Below are positions 1-64,000 of a stretch of 64,000 nt of DNA, one piece after another. Made by a program: the position numbers and the translations under genes. How positions within the stretch are numbered: the first letter of the stretch is position 1; the number at the start of each line of letters is the position of its first letter. Source of the stretch: Archangium violaceum (GTDB lineage: Bacteria > Myxococcota > Myxococcia > Myxococcales > Myxococcaceae); assembly GCF_016887565.1 (NCBI RefSeq), contig NZ_CP069396.1, positions 5,376,001 through 5,440,000 of the forward strand. The letters are read 5' to 3'. Below the pieces are notes generated by a model. It worked only from the letters and a program-made list of their open reading frames with translations, had not been told where the DNA came from and made no database searches.

Positions 1-471
1 CGGCAGGTCCAGCGTGACTTGGAGGCACTGAGCGCCCGGTTCGGCCGCTTCCCGCAGTCGTCGATTTCCATCCCGCTCGTCAGTGTCATCAGCGCATCCG
101 AGAACAACGCCCGGCCGGGCCTCACCAAGGCCCAGGTGGAAGCCGAGGCCGCCCGGTTCCTGTTCGTCAGCAGCCTGCCGGGTCAGCTCGTCGGTCGAAC
201 GTCTCTGTCCTATCCGCGCGACGAGTGGTTCGGCCGGTCTCCCGCCGCTCTTCCGCCCGTTCTGGTTCTCCAGGGCGACATGGACCCCAAGACACCCCAT
301 GCGGGTGCCCAGGCCCATATCCGTCTGCTGCCCAAGGCCGCTGGCATCAACCTGTTCACCGTCAAGGGCGGGCCGCACTTCCTGCTCTTCACGGCGCCAG
401 ATTGCTTCAAGGCCGCGGTGAGCACCTTCGTCCAGAAGCGGCGAGCGCCTCGTGCGGCCTGCTCGATTTGA
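1..471 (+). CDS. alpha/beta hydrolase, C-terminal part (5' end outside window)
   Basis: The frame is open from the first base and closes at TGA 469-471, so about 156 C-terminal residues are visible and the start lies upstream of the window. The stretch VLVLQGDMDPKTP is the strand and loop that carries the acidic triad residue in TAP-like C-terminal domains of secreted alpha/beta hydrolases (tripeptidyl-aminopeptidase-like). VKGGPHFLLF near the end supplies the expected histidine. By family knowledge this would be an exported peptidase or esterase that acts on small peptides or esters; the nucleophile region is not visible. A separate transcription unit follows after about 150 bp. The family is likely, the substrate unknown. 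Confidence 0.7.
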   Translation, partial: RQVQRDLEALSARFGRFPQSSISIPLVSVISASENNARPGLTKAQVEAEAARFLFVSSLPGQLVGRTSLSYPRDEWFGRSPAALPPVLVLQGDMDPKTPHAGAQAHIRLLPKAAGINLFTVKGGPHFLLFTAPDCFKAAVSTFVQKRRAPRAACSI

Positions 472-622
472 CCCCGGCATCATCGGGCAGACAGCCAGGA
501 GGCCCCTGGCCCCCGCCGCGCCCTTCATGCTTTGACACCGCTTGGGGATGCTGGACAGCGGCAACCCCAACCGCGTAGGGCTTCGCGGGTGTGATTGGCC
601 GAACCGGCCGAGGGAGGGGACG

Positions 623-2641
623 ATGATGAAGAAGGCATGGGCCTTGGGGCCATGGGTGCTGGCGGGACTCTGTCTCTCGCTGGCCACGAGCGCGGGGGCC
701 GCGACCGAGCGCAGCACCGTGTTGCTCCTGGGCAACGTCGCGGGGCGCCAGCAGGTGGAGTACCTCCCCGAGGGAGAGGTGAGGGTCCACTACGAGTTCA
801 ACGATCGCGGGCGGGGACCGGTGCTCGATTCGACGTTCCGCGTGAGCGCGAATGGCACGCTGGTTTCAGCCGAGAGCCGTGGCGTCGACTATCTCAAGGC
901 GCCCGTCGACGAGCGCTACTCCGCCACTGGCGCATCCCACCACTGGAAGAGTTCGGCCGGGGAGGTGCGGCGCGAGGTCTCCGGGCCCGTCTTCTACCTG
1001 AGCCTCGAGTCCCCGCCCGAGGAGGCCGTACTGCTCATCCGCGCGGCGCTCCGGGCGCCCGGGCAGCGGATGGCCTTGCTTCCCTCGGGCGAGGCCCAGG
1101 TCGCCGCTGTCGGCTCCCTGACCGTCAAGAGCAAGGCCGGCAGCCGGCGCGTGCGGCTCTACTCCCTGAGCGGGCTGGACCTCGCTCCGAGCTATGTGTG
1201 GCTCGATGAGCAGCAGCGCTTCTTCGCCAGCGTCTCGAGCTGGATGAAGCTCGTCCGCGAGGGCTTCGAGGATACCCTGGAGCAGCTGGATGGATACCAG
1301 GAGGCCGAGCAGCGCCGCCTCGCGCGGGCGCGGGCGCGCGCCCTCACGACGAAGCTCGACCGTCCGCTCGCCATCACGCATGCCCGCGTCTTCGACCCGG
1401 GAACGCTCACCGTGGAAGAGGACCAGACCGTGCTCGTCACCCAGGGCCGCATCTCGGCCGTGGGCCCCTCGGCGAAGCTGGTGGTGCCTCGCGACGCGCG
1501 GATCCTCGATGCCCAGGGCCGCTTCCTCATGCCAGGCCTCTGGGACATGCACGTTCACATCACGGGGGGCGCCGATGGTCCGCTCGCCCTCGCGGGCGGG
1601 GTGACCACGGTGCGCGATCTCGCCAACGAAGACCGCACGTTGACGCGGCTCATCCAGGAGATCGAGGCCGGTCACGACATCGGACCCCGGGTGCTCAAGG
1701 CCGGTTTCATGGATGGCCGCAGCCCGTACTCAGGGCCGACCCGGGTCTTCGTGGACAACGAGGAGGAGGCGCGCACCGCCATCGACAACTACGCGGCCAG
1801 GGGCTACGAGCAGATCAAGATCTACAGCTCCATCAAGCCGGAGCTCGTCCCGACGCTCGTGCGCCTGGCCCATGCGAAGGGTCTCCGGCTCAGTGGCCAT
1901 GTGCCGGCCTTCATGACGGCGCGGCAGTTCGTCGAGGCCGGCGCCGATGAGCTTCAGCACATCAACTTCCTGGCGCTCAACTTCCTGTTCGACCGGGTGC
2001 AGGATACGCGCACGCCCGCGCGCTTCATCGCCGTGGGAGAGCATGCCGCCACGTTGGATCTCGGCTCGCCCGAGGTGCGTGCCTTCCTCGCGCTGCTGCG
2101 AGAGCGGGGCGTGGTGGTGGACCCGACGGTGTCCATCTTCGATGACATGTTCCACGACCAGCCCGGCCACTGGAACGCGGGTCTGAGCCCGATTCTCGGC
2201 CGCCTGCCGCCCACCCTGCAGCGGCGGCTGGGCTCGGGCAGCGGCGGGCTCCCGGATGTGGCGAAGCAGCCCGAGCGCTACCGCGACTCCTTCCTTCGCC
2301 TCGTCGAGCTCGTGGGGCTCCTGCATCGAAGCGGCGTGCGCATCGTCTCGGGCACGGACAACCTCTCCGGCCTGTTCCTGCCGCGGGAGCTCGAGCTCTA
2401 CGTCGCCGCCGGCATTCCGCCCAGGGAGGTGCTGCGCATCGCCACGCTGGGCAATGCCGAGGTCATGAAGCGCGACAAGGAGTACGGGCGCGTGCTGCCC
2501 GGCTATGTCGCCGACCTCATCCTGGTGGACGGCGACCCGACCCTGCTCATCAGCGACCTGCGCAAAGTGCGCCACGTCATCCGGGGTGATCGCCTGTACG
2601 AGAGTGCGGCCCTGTTCCGCTCGGTGGGCATCGCGCCCTGA
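623..2641 (+). CDS. secreted amidohydrolase-family metalloenzyme
   Basis: A 672-residue protein. Start ATG 623 is preceded by GAGGGGACG and opens a clear signal peptide (MMKKAWALGPWVLAGLCLSL, cleavage near SAGA). An upstream in-frame ATG at 542 has no comparable ribosome site. Residues up to about 240 form an N-terminal domain I do not recognise. The rest is an amidohydrolase barrel: HVH metal ligands near residue 310 (LWDMHVHITGG), a Lys in IKIYSSI placed like the carbamylated bridging lysine, His in SGHVPA and DELQHINF, and the catalytic Asp in SGTDN. The small beta domain is rebuilt at the end (GYVADLILVDGDP). Family members hydrolyse C-N or P-O bonds of cyclic amides, dipeptides or organophosphates; the signal peptide places this one outside the cytoplasm. 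Substrate cannot be read from the sequence. Confidence 0.85.
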   Translation: MMKKAWALGPWVLAGLCLSLATSAGAATERSTVLLLGNVAGRQQVEYLPEGEVRVHYEFNDRGRGPVLDSTFRVSANGTLVSAESRGVDYLKAPVDERYSATGASHHWKSSAGEVRREVSGPVFYLSLESPPEEAVLLIRAALRAPGQRMALLPSGEAQVAAVGSLTVKSKAGSRRVRLYSLSGLDLAPSYVWLDEQQRFFASVSSWMKLVREGFEDTLEQLDGYQEAEQRRLARARARALTTKLDRPLAITHARVFDPGTLTVEEDQTVLVTQGRISAVGPSAKLVVPRDARILDAQGRFLMPGLWDMHVHITGGADGPLALAGGVTTVRDLANEDRTLTRLIQEIEAGHDIGPRVLKAGFMDGRSPYSGPTRVFVDNEEEARTAIDNYAARGYEQIKIYSSIKPELVPTLVRLAHAKGLRLSGHVPAFMTARQFVEAGADELQHINFLALNFLFDRVQDTRTPARFIAVGEHAATLDLGSPEVRAFLALLRERGVVVDPTVSIFDDMFHDQPGHWNAGLSPILGRLPPTLQRRLGSGSGGLPDVAKQPERYRDSFLRLVELVGLLHRSGVRIVSGTDNLSGLFLPRELELYVAAGIPPREVLRIATLGNAEVMKRDKEYGRVLPGYVADLILVDGDPTLLISDLRKVRHVIRGDRLYESAALFRSVGIAP

Positions 2642-3006
2642 GTCTGAGCCTGCCCCTGTGTTCAACCCCACTCGGACGTCCACATGAGCCGAGTGGGGGG
2701 CTCAGCCGAGAACGACCAGCGCGTCAACGCGAGCTTCCCTCCGTACGAGGAAGCGCTGAAGGCGAACAAGGTGAATTACCAGGCATTCACGTGCGCTGAC
2801 TCTTGGGCGAGCTTTGCCTTGCTCGTCCGGCCAGGCCTGGGACGTCTCCTGGACGTGTTCGCTTGCGTGAGGTGTGGCCCCTGGCACTGCTACTGCCCGG
2901 CTTCTTGAAGGCCGCTGCCTGTTCGCCGCTAGAAAGTGTGCAACCCGAACCGAGCTGCTACGCTTCATACGAAACACTCTTATCTTCAGGCGTGGGGGTG
3001 ACTTCG
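2642..3006. other. gene-poor gap holding a hydrolase relic
   Basis: No intact gene is visible in these 365 bases. A short decayed piece of a dienelactone hydrolase lies at about 2699-2794. The rest appears to be the leader of the downstream glycosidase gene, with GGGGGTG at 2994-3000 acting as its likely ribosome site. Confidence 0.5.
2699..2794 (+). pseudogene. dienelactone hydrolase C-terminal relic
   Basis: About 32 codons read SAENDQRVNASFPPYEEAL and then KANKVNYQAF. This matches the segment of dienelactone hydrolase-family proteins that contains the catalytic Asp (family pattern: G-N-D-x-R-I-x-A ... Y-E-x-A-L-K-A-N-x-V-x-Y). The expected continuation (Y-P-G-x-x-H-G-F, with the catalytic His) is absent; the frame runs into unrelated residues and stops. 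The first two thirds of such an enzyme are also missing. This is a relic left by a deletion, not a working gene. Confidence 0.5.
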
Positions 3007-4848
3007 GTGAAGCGATCGGTGCTCTTCCTGGTGCTCCTGCTCATGTCGCTGGTGACGCCTGCCGGTGCGGCGGACCGCTTCTGGTTCGACGACGCCGCAG
3101 TGCACGTCGCCGACGGCGCGTTCCGCGATCAGTACGGCCGTGAGGTGGTGCTGCGGGGGTTCAACGTCTCCGGTTCGGCCAAGCTCGCCGAGTACCGGGG
3201 CCTGCCGTTCGCGAGCACGGCCGACGCCCGGTCCTCCGCCGCGGCGATGCGGCGGCTGACCGGCGCGAACGCGGTCCGCTTCCTGCTCACCTGGGCGTGG
3301 ATCGAACCCGAGCCCCGCCTCATCGACCTCGCCTACCTGGACAAGGTGGCCGAACAGATCAGCGCGTTCACCGACCAGGGCATCCGCGTCCTCCTGGACT
3401 TCCACCAGGATCTGTACTCGCGGCACCTGTTCAACCGCGACAGCTGGTACACCGGCGACGGCGCCCCGGCGTGGGTGGTGCGCGCGGGCGGCTACCCGCG
3501 CGAGTCGTGCGGCCTGTGCTTCCACTGGGGCCAGAACATGAAGAACAACAACGCCGTCACCGCCGCCACCTACGACTTCTGGCACAACCGCGAGGTGACC
3601 ACCTCCGCCGGGCCGATCCGCATCCGCGACGAATTCCTGTACGCGGCCGGCGAAGCGATGGCGCGGGTGAAGTCGCGGCTGTCCGCCGACGCCTTCCGGC
3701 TCGTGGTGGGCGTCGATCCGCTCAACGAGCCCTACGCCGGGCGCTACGACTCCGGCCAGGACAGTATCGAGTGGGAGCGCGACCTGTTGTGGCCGTTCCA
3801 CCAGCAGTTCCGGGCACGCATGGACCAGGTCGGCTGGGCGGACAAACCCGCGTTCGTCGAGCCGCTGGTGTTCTGGAACCAGAACGTCGACTTCTTCGCC
3901 GAACCCGGCGGGTTCACCGACGTGCCGCCGCTCGGGCAGCGCTACGTGTTCAACGCGCACTTCTACGACGGCAAGGCACAGTCCGGCGTGCTGATGCCCG
4001 GCAAGGCCGGCGACGGGCAGTACACCGGTGACTTCAACAAGATCCGCGACCGCGCGCGTGCCCTGGGCACGGCGGGCATCGTGACCGAGTACGGGCACCC
4101 GGTCGACGGCAACACCTCTGACAAGAAGTCCACCGTGCTCAAGGCCATGCACCAAGGCCTCGACTCGCGCCTGTCCGGCACTCAGTGGTGGGCGTCGGCC
4201 GCGTCGTCCGGTCCGGTGCTGTCGGGCAGCCAGTGGCACTGGGACGTCAACTACGACCGGCACCACGAGCTGATGAACGACAACCCCGACAAGGTTCGCA
4301 CCGACGGAGACGCGATGAACGACGAGCACTTCTCCGCCGTGCACGTCGACGACAACGGCATCGCCGCCCTGACCGTGGACGAACGCCTGGTAGACCGGCT
4401 GTTCCCGCGCGCCGTGGCGGGCACGACGGCGGCGTTCGCCTACGAGGACCGAGCGCGCGACGGCAGCACCGTGCTGACGTGGAACAAGATTCCCGACACG
4501 ATGCCCGCGGTACGCGCACTGGTTGGCACGGGGCAGTTCGGCGTGCTGGTGTGGCGGTCCAACGGCGGCACGGCGCCCACCGAACTGCACCTGCCCGCGT
4601 CGTTCGCGCCGGGCGCGACGACGGTGGTGAGCTCGATCGGCTCGGTCAGAGGTGTGCCCGCGTACACCGGCGCCGAGTCGGTGGCTGCGGCGGCGGAACC
4701 GGGCGTCACGGGCGTGAACCGGCTCTTGCTCTCGACACGGGACTCCAACCTCCACTTCGCTCTGGTGACCAACGGCGCGGGGGGCGCGTCATTGGAGGCA
4801 GCAAGGGCCGAACTGGCGGCGTGGGCGTCGGCCGCGTTCGGCGGCTGA
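3007..4848 (+). CDS. secreted GH5 glycosidase, endoglycoceramidase-like
   Basis: A 613-residue protein. GTG 3007 opens a signal peptide (VKRSVLFLVLLLMSLVTPAGA) with GGGGGTG just upstream; longer in-frame extensions lack export features. The mature protein follows the endoglycosylceramidase/GH5 plan: the N-terminal motif DQYGREVVLRGFNVSG, LLTWAWIEPEP, LLDFHQDLYSR, the acid/base Glu in DPLNEPYAG and the nucleophile Glu in GIVTEYGHP. The last 100 or so residues form a beta-sandwich-like tail. Family members cleave the glycan-ceramide bond of glycosphingolipids or related glycosides. Codon use (runs of cgcg-rich third positions) and the general look are actinobacterial, which suggests acquisition. 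It stands alone between relic DNA upstream and a repeat-bearing gap downstream. Confidence 0.8.
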   Translation: MKRSVLFLVLLLMSLVTPAGAADRFWFDDAAVHVADGAFRDQYGREVVLRGFNVSGSAKLAEYRGLPFASTADARSSAAAMRRLTGANAVRFLLTWAWIEPEPRLIDLAYLDKVAEQISAFTDQGIRVLLDFHQDLYSRHLFNRDSWYTGDGAPAWVVRAGGYPRESCGLCFHWGQNMKNNNAVTAATYDFWHNREVTTSAGPIRIRDEFLYAAGEAMARVKSRLSADAFRLVVGVDPLNEPYAGRYDSGQDSIEWERDLLWPFHQQFRARMDQVGWADKPAFVEPLVFWNQNVDFFAEPGGFTDVPPLGQRYVFNAHFYDGKAQSGVLMPGKAGDGQYTGDFNKIRDRARALGTAGIVTEYGHPVDGNTSDKKSTVLKAMHQGLDSRLSGTQWWASAASSGPVLSGSQWHWDVNYDRHHELMNDNPDKVRTDGDAMNDEHFSAVHVDDNGIAALTVDERLVDRLFPRAVAGTTAAFAYEDRARDGSTVLTWNKIPDTMPAVRALVGTGQFGVLVWRSNGGTAPTELHLPASFAPGATTVVSSIGSVRGVPAYTGAESVAAAAEPGVTGVNRLLLSTRDSNLHFALVTNGAGGASLEAARAELAAWASAAFGG

Positions 4849-4880
4849 TGCCCTCTACTCCGCCGGGTGGTCTCCCCAAG

Positions 4881-4910
4881 CTCAACAGGCCTCCCATTCG
4901 CCCGATGCTT
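4881..4910. repeat. dispersed 30-bp repeat, copy 1
   Basis: Thirty bases starting CTCAACAGGCCTCCCATTCG recur at 14680-14709 with a single difference (A/G at base 25). The flanks do not match. Both copies lie in gaps just downstream of a gene end and upstream of another gene. Nothing else in the window matches. It could be the end of a small mobile element or a tail copied with one. Confidence 0.6.
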
Positions 4911-5131
4911 CGCAGTTGCTGGAGCCGGCCCGGCGGGTGTTCCGGTGGTTCAACTGGACGAAGCGCGGGAGGAGACCACAGCCGCCTGCTTGGACCTCCA
5001 ACGCATTGGACTGCAAATGTTTCCAGTGACTTCTTCCTTCATGCAACCCGGTTGAAGCATGCGAACGTCCGGCCCCCCGGGGCCGAAGTGCCGCCGGCTG
5101 GCCGCTGTTCCAAACCACAGGGAGAAGGTCC

Positions 5132-8100
5132 ATGCGTCTGCCATTCGCAGGTCCGCGAGCCTGTTCGCTCGTGCTCGCGTTGCTCAGCTGTTCACCTCCA
5201 CCGCGGGATGATGGGAATCCGGTAGCGGCGAGCGCCTCCGGGAGCGCGTATGTCAGCCTGACCTCGCCGGAACCGCAGCTCCTTGCTTCCGCGACCTTCG
5301 CGCCTTCGGATGGGCTCGCCTTCGTGACCATCACCGTCACGCCGCGAGACTCGAATGGAGCGCCCCTGGGGCCAGGGCTTCACGTCGAGGTGCTGAGCAG
5401 CGACGGGTCCGTCACCCTGGGCGGCACGGGAACCACGGCATGCACGGTCAATGCTCCGTCAGCGACCTGCCTGACGGCGGTGGACTCGGGCGCCGGGAGC
5501 TACGTCGTCACGGCGAAGAGCTCGACGGCACTGGCCGTGCCGACGACCTTCTCCGCCACCGTCACGGGTGCGAGCGGCACCGAGGCGCTTCCGGACACGG
5601 CGGACGTCACGTTCGATTCGAGCCGGTTCGAGGGCGGCGCCGGTTGCGCCGGCACCTGTGGCACCACCATCACCACGGGCAACGTGACCATCACCAGCAG
5701 CCATGCGGAGGGCCGCAACCTCTACATCACGGGGGGCACGGTGACGTTCGACGCCACCACGGTGGGGCAGACCTTCGGTGACGTCTTCATCACCGGCGGC
5801 ACGGTGACGCATCTCCAGGCCACCAACGCCGCGATGTACAAGCTCGACATCCTCACGGGCTCCTGGAACCTCCTGGGCGGCACGGTCAACACCACCAGCA
5901 AGGGCTATGGCATGACCTGTTTTCCCAATGGCTCCTGCAGCGGCAACGGGCTGGTCAGCTTCGGCCCCAATGGCGCGCCATCGTCCGCGCTGTCAGGGAC
6001 GAGCCAGCTGTACGGCGCCAGCCACGGCGGCATGGGCTCCGGCAACTACCGCATCAACATGACCGCGGCCAGCAACGCCCATGCTGGCAACGCGGGAACG
6101 ACGTACGGCGATTACCGAGACCCGAAGTATCCCGGTGCCACCAACAGCACCTACTCGGGTTTCCATGGGGGCGGCGTCGCGCGCATCACCTCGGCGGGGA
6201 CCTGCGTGCTGGCTGGCACCGCCTCCATCACCGCGAGCTCTCCGTTCAATGGCGCGGGGGGCTCCATCAACCTTCGCTGCCGGGGCATCACCTCGACGGG
6301 CTGGACGGGAAGCATCAACGCGGACGGAGGCCCCGGTGCGGGGAACTCCTCCATCCCGATGGGCGCTGGCGGGGGAGGGCGCATCGCGCTGGTCAGCACC
6401 GGTGATGCCGCGACCATCACCGGCGCGGTGAGCTACCCGCCCACGAATCTCACGGCCCGGGTCCACGCCTTCGGCGGCGCGCCGGCCAACTCCAGCTACG
6501 TGATTGGCGCTGGCGGCGCGGGGACCATCTATCTCAAGCACAGCGGGCTGACGTACGGCGACCTCCTCATCGCGAACAACTCGCCCGCGCATTACCAGAA
6601 CGAGGGGACGACGCGGCTGCCCGCGATTGCCGGCACCCTCACCGCGAACGTCACCGCGGGCGCCACCCAGCTGCCCGTCTCCATCGCCAGCACCAGCTTC
6701 AACACGACCTATTACGAGAACGCCGGTGCGCCGCTGAACACGAACCCGGCGCTCACCCAGAACACGACTCCCTCGTCCTCGGCGGCCTACAACGGGGTGT
6801 TCGCGGGCGGCTGGCTGCGGCCCGACATCAGCGCCGCGGGCGGGGCGCTGTTCGACCCGTCGAACCTGGTGAGCGTCACCACCAACGCGGTGGGCAGCCT
6901 GACGACCACCGCCGTTCCTTCCGACATCGCCGCGGGCTCGTTCTTCCGGAGCGTGGAGGTGCTGGATCACCTCGACGTGCTCGGCAACGCGATTCTCGAG
7001 ACCAACGGTGACATCTACGTTCTCTCGGGCAACACGACGAGCTCCGGGGCGAGCACGATGACCGTGAACGGCCTGGTGCTCTTCGACACGACGAGCAACC
7101 GGACGGGCCGCATCCAGTACGCGGGTGGGGCGGTGAACGTCGTGCAGAGCACCCAGGCAATGCCTCCGGTGGGGGGCGGCACGCTCGTCGCGGACAACGT
7201 GTCGTTGACGGCGGGCGCGCTCACCGTGCCCACCATCGTCGCGTCCAACGACGTGGCCGTGTCGGGGGGCACGCTGACCACCAACTCGCTGACGGCGGCG
7301 CGCTATGCGCAGACCGCGGGCGTCCTCAAGCACTACCCACCGATATTCAAGACCTCGCCGGCCGCCGCGATGGTGTACGGGCTCCACCTGACGCTCGCGG
7401 ACACCTTCACGCTCACGGGGGGCTCGGTGGACGTGGCGGGGCTGGGCTATCCGATGGCGTGCGATCCGCAGGGCGCGCCGCTGACGGCCTGGGGCTTCGG
7501 AGCGACGGGCCCCCTGGCCGCGACCGGCGTGGCGAACGGCTACGGTGCGGGTCACGGTGGTGTCGGCGGCGGGTACGCGGCCGGGGCGGTTCGCGGCATG
7601 GCCTACGACGACTATCGAGACCCCCGGTATCCCGGCGGGGCGGCCGCGAGCGTGGGCGGCTCGCCGTCGTACCTCTCGTACCGGAGTAACGGAGGTGGCG
7701 TCTTCCGGCTCGAGGCCGCCGGAACCTGCACGCTGGGCGGAAGCACGCTCATCAAGGCCGGCGCGGTGACCACCGGAGCCCAGTACGGCGCCGCGGGAGG
7801 CTCGGTCTCCATGCGTTGCGGTGGCTTCGACACCACGGGTTGGAACGGCTCTATCACCGCCAACGGGGCGAACGCCTACTCGGGCTCGATCGGCTCCGTG
7901 CGCGCGGGCGGTGGCGGCCGGATTGCGCTGGTCAGCACGGGCGGGGCCTCGAGCCTCGTCGGCGCTCTCACCTATCCGCTCGCGACGGGCAACGCGCAGC
8001 TCCAGGCACGGGGAGGCATCGGCCTCAACGCGACGTACACCGACGGTGGCGCGGGCACGGTGTTCCTCAAGCACGCCGACGTGGCGTACGGCCAGCTGCT

Positions 8101-8503
8101 CATCAACAACAACAATCAGACGCACTACCCCGCGGGTGGATACACCCCGTTCATCTCCATCGCGGGAACGGTCAGCAGCGCGGTCACCGCCGGTGACACC
8201 ACGATGGGGGTGACCATCACCAGCACGCCGCTCCACGGCTCGGTTGCACTCAACCAACGCCTCTCCGGCATGTGGCTGCGACCTGATACCAGCGTGAACA
8301 GCGGAAACCTGCCCGCGGACAACCTGGTCACGGTCTCCGGAAACACCTTCGTGAGCTCTACGCTGACCCAGCTGACGATCTCACCCGCCCTGGCCGCGGT
8401 GCCGGCGGGCGCGAGCTTCAAGAGCGTCGACCTCTTCGACGTCTACGACGTCGTGGGCGGCGCCATCACGCAGACGAACGGCGACATCTACATCGCTCCG
8501 TAG
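5132..8503 (+). CDS. large internally duplicated cell-surface lipoprotein
   Basis: A 1123-residue protein; ATG 5132 follows GGGAGAAGG. The N-terminus ends in a lipobox-like LLSC, so it is probably a lipoprotein. Residues about 45-140 look like a bacterial Ig-like (Big/invasin-type) domain (FVTITVTPRDSNGAPLGPG). The rest is two units about 513 residues apart, each with YGM/YPMxC, GDYRDPKYPG or DDYRDPRYPG, GAGGSINLRCRG or AAGGSVSMRCGG, TGW-GSI-A-G, GGGGRIALVSTG, AGT-(I/V)-(Y/F)LKH and TNGDIY(V/I). The Gly/Thr/Ser-rich repeating pattern suggests a beta-helix-like surface protein. Gly-rich GGGGRIAL blocks also occur in large myxobacterial gliding and surface proteins such as AgmC, but I would not assign that role. 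The function is unknown. Confidence 0.75.
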   Translation: MRLPFAGPRACSLVLALLSCSPPPRDDGNPVAASASGSAYVSLTSPEPQLLASATFAPSDGLAFVTITVTPRDSNGAPLGPGLHVEVLSSDGSVTLGGTGTTACTVNAPSATCLTAVDSGAGSYVVTAKSSTALAVPTTFSATVTGASGTEALPDTADVTFDSSRFEGGAGCAGTCGTTITTGNVTITSSHAEGRNLYITGGTVTFDATTVGQTFGDVFITGGTVTHLQATNAAMYKLDILTGSWNLLGGTVNTTSKGYGMTCFPNGSCSGNGLVSFGPNGAPSSALSGTSQLYGASHGGMGSGNYRINMTAASNAHAGNAGTTYGDYRDPKYPGATNSTYSGFHGGGVARITSAGTCVLAGTASITASSPFNGAGGSINLRCRGITSTGWTGSINADGGPGAGNSSIPMGAGGGGRIALVSTGDAATITGAVSYPPTNLTARVHAFGGAPANSSYVIGAGGAGTIYLKHSGLTYGDLLIANNSPAHYQNEGTTRLPAIAGTLTANVTAGATQLPVSIASTSFNTTYYENAGAPLNTNPALTQNTTPSSSAAYNGVFAGGWLRPDISAAGGALFDPSNLVSVTTNAVGSLTTTAVPSDIAAGSFFRSVEVLDHLDVLGNAILETNGDIYVLSGNTTSSGASTMTVNGLVLFDTTSNRTGRIQYAGGAVNVVQSTQAMPPVGGGTLVADNVSLTAGALTVPTIVASNDVAVSGGTLTTNSLTAARYAQTAGVLKHYPPIFKTSPAAAMVYGLHLTLADTFTLTGGSVDVAGLGYPMACDPQGAPLTAWGFGATGPLAATGVANGYGAGHGGVGGGYAAGAVRGMAYDDYRDPRYPGGAAASVGGSPSYLSYRSNGGGVFRLEAAGTCTLGGSTLIKAGAVTTGAQYGAAGGSVSMRCGGFDTTGWNGSITANGANAYSGSIGSVRAGGGGRIALVSTGGASSLVGALTYPLATGNAQLQARGGIGLNATYTDGGAGTVFLKHADVAYGQLLINNNNQTHYPAGGYTPFISIAGTVSSAVTAGDTTMGVTITSTPLHGSVALNQRLSGMWLRPDTSVNSGNLPADNLVTVSGNTFVSSTLTQLTISPALAAVPAGASFKSVDLFDVYDVVGGAITQTNGDIYIAP

Positions 8504-8550
8504 CCGCTCCGGTGGAGTATGAGCGTTTCCGTCCCAATAGCACACTGAGC

Positions 8551-9390
8551 TCAGTTCACCGGTGCGTACACCGCCGGCTGCACGCACCGGGCCCGCACCA
8601 GGCTCCCCGTCAGGCTCTCCGAGTGCCCCAGGAGCAGGTAGCCCTGGGGCGACAGGTGAGTGAACAGCCGCCGCAGCACCCCCGTCCTGGACGCCAGGTC
8701 GAAGTAGATGAGGACGTTGCGGCAGAAGATGAGGTCGAAGGTGCCCACGCCGGGGTAGCTCCCGGCGTTCAGGTTGAGTCGCTCGAAGCGCACCACCGAG
8801 CGCAGCAGCGGGCCCACCCGCATCCAACCCTCCTGCGAGCGCACTCCCTTGAGCATGAAGGTGCGCAGGTACCCGGGAGGTATTTCCCGAGCCTTGTCGA
8901 CGCGCCACAGCCCCTCGCTGGCCTGCTCCAACGCGCGTGTGGACAGGTCCGTGGCCAGCACCTCCACCTCCCACCCCGAGCCCGGTGGGAACTGCGAGAG
9001 CAGGACCATGGCCAGCGAGTAGGGCTCCTCGCCCGTCGAGCACGCCGCGCTCCACACCCGCATGCGCCTCGAGCGCTGCCCCGCCGCCGCCTGCTCCCTC
9101 CATCGGGGGCACACCCGCTGCTCCAGGAAGTCGAAGTGGGCCGGCTCCCGGAAGAAGTGCGTCTCGTTGGTGCAGATGCAGTCCAGCATCCGCACCTGCT
9201 CGTCCTCGTTCCCCTCGGCCACCACGTGGCGGTAGTAGGCCGCATGGGAGTCCAGCCCCAGCGCCCTCAGCCGCGGCGCCAGGCGCGCGCTCAGCATCGC
9301 CTTCTTCACCGGCGGCAGGAAGATGCCCGCCTGGCGGTAGACCAGCTCCTGGAAGAGGCGGAACTCCCGGTCGCTGATTCGCGCGTTCAC
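8551..9390 (-). CDS. cheR: chemoreceptor glutamate methyltransferase CheR
   Basis: A 279-residue protein that methylates MCP glutamates from S-adenosylmethionine during adaptation. I chose GTG 9390 because it begins the family start (NARISDREFRLFQELVYRQAG) and sits in a GTGA overlap with the stop of the preceding cheW relic; GGAG lies about 8 bases upstream. The N-terminal helical CheR domain covers residues 1-75. The methyltransferase domain follows, with the SAM-binding motif VWSAACSTGEEPYSLAM, the later FDLIFCRNVLIYFD, and the C-terminal LLGHSESL. It is encoded directly after the MCP gene on the same strand, so the two probably act in one dedicated chemosensory pathway whose CheW is lost at this locus. 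No CheA, CheB or CheY is seen nearby. Confidence 0.93.
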   Translation of the reverse strand: MNARISDREFRLFQELVYRQAGIFLPPVKKAMLSARLAPRLRALGLDSHAAYYRHVVAEGNEDEQVRMLDCICTNETHFFREPAHFDFLEQRVCPRWREQAAAGQRSRRMRVWSAACSTGEEPYSLAMVLLSQFPPGSGWEVEVLATDLSTRALEQASEGLWRVDKAREIPPGYLRTFMLKGVRSQEGWMRVGPLLRSVVRFERLNLNAGSYPGVGTFDLIFCRNVLIYFDLASRTGVLRRLFTHLSPQGYLLLGHSESLTGSLVRARCVQPAVYAPVN

Positions 9391-9482
9391 GCCGCCTGCT
9401 CCGCCGCCCGCGACACCGCGAGCAGCTCGGACACCGAGAGCAGCCGGTCCAGGTTCAACAGCAGCACGAATCGGCATGGCAC
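9387..9482 (-). pseudogene. cheW relic: last ~30 codons only
   Basis: Between the stop of the MCP gene (9487) and the start of cheR lies a frame encoding VPCRFVLLLNLDRLLSVSEL and then LAVSRAAEQAA, ending in TGA 9387-9389. This is the C-terminal strand and helix typical of CheW (family pattern: G-x-F-(L/V)-x-L-L-D-x-(D/N)-x-x-L-S). The preceding 120 or so residues of a CheW are absent; the MCP ends only five bases upstream of GTG 9482. The stop overlaps the cheR start as TGA/GTG, as expected if an MCP-cheW-cheR operon lost most of cheW by internal deletion. A 31-residue peptide could still be translated and would keep coupling to cheR. Confidence 0.7.
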
Positions 9483-9486
9483 GTTC

Positions 9487-11283
9487 CTAGAAACGCGTGA
9501 AGTCGCGCAGGCGGGGTGCACCCGGCGTCGGGGCAGGCACGGACTCGGCGGACACGGTGGACACGGCGCGCGCCAGCATCTCCGTGGCGGGCGCTCCGGG
9601 CGACCATGGCGCCCGTCTCTGCTGGACCTGCCGCAGCGTCAGGCCCCCGTCGTCCATTCCATGGATGCGGAAGAAGGACATGAGCTGCTGGAGTGCCTGC
9701 GCCTGCGCGCTCAGCTCCTCCGCCGTGCTCGCCAGCTCCTCCGCCGCGGACGCGTTGCGCTGCGTCACCTGGTCCACCTGCTCCATGGCCTTGTTCATCT
9801 GCATCAGGCCCGAGGCCTGCTCCTTGGACGCCGCGCTCACCTCCTGCACCAGCTCCGCCGTCTTCCGGATGGAGGGCACCAGCTCCTTGAGCAGCACCCC
9901 CGAGCGCTCGGCGATCTTCACGCTGCTGCTGGCCAGGCCACCAATCTCCTTGGCCGCCTTCTGGCTGCGCTCGGCCAGTTTGCGCACCTCGGTGGCCACC
10001 ACCGCGAAGCCCCTGCCATGCTCGCCCGCGCGCGCCGCCTCCACCGCCGCGTTCAGCGCCAGCAGGTTCGTCTGGTAGGCGATCTCCTCCACGATGGAGA
10101 TCTTCTCCGCGATGGCCGTCATCGCCTGCACGGTTTCCGCCACCGCCGCGCCGCTCTCGGCGGCGTCCTGGGCTCCCTTGGTGGCCATCTGGTCCGTCAG
10201 CCGGCTGTTGTCCGCGTTCTGGGTGATGGTGCTGCCGATCTGCTCCAGCGTGGCGCTCGTCTCTTCCACCGAGGCGGCCTGGCTGTTCGTGCCTTGCGAC
10301 AGCGACTGCGACGTGGCCGACACCTGCGAGGCCGCCGAGGACAGCGCCACGGCCCCCGCCCGCACCTCGCCGATCATCCCGCCCAGCTTCTGCACCATGG
10401 AGCCGAAGGCCCGCCCCAGCGTGTCGTTCTCCGAGCGCGGTATCACCTGCACGGTCATGTCACCGGCCGCCAGGGACTCGGCCACCCGCGTCATGTTCCG
10501 CAGCGAGCGGATCATCTCCTGCATCCCCGCCAGCATCTGTCCCGTCTCGTCGCGGCCGCGCGCCTGCACCTCCGCCGCCAGGTCTCCCTGCGCCAGCCGG
10601 CCCATCGCCGCCACCGCCTCGTTGATGGGGAGCACGATGCCGCGGCTCAGCAGCAGTGCCAGCACCACCGCCAGCACCGCCCCCATCCCTCCACCCGTCA
10701 TCAGGGTGCGGTACATGGCCGCTTCCAGCTCGTTGGAGGTCCGCGAGCGCTGCTCCAGCAGCCGCAACTCCTCGTTGGAGATCTGCGCCATCCCCTCGCG
10801 CATTCCGTCCATGAACTGCTTGCCCCGGGCGGTCCCCACGAAGCCCACCACCTCGTCCACCGGCACCTCGCCACTCGTGGCCTTGCGGCGCAGCTCGACG
10901 AGGGGCTCCACCTCCTGCGACAGCCAGCGCTGGTAGTCCTCGCGCAGCATCTGCAGGCGCTCTTGTTGCCGGGGGTTGTCCGTCGTCAGCTCCCGGGCCC
11001 GGGCGAAGTGCTGGGTGAAGCCCGCCTTGCCGGACTGCAGGGGCCCGAGGAACTTCTCATCCCCCGTGATGGCGAACCCCCGCAGCCCCGTCTCCATGTC
11101 GACGAGCGACTTCATGGTGCCGTTGATCTCCTGGAGTACCTCGTAGGAGTGCTTGTCCCAGCGGTTCGCTTCCGAGAGCTTCTCGAAGCTCGAATAGGAG
11201 ATGCCCACCACCAGCAGCAGGACCGCGATCATCGAGCCGAAGGCGAGGTACAGCTTCTTTCCGATTCCGACGTCTTGGAGCAT
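9487..11283 (-). CDS. methyl-accepting chemotaxis protein with CHASE3-like sensor
   Basis: A 598-residue protein; ATG 11283 is preceded by GAGGA seven bases upstream. A membrane helix lies at residues about 10-30 ([20 protein letters not shown]). The periplasmic four-helix CHASE3-type region follows to about 180 ([15 protein letters not shown] is the family signature). The second membrane helix is near 190-212, then HAMP to about 265. The signalling domain carries the hairpin tip [20 protein letters not shown] followed by [20 protein letters not shown]. The end is PRLRDFTRF, with no obvious NWETF-type CheR tether. It senses an unknown stimulus at the inner membrane and would signal through CheA/CheW. 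It heads the MCP-(cheW relic)-cheR unit. Confidence 0.92.
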
Positions 11284-11408
11284 GGGACCATCCTCGGAGG
11301 AGGGGGGAACAGGCCGCGGCGGACAGCGCACGCGGCTTGGGTGATGCCCAGCAGGTAGAGCGTGACGGCCTCGTGCGTCAGCATCGCGGCGAAGACGTCC
11401 ATAAGACA

Positions 11409-11450
11409 ACCGCCCCCCTCCCGGCATGGATGCACGGAGAGGAGGGCGGT
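11409..11450 (-). terminator. hairpin between GH19-like gene and MCP gene
   Basis: ACCGCCCCCCTC (11409-11420) pairs with GAGGAGGGCGGT (11439-11450) with one mismatch around an 18-base loop. On the minus strand it lies between the stop of the GH19-like gene (11522) and the MCP start, with only a weak T-rich tail (TGTCTTAT). It could end the upstream transcript or be a structure in the MCP leader. Confidence 0.4.
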
Positions 11451-11521
11451 GCGAGTGAGTCGGGTCTTCTGTTGCTTACTGAACCAGGTGGAGGCGGAGT
11501 TGGGGTCCCGCCCGGTCCCGC

Positions 11522-12343
11522 CTAATGGGCGAGCATGGTCAGCGCGCGTCGGTAGAAGACCATGTGCCTGGGCAGCACGGTGTCGCGCCCGATGAAGCGG
11601 CGGGTGATTTCCTCGAAGTCCCCCTGGTCCGCCAGGGGGTTGAGGTCACGGCTGGTCCAGTACCAGGCCGCCACGCGGAAACCCACTTCGGGGTTCGCGG
11701 CGAGCTCGGGGTCGTTCTCCAGGTCGATTCCCAGCGCCTTGCCGGCGGCACGGTAGTTGGCCCGGCCGGTGAGCAGGAAGGGGCCACGGCCCTTGTAGCG
11801 AGCGCCGTCCCCGGGCCGCACGTTGCCCAGGTCTTCCCGTCCCTCGTACTGCTCGCCTGAATCTGGCTCCTCGAACCGATTGAGCTGGCCCGTCACGAAG
11901 GCGAGCTCCGCGAGGAAGGCCGCCTGACGCTGGGGCGTCGTGATGTCCGCCTCGATCATCGCCTTGTTGAGGTGCGGCAGCAGCTCGGCGGCCCGCATTT
12001 CCGAGCAGTTGGGCATGACGGTTCGCAGCTGCTCCAGGGTGAGGCCCGGGCCTTCGGGCTCTTCCTGCTCCGGAGGCCGGAAGTGGACCCCGAGTTCGCT
12101 CCAGGTGTCGGAGTCCACGATGCCGTCCTCGTTCATTCCCCTGCCTCGCTGGAAGGACAGCACCGCATCCTCCGTCTGCGAGCCGAAGAAGCCATCCGTC
12201 GGGCCGGGGTTGAAGCCGGCTGCCGTCAGCTTGCGTTGCAGCTCCATCACCAACGGGCCACGCGAGCCCTTGTGCAGCACGGTGGACAGGCCCACGGACG
12301 TGAGTTGAAGGAACGTCGTGTCGATCTCGGTAGGAGTTGGCAT
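11522..12343 (-). CDS. peptidoglycan-binding, GH19-like (chitinase/endolysin fold) protein lacking the catalytic Glu
   Basis: A 273-residue protein; ATG 12343 follows GGGAGG. Residues about 22-85 are a peptidoglycan-binding type 1 domain (GPLVMELQRKLTAAGF ... GFFGSQTEDAVLSFQ). After a Pro/Glu linker, residues about 100-270 match the GH19 lysozyme/chitinase family: YEGREDLGNVRPGDG, RYKGRGPFLLTGRANY, NPEVGFRVAAWYW, DFEEITRRFIG. In active members the helix after the linker ends in GHE(S/T)GG, where the Glu is the general acid; here it reads AFVTGQ, so both His and Glu are replaced. The fold and wall binding are probably kept while glycosidase activity is impaired or lost. There is no signal peptide, so export (if any) needs another route. 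Confidence 0.75.
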   Translation of the reverse strand: MPTPTEIDTTFLQLTSVGLSTVLHKGSRGPLVMELQRKLTAAGFNPGPTDGFFGSQTEDAVLSFQRGRGMNEDGIVDSDTWSELGVHFRPPEQEEPEGPGLTLEQLRTVMPNCSEMRAAELLPHLNKAMIEADITTPQRQAAFLAELAFVTGQLNRFEEPDSGEQYEGREDLGNVRPGDGARYKGRGPFLLTGRANYRAAGKALGIDLENDPELAANPEVGFRVAAWYWTSRDLNPLADQGDFEEITRRFIGRDTVLPRHMVFYRRALTMLAH

Positions 12344-12525
12344 CACGGAAACCTCCCTCTGCTTCAAGGTGTGGTGGTGCCAGCGGCTTTGTGAAGGCTG
12401 GCAACTCCCAGACAGGCATCCGCTCCCCGCCAGGGCAGAGAGAGGACCTGACCCGGAGGACTCGCCTCCACGGTCCGCTGCTCGGTGTCACCCTCGAAGG
12501 GCTCGAGCTTGTCCGCCGTGGAGTC

Positions 12526-12903
12526 TTAGAACAGGACGGGGATGGTGGAGAAGCCGCGCAGCCCGGCGCCCGCGCCGGTGCCCCACTTCAGCTCCTCGGC
12601 GGGGATGGCCAAGCACATCTGGGTCCTGCGCGCGCCGTCCTGGGCGGGGTCGAAGCGGTCCGAGTTCATGATGCGCTCGGCCCAGACGTGGATGCGCTCG
12701 CGGTCCTCCTCGGGGATGCCGAGCATGTCACTGATGACGGTGATGGGCATGGGGTGGGCGAAGGCGGGGACCAGGTCCATGCGGCGCTCACCGGGGGCCT
12801 CGTCACGGGAGGCGGCCTCGCGCTCGGCGCGGTCGAGCAGGGTGCTTGCGGCTGTCGACGTGGACCGTGTCGCTGAGGTTGCGGGGGCATCCTCCTGGAG
12901 CAC
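12526..12903 (-). pseudogene. cytochrome P450, internally deleted
   Basis: One open frame joins two distant parts of a bacterial P450. The first is MDLVPAFAHPMPITVISDML and GIPEEDRERIHVWAERIM, the B'-D helix region before the I helix. The second is MCLAIPAEELKWGTGA followed by LRGFSTIPVLF, the last strand after the haem-binding Cys. About 230 residues are missing, including the I-helix AGxxT, ExxR and the FGxGxHxCxG haem ligand. The N-terminal 38 codons look scrambled. It cannot bind haem. The gap between the fragments is in frame, so it still reads as a 125-codon frame. Confidence 0.7.
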
Positions 12904-12958
12904 CCGTGGGGCTCCATCCCGGGTTGTTTATGTGCTTGGGCGGGGTTGGCCCCACTGC

Positions 12959-13786
12959 TCAGGACGGCGACGTCCCCTCGGCCTCCACCGAGACCTGCTC
13001 CCACTCGCCCCAGGTCTTCAGCCGCTGGGTGTAGAGGTGCTGCACCAGCTTCGTCGGCATCTGGCCGAAGAGAACGCGCAGGGGGGGCTTCTCCGCGTCG
13101 ACCACCTTCAGCAACGCGCGCGCGGCGGCCTTGGGATCGCCGGCCTTCGCACCGCTCCTCTGACTGGCGAGTGCCGTGCGCAGGCCGTCGTAGGCGGGAT
13201 GGGGCTTCGAGCGCACCGCGGAGGCGCCCCCCCAATCCGTGGCGAAGAGGCCCGGCTCGACGAGGGTGACCTTGATGCCAAGGCCCCCCACCTCCTGCGC
13301 GAGGGACTCGCTGAAGCCCTCGAGTGCCCACTTGGATGCGTGGTAGCCGCCCAGGTTGGGGAACGCGCCGACTCCACCGATGCTCGAAATCTGGAGGATG
13401 TGCCCGCTCTTCTGGGCCCGGAGCGTGGGCAGCACCGCCTGCGTCACCCACAGCGCGCCGAGCACGTTGACGTCGAGCTGATGCCGGATGTCCTGTTCCG
13501 AGAGCTCCTCGATGGCACCGAACAGGCCGAAGCCCGCGTTGTTGACGACGACATCGAGACGGCCGAAGCGCTCGGTGGCCCTGCCCACGGCCTGGAACAC
13601 CGCATCCCGGTTCGTGACATCGAGTGTGAGGACGAGGAGTGCCTCCCCGTACTGGCGACTCAGGTCGGCCAGCGCGTCGGCGTTGCGGACCGTCGCCGCG
13701 ACCCGGTCTCCCCGGCCGAGGGCCGCCTCGACGAACGCGCGGCCAAACCCGCGAGATGCTCCTGTGATGAACCAGACCTTGCTCAT
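12959..13786 (-). CDS. short-chain dehydrogenase/reductase
   Basis: A 275-residue classical SDR. ATG 13786 has a perfect GGAGG seven bases upstream (CTGGAGGAAACATG). The nucleotide-binding motif is TGASRGFG near residue 8, then NNAGFG, the catalytic Ser in SSIGGVG, and YHASK (Tyr and Lys of the triad). The C-terminal stretch resembles the oxidoreductases that are often controlled by a divergent TetR gene. It probably reduces or oxidises a small carbonyl or hydroxyl compound with NAD(P). It is divergent from the TetR gene at 13899, and the shared 112-bp gap carries a perfect 8-bp-arm inverted repeat over its -35 box, so repression by that TetR is likely. Confidence 0.88.
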   Translation of the reverse strand: MSKVWFITGASRGFGRAFVEAALGRGDRVAATVRNADALADLSRQYGEALLVLTLDVTNRDAVFQAVGRATERFGRLDVVVNNAGFGLFGAIEELSEQDIRHQLDVNVLGALWVTQAVLPTLRAQKSGHILQISSIGGVGAFPNLGGYHASKWALEGFSESLAQEVGGLGIKVTLVEPGLFATDWGGASAVRSKPHPAYDGLRTALASQRSGAKAGDPKAAARALLKVVDAEKPPLRVLFGQMPTKLVQHLYTQRLKTWGEWEQVSVEAEGTSPS

Positions 13787-13843
13787 GTTTCCTCCAGCGT
13801 CCGACCCTCGTTGATGTTGGCTGTTTGTGTCAAATGTGGCAGT

Positions 13844-13873
13844 CAATGTCAAGAAAGGCATATTCTGACATTG
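13844..13873. promoter_or_regulatory. probable TetR operator in divergent promoter region
   Basis: CAATGTCA (13844-13851) and TGACATTG (13866-13873) are perfect inverted 8-mers separated by 14 bases. The left arm contains the minus-strand -35 box TTGACA (complement of 13847-13852) of the SDR gene, with a weak CACAAA -10 seventeen bases on. Its position between a TetR gene and the gene it faces makes it the best candidate operator. Confidence 0.6.
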
Positions 13874-13898
13874 TGTTCTGTTGTCGTATGCTGACGGG

Positions 13899-14513
13899 AT
13901 GAGGAGCCGGAAGACCAAGGAAGCAGCAACAGGGTTGCGAGAGCGGACGCGACGAGCGGTTCAGGTGGAGATCGCGAATGCGGCCATGCAGCTCTTCCTC
14001 ACGCGGGGCTTCGATGCGACGACCACCGAGCAGATCGCCGCCGCGGCGGGAATCTCCACGAGGAGTTTCTTCCGCTATTTCGAGACGAAGGAGGACGTGG
14101 TCCTCGGGTACTTGTCCGAAACGGGGCTCGCCCTGCAGCAGGCGCTGGAGGCGCGTCCACTCTCCGAGAGCCCCTGGGCCGCCCTGCGCCGCGCCTTCGA
14201 CGTGGTGTGCGAGGGCACGAAGCGCGACCCGGAACGCGCTCTCCGAGGCGCCCGGATGCTCGCGCAGACCCCGTCGCTTCGGGCGCGGCACACGGAGAAG
14301 CAGATGCAGTGGCACGACGCGCTCGTGCCCGCCATCGTGAAGCGCCTCCCGCCGCGTGCCGGGTCACCGCAGGGGGACCCTCGTGCGGCCGCCATCGTGG
14401 CCGCGGCCCTGGCGTGTCTGGATGCCGCGCTCGCAGCGTGGACGGCATCCGGAGGCAAGGCGGATATGGGGGCCCTTCTTGATGACGCGATCCAGGCGGT
14501 CCGTCACCCATAA
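13899..14513 (+). CDS. TetR-family repressor
   Basis: A 204-residue protein. ATG 13899 starts MRSRKTKEAATGLRERTRRA; an upstream in-frame TTG at 13881 has no ribosome site. The N-terminal helix-turn-helix is typical: ANAAMQLFLTRGFDATTTEQ, IAAAAGISTRSFFRYFETKE. The C-terminal ligand domain resembles the AcrR/MftR-like group (WAALRRAFDVVCEG). It faces the SDR gene across a palindrome-bearing gap and probably represses both units, with derepression by an unknown small molecule. A hairpin terminator begins at its stop codon. Confidence 0.88.
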   Translation: MRSRKTKEAATGLRERTRRAVQVEIANAAMQLFLTRGFDATTTEQIAAAAGISTRSFFRYFETKEDVVLGYLSETGLALQQALEARPLSESPWAALRRAFDVVCEGTKRDPERALRGARMLAQTPSLRARHTEKQMQWHDALVPAIVKRLPPRAGSPQGDPRAAAIVAAALACLDAALAAWTASGGKADMGALLDDAIQAVRHP

Positions 14514-14539
14514 CTCCCGCCCCGGAGTCGGCGGGAGTT
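14512..14539 (+). terminator. hairpin after the TetR gene
   Basis: AACTCCCGCC (14512-14521) and GGCGGGAGTT (14530-14539) form a perfect 10-bp stem with an 8-base loop, starting inside the TAA stop of the TetR gene. There is no T run, so termination may be weak or factor-assisted. Confidence 0.5.
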
Positions 14540-14679
14540 GATGCACTACCGCTCGCGCCTGCTCCGACGTGGACAGAAACCATGCGAAGAGGGCTGCCGG
14601 CCTCTCCACCGGCCTGTGGCGCACAGCTCGGCGGCACCCGTCCGCGGCCCTCCTTGGCCCCTCTGCTCAAGCCCTCACC

Positions 14680-14709
14680 CTCAACAGGCCTCCCATTCGC
14701 CCGGTGCTT
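14680..14709. repeat. dispersed 30-bp repeat, copy 2
   Basis: Twenty-nine of 30 bases equal those at 4881-4910, in the same orientation. It ends some 28 bases before the promoter of the next TetR gene. The rest of the 14540-14787 gap shows no gene. Confidence 0.6.
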
Positions 14710-14732
14710 GAATAACGACACCGGACAATTTC

Positions 14733-14766
14733 GGAACTTGACGGTTCCGGAACTCAGCAGTATCAA
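14733..14766 (+). promoter_or_regulatory. sigma-70-type promoter overlapped by an inverted repeat
   Basis: TTGACG (14738-14743), a 17-base spacer and TATCAA (14761-14766) form a good promoter 22 bases before the TetR start at 14788. GGAAC (14733-14737) and GTTCC (14744-14748) are inverted around the -35 box, placed where an autoregulating TetR would bind. Confidence 0.65.
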
Positions 14767-14787
14767 TATCATCTCAAGGATGACTGC

Positions 14788-15525
14788 ATGACTCAGAACG
14801 ATGACGACGCCGTTGCCGTCGAGCCTGCACAGCCAGGACGCAAGCGAGACCACTCGCGCGACGCAAAGATTCTCGACGCCACGCTCGAGGTTCTCGCCGA
14901 GGTGGGCGCAGCGGGCCTGACAATGGACATCGTGGCCGCGCGAGCCGGAGCAGGGAAGGCGACCATCTACCGCCGATGGACGTCGAAGACAGAGCTGGTC
15001 ATCGACGCCGTCGCGCACATGAAACGCAATCAGGTCGATCTCGAGCGTCTGCCCGACACGGGCACGCTCCGCGGAGACCTGCTCGGCCTGTTCAAGCCGC
15101 AGTCGATCGAAGAAAGCGAGCGCAAGCTCAAGATCATGACGGGGCTCGCCTCGTTGCTCTCGCAAGACCAGGCGCTCGCCGACGCAGCAAACGCCGCGGT
15201 GGTTCAACCGTGGGCCGAAGCGCACTTCGCGCTGATGCGGCGAGCGGTCGAACGCGGTGAGATCTCGGCGTCCGCCGACATCGGCACTCTGTCCCAGGTC
15301 ATCCCGTCGATGGCCGCCTACCGCACCCTGGTTCAGCGCAAGCCGATCGACCTGGCCTTCCTCGTGTCGATGGTTGACGGAGTCATCGTGCCAGCCCTGC
15401 GGCGTCAGCCCTCGGAGGTACCACCCGATTCGACAGGTCACAGACCTGTTCCCACCACCTCACGGGTCGACGAGCCCCCGTCGCCCCGACGAGCCGCGAG
15501 CGTGCGGAAACGCTCGAAAATCTGA
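14788..15525 (+). CDS. TetR-family regulator with extended C-terminus
   Basis: A 245-residue protein; ATG 14788 is preceded by AAGGA eight bases upstream. Helix-turn-helix: ILDATLEVLAEVGAAGLTMD, IVAARAGAGKATIYRRWTSK. The ligand domain is of the TetR_C type often found beside transporters or small enzymes. After about residue 205 comes a 40-residue Pro/Arg/Ser-rich tail of low complexity that such regulators usually lack. It has its own promoter with an overlapping inverted repeat (autoregulation inferred). The VOC-type gene begins 19 bp downstream and is probably in the same transcript. Confidence 0.85.
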   Translation: MTQNDDDAVAVEPAQPGRKRDHSRDAKILDATLEVLAEVGAAGLTMDIVAARAGAGKATIYRRWTSKTELVIDAVAHMKRNQVDLERLPDTGTLRGDLLGLFKPQSIEESERKLKIMTGLASLLSQDQALADAANAAVVQPWAEAHFALMRRAVERGEISASADIGTLSQVIPSMAAYRTLVQRKPIDLAFLVSMVDGVIVPALRRQPSEVPPDSTGHRPVPTTSRVDEPPSPRRAASVRKRSKI

Positions 15526-15544
15526 ACCTGCATAGGAGAGAGTC

Positions 15545-15970
15545 ATGACCGTCAGCGTTACCAACCACCTCAACTTCCGTGGCGATGCTCGTGCGGCGCT
15601 GGAGTTCTACCAGTCCGTGTTCGGCGGAGACATCGCCATCGTCACCTACAAGGACGCCCAGAACGTCCAGGCTCCGTCCGAGGCGAACCAGGTGATGTGG
15701 GGCCAGGTCGCCGCCAAGAACGGCTTCCGCGTGATGGCGTACGACGTGCCGTCCCGGATGCCGTGGGACCCAGGCAAGAATGCATCCTTCGTCTCTGTCC
15801 GCGGTGACTCGGATAAGGAAATCACCGCGTTCTGGGAAAAGCTCTCCGTTGGCGCGACCGTCGCGCAGCCGCTGGGGCCGTCGGGATGGGCGCCCCTCTA
15901 CGGCATGCTCAAGGACCGCTTCGGCATCACGTGGGTCCTGGATGTCGCTACGGGGTACAAGGCGCCCTGA
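15545..15970 (+). CDS. VOC-superfamily protein, PhnB/glyoxalase-like
   Basis: A 141-residue protein with a strong ribosome site (AGGAGAGAGTC) before ATG 15545. The paired beta-alpha-beta-beta-beta layout is visible, with the PhnB-like start LNFRGDARAALEFYQSVFGG and the ending KDRFGITWVLDV. Members bind a metal and a small substrate (glyoxalase, dioxygenase, antibiotic-binding) or have no known activity. It follows the TetR gene at 15525 by 19 bp, so that regulator probably controls it. The substrate is unknown. Confidence 0.85.
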   Translation: MTVSVTNHLNFRGDARAALEFYQSVFGGDIAIVTYKDAQNVQAPSEANQVMWGQVAAKNGFRVMAYDVPSRMPWDPGKNASFVSVRGDSDKEITAFWEKLSVGATVAQPLGPSGWAPLYGMLKDRFGITWVLDVATGYKAP

Positions 15971-16217
15971 GTCAGCGAAGGAACGGGCGCGGAGCCGCCA
16001 GGCAAAGAGCCCTTCCGTAGAGCCGGATGACGCGAGGCGGTTCAGTGCCCTGGGCGCCGCGCGTCACCTGGCGAAGGCGGAAGCAGCGCCGGCGGGGGCG
16101 CTTGAAAGTCATGCGAACTACTCGCATAGTTCGAGTTCGAGGCGTTCGAAGTGCTCCAGCGCGATGTCTCCGAGCACCTGGGCTTTCCGGCATCTGCAAG
16201 AGCTGTCAGCGCACATC

Positions 16218-17030
16218 ATGACCCACGCGCTCTATCGCCCAAGGGCACCTCTGGATCGGCTCGTCGACTTCTTCTGGGTGTCCAACGCCCATGTCGCGCA
16301 GGCTCCGCGAGAGCGCGTGCTGCCGACGGGCGCGCAGGCGCTCGTCGTCCACCTCGGAGAGAGCCCGATGCGCATCTATCCCGATGAGCGAACGAGCGAG
16401 CCGGCCGAGCTCTCCGGGGCCATCTTGTGCGGCGCGCGGCAGAGCCCGCTGCTCATCGGCACCTCGCATGGCTCGACCGTCGGCGTCCACTTCAAGCCTG
16501 GCGGAGCACGCCCCTTCTTCGATGTCCCCGCCGACGCGACGGCGGAGCAGACCGTCTCGCTGGAAGCACTGTGGGGCACGTCAGCCCGTTCACTGCGTGA
16601 GCGACTCATGGAGGCACCCACGCCGGTCGATCGAGTGCGTCTCTTGGAGGCCCTGCTTCTCGAACGAGTCCGCCGCTCGTTCGACCTGGGCCCCGCGCTC
16701 CGCGCGTCTCTCCGCGCGTTCGAAGAACCCACCCTCACGTCGGTTGCGGAGGTCAATCGCCGGACGGGGCTTTCGCCGAAGCGCCTCCTGGCGCTTTTCC
16801 GCGACGAGGTCGGCTTGAGCCCCAAGTCCTTCTGGCGCGTCCGACGGTTTCGAGCAGCGTTGCGCGACCTGGAGCAAGGGGCCTTGCGGGGTGCGGCCCT
16901 GGCCTACGAGCACGGCTACTGCGACCAGGCCCATTTCCTTCGCGAGTTCCGCGCCATCGCGGGCTCGAGCCCGCGCGAGTGGCTCTCGGCGCGTGTCGCG
17001 GGCACCGACCACGTCTCGGTGTACGGGTAA
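16218..17030 (+). CDS. AraC-family transcriptional regulator
   Basis: A 270-residue protein. ATG 16218 starts MTHALYRPRAPLDRLVDFFW, the usual beginning of the group with a DUF6597-type N-terminal sensor; an in-frame ATG at 16164 would add 18 residues. The sensor part contains VLPTGAQALVVHLG and FKPGGARPFF. The C-terminal AraC DNA-binding domain shows VAEVNRRTGLSPKRLLALF, VGLSPKSFWRVRRF and the second helix-turn-helix ALAYEHGYCDQAHFLREF. Its target is probably local; it lies between the VOC gene and the methyltransferase gene on the same strand, but gaps of about 220-250 bp separate it from each. Confidence 0.85.
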   Translation: MTHALYRPRAPLDRLVDFFWVSNAHVAQAPRERVLPTGAQALVVHLGESPMRIYPDERTSEPAELSGAILCGARQSPLLIGTSHGSTVGVHFKPGGARPFFDVPADATAEQTVSLEALWGTSARSLRERLMEAPTPVDRVRLLEALLLERVRRSFDLGPALRASLRAFEEPTLTSVAEVNRRTGLSPKRLLALFRDEVGLSPKSFWRVRRFRAALRDLEQGALRGAALAYEHGYCDQAHFLREFRAIAGSSPREWLSARVAGTDHVSVYG

Positions 17031-17248
17031 AAAAATCCAATACGCGGCGCCGCGCCCGCGCTTTCCTCGGCGGCATGAGCCCAAGTGAACGCTCCGCGCA
17101 CCGTGCGTCGGCCTTGACGGAAAGATCGAACTTCCAGAGTCGGGCACATGGGCTCGATCGTCCGGCTTCGCGCGGAGCTGCTCGAGGCCGGATGGTCGAA
17201 GCGTAGCATTCGCACCAAACCATACTGGGCCTACGGAAAGCGTGGACT

Positions 17249-18097
17249 ATGAAGACGAACAAGCACTCCACAGAGTTCGACTGGGCCGCGACCCGAGGCG
17301 AGAAGTGGCGCGCCAGGCTCGACGGCATGGAAAGAATGCTCGCGCCCATCGACGCGCCGCTGATCCATGCGCTGCGTCTCGACGGGCCTGTTCGGATCGC
17401 CGACGTCGCATGTGGCGGCGGCGGAACGACGCTGGAGATCCTCCGTCGAGCGCCAGAGGGGAGCATCGTTGACGGGTTCGACATCTCGCCGGGGTTGATC
17501 GAGACGGCACGCGCTCGCATTCCACCCGATGAGCGCGCCATCTCCTTCACGAGAGTGGACGTGGCGACGACGCCACCGCCCGGGGGCCCCTACGAGCGGC
17601 TCACCTCACGTTTCGGAGTGATGTTCTTCGACGACGCACCCGCCGCCTTCCGCAACCTCGCGGGCTGGCTCGCGCCGGGTGGTCGCTTCGCCTTCGCGGT
17701 CTGGGGGCGACCCGCTGACAATCCGTGGGTGACGACGGTGCGCGATGTCGTTGCCGGGTTCGTCGACGTGCCACCGTCCGACCCCGACGCTCCAGGCCCG
17801 TTTCGCTACGGCCAGGCCGACACGCTATTGAAATTGCTTCGGCAGGCTGGTTTCGGCGAGGTGGAAGTGAGCGAGTGGCGCGAAGGGCTCGCGATCGGCG
17901 GTGGCCTCGGTGCGGCAGATGCAGCGGACTTCGCGCTCGCGGCCTTCTCGATCGCGGAGCCCTTGGCCAAGACGGACGACGTTGTGCGCGGCAACGCGCG
18001 TCGAGCCTTGACGGAACGCTTCTCGCGCCACCTGCGAGACGGAGTCGTTCGACTGGATGCGAGGGTCAACCTCGTGACGGGTCAGGTCTGCAAGTGA
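17249..18097 (+). CDS. class I SAM-dependent methyltransferase
   Basis: A 282-residue protein. The Rossmann-like SAM site is clear: VRIADVACGGGGTTLEIL (motif I), VDGFDISPGLIETAR (acidic residue after beta-2), FTRVDVAT, and SRFGVMFFDD (motif IV region), followed by LAGWLAPGGRFAFAVWG. The family covers ubiquinone/menaquinone-type and many small-molecule methyltransferases; the acceptor cannot be told here. It follows the AraC gene by 218 bp and ends at a shared bidirectional terminator facing the 18186 gene. Confidence 0.85.
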   Translation: MKTNKHSTEFDWAATRGEKWRARLDGMERMLAPIDAPLIHALRLDGPVRIADVACGGGGTTLEILRRAPEGSIVDGFDISPGLIETARARIPPDERAISFTRVDVATTPPPGGPYERLTSRFGVMFFDDAPAAFRNLAGWLAPGGRFAFAVWGRPADNPWVTTVRDVVAGFVDVPPSDPDAPGPFRYGQADTLLKLLRQAGFGEVEVSEWREGLAIGGGLGAADAADFALAAFSIAEPLAKTDDVVRGNARRALTERFSRHLRDGVVRLDARVNLVTGQVCK

Positions 18098-18151
18098 CAT
18101 CCGGGTGAGCCGGTTGCACCGAGCTGCTCGAGCCATGCCTCCAGTGATCGA

Positions 18152-18183
18152 CGAGAGGGTCCCCTGTGAGGAGGACCCTCTCG
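18152..18183. terminator. bidirectional terminator between convergent genes
   Basis: CGAGAGGGTCC (18152-18162) and GGACCCTCTCG (18173-18183) make a perfect 11-bp stem with a 10-base loop, exactly between the stop of the methyltransferase gene and the stop of the convergent gene at 18186. Confidence 0.75.
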
Positions 18184-18185
18184 AA

Positions 18186-19523
18186 TCAGATGGGCAGCAT
18201 GTTGACGACGTCCTTCACCTCCTGGGGAGCGGCATCGGTCTCACCCAGCGCGCCCGTGTAGGCGCCCAGCAGCGCGGAGGCGGGGTTGACCTTGCCAGTC
18301 CCCAGCGCCCCGAGCACTCCCTCGGCGGCCCCCTTCCAGGTCTTGACCATCCCACCCAGGCCCCCCTCGATGACGCCCTTGACGCCACCCTCGGAGTTGC
18401 CAATCCCGGTCAGGACATTGCTGACGCCCGGCAGGAACCACAAGTGCTTGCCCGCCTCGCCGGCGAACCACTGGAAGTTGTCCTTGTTGCTCCCGTCCTT
18501 CTTGACGTGGGTGTCGGACGTGGTCGGCAGCCGGTGCTCCGAGCCCAGGGAGGCGTAGCCCTTCTCGGCGAAGTCCTTGACCATTCCGGCCTCGGTGCCG
18601 TGCCGGGCGTCTCCATCCTTGGTGATGCCCTCGATGTTGCCGTCTCCCTTTCCGCCCTTGACCTTGCCCGTCCGCTCCCCACCGTCGGAAATCTTGGAGC
18701 TGTCGATGTACTCCAGCACCTTCGCCAGCCGGTAGACGGCATCGGGGTTCTGACGGGAATCCTTCAGGTCGAGCTTGGCATCCACGCCGGTCTGCTTGCA
18801 CAACTCATTGAACTTGATGTCCTTCTGACGACCGAGCTTGGCCAGCGCGGGAGAATCGTTGACGATGTCCGCCGCCGAGCGGGTGTCCCCCTGCGGCCGC
18901 TTGTCCGTGGCCTGGGGAATGGGCGTCCCGTCCTCCGCGGTCGGCGCGGCGGCTTTGCTCGGGGGATTCTTGCTCACGGCCGAGGGGCCGCCGGTAGGGA
19001 TGGCCGTGGCGGGGGCAAGGTCCCCGCCAAAGCCAGGGAGCATGCCGCCGGCCGAGAAGGGGTCCATCATCGGCGCACCGGCCAGCTCCGGCGGCAGGCC
19101 ACCAGCGGAGGCGTACGGGTCCATCATCGGCGCACCAACGAAGCCCTGGTCCAGCAGACCCGCGGCCGCGTAGGGGTCCATCGCGGGCGCCATCATCTGC
19201 GGCGCCATCATGCCGAGTGTGGAGGCGGCGTCGAGTCCGGCTCCGGCCAGCCCCGCGGCCCCCTGGGCGACCCCGCTGAAGGCATCACCCACGCCACCCA
19301 ACATTTTGCCCGGCTTGTTGAGCTTGGGGTTGTTCAGCCCGTTGAGCTCGAAGCTGTCCCGGTTGAAGCCCGGACCGTTCAGGCCCGGCTTGTTGCCGTT
19401 GATGTCGGGGCGCGGCGTGAACTGGGGCTTCACGTCCGGCTTGGGAGCGCTGGGCTTGAAATCCGGAATCTTGTTGCCGCCACCCTTGAAGAGGTTGCTC
19501 GCACCACCGAGTTTGATGCCCAT
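18186..19523 (-). CDS. Gly/Pro/Met-rich protein with MDPY repeats, unknown function
   Basis: A 445-residue protein; ATG 19523 follows GGAG by seven bases. No signal peptide or membrane helix is seen. Residues 1-75 are basic and Asn/Pro/Lys-rich (KPSAPKPDVKPQFTPRPDIN). At about 100-170 there are three near-repeats: AMDPYAAAGLL, APMMDPYASAGGLP and APMMDPFSAGGMLP, each spaced by 21-23 residues. After a Pro/Ala/Thr linker comes a compact-looking part at about 210-350, with one Cys (NELCKQTG) and Gly/Asp-rich KGGKGDGNIEG. The final 90 residues are Gly-rich and helical. The low-Cys, Gly-rich, leaderless design is reminiscent of proteins exported by specialised secretion machines, but I recognise no family and claim no function. 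Confidence 0.7.
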   Translation of the reverse strand: MGIKLGGASNLFKGGGNKIPDFKPSAPKPDVKPQFTPRPDINGNKPGLNGPGFNRDSFELNGLNNPKLNKPGKMLGGVGDAFSGVAQGAAGLAGAGLDAASTLGMMAPQMMAPAMDPYAAAGLLDQGFVGAPMMDPYASAGGLPPELAGAPMMDPFSAGGMLPGFGGDLAPATAIPTGGPSAVSKNPPSKAAAPTAEDGTPIPQATDKRPQGDTRSAADIVNDSPALAKLGRQKDIKFNELCKQTGVDAKLDLKDSRQNPDAVYRLAKVLEYIDSSKISDGGERTGKVKGGKGDGNIEGITKDGDARHGTEAGMVKDFAEKGYASLGSEHRLPTTSDTHVKKDGSNKDNFQWFAGEAGKHLWFLPGVSNVLTGIGNSEGGVKGVIEGGLGGMVKTWKGAAEGVLGALGTGKVNPASALLGAYTGALGETDAAPQEVKDVVNMLPI

Positions 19524-20105
19524 GACGTGCTCCGGAAGAAAGAGGATTGAGAAGAGGAAGCCGAGATGGCGAAGCGTTAGTGCAGCGTGCGTGCCAGGCC
19601 TTGGTTCCTGGCCAGACGCTGTCTTCTCAAGGGGTTGGGCCAAGGGGTGCGCGCCTCAGGGGGCCAGGCTGGTGACGAGGCTCACCAGGGGGAGGGTGGA
19701 GTCGAGTCACCACTGATGACCGGAGTCACCAGGGGGGCTGGGACTGCCGGGTGTAGAGGCGGGCCGAGGCGTCATCCACGGGGTCGGCGAAACATCGGCA
19801 TTACGAGCGGCCCCGCACCGACCTGGATCACCCGCTGCTCCTCGAAGCTGCTCATCGCCTGCGCGAGCGCGCCCATCCCGCAGTCGATGCCACGGCCCCA
19901 CGCCTTCGCGTCGACTCCCACCTTGGGCCCGCGCATCCGGCTCGTTTCCACGCCGATGGAGCCGGCACCGGAACGGTCGTGGATTGGAAAGGCGGACCTG
20001 GACAAGGCCAGACCGTCGTCCGCCCTGGGTCGACGCTCAACGGGAGTTCGAGGCACGGCTGCGGGCCGTCTCGGAGTCCTCGCGGCAACTCATGGTGGAA
20101 CTTGA
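19524..20105. other. gene-free gap with decayed coding sequence
   Basis: The first part is the leader of the minus-strand gene. From about 19757 to 20035 the plus strand reads like old coding sequence (PLLLEAAHRLRERAHPAVDA, then VVDWKGGPGQGQTVVRP). It continues after a frame shift near 20030 as EFEARLRAVSESSRQLMVEL up to a stop at 20184. No start or intact frame is present. It lies directly upstream of the toxin tail and may be the remains of the same or a neighbouring gene. Confidence 0.4.
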
Positions 20106-20327
20106 GGTTCAGCCTCGTGCGGCGAAAGCACCGGCCCGGGAGCCGCCGTCGCAGATCGGTCCCAGGACTTTCTTGCTAGAGTGAAGTTGCCGGAATTACA
20201 ACGCGAGGACAGGCTCGCCAGACAGTGTGGGTATAACTTCATCGTTGGCGTCAAAAGCGCCGCGCACAAAGCCGTGTTGTTTAAACTAGACCGCACCCTC
20301 AAAGTTGTCGTCATGGATTGGTGCTGA
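20106..20327 (+). pseudogene. C-terminal tail of a nuclease-type polymorphic toxin
   Basis: After a stop at 20103 the frame reads SQDFLARVKLPELQREDR, then LARQCGYNFIVGVKSAAHK, and ends VVMDWC at TGA 20325. This pattern (R-x-C-G-Y-x-F-x-V-G-V ... H-K-A) is what I know from the last strands of restriction-endonuclease-like toxin domains in myxobacterial polymorphic toxins. The rest of the toxin is missing. The stop lies one base before the ATG of the next gene (TGAgATG), the tight spacing expected for a toxin-immunity pair. Base composition dips (AT-richer) around 20180-20340. Confidence 0.5.
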
Positions 20328-20328
20328 G

Positions 20329-21087
20329 ATGGCAGCCACACAAAAATCTTTACACCTTACCGTCTACGCACCTGCGCTTGTGGGCGACGATGGGCGTCCT
20401 CTTGCCATCGTCCATGGAATGGAGCGCGCGGTTCCCGGCTTGCGGCTGGGGTGGACGACTTCTGAAAAGGACGACCTCATTGCATTGCCGCACCGTGATG
20501 AGTGGGTCGCGACAGACAGGACAGACAACGGGTTTCCGTTCCTCTGCAATGACGACGAGAATCGCGTCGTGACGCTTACCGGATGGGAGAACGCGAGAGG
20601 TCTTGCCGCGGACATGACGCCACACTTTGAAGTCCACGCGAGGCTGCCACACGACGAAGCAGGTATTGCGGTGGCAGCGGATGCGCTGGAAGCCGTAGCG
20701 GAGGGCGCTCGCGCGATCTGGGGACACATGGATCCGGATGGGGTGGCCGAGACAGTGGCGCAGCAGTTTCGCCACCCGGGGGATGATCCGCATGTCCCGC
20801 CTAAAGGGTTGCCCTCGCTCAAACTCCCATGGGACATCCCCGCGCCTGAGATTCCGCACTTCCTCGGGTGGCTCAACTACTGGTCGGATGCTGCCGCACG
20901 AGCCATCGGCTTTCCGGACCCGACGCGCGACGCGGAGCTGCTCGCGCGCTCACGGCGTACCGCGATGGGCGGGTGGGTTGTCAGGCTCACCGATGCGCCG
21001 CTCGACCTGGACAACCCCGCCCACCTGGACGCGCTCAAGCGGGCCTACGAGTGCTTCCCGGAGATCGGCGGGCGCGTAGTCCCTTGA
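20329..21087 (+). CDS. DUF5953-type protein, candidate immunity partner
   Basis: A 252-residue soluble protein. ATG 20329 is one base after the stop of the toxin tail. It begins LHLTVYAPALVGDDGRPLAI followed by VHGMERAVPGLRLGW and contains GFPFLCNDDENRVVTLTGWE, LEAVAEGARAIWGHMDPDGV and, at the end, GWVVRLTDAPLDLDNP and LKRAYECFPEIGGR. This matches the myxobacterial family I know as DUF5953, which often sits after toxin-like genes; an immunity role is inference from that context and from the tight coupling. The frame is full and has no inactivating change, so it may persist as an orphan immunity gene. Confidence 0.7.
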   Translation: MAATQKSLHLTVYAPALVGDDGRPLAIVHGMERAVPGLRLGWTTSEKDDLIALPHRDEWVATDRTDNGFPFLCNDDENRVVTLTGWENARGLAADMTPHFEVHARLPHDEAGIAVAADALEAVAEGARAIWGHMDPDGVAETVAQQFRHPGDDPHVPPKGLPSLKLPWDIPAPEIPHFLGWLNYWSDAAARAIGFPDPTRDAELLARSRRTAMGGWVVRLTDAPLDLDNPAHLDALKRAYECFPEIGGRVVP

Positions 21088-21203
21088 GGGGCACGGCTCG
21101 CGGTGGCAGTGCTCATGGTCCCGTCTTCTGGACTCGGCGGATTCAGGCCGGGCGAGCCAGTAGGAACCAGAATAATACGTTTCCATCATCGGACGGCTAT
21201 CCC

Positions 21204-21330
21204 TTACGGGGTCGGGGGGGTTGGGGGAATATGAACGACCTCGATGTCTTCGAGGCCGTTGGCCTTGAACAGCTTCCTGAGTACACCCGCCACCCCGAAG
21301 GGCCGCTCCCGAAACGCCACGGAGTGCTTA
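21204..21330 (-). pseudogene. small gene split by IS, 3' part
   Basis: The minus strand encodes FRERPFGVAGVLRKLFKANG and LEDIEVVHIPPTPPTP, ending TAA at 21204-21206. Its upstream part lies beyond the insertion sequence at 22322-22479. Removing the IS and one copy of the TTA duplication restores one uninterrupted frame across the junction. The product is not recognised. Confidence 0.6.
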
Positions 21331-21377
21331 GAGCTCGTTTCAAAAATGGACCTGAGAGGTCAGGTAACATGCCCTGC

Positions 21378-21857
21378 CTATTCAGGGCCATTTCGTAAAT
21401 GGCGCTCAAGCACGCGATAGAGAAGGAGGCAGTGGCCAAGGCGAAGGAGTGCCAGGTGCATCTGTGGGTTCCGCTCTTCGCGAATCCGCAGGCGTTTCAT
21501 CTGGTGGAACCAGTCCAGGGAGCGCTCCACCACCCAGCGATGGCGTCCCAAACGCTCCTTCGACTCCACGCCTCGGCGGGCGATGCGGGGAACGATGTGG
21601 CGCTTCCGTAATCCCCGGCGGGTATCGGCATAATCGTACCCCTTGTCGCCGTGCCCTTTCGCCGGACGCCTGCGTGGCCTGCCTCGTGGCCCCTTGATGG
21701 GGAGGATGGCGTCGAGGAGCGGCAGCGCCTCGCGCTTGTCGTGCACGTTGGCGGCCGACAGCAAGGTGGCCAGCGGCAGGCCCCGGCGGTCTACGACCAG
21801 GTGGTGCTTGCTGCCCGCCTTTCCTCTGTCCGTTGGATTCGGGCCTGTTTGGGCCCC
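21378..21857 (-). CDS. IS transposase OrfB (frameshift extension)
   Basis: This frame lies -1 to OrfA and begins properly only through slippage at 21857-21863. Read from there it gives GAQTGPNPTDRGKAGSKHHL and VVDRRGLPL, the second catalytic Asp region of IS427-type DDE transposases. It then has GRPRRRPAKGHGDKGYDY and the glutamate motif VVERSLDWFHQMKRLRIREE. A separate ATG at 21764 exists but would exclude the second Asp. The OrfAB fusion is the active transposase by family knowledge. Confidence 0.85.
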   Translation of the reverse strand, partial: GAQTGPNPTDRGKAGSKHHLVVDRRGLPLATLLSAANVHDKREALPLLDAILPIKGPRGRPRRRPAKGHGDKGYDYADTRRGLRKRHIVPRIARRGVESKERLGRHRWVVERSLDWFHQMKRLRIREERNPQMHLALLRLGHCLLLYRVLERHLRNGPE

Positions 21858-22195
21858 CCTTTTATCGCCCGTAGGCTGCTGGAGTCGAACGAGGCCCGGC
21901 TCCAGTCAATGAGCCCCTTGTGCCCCAACTCGTTCAGCAACACCCGCTGGAGCTTCTCGAAGACTCCTGCTCGGCTCCACTTTCGCAGCCTCCTCCAGCA
22001 CGTCGCCCCGCTGCACCCGAACACCTCGGCTGGCAGGTCTCTCCAGGCGATGCCCGTCCTGAGCACGAAGATAATGCCCCGCAGGCACGCCCTATCGTCG
22101 CGCAATGGACGACCTCTTCTCCCTTTGCGGCGATGTCGTGGCAGCAGCGGCTCCACCCTCGCCCACAGCTCGTCCGGGACCAGTTCGCGCCTCAT
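21791..22195 (-). CDS. IS transposase OrfA
   Basis: About 134 residues from ATG 22195 (MRRELVPDELWARVEPLLPR); an in-frame GTG at 22213 adds six residues. It contains the DUF4096-type N-terminal DNA-binding region (GIIFVLRTGIAWRDLPAEVF) and the first catalytic Asp (ASFDSSSLRAIKG). Just after that Asp the ribosome meets A-AAA-GGG on the minus strand (21863-21857), where a -1 slip produces OrfAB; without slippage OrfA ends at 21791. Confidence 0.88.
   Translation of the reverse strand: MRRELVPDELWARVEPLLPRHRRKGRRGRPLRDDRACLRGIIFVLRTGIAWRDLPAEVFGCSGATCWRRLRKWSRAGVFEKLQRVLLNELGHKGLIDWSRASFDSSSLRAIKGGPKQARIQRTEERRAASTTWS
21857..21863 (-). promoter_or_regulatory. programmed -1 frameshift site
   Basis: The minus strand reads ATA AAA GGG GGG in the OrfA frame, giving the canonical X-XXY-YYZ heptamer A-AAA-GGG. 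Three bases on, GGGCC and GGCCC can pair around a six-base loop as a stimulatory stem. Slipping back one base joins AIKG to the conserved GPNPTDRGKAGSK of OrfB. Confidence 0.8.
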
Positions 22196-22321
22196 GCTTG
22201 CGAGGATGAGCACCAGGTACGTAGAGGGAAGTCTGGATACCTCTGCGGTTCATTTATGAAACAATCCCGGGGAGGCAGGTCAGATGACCTAGGCTCCCTG
22301 GTCCATTTTTGAAACGAGCTC

Positions 22322-22479
22322 TTAGCACTTGGAACGGCCGACGTGGCCTGATCAACTCGATCCAGCGCAGGGGGCCCCAGAGCGCGTCGGACGTCGAGAG
22401 CCTCGGCCGCTGGTCGCGGCGCCGGACCGCTCGCCGCGCCGGCCTCGCTGATGCCTGTCTCGGTGGATCCCGTGCTCAT
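22322..22479 (-). pseudogene. small gene split by IS, 5' part
   Basis: ATG 22479 has a perfect GGGAGGAATCAG ribosome site. It encodes MSTGSTETGISEAGAASG, a Pro/Ala-rich linker and VDQATSAVPSA before the insertion sequence. Joined to 21204-21327, it would make a 93-residue protein with an Ala/Gly/Pro-rich N-terminus and a compact C-terminus. The strong ribosome site argues it was a real gene. Confidence 0.6.
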
Positions 22480-22617
22480 CTGATTCCTCCCGTGAAGTGT
22501 TCTCGGCGGCGGTGAACGATGCCTTCCAGAGGGAGTAAGCGCGAAGCCGACGAATTTACTCCTGGACGGGAACCCCGGTCCCGGTGAGGTCGAGAAGGAA
22601 TGCCGGAGTGGACCACT

Positions 22618-22640
22618 GGGGTGTACCGGTGGTACACCCC
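22618..22640. promoter_or_regulatory. perfect 23-bp palindromic operator
   Basis: GGGGTGTACC (22618-22627), GGT, and GGTACACCCC (22631-22640) are perfect 10-bp inverted arms. It ends five bases before the ATG of the membrane protein gene that is co-transcribed with a TetR gene. Size and symmetry fit a TetR dimer pair, so autoregulation of this operon is likely. Confidence 0.75.
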
Positions 22641-22644
22641 TCGG

Positions 22645-23121
22645 ATGCATATTGTCATTCGCATCCTCGGAACCGCAGCTGTGACTGCGCTTCTCACCTA
22701 CCCGTTGTGGTCTCCGGAGTGGGGGACTGGGCTGCTGGGTGAGATCGTTCTGGTCCCATTTCCGGGCAACCTCCTGATCATCGTCGGCTTCCTCGGACTG
22801 GTCGCCTGGTACTGCGCCTCCCTGCAGCAAACGCTGCGCAGAGCCGGGGCCGCAAGACCAGCGTCGGTGTGGTGGATGTTCGCGATCCCAGCGAACTTCG
22901 TTGAGGACTTCTATATCGTCGACCGCGTCAGTGACGCTCTGCGTCCGAGCACTTCCTCGGTGACGTTGCTGAGCTGGACGGCCCTCGGGTATGGCTGGTG
23001 CGGGTTCCAGATCCTCTCTCTGTTCCCGGGTCCGGTCGGGGTGGTGAGCGGGGGAGTCGCCATCGTGCTGTGGTTGACTCACTGGGTGTTCACGCTCATC
23101 TTGAACCGACGGTTGCGCTGA
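22645..23121 (+). CDS. four-helix integral membrane protein of a TetR operon
   Basis: A 158-residue protein. ATG 22645 (MHIVIRILGTAAVTALLTYP) lies directly after the operator palindrome; an upstream in-frame ATG at 22600 would put the operator inside the gene and is rejected. About four hydrophobic helices are seen: ILGTAAVTALLTYPLW, EIVLVPFPGNLLIIVGFLGL, a central one near TLLSWTALGYGWCG, and GVVSGGVAIVLWLTHWVFTL. No family is recognised. The stop overlaps the next ATG (TGATG), so it is translationally coupled to the TetR gene; such pairs often encode a transporter or membrane target controlled by its regulator. Composition looks less myxobacterial than the core genes. Confidence 0.75.
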   Translation: MHIVIRILGTAAVTALLTYPLWSPEWGTGLLGEIVLVPFPGNLLIIVGFLGLVAWYCASLQQTLRRAGAARPASVWWMFAIPANFVEDFYIVDRVSDALRPSTSSVTLLSWTALGYGWCGFQILSLFPGPVGVVSGGVAIVLWLTHWVFTLILNRRLR

Positions 23122-23693
23122 TGCCGCTGCCACGATTCGACCGATTGCCGGCCGACGACAAGGCTGCGATCCTCTCCGTCGCCCGGGCGCATTTCGCCCG
23201 CGACGGGTACGACGGAGCCTCATACAACAAGATCATCCATGAGGCTGGAATCTCCAAGACCTCGGCGTACCACTACTTCGACGGGAAGTCGGACCTTTTT
23301 GCCACCGTGCTGGCCGACTGCGTGACCCGGGCCCAGACCGAGATCGGCGACTGGACGCCGGCGACTGACGCGGCCGGCTTCTGGGCGCAGCTGACGGCCA
23401 CGAGCCACACCCTCGTCCAGCACCTCAACACCCACCCCGATGACCGGTCCGTGCTCGCGCAAGCACCTCGGTCACCGGAACCGAACCCGTGGACGCAAGC
23501 GATGGTCGACGACGCCATCAGACTCAGACTCGTCAACCCAGCCGAACGGACCCTCATCACCGTTGCCACCCAAGGCGTCCTCGATGCGCTCGACGATCAC
23601 GCCCTCGACCATCCGGCCCGCGCCTCGGAGATCGCCGGACAGTTGCCAATCCTCTTGGCCCGACTCTGGGCCGCGACAGCACCCGCACCCTGA
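23121..23693 (+). CDS. TetR-family regulator, coupled to membrane protein gene
   Basis: A 190-residue protein. ATG 23121 overlaps the preceding stop. Helix-turn-helix: AILSVARAHFARDGYDGASY, NKIIHEAGISKTSAYHYFDG. The C-terminal domain (FWAQLTATSHTLVQHLNTHP) is a ligand-binding core of unknown specificity. It probably binds the 23-bp palindrome at 22618 and represses its own operon. Confidence 0.85.
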   Translation: MPLPRFDRLPADDKAAILSVARAHFARDGYDGASYNKIIHEAGISKTSAYHYFDGKSDLFATVLADCVTRAQTEIGDWTPATDAAGFWAQLTATSHTLVQHLNTHPDDRSVLAQAPRSPEPNPWTQAMVDDAIRLRLVNPAERTLITVATQGVLDALDDHALDHPARASEIAGQLPILLARLWAATAPAP

Positions 23694-23804
23694 CCGTCCA
23701 AACGACCGGTCCGTCCCGGAGTGCAGAGGGCGGGTCTTTGGCGCTACCAAACTGGAAGCCTTCCACCTCCAGGAAGAGCTCATTCCGTATGATTTTCTTC
23801 TGAG

Positions 23805-24428
23805 ATGCGCGTGACTCCTGACGTCCACTACAAGAACCGCGAGATGGAGGGCGAGCGGCTGGAGCTGACCGACAAGGAAGCCATCTACTGGCTCGGGCCC
23901 AACCTATCGCTCCGGCGCTGCACCGTGGTCCTCGGCATCGGAGGGCGGCAATTAGTTCCGATGTGGGGGAGGCTGATCGACTGCACCATCGAGGCAAAGC
24001 GTGAGTTCGCCGACGAGTGGTTGACGTCCCTGTCGTTCGAGGGCTGCCGGTTTAAGGGCCGCTATTCAAACGTCGGATTCGGGCAGCGAGTGGGAGTTGA
24101 TACCTGATGGGAACACGGAGGGATCGCGAATTGCGATTTCTCCGAGGCCCGGCTGGACCTGTGCAGTTTCCATGGCTGCGACATGCGGACGATTCAGCTC
24201 CCGAAGTGGCCGTGCTTTACCATCCTGGACCCGCTCAAGCACGGACCGGAGCTGCTGAGCGTTCCCTGGCCGGGCGATTTCTTTCCGGTCATCCTCGAGG
24301 GTCCGCGAAAAGAGCGGCCTGATAGGGCCGCGCTGTCCTTCTACGCGCCGGCAGAGGCGAAGCGCTCTGGGACGACGCTGGAGGAACTCAAGGCGGCAGT
24401 GGAGCGATTCGACTTCATCGTGCGGTAA
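23805..24428 (+). pseudogene. myxobacterial conserved hypothetical gene broken by an in-frame TGA
   Basis: One frame runs from ATG 23805 to TAA 24426-24428 with a single TGA at 24105-24107. Before it: RLELTDKEAIYWLGPNLSLR, RCTVVLGIGGRQLVP, IDCTIEAK, EGCRFKGRYSNVGFGQ. After it, same frame: WEHGGIANCDFSEARLDLCS, FHGCDMRTIQLPKWPCFTIL, WPGDFFPVIL. The repeated (D/G)C-x-F pattern is pentapeptide-repeat-like, and I know full-length myxobacterial hypotheticals with this whole layout. The stop therefore truncates a 207-codon gene at its midpoint. Upstream, a short frame (KLEAFHLQEELIPYDFLL, ending 23814) may be the end of another lost gene. Confidence 0.65.
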
Positions 24429-24465
24429 GGGAACAGTGCGAAACGAAGCGTACTCGGCCACTGCA

Positions 24466-24786
24466 TCCGAGGTGGGCCCCGACGTGTACCGGTTGTGGGG
24501 CTTCCTCGATGCCAATGGTGACGCGGACCTGACCGTCGATGTGCTCGCTCAGCCAGGGGCGGGCGATTGGGTCCCCGAGTCCTCCGTCGAGCTGAACGTG
24601 CAGCCCGGGCAGGTGCTGGCGGTGGACCTCGCGCTGCCGCGCCGGGTGCTGCGTCCGCTCCCCGCGTTCCAGGTGGTGGAGCAGGGGGAGGGGAGCGTGC
24701 TGACCCTGACGGACTCGGCCACGGCGATCACCTCGTTCTCCGTGAAGAGCGAGGGCTTCGGATTGCTGCGCGGAGAGGCGCACCGG
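24466..24786 (+). pseudogene. copied fragment of the 29212 lipoprotein gene
   Basis: Bases 24466-24781 equal 29467-29782 (constant offset 5001) apart from about four substitutions. The piece encodes the middle of the lipoprotein (EVGPDVYRLWGFLDANGDAD ... VKSEGFGLLRGEA) with neither its start nor its end, and both edges are abrupt. The few differences are mostly silent, so the copy is recent. The frame continues into foreign sequence. Confidence 0.8.
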
Positions 24787-24787
24787 C

Positions 24788-24910
24788 GCGCCCGAGCCCG
24801 GCAAGATGACGTCGAACGAGGCGGACATCTTCTCGGGCATCCTCACCGCGATGGGCGTCGATACCTCCGGCAGCGGGTTGCCTGACGCGAGCGCATTCCG
24901 GCGCACCTGA
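24788..24910 (+). pseudogene. C-terminal relic of an unidentified gene
   Basis: In a new frame right after the copied fragment: APEPGKMTSNEADIFSGILT followed by AMGVDTSGSGLPDASAFRR, stop TGA 24908. It looks like the true C-terminus of a protein, with a style close to DUF1501/DUF1552-type exported proteins of myxobacteria, but the fragment is too short to be sure. Confidence 0.4.
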
Positions 24911-24976
24911 GCGCTCCGCGAAGGTGTCAAACGACTCGTGGGGCGGGAATTCGTGGTGCGCGAGTAGCCGGAAGGC

Positions 24977-25126
24977 TCAGTCCAGGTGGCGCCAGAAGGA
25001 ACCCCGCTCCGTGATGAGGTGCAGGGCCTCCCGCAGTTCCTCGTCATGCTCGGCGCGCGTGGCGAGGTTTGCCATCGAGACGATTCCCACGAACTGGCCG
25101 TCGCGTTCCACCACCGGCACGCGGCG
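24977..25126 (-). pseudogene. CBS-domain protein, C-terminal relic
   Basis: The minus strand encodes RRVPVVERDGQFVGIVSMAN and LATRAEHDEELREALHLITE, ending TGA at 24977. RVPVV-(E/D)-x-x-G-x-(F/L)-V-G-I-V-S is the last strand and helix of a CBS module. A TAG immediately precedes the fragment, and the first CBS copy and any effector domain are absent. Confidence 0.65.
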
Positions 25127-25303
25127 CTAGGAGTCGTGTCGTTCATCCAGTTCTTCGGCTCGGCCGTGCTCCCCCAAGCAGGGGAGAAGCCGGAGCCGGA
25201 GGAGGAGAGCCCGTCCTTTGCCGCGAAGGTGGAGGAGCCGAAGAAGGAGCGCACACTGTGGCCCATCCCTTCGATGAGTACGCGCTCGGCACCGGGATGG
25301 CTT

Positions 25304-25777
25304 CTATCCCCGGGTGTCCGGCAGCCACTTCCGACCGAACGACCTGTGGTACCGGTATTGCCGCAACGTTCCGTCGGGACCGACCTCAAGCACCCGACGG
25401 CCTTTCAAGCTCTGGACGTATCTGTCGCCACAGCGGCAGCGCATCAGACTCCCAAGGCCTTCCTGGAGCACCCGCGCAGCCAGTTGCCGGTCGGTCTCCG
25501 GTAGATCCTGGACCATCCAGAGATGCACGTAATCGTCGGTGCCGCACCTGCCCTGGCGGCACATGGGCAGGCCAGGGCGCCACCATTCTCCGAAGCGAAT
25601 CAGGCCGGCAATGAGCAGCCCGAGCAGGACGTAGGCCGCCAGCCCGGCCACGCCGCCCACTGTTCCATAGAGGACCACGCCGGGCAGCGACGTCTCGCCG
25701 CCGGAGACGCCGATGCCGACGCCGATGCTTGCTCCCATGATGGGAAAGAGGAGGAAGAGAAGCTCGATGAGCGTCAT
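25304..25777 (-). CDS. small membrane protein with Cys-rich cytoplasmic tail, unknown
   Basis: A 157-residue protein. ATG 25777 (MTLIELLFLLFPIMGASIGV) is preferred over 25792. Two hydrophobic helices: residues 1-25 and about 33-58 (VVLYGTVGGVAGLAAYVLLG). The tail carries MCRQGRCGTDDYVHLWMVQD and LMRCRCGDRYVQS, four cysteines in two CxxxxC/CxC groups that could bind a metal, then GRRVLEVGPDGTLRQYRYHR. I recognise no family. It is the only intact-looking gene among the relics between 24.4 and 26.1 kb. Confidence 0.6.
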   Translation of the reverse strand: MTLIELLFLLFPIMGASIGVGIGVSGGETSLPGVVLYGTVGGVAGLAAYVLLGLLIAGLIRFGEWWRPGLPMCRQGRCGTDDYVHLWMVQDLPETDRQLAARVLQEGLGSLMRCRCGDRYVQSLKGRRVLEVGPDGTLRQYRYHRSFGRKWLPDTRG

Positions 25778-26161
25778 CGCAGCGGAGCACATCCAAGCCG
25801 CATGCCAGAGTCACCCGCTGGCAGGCCTTCGAGAGTGGAACACGCACTGTGACGCATCGTCGAGGAGGGTGAGCCTGGAGTGACAATCCGGCGCTCGCCC
25901 CGGCGCGGGTCGGCGGGCGGGTGGTGGCGACGCGACTGTCCGGCGGCGTTCCGCGGCCGTTCGGAGAGGTGGGCGCATGGGCCCCTGGCGCATGCGGCAG
26001 CCCTGCTTCACGCCAGGCCGATCCTTTGTCGCCGCGACCTCGAGGCATGACCTCTCAAGTTCTGAACCTGGAAGGAACTCCGGCCGTGGTATGAAGCGAG
26101 CACGCCGGGCTTCCGCTGACGCCACGCGGGCGTGGCCGGCAAGCACGGCAGAGGGCAGCGC

Positions 26162-26926
26162 ATGACGGTTACCATGAAGAAGCAAGGCAGAAGGTTGGGC
26201 CCCTTCCAGCTCGGAAGACGGTGCAAGCACGCGGCGGCGGAGCTGGGCCACATCCACGAGGCGCGCAATGTCGAGACGGGCGCCTCGTCCCTGGTGATGA
26301 TGCCCGGGCCACGCCGGGTCCCCAGGAAGAACTGGCAGGTGCGCATCTCCTTCCAGACCCGCCCCCCTTTCTTCGCGCTGGAGATGGAGCAGGCGCCGGC
26401 CTCGGGCTCGCTGGCGGAGCTGGCCAACCTGCTCACCCTGCTCCTCGCGGGGCTCGACGCCGTGAGGCGCAACGCCAGGACGCGCGCTCACCTCACCCGC
26501 GAGCCGACGTGTCCGTGGCTGAGGCGGCCTCAGGTAAAAGCACTGGCGGCCGCGGGCCTCGCCGTGCTCGCGCTGGGCGGGGGCTTCTGGTTGGGCACGG
26601 GAGCCCCATCGATGGATTCTCCCACTCCGCCACCGTCGACTCCGGGTCTCGGCGAGTGGGCCGATGCCGGGTTCCCGCCCTCTTTCCTGATCGACGGTGC
26701 CGAGCGGACCCCGACGGGTATCGCCTATCCGCTTCCCGACAAGCCTTTCGCGAGCCAGCTCAGGCCCCCCTGCCGCACCAAGGCAGACCATGTCGCGATC
26801 AACGGCGGCTGCTGGGTCGCTCTTGAACGCCGTCCGCCGTGCGATGAGGAGCAGGCCGAGCACCAAGGCAAGTGCTATCTCCCGGTGATGAAAGCACCAC
26901 GACCGCCTCAATCCCTCTCACCGTGA
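26162..26926 (+). CDS. membrane protein with kinase-tail-like C-terminus
   Basis: A 254-residue protein from ATG 26162 (an in-frame ATG at 26132 is less likely). The N-terminal half is basic (RRLGPFQLGRRCKHAAAELG) and helical. One membrane helix lies at about 127-148 (ALAAAGLAVLALGGGFWLG). The periplasmic tail has PLPDKPFASQLRPPC followed by INGGCWVALERRPPCDEEQA and GKCYLPV. This Cys-patterned tail (RPPC ... GGCW ... PPC ... CYLP) is the one I know from the extracytoplasmic end of myxobacterial serine/threonine kinases, but no kinase catalytic motifs (GxGxxG, HRD, DFG) are present. It is either a kinase-derived stand-alone sensor or a member of a kinase-less family. Confidence 0.65.
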   Translation: MTVTMKKQGRRLGPFQLGRRCKHAAAELGHIHEARNVETGASSLVMMPGPRRVPRKNWQVRISFQTRPPFFALEMEQAPASGSLAELANLLTLLLAGLDAVRRNARTRAHLTREPTCPWLRRPQVKALAAAGLAVLALGGGFWLGTGAPSMDSPTPPPSTPGLGEWADAGFPPSFLIDGAERTPTGIAYPLPDKPFASQLRPPCRTKADHVAINGGCWVALERRPPCDEEQAEHQGKCYLPVMKAPRPPQSLSP

Positions 26927-26960
26927 GATTCAGCGGGACATGAGGCACGCGGTGCACTCA

Positions 26961-27183
26961 CCTCGAGTCGAAGCCTGAACCCCTTCTCGAGGCGGCCCTG
27001 CTGCGCCTGGGCGTGGAGCCGCTCCTGGCGGTGAAGGTGCTCGGTGTCGTGTGCGGGCTCGTGCTGGTGGGCATCAGCATGGGGCTCGCCCGGGAGTTGA
27101 GCGGCTCGCGGGCGGCCGGGGTACTCGCGGGTCGCGGGGCTCCTCGTGGCGTTGCACACGGGCGTCGCGGTGCGAGCTTTGTA
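26961..27183 (+). pseudogene. polytopic membrane glycosyltransferase-like relic
   Basis: One frame reads PLLEAALLRLGVEPLLAVKV followed by LGVVCGLVLVGISMGLAREL, an early membrane segment of GT-C-type or related myxobacterial membrane proteins. Near 27125 the frame slips, and the sequel GLLVALHTGVAV continues in another frame to a stop at 27181. Start and most of the protein are missing. It abuts the group II intron fragment. Confidence 0.5.
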
Positions 27184-27447
27184 GGGGTTGTTAGGCTCAC
27201 GCTAATCTCCCGCTGCATCTGCTCCTTGCGAAGCACCCTGAACCAGAGCCCCTTCCCTCCACGGTCGTTACCCGCTTCATCGGTAGTACGGGCCCTTCCG
27301 ACTCCTGGCCGTCGCCACGCCCTCACGGCGTGTTCGGGTCGCTACCCCGCTCGGACCAGGTCTCCCGTGTTGCGCACTTCACCGTGTGCTCACATGTCGC
27401 GCCCCACTAACCCGCTGGTCAAGTGCACCTTCACGGCGCACGCACAC
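27184..27447 (-). mobile_element. group II intron, 5' fragment only
   Basis: On the minus strand a GTGCG-type 5' end near 27440-27447 leads into GC-rich structured sequence. ATG 27218 then begins MQREISVSLTTPTKL, preceded in frame by GGKGLWFRVLRKEQ. That leader and start are characteristic of group II intron reverse transcriptase/maturases (pattern MQREIS-x-S-L-x-T-P-x-K-L). The frame loses all similarity after about 15 codons where the adjoining relic begins, so the RT, maturase and intron 3' domains are gone. It sits 30-odd bases past a terminator hairpin, a favoured insertion context for some intron classes. I see nothing else in 27184-27470. Confidence 0.5.
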
Positions 27448-27481
27448 TGAGGGCACATGAGGAACAGGGGACAAAGGAAAA

Positions 27482-27509
27482 GCCCAGCAATCCCTTGAGA
27501 TTGCTGGGC
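27482..27509 (-). terminator. intrinsic terminator, minus strand
   Basis: GCCCAGCAATC (27482-27492) and GATTGCTGGGC (27499-27509) form a perfect 11-bp stem with a 6-base loop. In minus orientation it is followed by TTTTCCTTT. It would end transcripts from the carboxylase gene or from a former tRNA gene. Confidence 0.75.
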
Positions 27510-27516
27510 CTTCCAG

Positions 27517-27550
27517 GTTGTCCCCGACGGGATTCGAACCCGTCGGGGCA
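27517..27550 (-). other. tRNA T-arm/3'-end-like hairpin, possible attachment-site relic
   Basis: The minus strand has a perfect 10-bp stem (27522-27531 with 27539-27548) around the loop TTCGAAT, the standard tRNA T-loop, followed by ACAACC at the position of a tRNA 3' end and then the 27482 terminator. D-arm, anticodon arm and 5' acceptor strand are absent; the sequence before it is the end of the carboxylase gene. It is either a relic tRNA 3' end, as left at integrase att sites, or a coincidental terminator stem. Confidence 0.4.
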
Positions 27551-27552
27551 GG

Positions 27553-29136
27553 CTACACGGGGGAGATTTCGCGGCGGCGGAAGGGGCGCTCGACCTTCTT
27601 GTTGGCTGTGCGCTTGAGAGCCCGGGCCAGCAGCCTCCGTGTGTCGCGCGGGTCCACCACGTCGTCCACCATGGCCATGGCCGCCGTGCGCTCGATGCGG
27701 ATGTGCTGGCGCAGGCCGTCCGCCAGCTCCTTCTTCATGGCCTCGGCGGCCTCGGGGCTCTCCGCGCTCTGCAGCAGCTTGCGCGCCGCGATGGACACCA
27801 TTCCCTCCGGGCCCATCACGCCAATCTCCGCCCCAGGCCACGCCACCAGCAGGTCCGGCTCGAAGGCCCGGCCGTTCATCACGTAGTAGCCCGCCCCGTA
27901 ACCCTTGCGCACCACCACCGTGAGCTTGGGCACCGTGGCGCTCGCCACCGCGTACATCATCTTCGCCCCGTGCCGGATGATTCCCTGCTGCTCCACCTTC
28001 GTGCCCACCATGAAGCCCGGCACGTCCTGCAGGAACACCAGCGGGATGTTGAAGGCATCGCACAGGTTGATGAACCGCGCCGCCTTGTCCGACGCGTTCA
28101 CGTCCAGGATTCCGCCCAGGTACATCGAGTTGTTCGCCACGATGCCCACCGGCCAGCCATCGATCCGCGCCAGCCCTGTAATGAGGTTGCGCGCGAACCT
28201 CGGCTTGAGCGGGAAGAACTTCCGGTCATCCACCAACGACAGGATGACCTTGTGCATGTCGAACGCCTGCCGCGGGCTCTCCGGCACCACCTTCAGCAGA
28301 TCCTCGTCCCGCCGGTCGAACGGATCCGACGACTGCTTGCGCGGTGGCTTGTCCTCGCAGTGCGAGGGGAAGAAGGACAGGTACTCGCGGATCGCGGTGA
28401 GGCACGCCGCGTCGTCCGGGTACTCGGCATCCGCCACCCCGGAGAGCTCGTTGTGCACCTTCGAGCCTCCCAGCTCCTCCTCCGTCACCTTCTCGCCCAC
28501 CACCGACTCCACCAGGTACGGGCCACCAATGGCGATGGAGCTCGTTCCCTTCACCATGGGCACGAAGTCCGCCAGCGCCGGGATGTAGGCCGTGCCCGCC
28601 GCTCCGGGGCCCACCATCGCCGCCACCTGCGGAATCACCCCGCTCATCACCACCTGCTCGCGGAAGAGGTACCCCGTGTCCGCGAAGCTCGCCAGGCGCC
28701 TCGGGTCCACCTCGCCTCCCGCCTCCAGACGCGCACCCGCCGAGTCCACCAGCCACACCATCGGAATCCGGTTCTTCAGCGCGATGTCTCTCAGCCTCGC
28801 CACCTTGCGCTCGCCCACCGTGCCGATGGAGCCGCCGAACACCGTGAAGTCGTAGATGGCCGCCGCCACCGGCCTGCCGTCGATCTCCCCCACGCCCGTG
28901 ATGACCCCGTCCGCTGGCGAGGGCTTGCCCGGCTCCCCCTCCTCGGGAAGGTTGCCCTCCGCTCCGGCCAGCAGCCCCATCTCCTCGAAGGTGTTCTCGT
29001 CGAACAGCTGCTTCAGCCGCTCGCGGGCCGTCAGCTTCCCCTTCGCGTGCTGGCGCTCGATGCGCTCCGGCCCTCCCATCCCCTCGTTACGCCGGCGCTG
29101 CTCCTCCAGCTTCTCCACCCGATCCTTCATCTTCAT
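27553..29136 (-). CDS. acyl-CoA carboxylase, carboxyltransferase (beta) subunit
   Basis: A 527-residue protein of the propionyl/acetyl/methylcrotonyl-CoA carboxylase beta family. ATG 29136 follows GGGAGG. The N-terminal helix (MKMKDRVEKLEEQRRRNEGM) and KGKLTARERLKQLFD are typical, then the two crotonase-like halves: the first with YDFTVFGGSIGTVGERKVAR and GPGAAGTAYIPALADFV, the second with GIVANNSMYLGGILDVNASD, FLQDVPGFMVG and KGYGAGYYVMNG. It transfers carboxyl from carboxybiotin to an acyl-CoA in the cytoplasm. Its biotin carboxylase/BCCP partner is not in view. The acyl preference cannot be read here. Confidence 0.9.
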   Translation of the reverse strand: MKMKDRVEKLEEQRRRNEGMGGPERIERQHAKGKLTARERLKQLFDENTFEEMGLLAGAEGNLPEEGEPGKPSPADGVITGVGEIDGRPVAAAIYDFTVFGGSIGTVGERKVARLRDIALKNRIPMVWLVDSAGARLEAGGEVDPRRLASFADTGYLFREQVVMSGVIPQVAAMVGPGAAGTAYIPALADFVPMVKGTSSIAIGGPYLVESVVGEKVTEEELGGSKVHNELSGVADAEYPDDAACLTAIREYLSFFPSHCEDKPPRKQSSDPFDRRDEDLLKVVPESPRQAFDMHKVILSLVDDRKFFPLKPRFARNLITGLARIDGWPVGIVANNSMYLGGILDVNASDKAARFINLCDAFNIPLVFLQDVPGFMVGTKVEQQGIIRHGAKMMYAVASATVPKLTVVVRKGYGAGYYVMNGRAFEPDLLVAWPGAEIGVMGPEGMVSIAARKLLQSAESPEAAEAMKKELADGLRQHIRIERTAAMAMVDDVVDPRDTRRLLARALKRTANKKVERPFRRREISPV

Positions 29137-29211
29137 GGTGTGGCCTCCCAGGAGAGTCGGGGCGATACCTTGCCAGAGCCCCGAGCACCCCCGGAAGGGT
29201 AGAGTGGCGCT

Positions 29212-30270
29212 GTGTCTCCCATCGCCCTTCGTGTCCTCTGCCTGACCCTCGGGCTCGTCCTCGCCAGCTGCTCCGAGCCCTCCACGGAGCTCCGGCGCTC
29301 CGCCCGCGTGGAAGGCAGTGTGGCGCCGTCGGGCCCCGCTCGGGGCAATGCCTACCTGTTCCTGTTCGCTCCCGGCGAAGCGCCTCCCGAGCAGCGCGGG
29401 GAGCCCAGGTACGTGACCGCCGTCCCCGAGGTGCGCCTCGCGGCCGGGGATGCGCGCTTCCGGTTCTCCGAGGTGGGCCCCGACGTGTACCGGTTGTGGG
29501 GCTTCCTCGATGCCAATGGTGACGCGGACCTGACCGTCGATGTGCTCGCTCAGCCAGGGGCGGGCGATTGGGTCCCCGAGTCCTCCGTCGAGCTGAACGT
29601 GCAGCCCGGGCAGGTGCTGGCGGCGGACCTCGCGCTGCCGCGCCGGGTGCTGCGTCCGCTTCCCGCGTTCCAGGTGGTGGAGCAGGGGGAGGGGAGCGTG
29701 CTGACCCTGACGGACTCGGCCACGGCGATCACCTCATTCTCCGTGAAGAGCGAGGGCTTCGGGTTGCTGCGCGGAGAGGCGCCCCGGTTCTTCGTCCGGC
29801 TCGCGGACTCCAATGGGGATGGGACTCCGGATGACGTGAACGGGGATGGGGTGTTCGACCTGTGGCCCCAGTTCTTCCTGCGCTTCGTGCCCCGGCCCGG
29901 GCAGACCGTGCCGCTCGACAGTCAGGGGCGGCCCGCGCAGGTCCTCGTGCCGCTGCTGCCCAATCCGGCCCCGTTCCTCGGCGGCCTGCAAGGCGACCCG
30001 AGCCGGGAGATCGCCGCCGACCTGCTGCAACTCTTCGTCATCCCGCTCGCCCAGGCCGTCACCGACGAGCCCGGGCGGGGCAGGGTGGTGACCACGCTCG
30101 GGGCCATCCCCGTTGGCGAGTACGAGCTGTGGTGCGTGAACGACGAGGGGGGCTCCTGGTTCGTTCCCAATGACCTGGGACGGCGGACCGTGGAGCCCGT
30201 GTCGAGTCAGGCGCTGCGGTTCCGCGTGGTTCACGCCGACGCCGCGGATGCCGGAGCGGGCTCGCGGTAG
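29212..30270 (+). CDS. lipoprotein with Dx(D/N)xDG-type calcium-like loops, unknown
   Basis: A 352-residue protein from GTG 29212, divergent from the carboxylase gene. It has a lipoprotein signal (VLCLTLGLVLASC). The mature part is beta-rich (VEGSVAPSGPARGNAYLFLF) with two Asp/Asn-rich loops: DANGDADLTVD and DSNGDGTPDDVNGDGVFD, both like dockerin/EF-type calcium loops. The carboxypeptidase-regulatory-like start suggests an extracellular sandwich domain. Bases 29467-29782 recur as a fragment at 24466, which shows that this gene was the donor of a recent duplication. Function unknown. Confidence 0.75.
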   Translation: MSPIALRVLCLTLGLVLASCSEPSTELRRSARVEGSVAPSGPARGNAYLFLFAPGEAPPEQRGEPRYVTAVPEVRLAAGDARFRFSEVGPDVYRLWGFLDANGDADLTVDVLAQPGAGDWVPESSVELNVQPGQVLAADLALPRRVLRPLPAFQVVEQGEGSVLTLTDSATAITSFSVKSEGFGLLRGEAPRFFVRLADSNGDGTPDDVNGDGVFDLWPQFFLRFVPRPGQTVPLDSQGRPAQVLVPLLPNPAPFLGGLQGDPSREIAADLLQLFVIPLAQAVTDEPGRGRVVTTLGAIPVGEYELWCVNDEGGSWFVPNDLGRRTVEPVSSQALRFRVVHADAADAGAGSR

Positions 30271-30598
30271 GGCGAGCGAGAAGGGGAGCCGCGAGGGCTC
30301 GCGGTGGGTGACTTCAGCCGTGCATGCGGCCTGAGCCCTGGCAAGTCGCCTGCCCGGTGGTCGACAGTGCGACTGCCCCTCTGTCGCAGCGACGTGTCGG
30401 GCACAGCCGCGCCGCGGGCGCCCCTCGTTCCGCGGTGAGGGGGCGTACTCGCCAAGACGCCCGGCCTCGGGGCGACCTCGACCGCGTGGCGCGCGGCCGA
30501 CCAGGCGCGGCGCCGCCCATGCTTGCCGTGGACGGCGTGCGCACGATGTGTCGGGTAGCGCTCAATCCCTACGCGCCTGCATACCGCAAAGGACGCCA
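30271..30598. other. gene-free gap
   Basis: No convincing gene. A 16-bp hairpin (CCGCGAG-GG-CTCGCGG, 30289-30304) follows the lipoprotein stop and may help termination. The remainder is the GC-rich leader of the dehydrogenase gene, with AGGA before its ATG. Confidence 0.5.
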
Positions 30599-31753
30599 AT
30601 GCTAGCACTCACGTACGAAGGACCGTGGCGGGTGTCGGTCAAGGAGAAGCCGGACCCGCGCATCGAGCACCCCCAGGACGGCATCGTCCGGGTGGAGACC
30701 GCGGCCATCTGCGGTTCGGACTTCCACATCATGCACGGCCTGATCCCCGACACCCGCGTCGGCTCCACGTTCGGCCACGAGTTCGTGGGCATCGTGGAGG
30801 AGGTGGGCCGGGACGTCACGGGCGTGAAGCCGGGCGACCGGGTGGCGCTGCCGTTCCAGATCTTCTGCGGCAGCTGCTACTACTGCCAGCGCGGCCTGAC
30901 GTCGTGCTGCCTGAACACCAACCCCGGCACGGACGCGGCGGCTGGCATGTACGGCTACTCGCACACCATGGGCGGCTACGACGGCGGCCAGGCCCAGTAC
31001 GTGCGCGTGCCCTTCATCGGCGTGGACGCGGAGCACGTGCCCGAGGACGTCTCGAGCCTGGACGCGCTGCCTCTCACCGACGCCTTCCCGACTGGCTACC
31101 AGGCCGCCGAGATGTGCAACATCCGCGGCGGGGAGACGGTGCTCGTGCTCGGCTGCGGGCCGGTGGGCCTCTTCGCCATGTGGTCGCTCTGGGCCATGGG
31201 CGCCGGCCGCGTCATCGCGGTGGACCACTACGACTACAAGCTCGAGTTCGCGCGCCGGTGGCTGGGCGTCGAGACGCTCAACTTCCGTGACGTGGACCTC
31301 GTCACGACCGTCAAGGGCATGACCGAGGACCTCGGTGCGGACGCGACCATCGACGCGGTGGGCGCCGAGGCCGCCGGCAGCCCCATGCACCGCGCACTCG
31401 GGATCTATGCGAAGCTCGAGGCGGGCAGCCCGCAGGCGCTCAATACCGCCATCCACGCCACGAAGAAGGGCGGCACCATCTCCGTCATCGGCGCGTATGG
31501 CCCGCCGTTCACCGGCGTGGACATCGGCACGTACATGAACAAGGCGCAGACCATGCGCACGGGCCAGGCGAGCGTGAAGCGCTACATGCCGCTGCTCTTC
31601 GAGCACATCCGGGCCGGCCGCATCCGCCCCTCCGACGTGCTCACGCACCGTGGCCCGCTGGAGAAGGCCCCGGAGTTCTATCACACGATGGCCCAGAAGA
31701 AGGACGGGTGCATCAAGTGCGCCCTCTTCCCCAACGGCCCCAGCATCCACTAG
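30599..31753 (+). CDS. zinc-dependent alcohol dehydrogenase
   Basis: A 384-residue medium-chain dehydrogenase; ATG 30599 follows AAAGGACGCC. Catalytic-zinc ligands lie in ICGSDFHIMHG and FGHEFVGIVEE, structural-zinc cysteines in CGSCYYCQRGLTSCC, and the NAD site is VLVLGCGPVGLFAMW followed by VIAVDHY. The long insert and AYGPPFTGVDIGTYMNKAQT resemble the glutathione-independent formaldehyde dehydrogenase-like group. It oxidises an alcohol or aldehyde hydrate with NAD in the cytoplasm. It is followed after 16 bp by a 193-residue protein probably in the same operon. Confidence 0.88.
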   Translation: MLALTYEGPWRVSVKEKPDPRIEHPQDGIVRVETAAICGSDFHIMHGLIPDTRVGSTFGHEFVGIVEEVGRDVTGVKPGDRVALPFQIFCGSCYYCQRGLTSCCLNTNPGTDAAAGMYGYSHTMGGYDGGQAQYVRVPFIGVDAEHVPEDVSSLDALPLTDAFPTGYQAAEMCNIRGGETVLVLGCGPVGLFAMWSLWAMGAGRVIAVDHYDYKLEFARRWLGVETLNFRDVDLVTTVKGMTEDLGADATIDAVGAEAAGSPMHRALGIYAKLEAGSPQALNTAIHATKKGGTISVIGAYGPPFTGVDIGTYMNKAQTMRTGQASVKRYMPLLFEHIRAGRIRPSDVLTHRGPLEKAPEFYHTMAQKKDGCIKCALFPNGPSIH

Positions 31754-31769
31754 CCCGGAGACGACCCAC

Positions 31770-32351
31770 ATGGAAACGACGAACACTCCGCGTGAGTCCC
31801 AGGTGCGGGCTCCCCGCATCGACACGACCCATGCCCCACGGGAGCCCAAGTTGAGCAGCGTCGAGGACATCCAGCGGCACTCCGGCTACAAGGCCGTGCA
31901 GGCCCCGCAGCGCCCGGCCTACTGGGGCGTGGACCGTGAGCTGTCGCGCCGCCCCGGCGTGCCGATGATGCGGCCGCCGGAGCCCTGGCCCAATGCGCGC
32001 CTGGACATCGAGCCCATGGACCCCGCGCGCTCGGCCGTGTTCAAGCACGGCCGTCCCAACCGGGAGTGGCCGCCCGTCTTCGGCACCACCTGCCCTCCCA
32101 AGGGGCTGTCGGGCCTCATCCGCAAGTGGGCCTCGAGCCTCCCCGACCACAAGCCCCAGTACTGGCTGCTGAAGCTGCTGGGCGACCGCGTGGACAGCGC
32201 CGAGCACCGCCTCAAGAAGCTCGCGCCCGTGGCCCTGCCGCTCGCCGCCGCGGGGCTGCTGGGCCGCTTGTACCTGCGCGACAAGCGCAGCGGCCCGAGG
32301 CGCGGCCGCGTGCGCAGCACCCTGCACCTGCGCACCGCGTACGGGCACTGA
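31770..32351 (+). CDS. unknown 193-residue protein co-transcribed with alcohol dehydrogenase
   Basis: ATG 31770 has GGAG about ten bases upstream and lies 16 bp after the dehydrogenase stop. No signal peptide. The sequence is Pro/Arg-rich: SSVEDIQRHSGYKAVQAPQR, RRPGVPMMRPPEPWPNARLD, then TTCPPKGLSGLIRKWASSLP and DHKPQYWLLKLLGDRVDSAE. One possible hydrophobic stretch follows (LAPVALPLAAAGLLGRLYLR) and then a very basic tail. The middle (LSGLIRKWASSLPDHKPQYWLL ... RVDSAEHRL) looks like a conserved helical motif that may bind a membrane or nucleic acid. No family is recognised; the operon position ties it to the dehydrogenase. Confidence 0.6.
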   Translation: METTNTPRESQVRAPRIDTTHAPREPKLSSVEDIQRHSGYKAVQAPQRPAYWGVDRELSRRPGVPMMRPPEPWPNARLDIEPMDPARSAVFKHGRPNREWPPVFGTTCPPKGLSGLIRKWASSLPDHKPQYWLLKLLGDRVDSAEHRLKKLAPVALPLAAAGLLGRLYLRDKRSGPRRGRVRSTLHLRTAYGH

Positions 32352-32438
32352 GCCTCGGGAGGTCGCAACGTTGAGCGCAGCACATCCGTGGCGGGAAGCC
32401 TCTTTATTCGAGGCTTACCCGTCTATCAGGATGAACCC

Positions 32439-32867
32439 ATGTCCGAGCAACGCGAGTGGAAGGTCGGAGACACCACGCTTCGTTTCGAGCCGCCTGACCT
32501 CGTCTGGGTGCACACCCGTGGCCATGCAACCCTGGAGGACGCCATCCGCATGTTGGCCATCTACCGGGAGCTGGGCGAGCAACAACCCCTCTTCATCGTG
32601 GCGGACCTGAGCCAGGCCACCAAACTCGATCCCGAGGGCGGGCGCTATCTCAGCGAGCACGCTCGATCGGAGTGGATCCAGGGCTGCATCTACATCGGAG
32701 CACGGCTGCTGCACAGAGCCATCTCCAAGGGGATTGCCCTCGCGGCGCACCTGTCCGGACGCGCGGACGAAAGCGCGCTGACCCGGGTTCACTTCGTCTC
32801 CTCGGAAGCCCAGGCGCGCGACCTCATCCCCCAGCTGCGCGCGAAGCGCCTCGGGAAGGCGGCCTAG
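32439..32867 (+). CDS. SpoIIAA-like/STAS-related small protein
   Basis: A 142-residue protein; ATG 32439 follows CAGGATGAACCC. The layout is a beta-alpha fold: LRFEPPDLVWVHTRGHATLE, DAIRMLAIYRELGEQQPLFI, VADLSQATKLDPEGGRYLSE, then WIQGCIYIGARLLHRAISKG and FVSSEAQARDLI. This fits the SpoIIAA-like or STAS-related proteins common in myxobacteria, whose role is usually unknown (protein or lipid binding). It is a single gene converging on the ChaN-like gene with 3 bp between the stops. Confidence 0.7.
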   Translation: MSEQREWKVGDTTLRFEPPDLVWVHTRGHATLEDAIRMLAIYRELGEQQPLFIVADLSQATKLDPEGGRYLSEHARSEWIQGCIYIGARLLHRAISKGIALAAHLSGRADESALTRVHFVSSEAQARDLIPQLRAKRLGKAA

Positions 32868-32870
32868 TCG

Positions 32871-34427
32871 TCACCGGGAGAGTCGGCGGACCCAGTCGAA
32901 GTACGTGGCGCGCGGGTCCTCCAGCGGATGGCGGAACAGGGCCCGGAGGTCCGCCTTGTCCACCTGATCCCCGTCGAAGCCCCGGTACAGCGCGTCTCCG
33001 AGCAGGTACCCCAGCGCGTGGCTGACGCCGTGGAAGAGCCGGTCCTTGCGCAGGGGCAGCAGCTTCACCGCCTCGTCGGGCACCTCCACCTCCGCCGCCT
33101 TGTGCGCCAGCACGAACGCGGCGATCTGCCGCTCCACGCCTCGTGCCTGGGCGAAGCGCAGCGCCCACTCGCCCGGGCCCAGGCAGCTGCGCCGCGGGTT
33201 CACCAGCTTCGAGCCGAAGAACCCCAGCGCCTCCTCCAGGCACCGCGCGTAGAACGCGTCCGAGGCCCGCCTCGGTGCCTCCATCGCGTCTCCCACCGCG
33301 CAGTGCCGCACGAAGTGCGCCGCCTCCTCGGCCGCGTGGTTCAGCGACAGCGAGGCCAGGTACGCCGTCCGCGCCCGGGGGATGTAGCAGCTCTCCCGCG
33401 ACAGGATGTGCCGCCGCAGCTGCAGCAGCTCGCCCTGCGTGAAGCGGCCCCGCTGCTGGATGCGCACCAGCGCGTCCTCGTCCGCCGCCGTCACCACCTC
33501 CACCTCGTCCAGCGCCCGGCCCACCGGCACTCCCGCCAGCCGGCCGATGAGGCTCGCCATCTCCCGGAAGCGCTCCGCCGCGCTCCGCTCCCGCAGCGGC
33601 GAGTCCCCGGACTCCGCCTCCAGGTAGTCCAGGAAGCTCTGCTGGCACACCACCGGTGAGGCGTTCAGCAGGCACAGCGAGCCGTCCGGCAGCTCCACCG
33701 CCTGCGCCGCGCCCGCCTTGCCCTCGCGCGCCAGCCGCCAGTACACGCCCTCGGCGTTCTGGTACACCACGAGCCCGCGCAGCCCGTGTCCCTCGCCCAG
33801 CGCCCGCTCCACCTGCGCCGGAAGGTGACAGGGCGCCACGTGGTACTGGCCCACCAGCACCATCACCCGCGGCCGATCCTCCGCCCGCACCGCCCGGGCG
33901 ATCCGCTCCGCCGCGTACGCGTCCCGCAGCTCCAGGGAGCGCTCGCCCTGGGCCCTCCGGTCGATGCCCACCACCTGCAGCCGATAACGCTTCGCGTAAG
34001 CCAGCAGCGAGCGCAGACCCGACCAGGCTCCGTTCCCCTGGCCCACGCCATGGCCCAGGCGGGCGAGCAGCGAGCGCTCCGCGAGACGACCCGCGAGGTA
34101 TGCCTCCACCGCCGCCTGGTGCCGGCCCTCCACGCACTCGAGCGCGAGCACCACCCGGCGGCCCGCCTCGCGTACGCCCTCGACGAGCTCCAGGTACGTC
34201 TCCTGCGCCAGCGGCAGCGTGTGGTAGTCGCCCACGTACACCACGTCCGAGGCCTGTACCTGCTGGGACACCGTCGAGGCGGTCAGCACCCGCCGGTACT
34301 CGGAGGTGCGCCGGCGATAGCGGGCCTCATAGGCCCGGAAGGCCACCGACTGCCCCTCGATGGCCCGGGCGATCTGGGCCTTCTGGCGGCGGAACAGGGC
34401 GAGGTGGAGAGCGAGCGACGCGCGCAT
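32871..34427 (-). CDS. ChaN/Cofac_haem_bdg-like protein with extra C-terminal domain
   Basis: A 518-residue cytoplasmic-looking protein. Residues about 60-260 match the ChaN-like (haem-binding, EreA/Tiki-related) fold: VVYVGDYHTLPLAQETYLEL, VVLALECVEGRHQAAVEAYL, VVGIDRRAQGERSLELRDAY, VMVLVGQYHVAPCHLPAQV. ChaN itself is a lipoprotein of about 300 residues; here there is no signal peptide, and some 260 further residues of helical sequence follow (AYLASLSLNHAAEEAAHFVR, YARCLEEALGFFGSKLVNPR). Ligand and role are unknown; erythromycin esterase-type hydrolase activity is another possibility for the fold. It is divergent from the TonB receptor gene. Confidence 0.75.
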   Translation of the reverse strand: MRASLALHLALFRRQKAQIARAIEGQSVAFRAYEARYRRRTSEYRRVLTASTVSQQVQASDVVYVGDYHTLPLAQETYLELVEGVREAGRRVVLALECVEGRHQAAVEAYLAGRLAERSLLARLGHGVGQGNGAWSGLRSLLAYAKRYRLQVVGIDRRAQGERSLELRDAYAAERIARAVRAEDRPRVMVLVGQYHVAPCHLPAQVERALGEGHGLRGLVVYQNAEGVYWRLAREGKAGAAQAVELPDGSLCLLNASPVVCQQSFLDYLEAESGDSPLRERSAAERFREMASLIGRLAGVPVGRALDEVEVVTAADEDALVRIQQRGRFTQGELLQLRRHILSRESCYIPRARTAYLASLSLNHAAEEAAHFVRHCAVGDAMEAPRRASDAFYARCLEEALGFFGSKLVNPRRSCLGPGEWALRFAQARGVERQIAAFVLAHKAAEVEVPDEAVKLLPLRKDRLFHGVSHALGYLLGDALYRGFDGDQVDKADLRALFRHPLEDPRATYFDWVRRLSR

Positions 34428-34535
34428 GGACGATCACAACTCGCACGCGCCCGCCACCCCGGCAAAAATTCGGCGGCCGGGCCCACCCCCCTTCCTTGAC
34501 GTGCCGATCCCCTCGGAGGAGCATCCAGGTTACCC

Positions 34536-37406
34536 GTGAAGTCCGCACTCCCGAGCCCCCCCACCGTCCTCTTCGCGCTGGTGCTCCTCGCGGCGCTGCC
34601 CGTGTCCGCCCAGGAGCAGGCGTCCCTGCTCCATACCGCGCCCGCCCAGGCGGAGCCCGGGGCGACGCTGGTGGTCGACGGCGTGCTCACCGGGACCCAG
34701 CGCATCCAGCGCGTCGTCATCCGCTACCGCGGCCCCGGCGAGCCCTACTCGGAGGCGCCCATGGAGCTGCAGTACGGCGACCTCTACCGGGGCGTCATCC
34801 CCGGAGGGAACGTCGTGCCGCCCGGCGTCGAGTACTACATGGAGGGCTACACCCCCGACGGCGACCGCGTGCCTCTCTTCAAGAGCGCCACCCGCCCGGT
34901 CCGCGTCATCGTCGTGGGGCAGGTGCCCTCCACGCGAACCCCGCTCTCCACGTCCCGGCCCGCTCCGGAGCCGGCTCCCTCGCCGCGTGCCACCGCCTCG
35001 GCCGCGCCGGCCCGGACCTCCGAGCCGGAGCCCGTCGCCCGCAGGCCCGAGCCCGCCCGGAAGGGCGCGTCGGCCTCGAAGGGGGAGTCGGCGCCGAAGA
35101 CCGCCGAGCCGGCGCCGAAGGCCGAGTCCCGGCCCGAGCCCACCCGGAAGACCGGGTCCTCCGATGACGCCATGGCGGCCCTGTCCGCCGACCTGCCTCC
35201 GGACACGGAGAGCGCCTCCTCGCGCCCGGCCCTCGCACGGGCCCCCCGGCCAGCCGAGCCCACCGAGCCCCCGCCCGAGCGCTCGGCGCTGGAGGAGGAC
35301 CTGGCCCTCTACACGGCCGAGGACACCCTGGCGCTCGCCACCCGTCACGAGGAGAAGGTGAAGAAGGTGCCCGCCATCGGCGCCTCCTTCGGGCGCGAGC
35401 AGATCCGTGCCCTTGGAGCGCGCACGGTGGCGGACGTGCTGGACGTGGTGCCCGGCCTCACCATCAGCCGCGACGTACAGGGCTTCCACCGCGTCGCCAT
35501 CCGCGGCCTTCGCAATGACGCCGAGGTGCTCTTCCTCCTCAATGGCCAGCGCCTCAACAGCTTCTTCGATGGCAAGGCGCTGATGAACCTGCCGGTGGAG
35601 AACCTCGAGCGCATCGAGGTCATCCGCGGGCCCGGCTCGGCGCTGTACGGCGCTGGCGCCTTCCTCGCGGTGGTGAACCTCGTCACCCAGCGCACCGAGG
35701 GCTTCCTCGCGGCCGTCTCCGGTGGAGGTTTCCCCGCGCTCGACGACCGGCTGGCCACCACCTTCGATGGCCATGCCTCCGGGGCTCACTCCTTCGGCCG
35801 CTTCAAGCTCTTTGGCGACGCGGACGTCTGGTTCCAGGAGGGGGACTCGGTCCCCATCGAGACGGACGCGCTCGACGCGGAGACGCTCGCCCAGAAGATG
35901 CGCGAGCCGTTGGATCCCGTCGGCTACACCCAGGACAAGCGCTTCCTGCTCAACCTGGGCCTGGGGTTCGGTCTCGACGTGACGCCCAAGGGGCACCTCA
36001 ACGTCTCCGCGCGGATGATCTCCGAGGATCGCGACGCCCTGATGGGCCTCTTCGACACCGCGGGCCCGGGCTCGCGCCTGGGGTGGCAGGTGTTCCTCGG
36101 CGACGTCACCTACGAGCACGAGCTGAACGATCAGGTGCGGCTGCGCGCGCGCCTCTACGGGGACCAGCAGCAGACGGATCGGCTCTTCCACATCGGCCCG
36201 AACGACTTCCGCACCGGCCCCGACGACAACCAGCTCTTCCCCGAGGGCATGCAGGAGCAGACCCGCGTCACCGTGCGCTCCATCGGCGCCAGCGTGGACT
36301 CGGACATCTCGCTCTTCGAGGGCAACCGCCTCTCGGTGGGCGCCGTGGGCGAGCTGCAGATGCTGGGCGCCTACAGCTACGAGACGAACTACACGCTCGA
36401 CAGCCGGCGCCGGGCCGAGCTCACCACGCCCGAGGGCCTGGTGGACATCCTGAACCTCGCGGGGGGCGCGGCCGCGCGGCGCCTGTCGCTAGGCGCCTTC
36501 GCGCAGGACCAGTGGACGGTGGTGGAGCCGCTCACGCTCACCCTCGGCGTGCGGGTGGACGCCACCCAGCTGCCCACCGTCAATGCCTCCAACGTCATCA
36601 CCGGCACCCACCTGGTGCCCACCATCAACCCGCGCGTGGGGCTCGTCTTCTCCGCCACGGACTCGCTCGTCCTCAAGCTGCTCTACGGCCGCGCCTTCCG
36701 TCCGCCCACGCTCCAGGAGCTGGTGGAGACCATCCCGGACACGGACTACAACCAGGGCCGCTTCGAGGGGAACCCGGCCCTTCAGCCCGCCGTGGTGAAC
36801 ACGCTCGAGGCCGGCGCGGACCTCGTCCAGGCCGCGGGTGATGCGCGCGTGCGCCTGCGCGCCAACGCCTTCTTCGAGAGCTTCTCCGACCCCATCATGG
36901 CCGTGGACACCTCGGGCAACATCGTCCCGGTGCGCAACCGCGAGCTGGGCGTGCTCGTCTACGGCCTGGAGGGCGAGGCCCGGCTGGAGGCCTCCAAGCG
37001 CGCCAACGCGTGGGTGAACGCCAGCCTCTTCCGCGCCGAGGACAAGGAGCTGCCCACCAACCACCAGTACCTCACCGACATCCCCCAGGCGCGCTTCAAC
37101 GCGGGCGTGTCCATGCCCATCGGTGACTTCATCAACTTCGATCTCGTGGTGCGCGCTGGCGCCGAGCGGCGCAACAACACCCGCTCCGTGCTGGAGCTCA
37201 TCCGCCGCTACAAGATTCCCGCCTACAGCCTCATCACCGCGCAGCTGCGCACCGAGCCCATCGGCGACCACTTCGAGCTGGCCGTGGTGGTGCACAACGT
37301 CTTCGACTCCGACCTGCGCGACGACGTCCCCCGGCCGGACCGCATGTCCGGCCTGCTGCCACGCGAGGGCGTCTCCGCCTTCCTCACCCTGAGGGCCCGC
37401 AACTGA
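34536..37406 (+). CDS. TonB-dependent outer-membrane receptor with long N-terminal extension
   Basis: A 956-residue protein; GTG 34536 with AGG eight bases upstream opens a signal peptide (VLFALVLLAALPVSAQ). Residues about 28-130 form a beta domain (VVIRYRGPGEPYSEAPMELQ). Residues 130-265 are a Pro/Ala/Glu/Lys linker unusual for receptors. The plug begins near 270 (IGASFGREQIRALGARTVAD, VLDVVPGLTISRD, VAIRGLRNDAEVLFLLNGQR, IEVIRGPGSALYGAGAFLAV). The barrel follows, ending FLTLRARN with a near-terminal aromatic pattern that is weak. It would import a large substrate such as a siderophore, vitamin or nucleotide-derived compound. Its stop overlaps the next ATG, which suggests a joint function with the 5'-nucleotidase-domain lipoprotein. 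Confidence 0.9.
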   Translation: MKSALPSPPTVLFALVLLAALPVSAQEQASLLHTAPAQAEPGATLVVDGVLTGTQRIQRVVIRYRGPGEPYSEAPMELQYGDLYRGVIPGGNVVPPGVEYYMEGYTPDGDRVPLFKSATRPVRVIVVGQVPSTRTPLSTSRPAPEPAPSPRATASAAPARTSEPEPVARRPEPARKGASASKGESAPKTAEPAPKAESRPEPTRKTGSSDDAMAALSADLPPDTESASSRPALARAPRPAEPTEPPPERSALEEDLALYTAEDTLALATRHEEKVKKVPAIGASFGREQIRALGARTVADVLDVVPGLTISRDVQGFHRVAIRGLRNDAEVLFLLNGQRLNSFFDGKALMNLPVENLERIEVIRGPGSALYGAGAFLAVVNLVTQRTEGFLAAVSGGGFPALDDRLATTFDGHASGAHSFGRFKLFGDADVWFQEGDSVPIETDALDAETLAQKMREPLDPVGYTQDKRFLLNLGLGFGLDVTPKGHLNVSARMISEDRDALMGLFDTAGPGSRLGWQVFLGDVTYEHELNDQVRLRARLYGDQQQTDRLFHIGPNDFRTGPDDNQLFPEGMQEQTRVTVRSIGASVDSDISLFEGNRLSVGAVGELQMLGAYSYETNYTLDSRRRAELTTPEGLVDILNLAGGAAARRLSLGAFAQDQWTVVEPLTLTLGVRVDATQLPTVNASNVITGTHLVPTINPRVGLVFSATDSLVLKLLYGRAFRPPTLQELVETIPDTDYNQGRFEGNPALQPAVVNTLEAGADLVQAAGDARVRLRANAFFESFSDPIMAVDTSGNIVPVRNRELGVLVYGLEGEARLEASKRANAWVNASLFRAEDKELPTNHQYLTDIPQARFNAGVSMPIGDFINFDLVVRAGAERRNNTRSVLELIRRYKIPAYSLITAQLRTEPIGDHFELAVVVHNVFDSDLRDDVPRPDRMSGLLPREGVSAFLTLRARN

Positions 37407-38245
37407 TGTCCCGCACGCTCACCGCCGCCATCCTCGCCGTGGCCCTCGCGCCGGGTCTCGGCTGCATCCAGTTCAACGACCAGTGCCAGCCGCTGGTGGA
37501 CGATCCGAACTCCGTCGTCGGCTACCTGGCCCAGGACGTCCTGCTCGACAAGCCCTTCACCCGCCACGACAACAACGCGCTGGGCCAGCTCGCCGCGGAC
37601 GCCTTCCTCCACGCGGAGGACGGCTCCAAGGCGCCCGCCGAGCTCGGCATCGTCAACGGGGGCTCGCTGCGCGCCGAGGGCCTGTGCGTCACCCGCACCT
37701 CCGTGCCCAAGGGCCCGCTGAAGAACGGCCTGCTGCACGAGATCCTCCTCTTCGAGAACGCCGTCATCACGGTGGACCTCACCGAGCAGCAGCTGGTGGA
37801 CATGTTCGAGCACTCGGTGGAGGCGCTGTCCCCGGAGGGCCAGCCCATCGTCTCGCCGTCCGGCGCCTTCCTGCACGTGTCCGAGGGCACCACGGTGCGC
37901 GTGGACTGCTCGCGGCCCAAGGGCCAGCGCGTGGTGGCGCTCAAGGTCAAGGACCGCACGGTGCCGCTGCCGCCGCGCGCGGATGCTTCCATCCGCTACC
38001 GCGTGGCCATGGCCGAGTTCCTCCTGGGAGGAGGGGACGGTTACGGCGCCATCTTCAAGGACGCGGGCAAGGACCTGTCACGCAACCCCGTCACGGCGAG
38101 CGCGACGGATGGCAAGGCCACGGACGCCAACCTCACCGAGGCCTATCTGCGGAAGAACCACGCCACGGACAAACAGCCTCTGGCGGAGGCTGAGCGTATC
38201 GTCTTCGTCGACTGCGCCCGGCCGGGCGGGCCCGGGGTGCAGTAG
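37406..38245 (+). CDS. lipoprotein with 5'-nucleotidase C-terminal domain only
   Basis: A 279-residue protein whose ATG overlaps the receptor stop (TGATG). The lipobox is in LAPGLGC. The mature part is the 5'-nucleotidase C-terminal (substrate-binding) domain: NALGQLAADAFLHAEDG, LGIVNGGSLRAEGL, ENAVITVDLTEQQLVDMFEH, FLHVSEGTTVRVDC, YRVAMAEFLLGGGDGY. The N-terminal metallophosphatase domain that holds the catalytic dimetal site is absent. On its own the domain should bind a nucleotide or related ligand but not hydrolyse it, so a substrate-capture role for the coupled TonB receptor is an attractive inference. Confidence 0.85.
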   Translation: MSRTLTAAILAVALAPGLGCIQFNDQCQPLVDDPNSVVGYLAQDVLLDKPFTRHDNNALGQLAADAFLHAEDGSKAPAELGIVNGGSLRAEGLCVTRTSVPKGPLKNGLLHEILLFENAVITVDLTEQQLVDMFEHSVEALSPEGQPIVSPSGAFLHVSEGTTVRVDCSRPKGQRVVALKVKDRTVPLPPRADASIRYRVAMAEFLLGGGDGYGAIFKDAGKDLSRNPVTASATDGKATDANLTEAYLRKNHATDKQPLAEAERIVFVDCARPGGPGVQ

Positions 38246-38270
38246 GCCGGCGGCGCGTGGCGCGCACGCT

Positions 38271-38489
38271 TCAGGACTGCGAATCTCCCGAACCGTCTGG
38301 CCGCGACGGCGTCGGCCCGAACACGTCATTGGGCGACGGCATCTTGCGCAGCTCGGCTCGGGCCACCTTCCATGCCTGCTGGACGATCCACGAGAGCGAG
38401 CGATCCTGCCGCGTCGCCTCGCGCTGGATTTCGTCCAGCATGTCCTCGGGGAAATAGAGGCTCTGCTTTCGATGATCGGTTGCGGCCAT
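38271..38489 (-). CDS. small ribbon-helix-helix-like KRKQSLYFPE-family protein, copy 2
   Basis: A 72-residue protein from ATG 38489 (MAATDHRKQSLYFPEDMLDE). The core (RKQSLYFPE-(D/E)-ML-x-EIQ-x-EA-x-RQDRSLSW-(I/V)-VQQAWK) is nearly identical to that of the gene at 38495. It resembles the short myxobacterial family I know as TIGR04563; strand-helix-helix spacing suggests DNA binding. The tail (KMPSPNDVFGPTPSRPDGSG) differs from copy 1. The 5-bp gap to copy 1 indicates one operon. Confidence 0.8.
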   Translation of the reverse strand: MAATDHRKQSLYFPEDMLDEIQREATRQDRSLSWIVQQAWKVARAELRKMPSPNDVFGPTPSRPDGSGDSQS

Positions 38490-38494
38490 GAGGG

Positions 38495-38707
38495 CTAGGA
38501 CCTTCCTTCCTCGCGAGGGTCCTGCCGCTCGTCGCCCGTGACGTCGTTCACGGCGGGGAACGACTTGATACGATCGCGAGCGATCTTCCAGGCCTGCTGC
38601 ACGACCCACGAGAGCGAGCGGTCCTGGCGATTGGCCTCCTCCTGGATCTCCTTGAGCATCTCCTCGGGGAAGTACAGGGACTGCTTGCGCTTGTCGGTGC
38701 CTGCCAT
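38495..38707 (-). CDS. small ribbon-helix-helix-like KRKQSLYFPE-family protein, copy 1
   Basis: A 70-residue protein from ATG 38707 (MAGTDKRKQSLYFPEEMLKE); GGAG and AGG lie upstream. The first strand (KQSLYF) and two helices (PEEMLKEIQEEANRQ, SLSWVVQQAWKIARDRI) fit a ribbon-helix-helix dimer. It ends with SFPAVNDV and an acidic/basic tail. It is the upstream member of a tandem duplicate pair, preceded by a strong terminator and a minus-strand promoter at 38839-39100 that may control it. Confidence 0.82.
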   Translation of the reverse strand: MAGTDKRKQSLYFPEEMLKEIQEEANRQDRSLSWVVQQAWKIARDRIKSFPAVNDVTGDERQDPREEGRS

Positions 38708-38838
38708 ACCTGGGTCTCCGGAGCGGATACGAGGTGACGACCTGAACACACCGGTGCCGTTATCCGACAGTCTCCCTGACGGGTCAACGGTTTCGGAGTG
38801 CTCCCACAGCGTATGCACCCGGACTGACGCCGTCTGGG

Positions 38839-38896
38839 AAAAAAACCCGCAAAAGGGAACGCCCCGGGTCCTCATGGCGAGAACCCGGGGCGTTCC
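38839..38896 (-). terminator. strong intrinsic terminator, minus strand
   Basis: GGAACGCCCCGGGT (38856-38869) and ACCCGGGGCGTTCC (38883-38896) form a perfect 14-bp stem with a 13-base loop. In minus orientation it is followed by TTTT (38854-38851) and a T7 run (38845-38839). No minus-strand protein gene lies upstream of it before tilS, which reads the other way. Confidence 0.8.
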
Positions 38897-39065
38897 GGAA
38901 AGAAGGACCGCCAGGACTGATCCCGGCGGCCCCGTGGGCCCAGAGGGGGAGGGGGGGGACCCCTAGGCCCAACTCCGTCAAAAATCCATGTTCAGAACAT
39001 CTTTCGTCGCGCGACCATTTCCCCCCACCCTCTTTTCCCCGACCCTCCCGTCCCTCGCGACCTGC
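38839..39065 (-). ncRNA. putative small RNA or attenuating leader
   Basis: A minus-strand promoter at 39072-39100 would start a transcript near 39065 that reaches the perfect terminator about 225 bases later. The interval holds no sizeable gene. It contains an 8-codon mini-ORF (MVARRKMF, ATG at 39018, stop at 38992) behind GGGTGGGGGG. It also contains G/C-rich segments (GGGCCTAGGGGTCCCC and CTGGGCCCACGGGGCC) able to form alternative stems. If the terminator is read through, the transcript would enter the tandem KRKQSLYFPE genes. Whether it is a free RNA or a regulated leader cannot be decided by eye. Confidence 0.45.
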
Positions 39066-39100
39066 GTGACGATCATAAGAATCGTCTTGCGCCCCTTCAA
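39016..39100 (-). promoter_or_regulatory. minus-strand sigma-70-type promoter and mini-ORF
   Basis: TTGAAG (complement of 39095-39100), a 17-base spacer and TATGAT (complement of 39072-39077) make one of the best promoters in the window. The -10 box is embedded in an inverted repeat, GACGAT-N7-ATCGTC (39068-39086), a possible repressor site. The start of the mini-ORF follows about 47 bases after the expected transcription start. Confidence 0.6.
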
Positions 39101-39155
39101 CCGGCTGCATCCGGTGTAACCCGACTCGCCCGATTCTGATTCCTTCCCCTGTTCA

Positions 39156-40526
39156 ATGGCCTCCACTGGTGAAACGAGCGTCCTTTTTTCGACGGCCCTG
39201 GAGCGGGCCTACCGGCAGTTGGGGCTGGCGGGGGGCTCGGTGCTGCTGGCCGTCTCGGGGGGAGCGGACTCGTCCGCGCTGCTCGTGGGCACCGCGCGGG
39301 TGCGCGAGTCCCTCTCCTTGAGGGTGGAGGTGGCCACGCTCGACCACGGCCTGCGGCCCGAGGCCCGGGAGGAGGTGGAGGCGGTCGCCCGGCTGTCCGC
39401 CCGCTGGGGGCTGCCCTGTCATGTTCGCCAGCTGCACCTGTCACCGGGTTCCGGGGTGGAGGCGCGGGCGCGCGAGGCCCGCTACCGGGCCCTGGAGACG
39501 CTGCGGCGGGAGCTGGGACTCCGAGTGGTAGCCACCGCGCACACGGCGTCGGACCAGGCGGAGACGCTCCTCATGAGGTTGGTGCGGGGCACGGCCCTCC
39601 GGGGCGCCGTGGGCATCCACCGGGCACGTCCCTTCCTCGTCCGCCCGCTCATCGAGCGCACGCGGGAGGAGGTGGAGGCCTTCCTGGCCGAGGAGGGTGT
39701 CTCCTTCGTCGCGGACCCCATGAACGTGGACCCCGCCTTCCTGCGCACCCGCATCCGCTATGAGGTGCTGCCGGTGCTGGCGCGCGCCGCGGGTTTTCCC
39801 GTGGCGCCGCACCTGGCCACCTTCGCCCGCCTGGCCGCCGAGGACGAGGCCCTGCTGGGCGAGCTGGCGGACGGGGCATGGACGCGGCTCACCCTCCCGG
39901 ATGGAAGCCTGGATGCGGTGGGCGTGCGCGCCCTGGAGCCGCCGCTGCGCCGCCGGGTGCTGGCCCGCCTGCTGGCCGAAGCGGGCGCCGAGGTGAACGA
40001 TGCGTCCCTCTCCCGGGCACTGGACGCGGTGGAGACGGGCCGGCCCGTGACGCTGGGCGGAGGCCATGAGCCCGGGGCACTCCAGCTCCACACGGCGGGA
40101 GGGCGTGTGCGCTGCGTGCGCCGTGGGGGTTCCACTCCACCGCCTCCGGCGCTCGTGCTGGCGGGGGAGGGGGCGTCGGGCGTCCAGGAGGGCACGGGGT
40201 GGCGCTTCGCCGTGGCGACGGACGCTCCCCCTCCGGGCACCCTGGGCCTGCCGCTGCCGGAGGAGACGCGCTGGCCCCTCAGCGTGCGGACACGGCGGCC
40301 CGGAGACAGGGTCCGAGGGCCCGCCGGCTCGCGCAAGCTGCAGGATGTGCTGGTGGACCGGCGCATTCCCGGGGAGCGCCGCGACTCGCTTCCCGTGGTG
40401 ACGGACGCCGAGGGGGCCGTGCTCTGGGTCCCAGGGGTCTGGAATTCCACACCCGCGCGGGCTGTAGGCCTCTTTCTGTGGGCCTCGCCTCCGCACCCGG
40501 GCATGCTCGGGACGACTCCGTTATAG
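39156..40526 (+). CDS. tilS: tRNA(Ile)-lysidine synthetase
   Basis: A 456-residue protein. It converts C34 of the tRNA-Ile CAU anticodon to lysidine with ATP and lysine. The PP-loop SGGADSSALL is at about residue 34; then LDHGLRPEAREEVEAVARLS, GSGVEARAREARYRALETLR and TAHTASDQAETLLMRLVRGT, all in family order. The C-terminal substrate-binding part is present (WPLSVRTRRPGDRVRGPAGS, RKLQDVLVDRRIPGERRDSL, VLWVPGVWNS). The start is ATG 39156, though no clear ribosome site precedes it. It leads the conserved tilS-ftsH block; 177 bp separate it from ftsH. Confidence 0.92.
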   Translation: MASTGETSVLFSTALERAYRQLGLAGGSVLLAVSGGADSSALLVGTARVRESLSLRVEVATLDHGLRPEAREEVEAVARLSARWGLPCHVRQLHLSPGSGVEARAREARYRALETLRRELGLRVVATAHTASDQAETLLMRLVRGTALRGAVGIHRARPFLVRPLIERTREEVEAFLAEEGVSFVADPMNVDPAFLRTRIRYEVLPVLARAAGFPVAPHLATFARLAAEDEALLGELADGAWTRLTLPDGSLDAVGVRALEPPLRRRVLARLLAEAGAEVNDASLSRALDAVETGRPVTLGGGHEPGALQLHTAGGRVRCVRRGGSTPPPPALVLAGEGASGVQEGTGWRFAVATDAPPPGTLGLPLPEETRWPLSVRTRRPGDRVRGPAGSRKLQDVLVDRRIPGERRDSLPVVTDAEGAVLWVPGVWNSTPARAVGLFLWASPPHPGMLGTTPL

Positions 40527-40703
40527 AGTCGACCACTGCGGAGGATGCGGGGGTGGAACCCCCAAAATAGTTGAGGCGTTTTTGCTGTTGCTGATACCGT
40601 CCGACAAACGGGTCACACACCCGGTGTCGTGACAAACGGTCGAAATGCTAGGCCTTTTTGACCGTGCCCTCATCCTGCCGAGCACCGAAAGGGCAGCTGA
40701 CAC

Positions 40704-42623
<1,920 letters not shown>

Positions 42624-42650
42624 CCTGAGCCGCGCTTCCGTGTAGAACCC

Positions 42651-42690
42651 GGGCCCTCTCCACTCACGTGGGGAGGGCCCTTCTGCTTTC
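42651..42690 (+). terminator. intrinsic terminator after ftsH
   Basis: GGGCCCTCTCC (42651-42661) pairs with GGGGAGGGCCC (42670-42680) over 11 pairs (one G-T) around an 8-base loop, followed by TTCTGCTTTC. Confidence 0.75.
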
Positions 42691-42713
42691 CGAGCCCCCG
42701 GAGCCGACCCGAC

Positions 42714-43964
42714 ATGATTCGCGCCCGCCCCGTCCGCGCCGACCGTCCCGCCGACCTCGAGCCGACCCTGCTCCGCATGGGGCTGCCCGCTCCCGCCCGA
42801 GAGCACCTGCTGGAGAAGCTGCCCGCGCTGCACGTGCTGCTCACGGGCCTGGAGCGCGAGCAGGGCCGCTTCCTCTCCGGCCTCTTCGCGTCCTCGGTGG
42901 CGCCCGGGCGCGAGGAGTTCCCTTCCTGGGTGGCGGGCGACGAGCGCACGCGGCCCGGCACCGGGCTCCTCTCCGGACGCAAGGTGCAGTTCGAGCGCGT
43001 GGTGGCAGAGGCGAAGGCCCGGCCGGAGCTGGCCGCACTGGGCGCGGCGCTGGCTCGTGTGCTGGAGGCCTCGGCTCCGCCCGCCGCCCTGGTGCTGGGC
43101 GGTCGCACCTTCTCCTTTGGGACGCGCACCTACGTCATGGGCGTGGTGAACGTGACCCCGGACAGCTTCTCGGACGGCGGGCGCTACTTCGACACCGAGC
43201 GGGCCATCGCGCACGGGCTGCGGCTGGCCGAGGCGGGCGCGGACATCCTGGACGTGGGCGGTGAGTCCACCCGGCCCGGCTCCCCGCCCGTGTCCGCCGA
43301 GGAGGAGGTGGCCCGCATCGTCCCCGTCATCCAGGGCCTGCGCGCCCGCACGGAGGTGCCCATCTCCGTGGACACCACCAAGGCGGCGGTGGCCCGCGAG
43401 GCGCTGAAGGCCGGCGCGGTGCTCGTCAACGACATCAGCGGCTTCCTCTTCGACCCGGAACTGCCCCGCGTGACCGCCGAGGCGGGCGCGGCCTGTTGTC
43501 TCATGCACATCCAGGGCACCCCCGAGACGATGCAGAAGGACCCCCACTACGAGGACGTGGTGGACGAGGTGCTCGCCTTCCTGGAGGACGGCGTGGCGCG
43601 GGCGGTGGCCGCGGGCGTGCCGCGCGAGCGTGTGCTGGTGGACCCCGGCATCGGCTTCGGCAAGACGCTCGGGCACAACCTCTTCCTGCTGCGGCGGCTG
43701 GGGGAGCTGCGCGTGCTGGGGCTGCCGGTGCTGGTGGGCACCAGCCGCAAGTCGTTCCTCGGGAAGCTCGCGGGGGGGAAGCCGGCGAACGAGCGTCTGG
43801 CGGCGACATTGGGCTCCGTGGCCGCCGTCGCCGCGGCGGGGGACGCGGACTTCGTGCGCGTGCACGACGTGGCCGAGGTCCGGGACGCGCTCGCCGTGGC
43901 GGATGCCGTGCGCGCGGCGGGGGAGGGCGGGTCGCTCTACCTGGCGGGAAAAGTACGAGACTGA
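42714..43964 (+). CDS. folP: dihydropteroate synthase with N-terminal extension
   Basis: A 416-residue protein, about 130 longer than a typical FolP. The DHPS barrel begins near residue 138 (YVMGVVNVTPDSFSDGGRYF), then DILDVGGESTRPGSPPVSAE, VPISVDTTKAAVAREALKAG, VNDISGFLFD, DPGIGFGKTLGHN and VGTSRKSFLGKL, covering the pterin- and pABA-binding loops. It condenses hydroxymethyl-dihydropterin diphosphate with p-aminobenzoate. The first 125 residues (LLRMGLPAPAREHLLEKLPA, GREEFPSWVAGDERTRPGTG) resemble an N-terminal region I have seen in deltaproteobacterial FolP but do not match a named domain. ATG 42714 is the first plausible start after the ftsH terminator. Confidence 0.92.
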   Translation: MIRARPVRADRPADLEPTLLRMGLPAPAREHLLEKLPALHVLLTGLEREQGRFLSGLFASSVAPGREEFPSWVAGDERTRPGTGLLSGRKVQFERVVAEAKARPELAALGAALARVLEASAPPAALVLGGRTFSFGTRTYVMGVVNVTPDSFSDGGRYFDTERAIAHGLRLAEAGADILDVGGESTRPGSPPVSAEEEVARIVPVIQGLRARTEVPISVDTTKAAVAREALKAGAVLVNDISGFLFDPELPRVTAEAGAACCLMHIQGTPETMQKDPHYEDVVDEVLAFLEDGVARAVAAGVPRERVLVDPGIGFGKTLGHNLFLLRRLGELRVLGLPVLVGTSRKSFLGKLAGGKPANERLAATLGSVAAVAAAGDADFVRVHDVAEVRDALAVADAVRAAGEGGSLYLAGKVRD

Positions 43965-44158
43965 GGGAGTGTCTCCCCCACGGCGGATGTGCGCCCCGAG
44001 ACGACCCACCACGGGGAGGGGCAGCCTGACTGGCCGCAAGCTTGTTTAGGGGGCTCGTACTCCCTAGCTTCGGGGCCTGTGGAGGGCAGGGTATAAGCCC
44101 TCGGCGTCGGAGGTTCCGGCTTCAGGGCCGGGCTCAGGGAAAGGTGGAGCGGCACACC

Positions 44159-45553
44159 ATGGCTTACAGGATGAACATGCCCCCCAAGGAAGAGCGGGCG
44201 TCGCAGCGACTGTTCGGCACGGACGGCGTCCGGGGCGTCGCCAACGTGTACCCCATGACGGCGGAGGTCGCGATGCAGCTCGGACGAGCGCTCGCGCACC
44301 TCATCCGCAACGGGCCCCACCGGCACCGCGTCATCATCGGCAAGGACACGCGGCTGTCCGGCTACATGCTCGAGCAGGCGCTCGCCGCCGGCATCATCTC
44401 CATGGGCGTGGATGTGGACCTGGTGGGTCCTCTGCCCACACCGGGCATCGCCAATCTCACCACCTCGATGCGCGCCGACGCCGGCGCCGTCATCTCCGCC
44501 TCGCACAACCCGTACCAGGACAACGGCATCAAGTTCTTCTGGCGCGACGGCTTCAAGCTGCCGGACGAGACGGAGGCCAAAATTGAAGAGCTGGTGGCCA
44601 GCGGCGCCATCGACTCCATCCGCCCCACCGCGACGAAGATCGGCCGGGCCTTCCGCCTGGAGGACGCGCGCGGGCGCTACATCGTGTTCCTCAAGACGAC
44701 CTTCCCCCGCGAGCTGACGCTGGAGGGGATGACCATCGTCGTCGACTGCGCCAATGGCGCCGCCTACAAGACGGCCCCGGCGGTGCTCGAGGAGCTGGGC
44801 GCCAAGGTGATTGCCCTGGGCGTGCAGCCGGACGGCAAGAACATCAACAACAAGTGCGGCGCGCTCTACCCGGAGAACCTCTCCCGCGCGGTGGTGAAGC
44901 ACGGGGCGAACGTGGGCATCGCGCTGGACGGTGACGCGGACCGGCTCATCGTCGTGGACGAGAAGGGCAACGTGGTGGATGGCGACGCCATCATGGCCAT
45001 CTGCACCGGCGAGCTCGTCACCCGCAAGGAGCTGAAGAAGAAGACGCTCGTGTCCACGGTGATGAGCAACATCGGCCTGGAGCGGGCGGTGGCGCGCTGG
45101 GGCGTGAAGGTCGTGCGCACCAAGGTGGGTGACCGCTACGTCGTCGAGGAGATGCGCAAGAACGGCTACAACATCGGTGGCGAGCAGAGCGGCCACCTCA
45201 TCTTCTCGGACCACACCACCACGGGCGACGGCACCCTGGCCGCGCTGCAGCTGCTGGCCGTCATGTGCCGCCAGCAGAAGCCCGTGAGCGAGCTGGCCTC
45301 CATCTTCGAGCCCGTGCCGCAGACGCTCGTCAACGTGGTCGTCAAGCAGAAGCGCGAGCTGGGCGAGCTGCCCACGGTGATGAGGGCCATCCAGGACGTG
45401 GAGAAGAAGCTGGGCAAGGAGGGCCGGGTGCTGGTGCGCTTCTCCGGCACCGAGCCCAAGGCCCGCGTCCTCATCGAGGGCACCGACGCCGCGCGCAACG
45501 AGCAGTACGCCCGGGAGATCGCCGAGGCGCTCTCCAAGGCGCTCAACGGTTGA
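44159..45553 (+). CDS. glmM: phosphoglucosamine mutase
   Basis: A 464-residue protein that interconverts glucosamine-6-phosphate and glucosamine-1-phosphate for UDP-GlcNAc and cell-wall synthesis. ATG 44159 has AAGGTGGAG upstream; MNMPPKEE four codons later is an alternative. [13 protein letters not shown] opens domain 1. The phosphoserine loop is [16 protein letters not shown], the metal loop [13 protein letters not shown], the sugar loop [10 protein letters not shown] and the phosphate loop [16 protein letters not shown]. In many bacteria a diadenylate cyclase pair lies between folP and glmM; here only 194 bp separate them. pdxJ follows within 67 bp. Confidence 0.95.
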
Positions 45554-45620
45554 CATCCGGTCTCGGGCCGCCAATAGAAGGGCGCGCGTGCGCTGGTACG
45601 CGCGCCAGGGAGCGGCCGAG

Positions 45621-46346
45621 ATGGGACAGCGATTGGGTGTGAATGTGGACCACGTGGCGACGCTGCGTCAGGCGCGGCGCACCACGTACCCGGATCCGGT
45701 GACGGCGGCGGCCATCGCCGAGCTGGCCGGTGCCGGGCAGATCACCATCCACCTGCGGGAAGACCGGCGTCACATCCAGGAGCGCGACCTGCGCATCCTC
45801 CGGGAGACCGTCCAGACGCTGCTCAACCTGGAGATGGCGGCCACCCAGGAGATGGTGAAGATCGCCTACGAGCACAAGCCGGACGTGGTGACGCTGGTGC
45901 CCGAGCGGCGCGAGGAGCTCACCACCGAGGGCGGGCTCGACGTGGCCGGCCAGCGGGATCCGCTCGCGAAGATCATCAAGAACCTCAAGGACGGGGACAT
46001 CCCCGTGTCGCTGTTCATCGATCCGGACCTGGACCAGGTGCGGGCGTCGCACAAGGTGAACGCGGACCGGATCGAATTGCACACCGGGCGCTACTGCGAG
46101 GCGCGCAACGAGCGCGAGCGGACGCGGGAGCTGAGCCGCATCGTGGACGCGGCGAAGGCGGCGGCGCGGCTGGGCATGACGGTGGCGGCGGGCCACGGGC
46201 TCAACTACGACAACGTGCTGCCCATCGCGCGCATCCAGGAGATCGACGAGCTGAACATCGGTCACTCCATCGTCGCGCGGGCGGTGCTGGTGGGCTTCGA
46301 GCGGGCGGTGCGGGAGATGGTCGAGCTGATGCGCAACCCGGGATAG
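45621..46346 (+). CDS. pdxJ: pyridoxine 5'-phosphate synthase
   Basis: A 241-residue protein. ATG 45621 follows GGGAGCGGCCGAG; an in-frame GTG at 45588 is less likely. It condenses 3-amino-2-oxopropyl phosphate with deoxyxylulose-5-phosphate to make vitamin B6. Family motifs: [75 protein letters not shown] and [16 protein letters not shown]. The next gene starts 5 bp after its stop, giving a pdxJ-acpS-nnr-tsaE operon. Confidence 0.95.
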
Positions 46347-46351
46347 GTGCC

Positions 46352-46729
46352 ATGGCGATCCTCGGCCTGGGGATGGACATCTGCTCGGTGGCGCGCATCC
46401 AGCGCATCCTCGACGGGCCGCGCGCCGAGCGCTTCCTGGAGCGGGTGTACACGGAGGCCGAGCGGGCGCTGTGTGGCGCGCGAGCGGACGCGGCCAGTGC
46501 CTACGCGGCCCGCTTCGCCGCCAAGGAGGCCCTGGTGAAGGCGCTGGGCGCGCCTCCGGGCCTCACCTGGCAGGACATGGAGGTGGTGCGCCAGGGCGGT
46601 CCGCCGGGCTTCCGCCTCTCCGGGGTGGCTCTCCAGGAGATGGAGAAGCGAGGCGCGGAGGCCCTGCTCGCGCTCACCCATGACGCGGGGGTCGCCGCCG
46701 CGACGGTCATCCTTCAGAAAAGGAGCTGA
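46352..46729 (+). CDS. acpS: holo-[acyl-carrier-protein] synthase
   Basis: A 125-residue protein; GGATAGGTGCC precedes ATG 46352. It transfers 4'-phosphopantetheine from CoA to apo-ACP. The magnesium-binding start GLGMDICSVARIQRIL and the second motif YAARFAAKEALVKALG are intact, and the length is standard. In its operon it lies 5 bp after pdxJ and 3 bp before nnr. Confidence 0.94.
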   Translation: MAILGLGMDICSVARIQRILDGPRAERFLERVYTEAERALCGARADAASAYAARFAAKEALVKALGAPPGLTWQDMEVVRQGGPPGFRLSGVALQEMEKRGAEALLALTHDAGVAAATVILQKRS

Positions 46730-46732
46730 GCC

Positions 46733-48265
46733 ATGCGCCGTGCCCTCACCGCCGCGAGGATGCGCGCGGCCGACCAGGCCGCCGAGTCCCGTTTCGGCAT
46801 GCCGTCCCCTTTGCTGATGGAGAACGCCGGCCGGTTCCTCGCGGACGCGGCGCGCGAGCTGGGCGCCCCGGAGGGGCGGTACGTGGTGGTGTGCGGGCCG
46901 GGCAACAACGGCGGGGACGGGCTGGTGGCGGCGCGCTTCCTCCACGCCGCCGGGCTCCCCGTGACGCTGGTGCTGGTGGGCGACAGGGCGAAGCTGACGC
47001 CCGAGTCGAAGCGCAACCTGCACGCGCTCGGGCCCTCGGGGATTCAGCCCCAGCCGCTCGGGGCGGTGGCGGAGCCTCGGGGCGGGGACGTGGTGGTGGA
47101 CGCGCTCTTCGGCACGGGGCTCACGCGGGCTCCGGCCGGGGAGTTCGCCGAGGCCATCCAGCACATGCTCCGCTGGCGCGCGGCGGGCGCGAAGGTGGTG
47201 GCCGCAGACATCCCCTCGGGGCTGCACACGGACACCGGCGAGCCCTTCTCTCCCTGCGTGGAGGCGGACGTCACCGTCACCTTCGGCTTCCTCAAGCAGG
47301 GGCAGGTGCTGGAGCCCGGCGCCACCCTGTGCGGCGAGCTGCGGTGCGTGGACATCGGCATTCCTCCCGAGGCCGCCGAGCCCCACCCGGGCGTGGAGCT
47401 GTTCCTCGTCGAGGAGTCGGATGCGCGAGGGGCCATCGCTCCGCGCCGCTCGGACACGCACAAGGGCACCTACGGGCACGTGCTGGTGGTGGCCGGCAGC
47501 CACGGCAAGTCCGGCGCGGCGGCCATGTCCGCCCTGGGAGCGCTGCGCGCGGGCGCGGGGCTCGTCACCGTGGCCACCCGCTCCGAGGTGGTGGAGTCGG
47601 TGCTGGGCCATGCGCCCGAGGTGATGGGGTGGCCGTTGGAGAACCGGGGGCCGCTCGGCATGGCGGACCTGGAGCCCCTGCTGGAGGCGGCGGAGAAGAA
47701 GGACGTGCTCGTCGTGGGGCCCGGCATCCCCCGGGGCCCGGAGACGACGAAGCTCCTGGGCGAGCTGCTCTCGCGCGTGGATGCGCCCGCGGTGCTGGAC
47801 GCGGACGCGCTCAACGCCGTGGCCACGGACCTGGACGTGCTGCGCCGGGCGAAGGGGCCGCTGGTGCTCACCCCGCACCCGGGCGAGATGTCCCGGCTCA
47901 CGGGCGTGCCCACGAAGGATCTCCAGAAGGCCCGCGTGGAGGTGGCGCGGGACTTCGCGCGCACGCACGGGGTGACGCTGGTGCTCAAGGGCGCTCGGAC
48001 GCTCATCGCTCACGCGGATGGCTCCGTGTACGTCAACCCCACCGGCAACCCGGGCATGGCCACCGGAGGCATGGGGGACGTGCTGAGCGGCGTGCTGGGC
48101 GCGCTGCTGGGACAGGGCCTGAAGCTCCCCGAGGCCGCCTGGACTGCGGTCTACGCGCACGGGCTGTCGGCGGACCTGATGGTGGCCCGGCGCGGCAGGC
48201 TGGGGTTGATCGCCACGGACGTGGCCAAGGGGATGTGCAACGTGTGGACGAGGTGGAACCGATGA
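46733..48265 (+). CDS. nnr: bifunctional NAD(P)HX epimerase/dehydratase
   Basis: A 510-residue protein; AAAAGGAGCTGAGCC leads to ATG 46733. It repairs hydrated NADH/NADPH. The N-terminal epimerase (YjeF-N, residues about 1-215) has VVVCGPGNNGGDGLVAARFL and DALFGTGLTRAPAG. The C-terminal ADP/ATP-dependent dehydratase (YjeF-C) has KGTYGHVLVVAGSHGKSGAA, VVGPGIPRGPETTKL, VLDADALNAV, LTPHPGEMSRLTG, LKGARTLIAHADG and NPGMATGGMGDVLSG. Its stop overlaps the tsaE start (ATGA). Confidence 0.95.
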   Translation: MRRALTAARMRAADQAAESRFGMPSPLLMENAGRFLADAARELGAPEGRYVVVCGPGNNGGDGLVAARFLHAAGLPVTLVLVGDRAKLTPESKRNLHALGPSGIQPQPLGAVAEPRGGDVVVDALFGTGLTRAPAGEFAEAIQHMLRWRAAGAKVVAADIPSGLHTDTGEPFSPCVEADVTVTFGFLKQGQVLEPGATLCGELRCVDIGIPPEAAEPHPGVELFLVEESDARGAIAPRRSDTHKGTYGHVLVVAGSHGKSGAAAMSALGALRAGAGLVTVATRSEVVESVLGHAPEVMGWPLENRGPLGMADLEPLLEAAEKKDVLVVGPGIPRGPETTKLLGELLSRVDAPAVLDADALNAVATDLDVLRRAKGPLVLTPHPGEMSRLTGVPTKDLQKARVEVARDFARTHGVTLVLKGARTLIAHADGSVYVNPTGNPGMATGGMGDVLSGVLGALLGQGLKLPEAAWTAVYAHGLSADLMVARRGRLGLIATDVAKGMCNVWTRWNR

Positions 48266-48738
48266 GCGCGCCCTCGCTGGGCCGCACGGTGCTGTCGGGC
48301 TCGCCCGAGGAGACGCACCGGCTGGGAGTCCGGCTCGGGGAGCTGCTCCAGCCGGGGGACTTCGTGGGCCTGGTGGGCGACCTGGGCGCGGGCAAGACGC
48401 ACCTGGTGCGCGGCGTGGCCGAGGGCGCGGGCGTGTCGCGCTCGGAGGTGGCCAGCCCCACCTTCGCCATCGTCTACCCCTACCGGGGCCGGGTGCCGCT
48501 CTACCACGCGGACCTCTACCGGCTGGCCGACTACGACGAGCTGTACGCCACGGGCTTCCTGGACCTGGTGGGCGGGGACGGCGCGGTGCTGGTGGAGTGG
48601 CTGGACAGGGTTCCGGAGGCCGCGCCCCGCGAGTACCTGCGCATCACCCTCCGGGACACCGGCGAGGAGTCGCGCGAGCTGGTGGCCGAGGCCTGGGGCT
48701 CGCGGCCCGCGGCGCTGCTGAAGGCGTGGCTGGGGTAG
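48262..48738 (+). CDS. tsaE: tRNA t6A biosynthesis ATPase TsaE
   Basis: A 158-residue protein starting in the ATGA overlap with nnr. Walker A is VGDLGAGKTHLVRGVAEG; then VASPTFAIVYPYRG, LYHADLYRLADYDEL and VLVEWLDRVPEAAPREYLRI, all family hallmarks. It powers the TsaBCDE machinery that makes N6-threonylcarbamoyl-adenosine at position 37 of ANN-decoding tRNAs. It is the last gene of the pdxJ-acpS-nnr-tsaE operon. Confidence 0.94.
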   Translation: MSAPSLGRTVLSGSPEETHRLGVRLGELLQPGDFVGLVGDLGAGKTHLVRGVAEGAGVSRSEVASPTFAIVYPYRGRVPLYHADLYRLADYDELYATGFLDLVGGDGAVLVEWLDRVPEAAPREYLRITLRDTGEESRELVAEAWGSRPAALLKAWLG

Positions 48739-48893
48739 GGGACTTCAGCTGGTCGTCGTCGCCCTGGCGGACTTCGGGCCTGGTTCCGGAGTCCGCCTGC
48801 GGGTCTGGCGGGGGCGCCAGAGAGCATTCCAGCGGACAGTGGGAGGCCGCCATCCTGGGCAGAGCCTCCCGGTCCCTGGGTATCTTCCGCCCC

Positions 48894-49334
48894 ATGCCCC
48901 TCTCCCACGCAGCGAAGTGGCTCCTGGTGGTTGTCCCGCTGGCCGGCGCGGTGCTGGCCGGGTGTGGCGCCATCGAGCCTCCCCCTCAGCAGCATCCCCA
49001 TGCCACCGTCACCTTCGAGGTGACCGTCCCTGCCGACACTCCGGCCGACGCGGTCGTCCTCGTGGTGGGCTCGGACCCCTCACTCGGGACGGACACGGCT
49101 CAGGGCTTCCAACTCCGCCGTCAGCGTGAGCGGCTCTATTCGGGCTCGGTGCGCCTCGCGGTGGGCTCGGAGGTGTCCTTCGAGCTCTGGGTGGGTGACG
49201 CGTGGCGCCCCGAGCTCGCCATGGACGGCTCGCCCATGTCCCGCCACACCTTCCGGGTGGAGGGGGACATGACGGTGCCCGCCACCGTGGCTCGCTGGGG
49301 CGCTCCGAGCAGCGGTCCCCCGCCGAGGGAATGA
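48894..49334 (+). CDS. small lipoprotein with CBM20-like domain
   Basis: A 146-residue protein from ATG 48894 with lipobox VLAGC. The mature domain follows the starch-binding CBM20 pattern: ATVTFEVTVPADTPADAVVL at the start, an Arg/Tyr-Ser-Gly turn (RQRERLYSGSVRLAVGSEVS), FELWVGDAW, and the ending RHTFRVEGDMTVPATVARW, which is the classic final CBM20 strand. The usual Gly-x-x-x-x-x-Gly-W-x sugar-binding Trp is not clear (VVGSDPSLGTDTA), so carbohydrate binding is uncertain. It is anchored in the envelope by inference. Confidence 0.7.
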   Translation: MPLSHAAKWLLVVVPLAGAVLAGCGAIEPPPQQHPHATVTFEVTVPADTPADAVVLVVGSDPSLGTDTAQGFQLRRQRERLYSGSVRLAVGSEVSFELWVGDAWRPELAMDGSPMSRHTFRVEGDMTVPATVARWGAPSSGPPPRE

Positions 49335-49399
49335 GGGCGAGGACCCCTGGTCCGAGCCCACATCTCCCCATACGTCAGCTTCGATGTTGGAGATTTCAA

Positions 49400-50602
49400 A
49401 TGAGCAACGGCCCCGATTCCAGACGCCCCCGGCCCTGGCGTGTGCTCATCGTCGATGACGATGCCGCCAGTCGGAGGACGGCATCGGCGCTGCTGTCACC
49501 CGCCGGTTACGAGGTGGTCTTCGCCATCAACGGCGAAGAGGCGCTGGCCGTCGTGGGCGAGGCTCACCCCGACCTGGTGCTGCTGGACGTGATGATGCCG
49601 GGTCTGGACGGCATCGAGGTCTGCCGCCGCCTGCGCGAGCGCTCGGGGAAGGACTACGTCCCCATCATCCTCCTCACGGCGTTGGATGGGAGGCGAGAGG
49701 TCGTCCTCGGGCTCGAGGCCGGCGCCGATGACTTCCTCACCAAGCCGGTGCATGGGGCGGAGCTGCGTGCCCGCGTGGCCAACCTCCTCAAGGTGCGCGC
49801 CTACCACCAGCTCCTCACCACGCAGCGCGACAGCGCCCTGGCCACCGTGGACGAGCTGCGCCAGCAGATCCTCCAGGCCGATCGCCTGGCGACGCTCGGC
49901 ACCTTCGCCGCCGGCGTCAGTCACGAGCTCAACAACATCGCCCAGGTCCTCAATAGCGCCGTGGACGAGCTGCCTCCCCAGCCGCCCGCTCCCGAGGACG
50001 CGGACGCCCGGGACACGCGCGAGGTGCTCGCGATGGCGACCCGTCACGTCACCGAGCTGGCCCGGACCATCCTCCGCATGGCCCGCCCCCAGGAGGAGGC
50101 CACGCCCCTGGCGGACCTGGGGCGGACGCTCGGTGAGGTGCGCGACATGCTGCGCCTCACGGGCCGCGCCCGGCACGTGCGCCTGTCGCTCGAGCTGCCC
50201 GAGACCCCCTGTGTCATCCAGGCCAGCCCGGTGCATGCGCAGCAGGTGTTCCTCAACCTCCTCGCCAACGCCGCGGATGCCCTGTCCGGGACGGCCCAAC
50301 CGGAGATCCAGGTCGGCGTGCGCCACGTTCCCGGAGGGCATATCGAGGCGTGGGTCCAGGACAATGGCCCCGGCATGAGCGAGGAGGTGCTCGCCCGCGT
50401 CTTCGAGCCCTTCTTCACCACCAAGCCCGCCGGTCAGGGCACGGGGCTGGGTTTGCCCGTCGTCAAACAGCTCGTAGAGTCGTGGGGTGGACATCTCCAC
50501 CTCCACAGCCGGCCGGGGCATGGCACCCGCGTCGTCGTGGAAGCCCGGGCGGCCCCCTCGCTCGCCACTTCCTCCTCTTCCGTTTCGAGTCTCCCTCCGT
50601 GA
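49400..50602 (+). CDS. response regulator-histidine kinase hybrid
   Basis: A 400-residue cytoplasmic protein; ATG 49400 follows GGAGATTTCAA. Residues about 14-130 are a receiver domain (VLIVDDDAASRR, phosphoacceptor Asp in LVLLDVMMPGLDG, Lys in DDFLTKPV). A short coiled linker (QRDSALATVDELRQQILQAD) leads to the histidine kinase core: H-box FAAGVSHELNNIAQVLN, N-box VFLNLLANAADALSG, G1 VQDNGPGMSEEV, F-box VFEPFFTTKP, G2 GTGLGLPVVKQLV. The order receiver-then-kinase suggests that phosphorylation of the receiver controls the kinase. It overlaps the next kinase gene by 4 bp. Confidence 0.9.
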   Translation: MSNGPDSRRPRPWRVLIVDDDAASRRTASALLSPAGYEVVFAINGEEALAVVGEAHPDLVLLDVMMPGLDGIEVCRRLRERSGKDYVPIILLTALDGRREVVLGLEAGADDFLTKPVHGAELRARVANLLKVRAYHQLLTTQRDSALATVDELRQQILQADRLATLGTFAAGVSHELNNIAQVLNSAVDELPPQPPAPEDADARDTREVLAMATRHVTELARTILRMARPQEEATPLADLGRTLGEVRDMLRLTGRARHVRLSLELPETPCVIQASPVHAQQVFLNLLANAADALSGTAQPEIQVGVRHVPGGHIEAWVQDNGPGMSEEVLARVFEPFFTTKPAGQGTGLGLPVVKQLVESWGGHLHLHSRPGHGTRVVVEARAAPSLATSSSSVSSLPP

Positions 50603-52929
50603 ATCCGCCTCCCGCCTCCCCCTCGTCACCGGCCTTGATGCTCGTCACCAATGAGGCCGGACGCGTCCTCTCCAGTTGTGGCAGGCAGGAGGGATTGTCC
50701 GGCACGGCCTTGGAGGGGCGCACGCTGGCGGAGCTCTTCGGAGAAGAACCCTCGCGCCAGTTGCTGGCGGGGAGACCCGACTCCCTCGGCCTCTCGCGAG
50801 GGGGGCCCACTCCCGAGGAGGGCGGCGAGCCCTCCGTGTGGCATCTGCGGAGCCAGCCGCTCGTGGGGGGTGGCGTGCTCGTCTCCGTGAGCATACCGGA
50901 AGCGCTGGCCAGCGAAGTGCCGGCCGCCTGGGAGCGCCGCATCAGCCGCAGGCTGCTCAGCTCGAACGAGGATCTCCTCGGCCAGCAGCGCGCCTTCATG
51001 CTGTCCATCCTCGACGCGGACCCCAGCCTCGTCTACGTGACGGACCGCCAGGGCCGCTTCGTCTTCGCCAACAAGGCGCTGGCGGATGCGTACGCCACCA
51101 CGCCAGACGAAATCGTCCTCCACCGTCCCGCGGAGATGCACTCCAACCAGGAGGAGCTCGAGGTCTTCGCGGACGTGGACCAGCGCGTGTTCACCACCGG
51201 GGCCGAGGCCCGGCAGCTCGAGCGCTTCACCAAGCCGGATGGCACCGTCGGCTGGTACGACACGCTCAAGCGGCCCCTCCTGGCTCCCAGTGGGGAGCTG
51301 TTCGTGCTCGGCATCACGGTGGAGATCACCGAGCGGGTGCGCGTGGAGCAGCAGTTGCACGACGCCAAACAGCGCCTGGAACTGGCGGTGGGGGCGGGGA
51401 GCCTCGGCCTGTGGGACTGGACCGTCGGTGAGGACCACGTCTACTACTCGCCCACCTGGAAGGCACAGCTCGGCTACGAGGAACACGAGCTGCCCGACAC
51501 CTTCGCCACCTGGAAGGACAACATCCACCCGGAGGACGTGGAGAACGCGCTCCAGACGTTCCAGCAGCACGTGACGGATGCGTCACGCGGCGACCGCTTC
51601 ATGAGCGAGTTCCGCATGCGGACCAAGGACGGCTCCTGGCGGTGGATCGCCGGTTACGGCCTGGTGGTGCGCAACGAGAAGGGCCTGGGGGTGCGCATCA
51701 CGGGCTACCACCTGGACATCTCCGAGCGCAGACAGCGCGAGCAGGAGGCGGAGCTGCGGCGGGACAACGCGCGGCTGGCGCACCTGGCGCGGATGAAGGA
51801 CGAGTTCCTCGCCAACATGAGCCACGAGCTGCGCACCCCGCTCAACGCGGTGCTGGGCCAGGCCGAGGCCATGGCCGAGGGCATCTTCGGGCCGGTGACG
51901 GAGCAGCAGCGCGGCTCGCTGCAGACGATCGAGGAGAGTGGCCGCCACCTGCTGTCGCTCATCAACGACGTGCTCGACATCGCCAAGAGCAACGCGGGGC
52001 ACCTGGAGCTGGACTTCGAGGAGGTGCCCGTGGAGGAGGTGAGCCAGGAGAGCCTGCGGCTGGTGCGCGAGCAGGCGCGGCGCAAGAAGATCTCCGTGGC
52101 GTACTCCAGCGACGGCGAGGTGCAGTATCTGCGCGCGGACCGGCGGCGGCTGAGGCAGATCCTCATCAACCTGCTGAGCAACGCGATGAAGTTCACCCGG
52201 GAAGGAGGGCGCATCGGGCTGGAGGTGGCGTCCCGGGAGGAGGGGGATGCGGTGGCCTTCACGGTCTGGGATACGGGGGCCGGCATCGCCCGGGAAGACG
52301 TGAAGCGGATCTTCGAGCCCTTCGTGCAGCTCGACGCGGGGCTGGCGCGCCAGAACGAGGGCTCGGGCCTGGGGCTGGCGCTGGTGCGCCGCTTCGTGGA
52401 CCTGCACCACGGGATGTTGGAGGTGGACAGCGAGGTGGACCGCGGCAGCCGCTTCACGGTGGTCCTGCCCGTGGGGGAGATACTCGCCGAGGAGCCGGCG
52501 CGGAGCGCCAGCCCGAGCACCGAGCCCGCCCCGCCGACGGTGAGGCCCGACTCCACCTCCCAGCGCACCGTGGTGATCGCCGACGACAGCGAGGCCAACA
52601 CCCGGCACCTGCATGGCTACCTGGTGGCCCACGGCTACTCCGTCCGCATTGCCCGGGACGGCCTGGAGGCGGTGCGGCTGTGCCGCGAGGTGCGGCCCCT
52701 GGTGGTGCTGATGGACATCCAGATGCCCCGGCTGGACGGCCTGGAGGCCATCCGCTGCTTGCGGGCCGAGCGCGTCACCGCCTCGATTCCCATCATCGCG
52801 CTCACCGCCCTGGCCATGCCGGGAGACCGCGAGCGGTGCCTGGAAGCGGGGGCCAACGAGTACCTGAGCAAGCCGGTGCGCCTGCGGCAGGTACTGGAGG
52901 TGATGCGGCGGTTCGAGGCGCGGGCCTGA
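50599..52929 (+). CDS. PAS-domain hybrid histidine kinase with C-terminal receiver
   Basis: A 776-residue protein. I take GTG 50599, in a GTGA overlap with the preceding stop; ATG 50638 is the alternative. Residues about 20-110 and 130-245 look like PAS domains (ILDADPSLVYVTDRQGRFVF), then a PAS_3/PAC unit (WKDNIHPEDVENALQTFQQH). The kinase core has H-box MSHELRTPLNAVLG, N-box LINLLSNAMKF, G1 VWDTGAGIARED, G2 GSGLGLALVRRFVD. After a Pro/Ser linker the receiver shows TVVIADDSEANTRH, VLMDIQMPRLDGLEA (Asp) and NEYLSKPV (Lys). No membrane segment is seen. It is probably one signalling unit with the upstream hybrid. Confidence 0.9.
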   Translation: MNPPPASPSSPALMLVTNEAGRVLSSCGRQEGLSGTALEGRTLAELFGEEPSRQLLAGRPDSLGLSRGGPTPEEGGEPSVWHLRSQPLVGGGVLVSVSIPEALASEVPAAWERRISRRLLSSNEDLLGQQRAFMLSILDADPSLVYVTDRQGRFVFANKALADAYATTPDEIVLHRPAEMHSNQEELEVFADVDQRVFTTGAEARQLERFTKPDGTVGWYDTLKRPLLAPSGELFVLGITVEITERVRVEQQLHDAKQRLELAVGAGSLGLWDWTVGEDHVYYSPTWKAQLGYEEHELPDTFATWKDNIHPEDVENALQTFQQHVTDASRGDRFMSEFRMRTKDGSWRWIAGYGLVVRNEKGLGVRITGYHLDISERRQREQEAELRRDNARLAHLARMKDEFLANMSHELRTPLNAVLGQAEAMAEGIFGPVTEQQRGSLQTIEESGRHLLSLINDVLDIAKSNAGHLELDFEEVPVEEVSQESLRLVREQARRKKISVAYSSDGEVQYLRADRRRLRQILINLLSNAMKFTREGGRIGLEVASREEGDAVAFTVWDTGAGIAREDVKRIFEPFVQLDAGLARQNEGSGLGLALVRRFVDLHHGMLEVDSEVDRGSRFTVVLPVGEILAEEPARSASPSTEPAPPTVRPDSTSQRTVVIADDSEANTRHLHGYLVAHGYSVRIARDGLEAVRLCREVRPLVVLMDIQMPRLDGLEAIRCLRAERVTASIPIIALTALAMPGDRERCLEAGANEYLSKPVRLRQVLEVMRRFEARA

Positions 52930-52930
52930 C

Positions 52931-53767
52931 TCAGGGCCGGGTGCAGAGATCCTGCACCTTCCAGCGGTGCAGCACGAGGCGGCTGTCCACGCCGACGATG
53001 TCCTCCTCGTCGATGGGGTGCCAGTGGTCCTCGCCCGACAGCTGCTCGCTGGCGAGCACGAACTGCTCCAACTGCGTCCCCGGCTTCGGAGGGCCCGAGA
53101 GCCCGCGGTGGGGGCGCTTGCCCGTCTCGGGCGCGGTGTCCGAGAGGAAGAGCGTCCGGTTGCGCCGCGTCGCCACCATCACGTCCCCGTTCGTCACGAG
53201 GAAGTTCATCGACGAGCGGTCCTGCCCCGGCACGTCCGTGATGGACGCCACCAGCTCCATGGTCCGTGCCAGCGCGCAGGCGACCTTCTCCACGCACGCC
53301 TGGCCCTCGAGCGTCTGCTGCTCCGCCAGCTGGGTGAGGAAGAGGTAGAAGCAGCGCTCCGAGTCCGTCGCGCCCTGGATGTGGGCGCGCAGGTCCGGGC
53401 GGATGAGCGCCTCCACCTCGGCCTTATGCCGGGCGAAGTTCTTCACCGTGCCGTTGTGCACGAAGCACCAGCGGCCGAGGGAGAACGGGTGGGCGTTGCG
53501 CTTCTCCACCGCGCCCACGGAGGCCAGCCGCAGGTGGGCCACCACCGTGCGGGCGGACACCCGGCTGCTCACCCGCTCGAAGTCGGGATCGCAGTACGCG
53601 GGGCCCAGGCCGTGCGCGACGAGCGGGCGCTCGCCTGCTTCATAGGATGCGATACCCCAGCCGTCCTTGTGCTCCTTCGATTGATGGAGAAGGGAGTTCT
53701 TCTCCGTGACGAGGGAGGGATGAACGGCAGTGGGGATGGACGAACGAAAGCCGAAGAGACGGCACAT
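52931..53767 (-). CDS. class II glutamine amidotransferase (YafJ-like)
   Basis: A 278-residue Ntn-type glutaminase-like protein. Cys2 after the initiator Met (MCRLFGFRS) would be the nucleophile. HKDGWGIASYEAGERP, VVAHLRLASVGAVEKRNAHP and FVHNGTVKNF are the conserved glutaminase motifs. It has no partner synthase domain, so like YafJ it may act alone or on a peptide. TATAAA at 53782-53787 (minus strand) is a possible -10 close to the start. It lies 71 bp after hutI and converges on the kinase operon with a 1-bp gap. Confidence 0.85.
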   Translation of the reverse strand: MCRLFGFRSSIPTAVHPSLVTEKNSLLHQSKEHKDGWGIASYEAGERPLVAHGLGPAYCDPDFERVSSRVSARTVVAHLRLASVGAVEKRNAHPFSLGRWCFVHNGTVKNFARHKAEVEALIRPDLRAHIQGATDSERCFYLFLTQLAEQQTLEGQACVEKVACALARTMELVASITDVPGQDRSSMNFLVTNGDVMVATRRNRTLFLSDTAPETGKRPHRGLSGPPKPGTQLEQFVLASEQLSGEDHWHPIDEEDIVGVDSRLVLHRWKVQDLCTRP

Positions 53768-53838
53768 GGTCTTGCTTGTCTTTTATAACGGCCGGCCCCG
53801 ACGGGAAGTCCCGGAGTGCACCTGCTGTCCGACTGACA

Positions 53839-55104
53839 TCACGGACAGAGGGCCCGCTCGCTTTCTACCACCACATGGCCATCTTTAATGACAATCCGCG
53901 CGTGATTGATTCCCAGGTGATAGGGCAGATGGCGATAGTTTGAGCACGAAAAAACAACGATGTTCGCCGGATCCCCCACGGTAATCCGGCCGTATGTGTT
54001 CAAACCAAGTGCGAGGGCGGCCCCCCGGGTAGCGGCCCAGTAGGCCTCGGCGGCCGTCAGGCCGTTCTCCAGGCAGGCGAGCCCCATGGCGAGGGGAAGG
54101 TTCTCGCTCATGGCGGAGCCGGGGTTGAGGTTGGTGCCGAGCGCCACGTTGACCCCCGCGTCGCGCAGCTTGCGGCCGGGGGCATAGGGCCGCACGCGCA
54201 GGAAGAGGGTGGAGGTGGGCACGAGGACGGCGGTGACACCCGCCTCGGCCATGGCGCGGATGCCCGCGTCGCTCACGTTCTCCAGGTGGTCGGCGGTGGC
54301 CGCGCCGAGCTCGGCGGCCAGCTCGGCCCCCCCGTTGGAGGTGAGCTGGTCGGCGTGCAGCCGGGGCTTCATCCCCAGCTTCTGGGCGGCCACGAGGATC
54401 CGGCGCGCCTCCGCCAGGGTGAAGGCGCTCTGCTCGGCGAAGACGTCGCAGAAGCGCGCCAGGCCCTGCTCGGCCACCGCGGGGATGATCTCCCGGATGC
54501 ACAGGTCCATGTAGGCCTCGCGCCACTCGCGGTACTCCTCCGGCACCGCGTGCGCGCACAAGAGCGTGGGGATCAGCTCCAGGGGCTGGAGCGCCGACAG
54601 CCGCTGGACCACCCGGAGGATCTTCAGCTCGTCCTGCAGGTTGAGGCCGTAGCCGCTCTTCACCTCGGCGGTGGTGATGCCGTACTCCAGCATCATCTGA
54701 AGCCGGGGCAGGGCGAGCCGGATGAGATCCTCCTCGTTGGCGAAGCGCGTGGCGCGCACGGTGCTGACGATGCCGCCGCCGGCCTGGGCGATCTGCAGGT
54801 AGGTGGCACCCTGGGTGCGCAGGTCGAACTCCGCCGCGCGCTCACCGGCGAAGACGGCGTGGGTGTGGGGATCCACGAAGCCGGGGCCGACGAACTGCCC
54901 GTGCGCGTCGATGACGCGGGTGGAGGGGCCCACCGCGCCCGGAGGCAGGGCACCCTCGGGGCCCACGTACCACACCTTGCCCCGGCGCACACCGACACAG
55001 GCATTGGGTTGGGGCGTGAGGGCCTTCTCGGCGGGCTCGGTGTGCGAGCCCTCCACGGTGAGCACCTCGGACGTGTTGCGGACCAGCAGCTCCAGGGTTT
55101 CCAT
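53839..55104 (-). CDS. hutI: imidazolonepropionase
   Basis: A 421-residue amidohydrolase that opens imidazolone-propionate to N-formimino-glutamate, the third step of histidine degradation. Metal ligands: HTH in GFVDPHTHAVFAGER, His in AHAVPEEY and the Asp in LGTNLNPGSAM context; AEVKSGYGLNLQDELKIL and FCDVFAEQSAFTLAEA are family motifs. The length fits. It lies 3 bp after hutU and is clearly co-transcribed with it. Confidence 0.95.
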   Translation of the reverse strand: METLELLVRNTSEVLTVEGSHTEPAEKALTPQPNACVGVRRGKVWYVGPEGALPPGAVGPSTRVIDAHGQFVGPGFVDPHTHAVFAGERAAEFDLRTQGATYLQIAQAGGGIVSTVRATRFANEEDLIRLALPRLQMMLEYGITTAEVKSGYGLNLQDELKILRVVQRLSALQPLELIPTLLCAHAVPEEYREWREAYMDLCIREIIPAVAEQGLARFCDVFAEQSAFTLAEARRILVAAQKLGMKPRLHADQLTSNGGAELAAELGAATADHLENVSDAGIRAMAEAGVTAVLVPTSTLFLRVRPYAPGRKLRDAGVNVALGTNLNPGSAMSENLPLAMGLACLENGLTAAEAYWAATRGAALALGLNTYGRITVGDPANIVVFSCSNYRHLPYHLGINHARIVIKDGHVVVESERALCP

Positions 55105-55107
55105 GAA

Positions 55108-56763
55108 TCACTCGGTGATGCCGGGGATGCGCACGCCACGGCTGCGGGCGACGTCGACGGCCTCGGGGTAGCCAGCGTCGGCGTGGCGCAGCACGCCCAT
55201 GGCCGGATCCGAGGTGAGCACGCGCTCGATGCGGCGGGCGGCCTCGGGGGTGCCGTCGGCGACGATGACCTGGCCGGCATGCAGCGAGTAGCCCATGCCC
55301 ACGCCGCCGCCGTGGTGGAAGGACACCCAGGAGGCGCCATTCACCGCGTTCACCAGGGCGTTGAGGATGGGCCAGTCGGCCACGGCGTCCGTGCCGTCCT
55401 TCATGGACTCCGTCTCGCGGTTGGGCGAGGCCACGGAGCCGCAGTCCAGGTGATCGCGCCCGATGACGATGGGGGCCTTCACCTCGCCCTTGCGCACCAT
55501 CTCGTTGAAGCGCAGGCCGGCCTTGGCGCGCTCGCCGTAGCCCAGCCAGCAGATGCGCGCGGGCAGACCCTGGAAGGCCACGCGATCCTGCGCCATCTTG
55601 ATCCACCGGTGCAGCGACTGCTTCTGGGGGAAGAGCTCCAGCACCGCCTGGTCCGTGCGGCGGATGTCCTCGGGATCTCCCGAGAGCGCCACCCAGCGGA
55701 AGGGCCCGAGGCCCTCGCAGAACATGGGGCGGATGTAGGCCGGGACGAAGCCGGGGAAGTCGAAGGCGTTCTCCAGGCCGGCCAGCTGCGCCTGGGCGCG
55801 GATGTTGTTGCCGTAGTCGAAGACGTGGCTGCCGGCGCGGGCGAAGTCGAGCATCGCCTCCACCTGCATGGACATCGACTGGCGGGCCTTCTCGACGTAG
55901 CCCTTGGGATCTCTCTGGCGCAGCTCGGCCGCGGCCTCCAGGGACAGGTCCACGGGGATGTAGCCGTTGAGGGGGTCGTGCGCGCTGGTCTGGTCCGTGA
56001 CGAGGTCCGGCTTGAGGCCGCGCCGGTACAGCTCGCGGTACACCTGGGCCGCGTTGCCGATGACGCCGATGGAGCGGCCCACGCGTTTGGCCTGGGCCTC
56101 CTTGGCGAGCGCGATGGCCTCGTCGAGGTCCTTGGCGACGACGTCCAGGTAGCGCGTCTCGACGCGGCGGCGGGCGCGGTGCGGGTCGATCTCCACGCCG
56201 AGGAAGACGGCGTTGTTCATGGTGGCGGCCAGGGGCTGGGCGCCGCCCATGCCGCCGAGGCCGCCGGAGAGGACGAGCCGGCCGGAGAGGTCATCGGAGC
56301 CGAAGTGGACGCGGCCGGCCTGGGCGAAGGTCTCGTAGGTGCCCTGGAGGATGCCCTGGGTGCCGATGTAGATCCACGAGCCGGCCGTCATCTGGCCGTA
56401 CATCATCAGACCCTTCTTCTCGAGCTCGAAGAAGTGGTCCCAGTTGGCCCAGTGGCCCACGAGGTTGGAGTTGGCGATGAGGACGCGGGGAGCATCCGGG
56501 TGGGTGCGGAGGATGCCGACGGGCTTGCCGGACTGGACGAGGAGGGTCTCCTCGTCGGTGAGACGGCGCAGGCCGTCTACGATGCGGTCGAACGAGCTCC
56601 AGTCACGAGCGGCCTTGCCGATGCCGCCGTAGACGACCAGGTCCTCGGGGCGCTCGGCCACGTCGGGATCCAGGTTGTTCATCAGCATCCGGAGGGCGGC
56701 TTCCTGGACCCAGCCCTTGCAGGACAGGGTCGTTCCGCGGGGGGCACGAATGGTACGGGACAT
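55108..56763 (-). CDS. hutU: urocanate hydratase
   Basis: A 551-residue protein that hydrates urocanate to imidazolonepropionate using tightly bound NAD as electrophile. Motifs: [125 protein letters not shown] and [20 protein letters not shown]. The Cys in FCEGLGPFR is the conserved active-site neighbour. hutU-hutI form the operon; hutH, hutG and a HutC-type regulator are not visible in the window. Confidence 0.96.
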
Positions 56764-56874
56764 GTGTCTCCTCGGGGGTGTTGCGCCGCGCGGAGACTAG
56801 CCGAAGCGGGGTTCCCGGGGCACCGAATCCATCCGCGTCCGTCGTGGACGAACGAGGTGGGTGCCAGAGTGTGA

Positions 56875-58323
<1,449 letters not shown>

Positions 58324-58327
58324 GGTT

Positions 58328-58386
58328 TTCTCATTCCTCTCGGTTTGCGTGAAAATGAGAATTCCGAGCCGGGGATGAGCCCCGGC
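58328..58386 (+). terminator. tandem hairpins after argG
   Basis: TTCTCATT (58328-58335) pairs with AATGAGAA (58354-58361). GCCGGGG (58368-58374) pairs with CCCCGGC (58380-58386) around a 5-base loop. Neither has a strong T run. The second lies 18 bases before the next start and could also influence that gene. Confidence 0.45.
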
Positions 58387-58403
58387 GGTCAGGAGTTCTC
58401 TTC

Positions 58404-59369
58404 ATGCGAACCGGACGGTCGTTGCTGTTGTGCTTCTCCACCCTGACGCTCGCTGCGTGCGGCCCCCTCGCCGAGGAGGACGCCGCGCCCGGCGAGCGCT
58501 CGGATGCGTTGATCACCGATGTCGACGCGGACGGCCTCGACGATGCCTTCGAGGATCAGCTCGCCGCGAAGTTCGCACCCGAGGTGCGGCTGGCCCCGGA
58601 CTCCATCGACTGGACGCGGCCGGCCAACGTGGACTGGTACCTGGCGCGGGTGCACATGCGCTTCGACCACGATGGGTGCCCGGACTGCCAGGTGCTCGCG
58701 CTCGGCACGGCCACCCAGGCCAACCTCTCCACGCGGACCCACAACCTGAAGAGCGGGCTGCTCTGCGGTCACAACAGCACCGTCTACGCCTCGAGCGCGT
58801 CGCACAAGGAGTTCTTCCTCCAGCCGCCGGATGATGCCGTGCACAACGGCACGACGTCCTCCGGGTGGCGCGTGTACGTGCACACGAAGAAGAGCGCGGT
58901 CGTCTCGGGCGGCTACGACCTCCAGTACTGGTTCTTCTACCCGTACAACGACTCCTACGCGTCCGTGAACCACGAGGCCGACTGGGAGCACATCACCGTG
59001 TCCACCGACTCGGCCGGCAACTTCCAGTCGGCCTGGTACGCGCAACACGGTGGCGGGAAGCGCTACACCGCCTCGCAGCTCAAGTGGAACGGGACGCATC
59101 CCATCGTCTACTCGGCCGATGGCTCGCACGCGAGCTACCCCTCCGCGGGGACGTTCCCCACCGAGGTGTCGGGCTTCGATGACCACAGCTATGACGGCGG
59201 TCCGGTGTGGCAGACGTGGAACAACTGGGTGAACGTGGGCGAGAAGGGCGCGCCCCGCAACGGCCAGTCGTTCATCAAGTACGGCGGCCGTTGGGGCGAG
59301 GTGGGCCAGCTCGACGACACGAGCGGCCCGCAGGGCCCGTCCTTCCAGGGCGCCTGGAACACCTATTGA
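58404..59369 (+). CDS. Vps62-like (DUF946-type) lipoprotein
   Basis: A 321-residue protein; TCAGGAGTTCTCTTC precedes ATG 58404. The signal ends in the lipobox LTLAAC. A short calcium-loop-like DVDADGLDDAFEDQLAA follows, then the Vps62/DUF946 pattern: FAPEVRLAPDS, GYDLQYWFFYPYNDS, NHEADWEHITVSTDSAG, and SADGSHASYPSAGTF. The His-Glu-x-D-W-E-H cluster looks like a metal or active site, as in necrosis-inducing NPP1 relatives, which share the GHRHDWE-type motif. A role in membrane or lipid interaction outside the cell is inferred; no enzymatic activity is established. Confidence 0.7.
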   Translation: MRTGRSLLLCFSTLTLAACGPLAEEDAAPGERSDALITDVDADGLDDAFEDQLAAKFAPEVRLAPDSIDWTRPANVDWYLARVHMRFDHDGCPDCQVLALGTATQANLSTRTHNLKSGLLCGHNSTVYASSASHKEFFLQPPDDAVHNGTTSSGWRVYVHTKKSAVVSGGYDLQYWFFYPYNDSYASVNHEADWEHITVSTDSAGNFQSAWYAQHGGGKRYTASQLKWNGTHPIVYSADGSHASYPSAGTFPTEVSGFDDHSYDGGPVWQTWNNWVNVGEKGAPRNGQSFIKYGGRWGEVGQLDDTSGPQGPSFQGAWNTY

Positions 59370-59402
59370 CGCCCGGCCGGAGCCGCCTGGAGAGTGCATC
59401 GC

Positions 59403-60668
59403 ATGAGCGATTCCCTTCGCCGGGCGGTTCCGTTGTTCGCGGCCTGTGTGGTGCTGTCCACGTCCTCGGCCCTGGCCGGGGGCTCCATCTCGGGGATGGT
59501 GAGCGTTCCTCCGGGTCACGACATCAACGGGGCCATGGTGGTGGCGTGCAAGATGGGCCTCAATGCCGAGTGTGACGAGCGGACCGCCGTCTCGGGCATG
59601 TTCGACGACGAGCACGGGCAACGGCACGAGTACGAGCTGCCGGACGTCCCCTCGGAGGGCCGGGTCGTGATGGCCTGGAAGGATCTCAACGGCAACGGGG
59701 AGATCGACGCGGGAGACCTGCTCGGCTTCTACTCGAATCCGAAGGGCGGTCAGGAGGTGGCGATGGTCACCGCGCCCGCCAGGAACATCCACATCCAGAT
59801 GAAGATCCACGGGAGCGGGGGTCCGCTCGCGGGCGGGTCCTCCGGCGGGTCCTCCTTGTCGGGCAAGGTGACGGCCCCCAAGGGGCAGGATGTGAAGGGC
59901 ACGGTCATCATCGCCTGCATCCCGGCGGGCGGAGGCTGCGGCGAGCCGACCTACTCGGCCCAGGTGGCGGAGAGCGGTCGCTCGGGGTCCTTCGCCATCC
60001 AGAACGTGGCCCCGGGCAGCTACCAGATCGTCGCCTGGAAGGATCTGAACGGAAACAAGGAGATCGACTCGGCGGACCTGGTGGGGGCCCAGACCCAGAA
60101 TGGCGCCTACGCCCGGGTGTCTCCACCCGCGAGCGTCAACCTGGAGCTGAAGATGGGAGGCCAGCCGTCCGGGTCGGGCAAGCAGCCCGAGGCCGCGGCA
60201 CCCGTACCGAACGCCGCGCAGGGCACTCCAGGGGGCCCCGTGGAGGGGGCCTTCTACAACGGCTCCATCCGCAAGGGCGGGTACTACAACGGCAAGGCGC
60301 GCTCGTGGATCATCAATGCGTCCGATGACCTCGACGGCTACTACGTGCGCTTCCTGCCGAAAGGCCGCTACGAGTTCTCCAGCCTGTACCGCACCCGCAT
60401 CAACTTCAACACGGCGTGCTACCTGCGGCTCTACACCTATCACTCGGGGCGCGTGCAGTGGGGCGCCAATGGCCAGGTGACCGTGACGCCGGAGTTCAAG
60501 ATCGGCCGCCGCGAGAACCTCTGCAGCCCCTCGTCGAACACGGACTTCACGCCGAACATCGGCGCCCAGACGTGGACCGTGAGCCAGACCCCGGACCCCA
60601 GCGGCAAGCCGGCCCTCACCATCGTCGAGCAGGGCGGGGTGACCCGCACCTACGTCCGGGGCGAGTGA
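59403..60668 (+). CDS. secreted protein with two calcium-loop-like repeats and a C-terminal module
   Basis: A 421-residue protein. ATG 59403 is spaced correctly from GGAG at 59389; GTG 59394 is too close. The signal peptide ends near SSALA. Two homologous units (about 30-140 and 155-255) have SISGMVSVPPGHDINGAMVV / SLSGKVTAPKGQDVKGTVII, then VMAWKDLNGNGEIDAGDLLG / IVAWKDLNGNKEIDSADLVG, an EF-like D-x-N-x-(N/D)-x-E-I-D loop. After a Pro/Ala/Gln linker, residues about 280-420 (GSIRKGGYYNGKARSWIINA, YYVRFLPKGRYEFSSLYRTR) form a beta-rich module found in other myxobacterial exported proteins. Function unknown. Confidence 0.72.
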   Translation: MSDSLRRAVPLFAACVVLSTSSALAGGSISGMVSVPPGHDINGAMVVACKMGLNAECDERTAVSGMFDDEHGQRHEYELPDVPSEGRVVMAWKDLNGNGEIDAGDLLGFYSNPKGGQEVAMVTAPARNIHIQMKIHGSGGPLAGGSSGGSSLSGKVTAPKGQDVKGTVIIACIPAGGGCGEPTYSAQVAESGRSGSFAIQNVAPGSYQIVAWKDLNGNKEIDSADLVGAQTQNGAYARVSPPASVNLELKMGGQPSGSGKQPEAAAPVPNAAQGTPGGPVEGAFYNGSIRKGGYYNGKARSWIINASDDLDGYYVRFLPKGRYEFSSLYRTRINFNTACYLRLYTYHSGRVQWGANGQVTVTPEFKIGRRENLCSPSSNTDFTPNIGAQTWTVSQTPDPSGKPALTIVEQGGVTRTYVRGE

Positions 60669-60781
60669 GCGGGCTGGGAGAAGGTCTCACGTCTCATGGG
60701 GGGCATTGACGTGCGTTACGCGGGTAGGTGAAGTGGAAGCCAGGTTCTGGCTCAGGAGCCCTGGGCCCCGGAGGCTCGTGG

Positions 60782-62317
60782 ATGTCAGCCCTTGGCCGGA
60801 ACGAGCCCTGCTCGTGTGGTAGTGGCAAGGAATCCAGGCACTGCTGCGGATGCGAGGGCAGGGCGCCCGCTCCCGCTCCGGTCCAGGCGAAGCCGCCTCC
60901 CGTGAATGTCGATTCCGTGGAGTCGCTCGAGAGTGCCCTGGCCCGTGAGCCTGGGGACTCTTGGTACAGGTTCAGACTCGTGGATTTGTACATCCGCGAG
61001 CGGGGAGATCATCGGAAGGCCTTGACGTTGCTGGAGGAGGTATCGCCGCGGCAACTGCCGGCCACCACCGCACAGGAGGTCTGGCGCCTGCGGGGCGAAT
61101 GCCTCAAGCAGCTCGGCGAGCTGCCGGCCGCGGTGGAGGCGTACCAGCAGGCCATGACGAGCGAGCTCGCGGCGCTGGAATCGAGTGACCCGCCAGAGCG
61201 AGCCGCGGGGATTTCGTTCTTCCACCTCGGCCGCGCGCAGCTGCTGTCGCGGGAGTTCGCCAGGGCTGAAGCCACCGCGCGGCGGGGATTGGAGCGGTTC
61301 CCGGAGCGGTGGCAGCTCCAGGACATCCTGGCGGTGGCGCTCCACAAGCAGGGGCGTACGGCGGAGGCCCTGGAGGTGTACCGTCAGGCCGCGAGTCACC
61401 TGCAAGGGATGTATCCGCCCCAGGCCGCGCGCGTCTCGAGCATCTACGGCAGCATGCTCGCGTACATCCAGCATGGCTCACCGGCGGGCGGGGTGGTGGA
61501 GGAGCCCACTTCGAGCGGGGCGCATCCGGATGGAGGATGGGCCGTGGAGCGGGTGCCCGAGCTGGACTCCCCCTTCCGGAACATCGAGCGCCGGCACCGG
61601 TTGAGCCCCGAGGAGTTCATCGCCGAGTACGCGCTCGCGAATCGTCCCGTGTTGCTCAGCGGAATCCTGGAGGACTGGCCCGCCTGGCGGAACTGGACGA
61701 AGTCCGCGCTCCTGCAACGACATGGGGACACCTGGGTCCAGGTGCGCAAGAGCAGCGACGTCACGGACGACAATTACCAGGAAGGCCGCCAGCGGCCTCG
61801 AATGCGGCTGCGTGAGTACGTCGAGCAGGTGATGGGCAAGGGGGCCTCGGGCGAGCGCGATCCGCTCTATCTCTTCGGATTGCAGGTGCTCGAGGGGATG
61901 GAGGGCGATTACCGTCACCCGCCGCATTTCGCGGGCCCGATGTTCGCCTTCGATGAGGAGCAGCGCCATTCCAGGGCGCTGTTCTACGTGGGGCCGGCCT
62001 ACTCCGGAGTGAGCTTCCACCAACACACGGCGGCCTGGAACGCGTTGCTCTTTGGCTACAAGCGGTGGTTCCTGCTCCCACCGTTCCACTTCCATGGCCC
62101 CACGACGATCGCCATGCACGAGTGGGCCCGAGCCCACCGGGAGCCCTTCGCGGCGGAGCTGCACGAGTGCGTGCAAGGGCCGGGAGAGGTGCTGTTCGTG
62201 CCGCAGCACTGGTACCACGCGGTGCTCAACGTCTCGGACTGCGTGGGGATCGCGGTGGAGCTGGGTCCCAACTCGAGGCTCTTGCAGCACCAACTCGACA
62301 GTGCTGCTTCAGGGTGA
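60782..62317 (+). CDS. SEC-C zinc motif, TPR and JmjC-like cupin fusion
   Basis: A 511-residue protein. ATG 60782 follows GGAGGCTCGTGG. Residues 5-20 are a SEC-C zinc motif (GRNEPCSCGSGKESRHCC). Residues about 45-230 are helical TPR-like repeats (GECLKQLGELPAAVEAYQQA, LHKQGRTAEALEVYRQAASH). From about 270 it is a cupin-like JmjC domain: NIERRHRLSPEEFIAEYALA, PVLLSGILEDWPAW, then SGVSFHQHTAAWNALLFGYK, RWFLLPP and VLFVPQHWYHAVLN. The Fe(II) triad of JmjC oxygenases is usually H-x-(D/E)...H; here it reads H-Q-H...H. It may be a protein or RNA hydroxylase, with the SEC-C/TPR part choosing the target. Activity is uncertain because of the changed second ligand. Confidence 0.8.
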   Translation: MSALGRNEPCSCGSGKESRHCCGCEGRAPAPAPVQAKPPPVNVDSVESLESALAREPGDSWYRFRLVDLYIRERGDHRKALTLLEEVSPRQLPATTAQEVWRLRGECLKQLGELPAAVEAYQQAMTSELAALESSDPPERAAGISFFHLGRAQLLSREFARAEATARRGLERFPERWQLQDILAVALHKQGRTAEALEVYRQAASHLQGMYPPQAARVSSIYGSMLAYIQHGSPAGGVVEEPTSSGAHPDGGWAVERVPELDSPFRNIERRHRLSPEEFIAEYALANRPVLLSGILEDWPAWRNWTKSALLQRHGDTWVQVRKSSDVTDDNYQEGRQRPRMRLREYVEQVMGKGASGERDPLYLFGLQVLEGMEGDYRHPPHFAGPMFAFDEEQRHSRALFYVGPAYSGVSFHQHTAAWNALLFGYKRWFLLPPFHFHGPTTIAMHEWARAHREPFAAELHECVQGPGEVLFVPQHWYHAVLNVSDCVGIAVELGPNSRLLQHQLDSAASG

Positions 62318-62341
62318 CTCGGTTCTTGAACCGCCCGTGTC

Positions 62342-63727
62342 CTACTTCGCCAGCTCGACCTTCTCCATGTACCCGGGGATATAGGCCGGCCAGCCGCGCG
62401 CCTCGACCCGGCCCTTTAGCGCCTGCAGCGCCGAGGGCTCCCCGTGGACGAGCAGTGTCTGGCGTGGCGGGGCCTCGAAGCCGTCCATCCAGCGCAGCAT
62501 CTCCGTCCAGTCCGCGTGCGCGGAGAAACCGCTCACCGTGCGCAGCTCCGCCTCCACCCGCACCATCTGCCCGTGGATCTTGATCTCCTTCTCGCCGTCC
62601 AGCATGCGCCGGCCGCGCGAGCCCTCGGACTGGTAGCCCACGAAGAGCACCGTGTTGCGCGAGTCCGGCAGCCGGTGCTTCAGGTGGTGGAGGATGCGGC
62701 CCCCGGTGGCCATGCCCGAGGCGGAGATGATGATGCCCGGGCCCTCGAACTGGTTGATCCGCTGGCTCTCCTTCGGCGAGGTGATGAAGCGCGTGCGCTT
62801 CGTGGCCAGCGGTGACCCACCGCGCTCCACGATGGCGGACATGTCCAGGTCGTGCTCCTCCGCGTGCGCCAGGTAGATGGGCGTGGCGTCGCACGCCATG
62901 GGCGAGTCCACGAACACATCCAGCTCCGGGATGCGCCGCGCTCGCTCCAGGTTGCCCAGGTGGTAGAGCAGCTCCTGGGTGCGCCCGATGGAGAAGGCAG
63001 GGATGACGACCATGCCCTTGCGCTCGACGGCCCTGTTCACGGCCTCGCACAGCGCGTCCACGGGGCGAGTCTCCGCGTGCTCGCGGTCGCCGTAGGTGCT
63101 CTCCACCAGGAGCGTGGTGGCCGAGCGGACCGTCTGCGGATCCCTCAGGATGGGCGCGTGGTAGCGGCCCAGATCGCCGCTGAACACCACGCGCTGGTTC
63201 GTGCTCTCCAGGTGGAACACGCACACCGCCGAGCCCAGGATGTGGCCCGCCCGGTAGAAGGTGAGGGTGATGCCGGGGAGGATCTCCCGGGTGCGCTCGT
63301 AGCCGAAGGTCTCGAAGAGCTTCAGCGCGCGCTGTGCGTCCTCCACCGAGTAGAGGGGGAGGGCGGGGTGGTGCTTCGAGTAGCCCTCCTTGTTGGCGTA
63401 GCGGGCCTCTTCCTCCTGGAGGTGCGCCGAGTCCGGGAGGAGCAGCGCGGACAGGTCCCTGGTGCCAGACGTGCAGTAGACGGGCCCGTGGAAGCCGTCG
63501 CGCACCACGCGGGGCAGGCCGCCCGTGTGGTCGATGTGGGCGTGCGTGAGGACGATGGCGTCGAGGCTCCGGGCGGGCACGGGCAGGGAGTGCCAGTTGC
63601 GCTGGCGCAACTCCTTGCGTCCCTGGAAGAGACCGCAATCGACGAGCACCCGCTTGCCCTGGTGCTCGAGGAGGAACTTGGAGCCGGTGACGGTGCCCGC
63701 CGCACCGAGGAACTGGATGGAGGCCAT
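62342..63727 (-). CDS. beta-CASP metallo-beta-lactamase RNase-type protein
   Basis: A 461-residue protein of the CPSF73-like/YSH1 bacterial group. Metal motifs: HAHIDHTGGLP (motif 2), GHILGSAVCVF (motif 3), SGDLGRYHAPIL (motif 4). Beta-CASP motifs: ESTYGDREH region Asp/Glu, PAFSIGRTQELLYHL, IISASGMATGGRILHHLK (C-terminal motifs), and SGFSAHADWTEMLRWM with the last His pair, then LLVHGEPSALQAL. Such proteins cleave RNA endo- or exonucleolytically in the cytoplasm. Its stop converges on the JmjC gene. Confidence 0.92.
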   Translation of the reverse strand: MASIQFLGAAGTVTGSKFLLEHQGKRVLVDCGLFQGRKELRQRNWHSLPVPARSLDAIVLTHAHIDHTGGLPRVVRDGFHGPVYCTSGTRDLSALLLPDSAHLQEEEARYANKEGYSKHHPALPLYSVEDAQRALKLFETFGYERTREILPGITLTFYRAGHILGSAVCVFHLESTNQRVVFSGDLGRYHAPILRDPQTVRSATTLLVESTYGDREHAETRPVDALCEAVNRAVERKGMVVIPAFSIGRTQELLYHLGNLERARRIPELDVFVDSPMACDATPIYLAHAEEHDLDMSAIVERGGSPLATKRTRFITSPKESQRINQFEGPGIIISASGMATGGRILHHLKHRLPDSRNTVLFVGYQSEGSRGRRMLDGEKEIKIHGQMVRVEAELRTVSGFSAHADWTEMLRWMDGFEAPPRQTLLVHGEPSALQALKGRVEARGWPAYIPGYMEKVELAK

Positions 63728-63803
63728 GCGCGCGACTCTACCCGACCCCGCCTCATGGAGGGCACTCGTGGCGTAGTGTAGGGGTCATGAGAAGGGGGGC
63801 GTC

Positions 63804-64000
63804 ATGGACCAGGAGTCGAGGAGTCACACCCGGCTGGGGCCACTCGAGCTCACGCTGTTCTCCGTGGGATTCGTGTTGTTGCTGCTGCTCGGAGTCCGCT
63901 TCGCGCTCAGCTTCGTGAAGTTCGGCCCCACCAGGGTCCACGAGGCGAAGGCCAACCTCAAGGCGCTCTACACCAGCCAGAGAGCCTACTTGCAGGAGAA
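63804..64000 (+). CDS. pilin-like membrane protein, N-terminal part (runs off window)
   Basis: ATG 63804 follows AGAAGGGGGGCG. The visible 65 residues have one membrane helix (FSVGFVLLLLLGVRFALSFV) and then VHEAKANLKALYTSQRAYLQ. The helix followed by AKANLKALYTSQRAY strongly resembles type IV pilin-like proteins of myxobacteria (A-K-x-N-L-K-A-(I/L)-x-x-A-x-x-A-Y). The usual prepilin cleavage site G-F-T-L-(I/V)-E is not seen, so it may be a non-processed relative. The remainder is outside the window. Confidence 0.6.
   Translation, partial: MDQESRSHTRLGPLELTLFSVGFVLLLLLGVRFALSFVKFGPTRVHEAKANLKALYTSQRAYLQE

Follow-up and report, generated by a model that had tools for sequence, protein, structure and literature searches.

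Alpha-proteobacterial 'cuckoo' sRNAs carry a loop that resembles the anti-Shine-Dalgarno sequence of 16S rRNA. In the Actinobacteria, according to PMC10470900, the strings of C exposed in open loops of B11/6C base-pair with G tracts of ribosome-binding sites, and changes made in the B11 loop and in its target were matched; the expression 'independent of RNA chaperones' is found there in the title of a cited reference. For sX13 from Xanthomonas, PMC3771888 describes C-rich loops that target G-rich motifs close to start codons and whose action is independent of Hfq. Among the myxobacteria, Pxr is the developmental gatekeeper sRNA of Myxococcus xanthus, an RNA that has been studied in depth and whose direct targets are still unsettled (extracts of PMC11928866). 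The loop of its first hairpin, SL1, is essential for function and its terminal SL3 has a conserved 8-bp segment (extracts of PMC5684412), while its gene lies between nla19/pxrR and a NADH dehydrogenase gene and has a predicted sigma-54 promoter (extracts of PMC5568312).

We describe here a locus of Archangium violaceum, located in a 64,000-nt stretch of DNA (hereafter the window; contig NZ_CP069396.1, positions 5,376,001 to 5,440,000), where an RNA with a C-rich loop, referred to below as the tilS RNA, would be transcribed from the minus strand, divergently from tilS (39156-40526, plus strand; Pfam ATP_bind_3 and TilS_C), its constant neighbor. The original prediction placed here a promoter, an 8-codon ORF and a terminator with no protein gene in the interval, and all of these parts were found. 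The promoter, TTGAAG-17-TATGAT (P1; 39100-39072, minus strand), is the sole sigma-70-like site between 36000 and 42000 (0.2 in shuffles, sd 0.5), and a transcript initiated from it would start near 39065 and be about 220 nt long. The ORF (MVARRKMF, ATG to TGA; 39018-38992, minus strand) is preceded by GGGTGGGGGG and lies about 47 nt past the presumed P1 start. The terminator hairpin, SL3 (38896-38856, with core CGCCCCGG/CCGGGGCG), is followed by T4 (38854-38851) and T7 (38845-38839) runs, the whole extending over 38839-38896 on the minus strand; its predicted stem has 18 pairs (14 Watson-Crick, one G-U and three more; -39.9 kcal/mol, z -7.2), and it went unlisted by a simple terminator scan because the tail rule of that scan needs five T in eight. 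That the interval holds no protein gene agrees with differences in C-run length between relatives, which would shift any reading frame. Two elements had been missed by the prediction, namely a conserved pair of hairpins, SL1 and SL2 (38971-38904), and a second promoter-like element, P2 (39022-38996), close to SL1. SL1 (38935-38971, minus strand) consists of a 12-bp stem, 38971-38960 with 38946-38935, and an open 13-nt loop (38959-38947) reading U-C8-U-C3; SL2 (38904-38933, minus strand; 13 pairs, fold z -4.95) is followed in the window by TCTTT. The 228-nt interval folds better than its shuffles (z -4.0), as does the short form of about 140 nt that promoter spacing suggests would run from P2 to SL3 (38846-38987, minus strand; z -5.2), in which SL1, SL2 and SL3 are all formed.

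It is covariation that supports SL1, since neither SL1 alone (z +0.9) nor SL1 with SL2 (z -1.6; 15 of 200 shuffles equally good) is clearly more stable than its C- and G-rich shuffles. When 50 copies were aligned with MAFFT alone, unfitted to any model, five of the 19 predicted pairs showed changes on both sides, one of them being SL1 pair 8-38, which occurs as G-C, A-U, G-U and U-A. Identical 79-nt segments had been taken out of this set beforehand, and the addition of 20 loci gave a larger one (71 copies from 70 sources; L038, whose locus stops within SL3, was excluded from alignments A1 and A3). With these copies placed on covariance model R1, an alignment (A3) that leans to that model because it was fitted to it, 97.6% of the cells pair and double changes are found at 15 of the 19 pairs; double-change cells number 103, compared to 24.0 (sd 4.1) in shuffles, none of 500 reaching 103, and to 3-43 in slid controls. 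For SL1 itself the figures are nine of 12 pairs and 99.8% of the cells. One SL1 pair is U-G in 45 of the 71 copies and another is G-U in 66; on the opposite strand both would be C-A mismatches, so that the minus strand is the one from which the RNA is read. SL1, and not the terminator, is the least variable part of the element, its loop being nearly invariant and its stem variable. A loop of the form U-C(4-8)-U-C(3-6) is present in 70 of the 71 copies, the C run being C8 in 50, C7 in 13, C6 in five and otherwise in three; an unpaired, conserved C run thus sits within a hairpin supported by covariation, as in C-rich-loop sRNAs. The 3' part of the element is less uniform. SL3 with the CGCCCCGG core closes the RNA in the window's family, where T4 is usual in the alignment and the long second T run is found in the nearest relatives. 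In Anaeromyxobacter and other families a T run, in many copies longer than that of the window, comes directly after SL2, which there resembles a terminator, suggesting that the older form of the RNA may have consisted of SL1 and SL2 only.

At the DNA level, 40 of the 59 genomes searched contain the interval, a count that includes the genome of the window; in distant genomes only some 40 to 75 nt between the mini-ORF and the terminator match, at up to 100% identity. Scanning the contigs for the loop pattern returned at least 47 stretches, a lower bound given that a near-exact loop was demanded, from Myxococcus, Corallococcus, Pyxidicoccus, Archangium, Hyalangium, Citreicoccus and Anaeromyxobacter, as well as from myxobacterial bins, two bins named only Deltaproteobacteria and Proteobacteria, and one Comamonas record. 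The latter, Comamonas sp. KCTC 72670, holds a Myxococcus-like copy (L040, 5692-5772) in a block with FtsH, TilS and RHH (ribbon-helix-helix) genes and is probably misnamed or contaminated. In the covariance search that had been proposed along with the original prediction, 125 of the 147 class genomes gave a match, spanning 38 of 48 genera and including that of the model M. xanthus; among the 116 genomes of high quality the figure is 107, and 22 of the 147 (nine of the 116) had no R1 match. Of the copies recovered, 50 had themselves served to build R1; its E-values are rough owing to a short calibration, and stricter filters applied in the large searches. Each matching class genome has one copy, the sole exception being a genome of another family with two in tandem, about 98 nt apart (L126, 1991-2068 and 2089-2165); additional weak hits, at E 0.04-2 in the window's genome and E 7-9 in M. 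xanthus, look like chance. A search of 195 genomes of the phylum gave 126 matches, all within the class, leaving 48 genomes outside of it (by subtraction) with no R1 match. Comparison between genomes establishes, at the level of sequence, a structured minus-strand RNA conserved across the class together with promoter-like and terminator parts.

Conservation extends to both promoter-like elements, as judged against shuffles that keep base counts and not the relatedness of the sequences. In the 200 nt upstream, the best sigma-70-like site scores at least 9 of 12 in 31 of the 71 copies, compared to 4.1% of base-shuffled sequences, and in 36 copies the best site is one of at least 8 points with a 17-nt spacer, starting at -150 to -80. 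P1 lies about 95 nt upstream of SL1; a good match to it is absent from the Anaeromyxobacter and Corallococcus copies. For P2, whose -35 and -10 boxes in the window would be GGAAAT (39022-39017) and GTT (38998-38996), GGAA occurs at the same position in 58 of the 71 copies, and 51 of these 58 have GTT 22-25 nt downstream, an offset range that was chosen after the offsets had been seen; such GTTs total 61, compared to a mean of 6.5 and a maximum of 16 in shuffles. The pattern is missing in 20 copies, 13 of them without GGAA and seven without GTT at 22-25 nt. Portions of PMC10012870 give the SigH consensus of Corynebacterium glutamicum as GGAAT-N18-19-GTT, with GGAAN accepted and examples such as GGAATG-N17-GTT; both the relatives (GGAA(A)T-N17-19-GTT) and the window (GGAAAT-N18-GTT) agree with it, and P2 is putatively a promoter of the ECF (stress-sigma) type. 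The ribosome site and ATG of the mini-ORF overlap the -35 box of P2. Conservation of the mini-ORF, which the original prediction treated as part of the element, was not borne out: in 42 of the 71 copies the GGA/GGAA motif has no ATG joined to it, the remaining 29 would encode peptides of 3 to 152 amino acids, and a peptide like that of the window is found in a single relative (L005). We consider it a chance ORF. The prediction had also noted an inverted repeat at the -10 box of P1 and suggested that it may regulate initiation. The repeat (GACGAT/ATCGTC) is indeed present, and its use as an operator was rejected: arms of at least 5 occur in seven of 43 relatives (6.4 in flanks shuffled likewise, with base counts kept and relatedness lost, maximum 13) and arms of at least 6 in five (1.9, maximum 6), a single repeat shared by the window with two close relatives making up three of these five, so that there is no clear excess. 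In the predicted fold of the window's long P1 form, a G-rich leader (39040-39021) pairs with the C-loop, and when 38 copies were folded, 24 of the P1 forms and 33 of the P2-like forms retained SL1. These folding models are suggestive, not conclusive, of a long form that would be inhibited by its own leader.

No Rfam family reaches its gathering cut-off in the window, the element scoring 21.3 bits with Pxr and 20.4 bits with 6C (RF01066; cut-off 47), and its assignment to a known family was rejected. The tilS RNA shares open-loop strings of C with 6C/B11, from which it differs in belonging to another phylum and in having one C-rich loop, on SL1 only, where B11 has two; sX13, going by its description in parts of PMC3771888, is set apart by three C-rich loops, two of them with CCCC. 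Among the open-access titles listed, none describes the tilS RNA, which may nonetheless figure without a name in some table of RNA-seq results (PMC9548883, for instance, mentions sRNAs). It would be a highly conserved, apparently undescribed small-RNA gene of the C-rich-loop kind. Its loop is anti-Shine-Dalgarno-like, as is that of the 'cuckoo' sRNAs, which come from another class.

The reading we favor, with a probability of roughly 0.6, is that the interval constitutes a gene in its own right, free-standing and coding for a trans-acting sRNA. Transcription divergent from tilS would start on the minus strand both from P1, of housekeeping type, and from P2, of ECF type, the latter raising the level of the RNA under stress; the product would fold into SL1, with its open C-rich loop, and SL2, and be closed by SL3 in the window's family. 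By analogy, the loop, U-C6-8-U-C3-5, would block the translation of selected mRNAs by pairing, without Hfq, with their G-rich ribosome-binding sites. A CCUCC in the loop resembles the end of 16S rRNA that carries the anti-Shine-Dalgarno sequence. The pairing mechanism is proposed from this loop and from the analogues whose mechanisms were tested, B11 and sX13. In five genomes, GGGGAGGGGG-N3-9-ATG occurs 50 times, compared to 21 in the reversed control; one of the five genomes shows no excess (5 and 5), and the excess may only reflect the G-rich nature of Shine-Dalgarno sites. None of the 30 of these 50 sites that were compared (ORFs of at least 60 amino acids) recurs beside an orthologous gene, the sole partial recurrence involving two response-regulator-like proteins that are 36% alike over 89 amino acids.

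A near-invariant loop on a variable stem would also fit recognition by a protein, and a doubtful alternative has the RNA act in this manner, its open C-rich loop titrating a C-binding RNA-binding protein; that myxobacteria have no hfq homologue (extracts of PMC5684412) is compatible with this idea as well as with Hfq-independent pairing. Against titration speak the variable length of the C run among copies and the fact that the analogues with C-rich loops, B11 and sX13, act by pairing in the accounts given in parts of PMC10470900 and PMC3771888. The original prediction had left the choice between a small RNA and an attenuator of the two genes downstream, RHH-like gene 1 (38498-38707, minus strand; RHH_5 and RHH_1 matches, both below cut-off) and RHH-like gene 2 (38271-38489, minus strand; RHH_5 match below cut-off). 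This gene pair contains a 131-nt repeat of 77% identity, and the protein of gene 1, unusually conserved for its size, is 100% identical in a different genus, where two genomes (L009, L010) encode it. As an attenuator or leader, the element would stop most P1 transcripts at SL3, a stable hairpin followed by T, and read-through would express the RHH pair, and 48 of the 71 copies do have the start of an RHH gene no more than 600 nt downstream. However, SL1 and not the terminator varies least, and the remaining 23 copies keep the element with no RHH gene start within 600 nt, at least 1.4 kb of downstream DNA having been examined in each; the RHH gene is farther off in three of the 23 (663 to 2014 nt), and three others, for which longer loci were examined, have one at about 2.2 to 2.5 kb. 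In contrast to this loose association, 70 of the 71 copies have tilS as their divergent neighbor, the exception (L054) having only 413 nt of flank. The 23 copies argue for a free-standing small-RNA gene, so that of the two options the attenuator was rejected and is, in our opinion, very improbable, whereas the small RNA is upheld by covariation, class-wide presence and the retention of promoter-like and terminator parts.

A free-standing sRNA gene could have shared its ancestry with Pxr, one of the two having moved. The layouts are alike: both RNAs are myxobacterial, carry a C run in the loop of SL1 and end in an SL3, and the Pxr loop of M. xanthus, UUCCCCCCCACCCC, reads UU-C7-A-C4 where that of the window reads U-C8-U-C3. 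The M. xanthus pxr gene was located via the primer printed in PMC11928866; the Rfam Pxr model (RF01812) matches the same site (G137:C53:10455-10562), and the flanking ORFs, judged by eye, fit the nla19/pxrR and NADH dehydrogenase arrangement. The tilS RNA lies elsewhere in that genome. In the window's genome, four tandem Pxr copies score over the cut-off at G000:C1:10863439-10864470, 5.4 Mb from the window element; the five other genomes searched of this genus have two to five Pxr matches each. That the window element is Pxr itself was rejected on the grounds of score, locus and promoter: its 21.3 bits, weakly in favor of common descent, compare to a cut-off of 80 and come from SL2-SL3 and not from SL1; its neighbors are tilS and usually RHH genes, unlike those of Pxr; and, where Pxr has its predicted sigma-54 promoter, allowing up to two mismatches to TGGCAC-N5-TTGCW revealed no sigma-54-like site between 38800 and 39160, the pattern occurring at chance level across the whole window. 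The same points stand against descent from a common RNA, as does the search of the M. xanthus genome with R1, which at E up to 10 did not report Pxr. Pxr matches, found in 93 of the 147 class genomes (61 over the cut-off), are all confined to the window's family, and the tilS RNA, which extends to families with no Pxr match, is the more widespread and would be the older of the two. We regard the tilS RNA as unlikely to be a diverged relative of Pxr.

A free-standing tilS RNA that pairs with mRNAs could have a broader role, which we put forward tentatively and as speculation more than expectation: that of an anti-Shine-Dalgarno mimic under stress-sigma control, belonging to the core genome of the class, older and wider than Pxr and competing with it, or backing it up, at shared G-rich ribosome-binding sites. 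If true, the tilS RNA would be the only RNA of its type seen in the families with no Pxr match. The genome of M. xanthus has in it a second C-loop RNA, of wider distribution than Pxr and with a nearly invariant loop, which offers a direct handle on what C-loops do in bacteria that lack Hfq and might bear on how the work on Pxr itself is interpreted; its gene is small, present in single copy and testable in a laboratory strain, the copy of laboratory M. xanthus being at L037 2429-2509. Should the proposed role hold, this mimic would link the stress response, growth and fruiting-body development in these bacteria.
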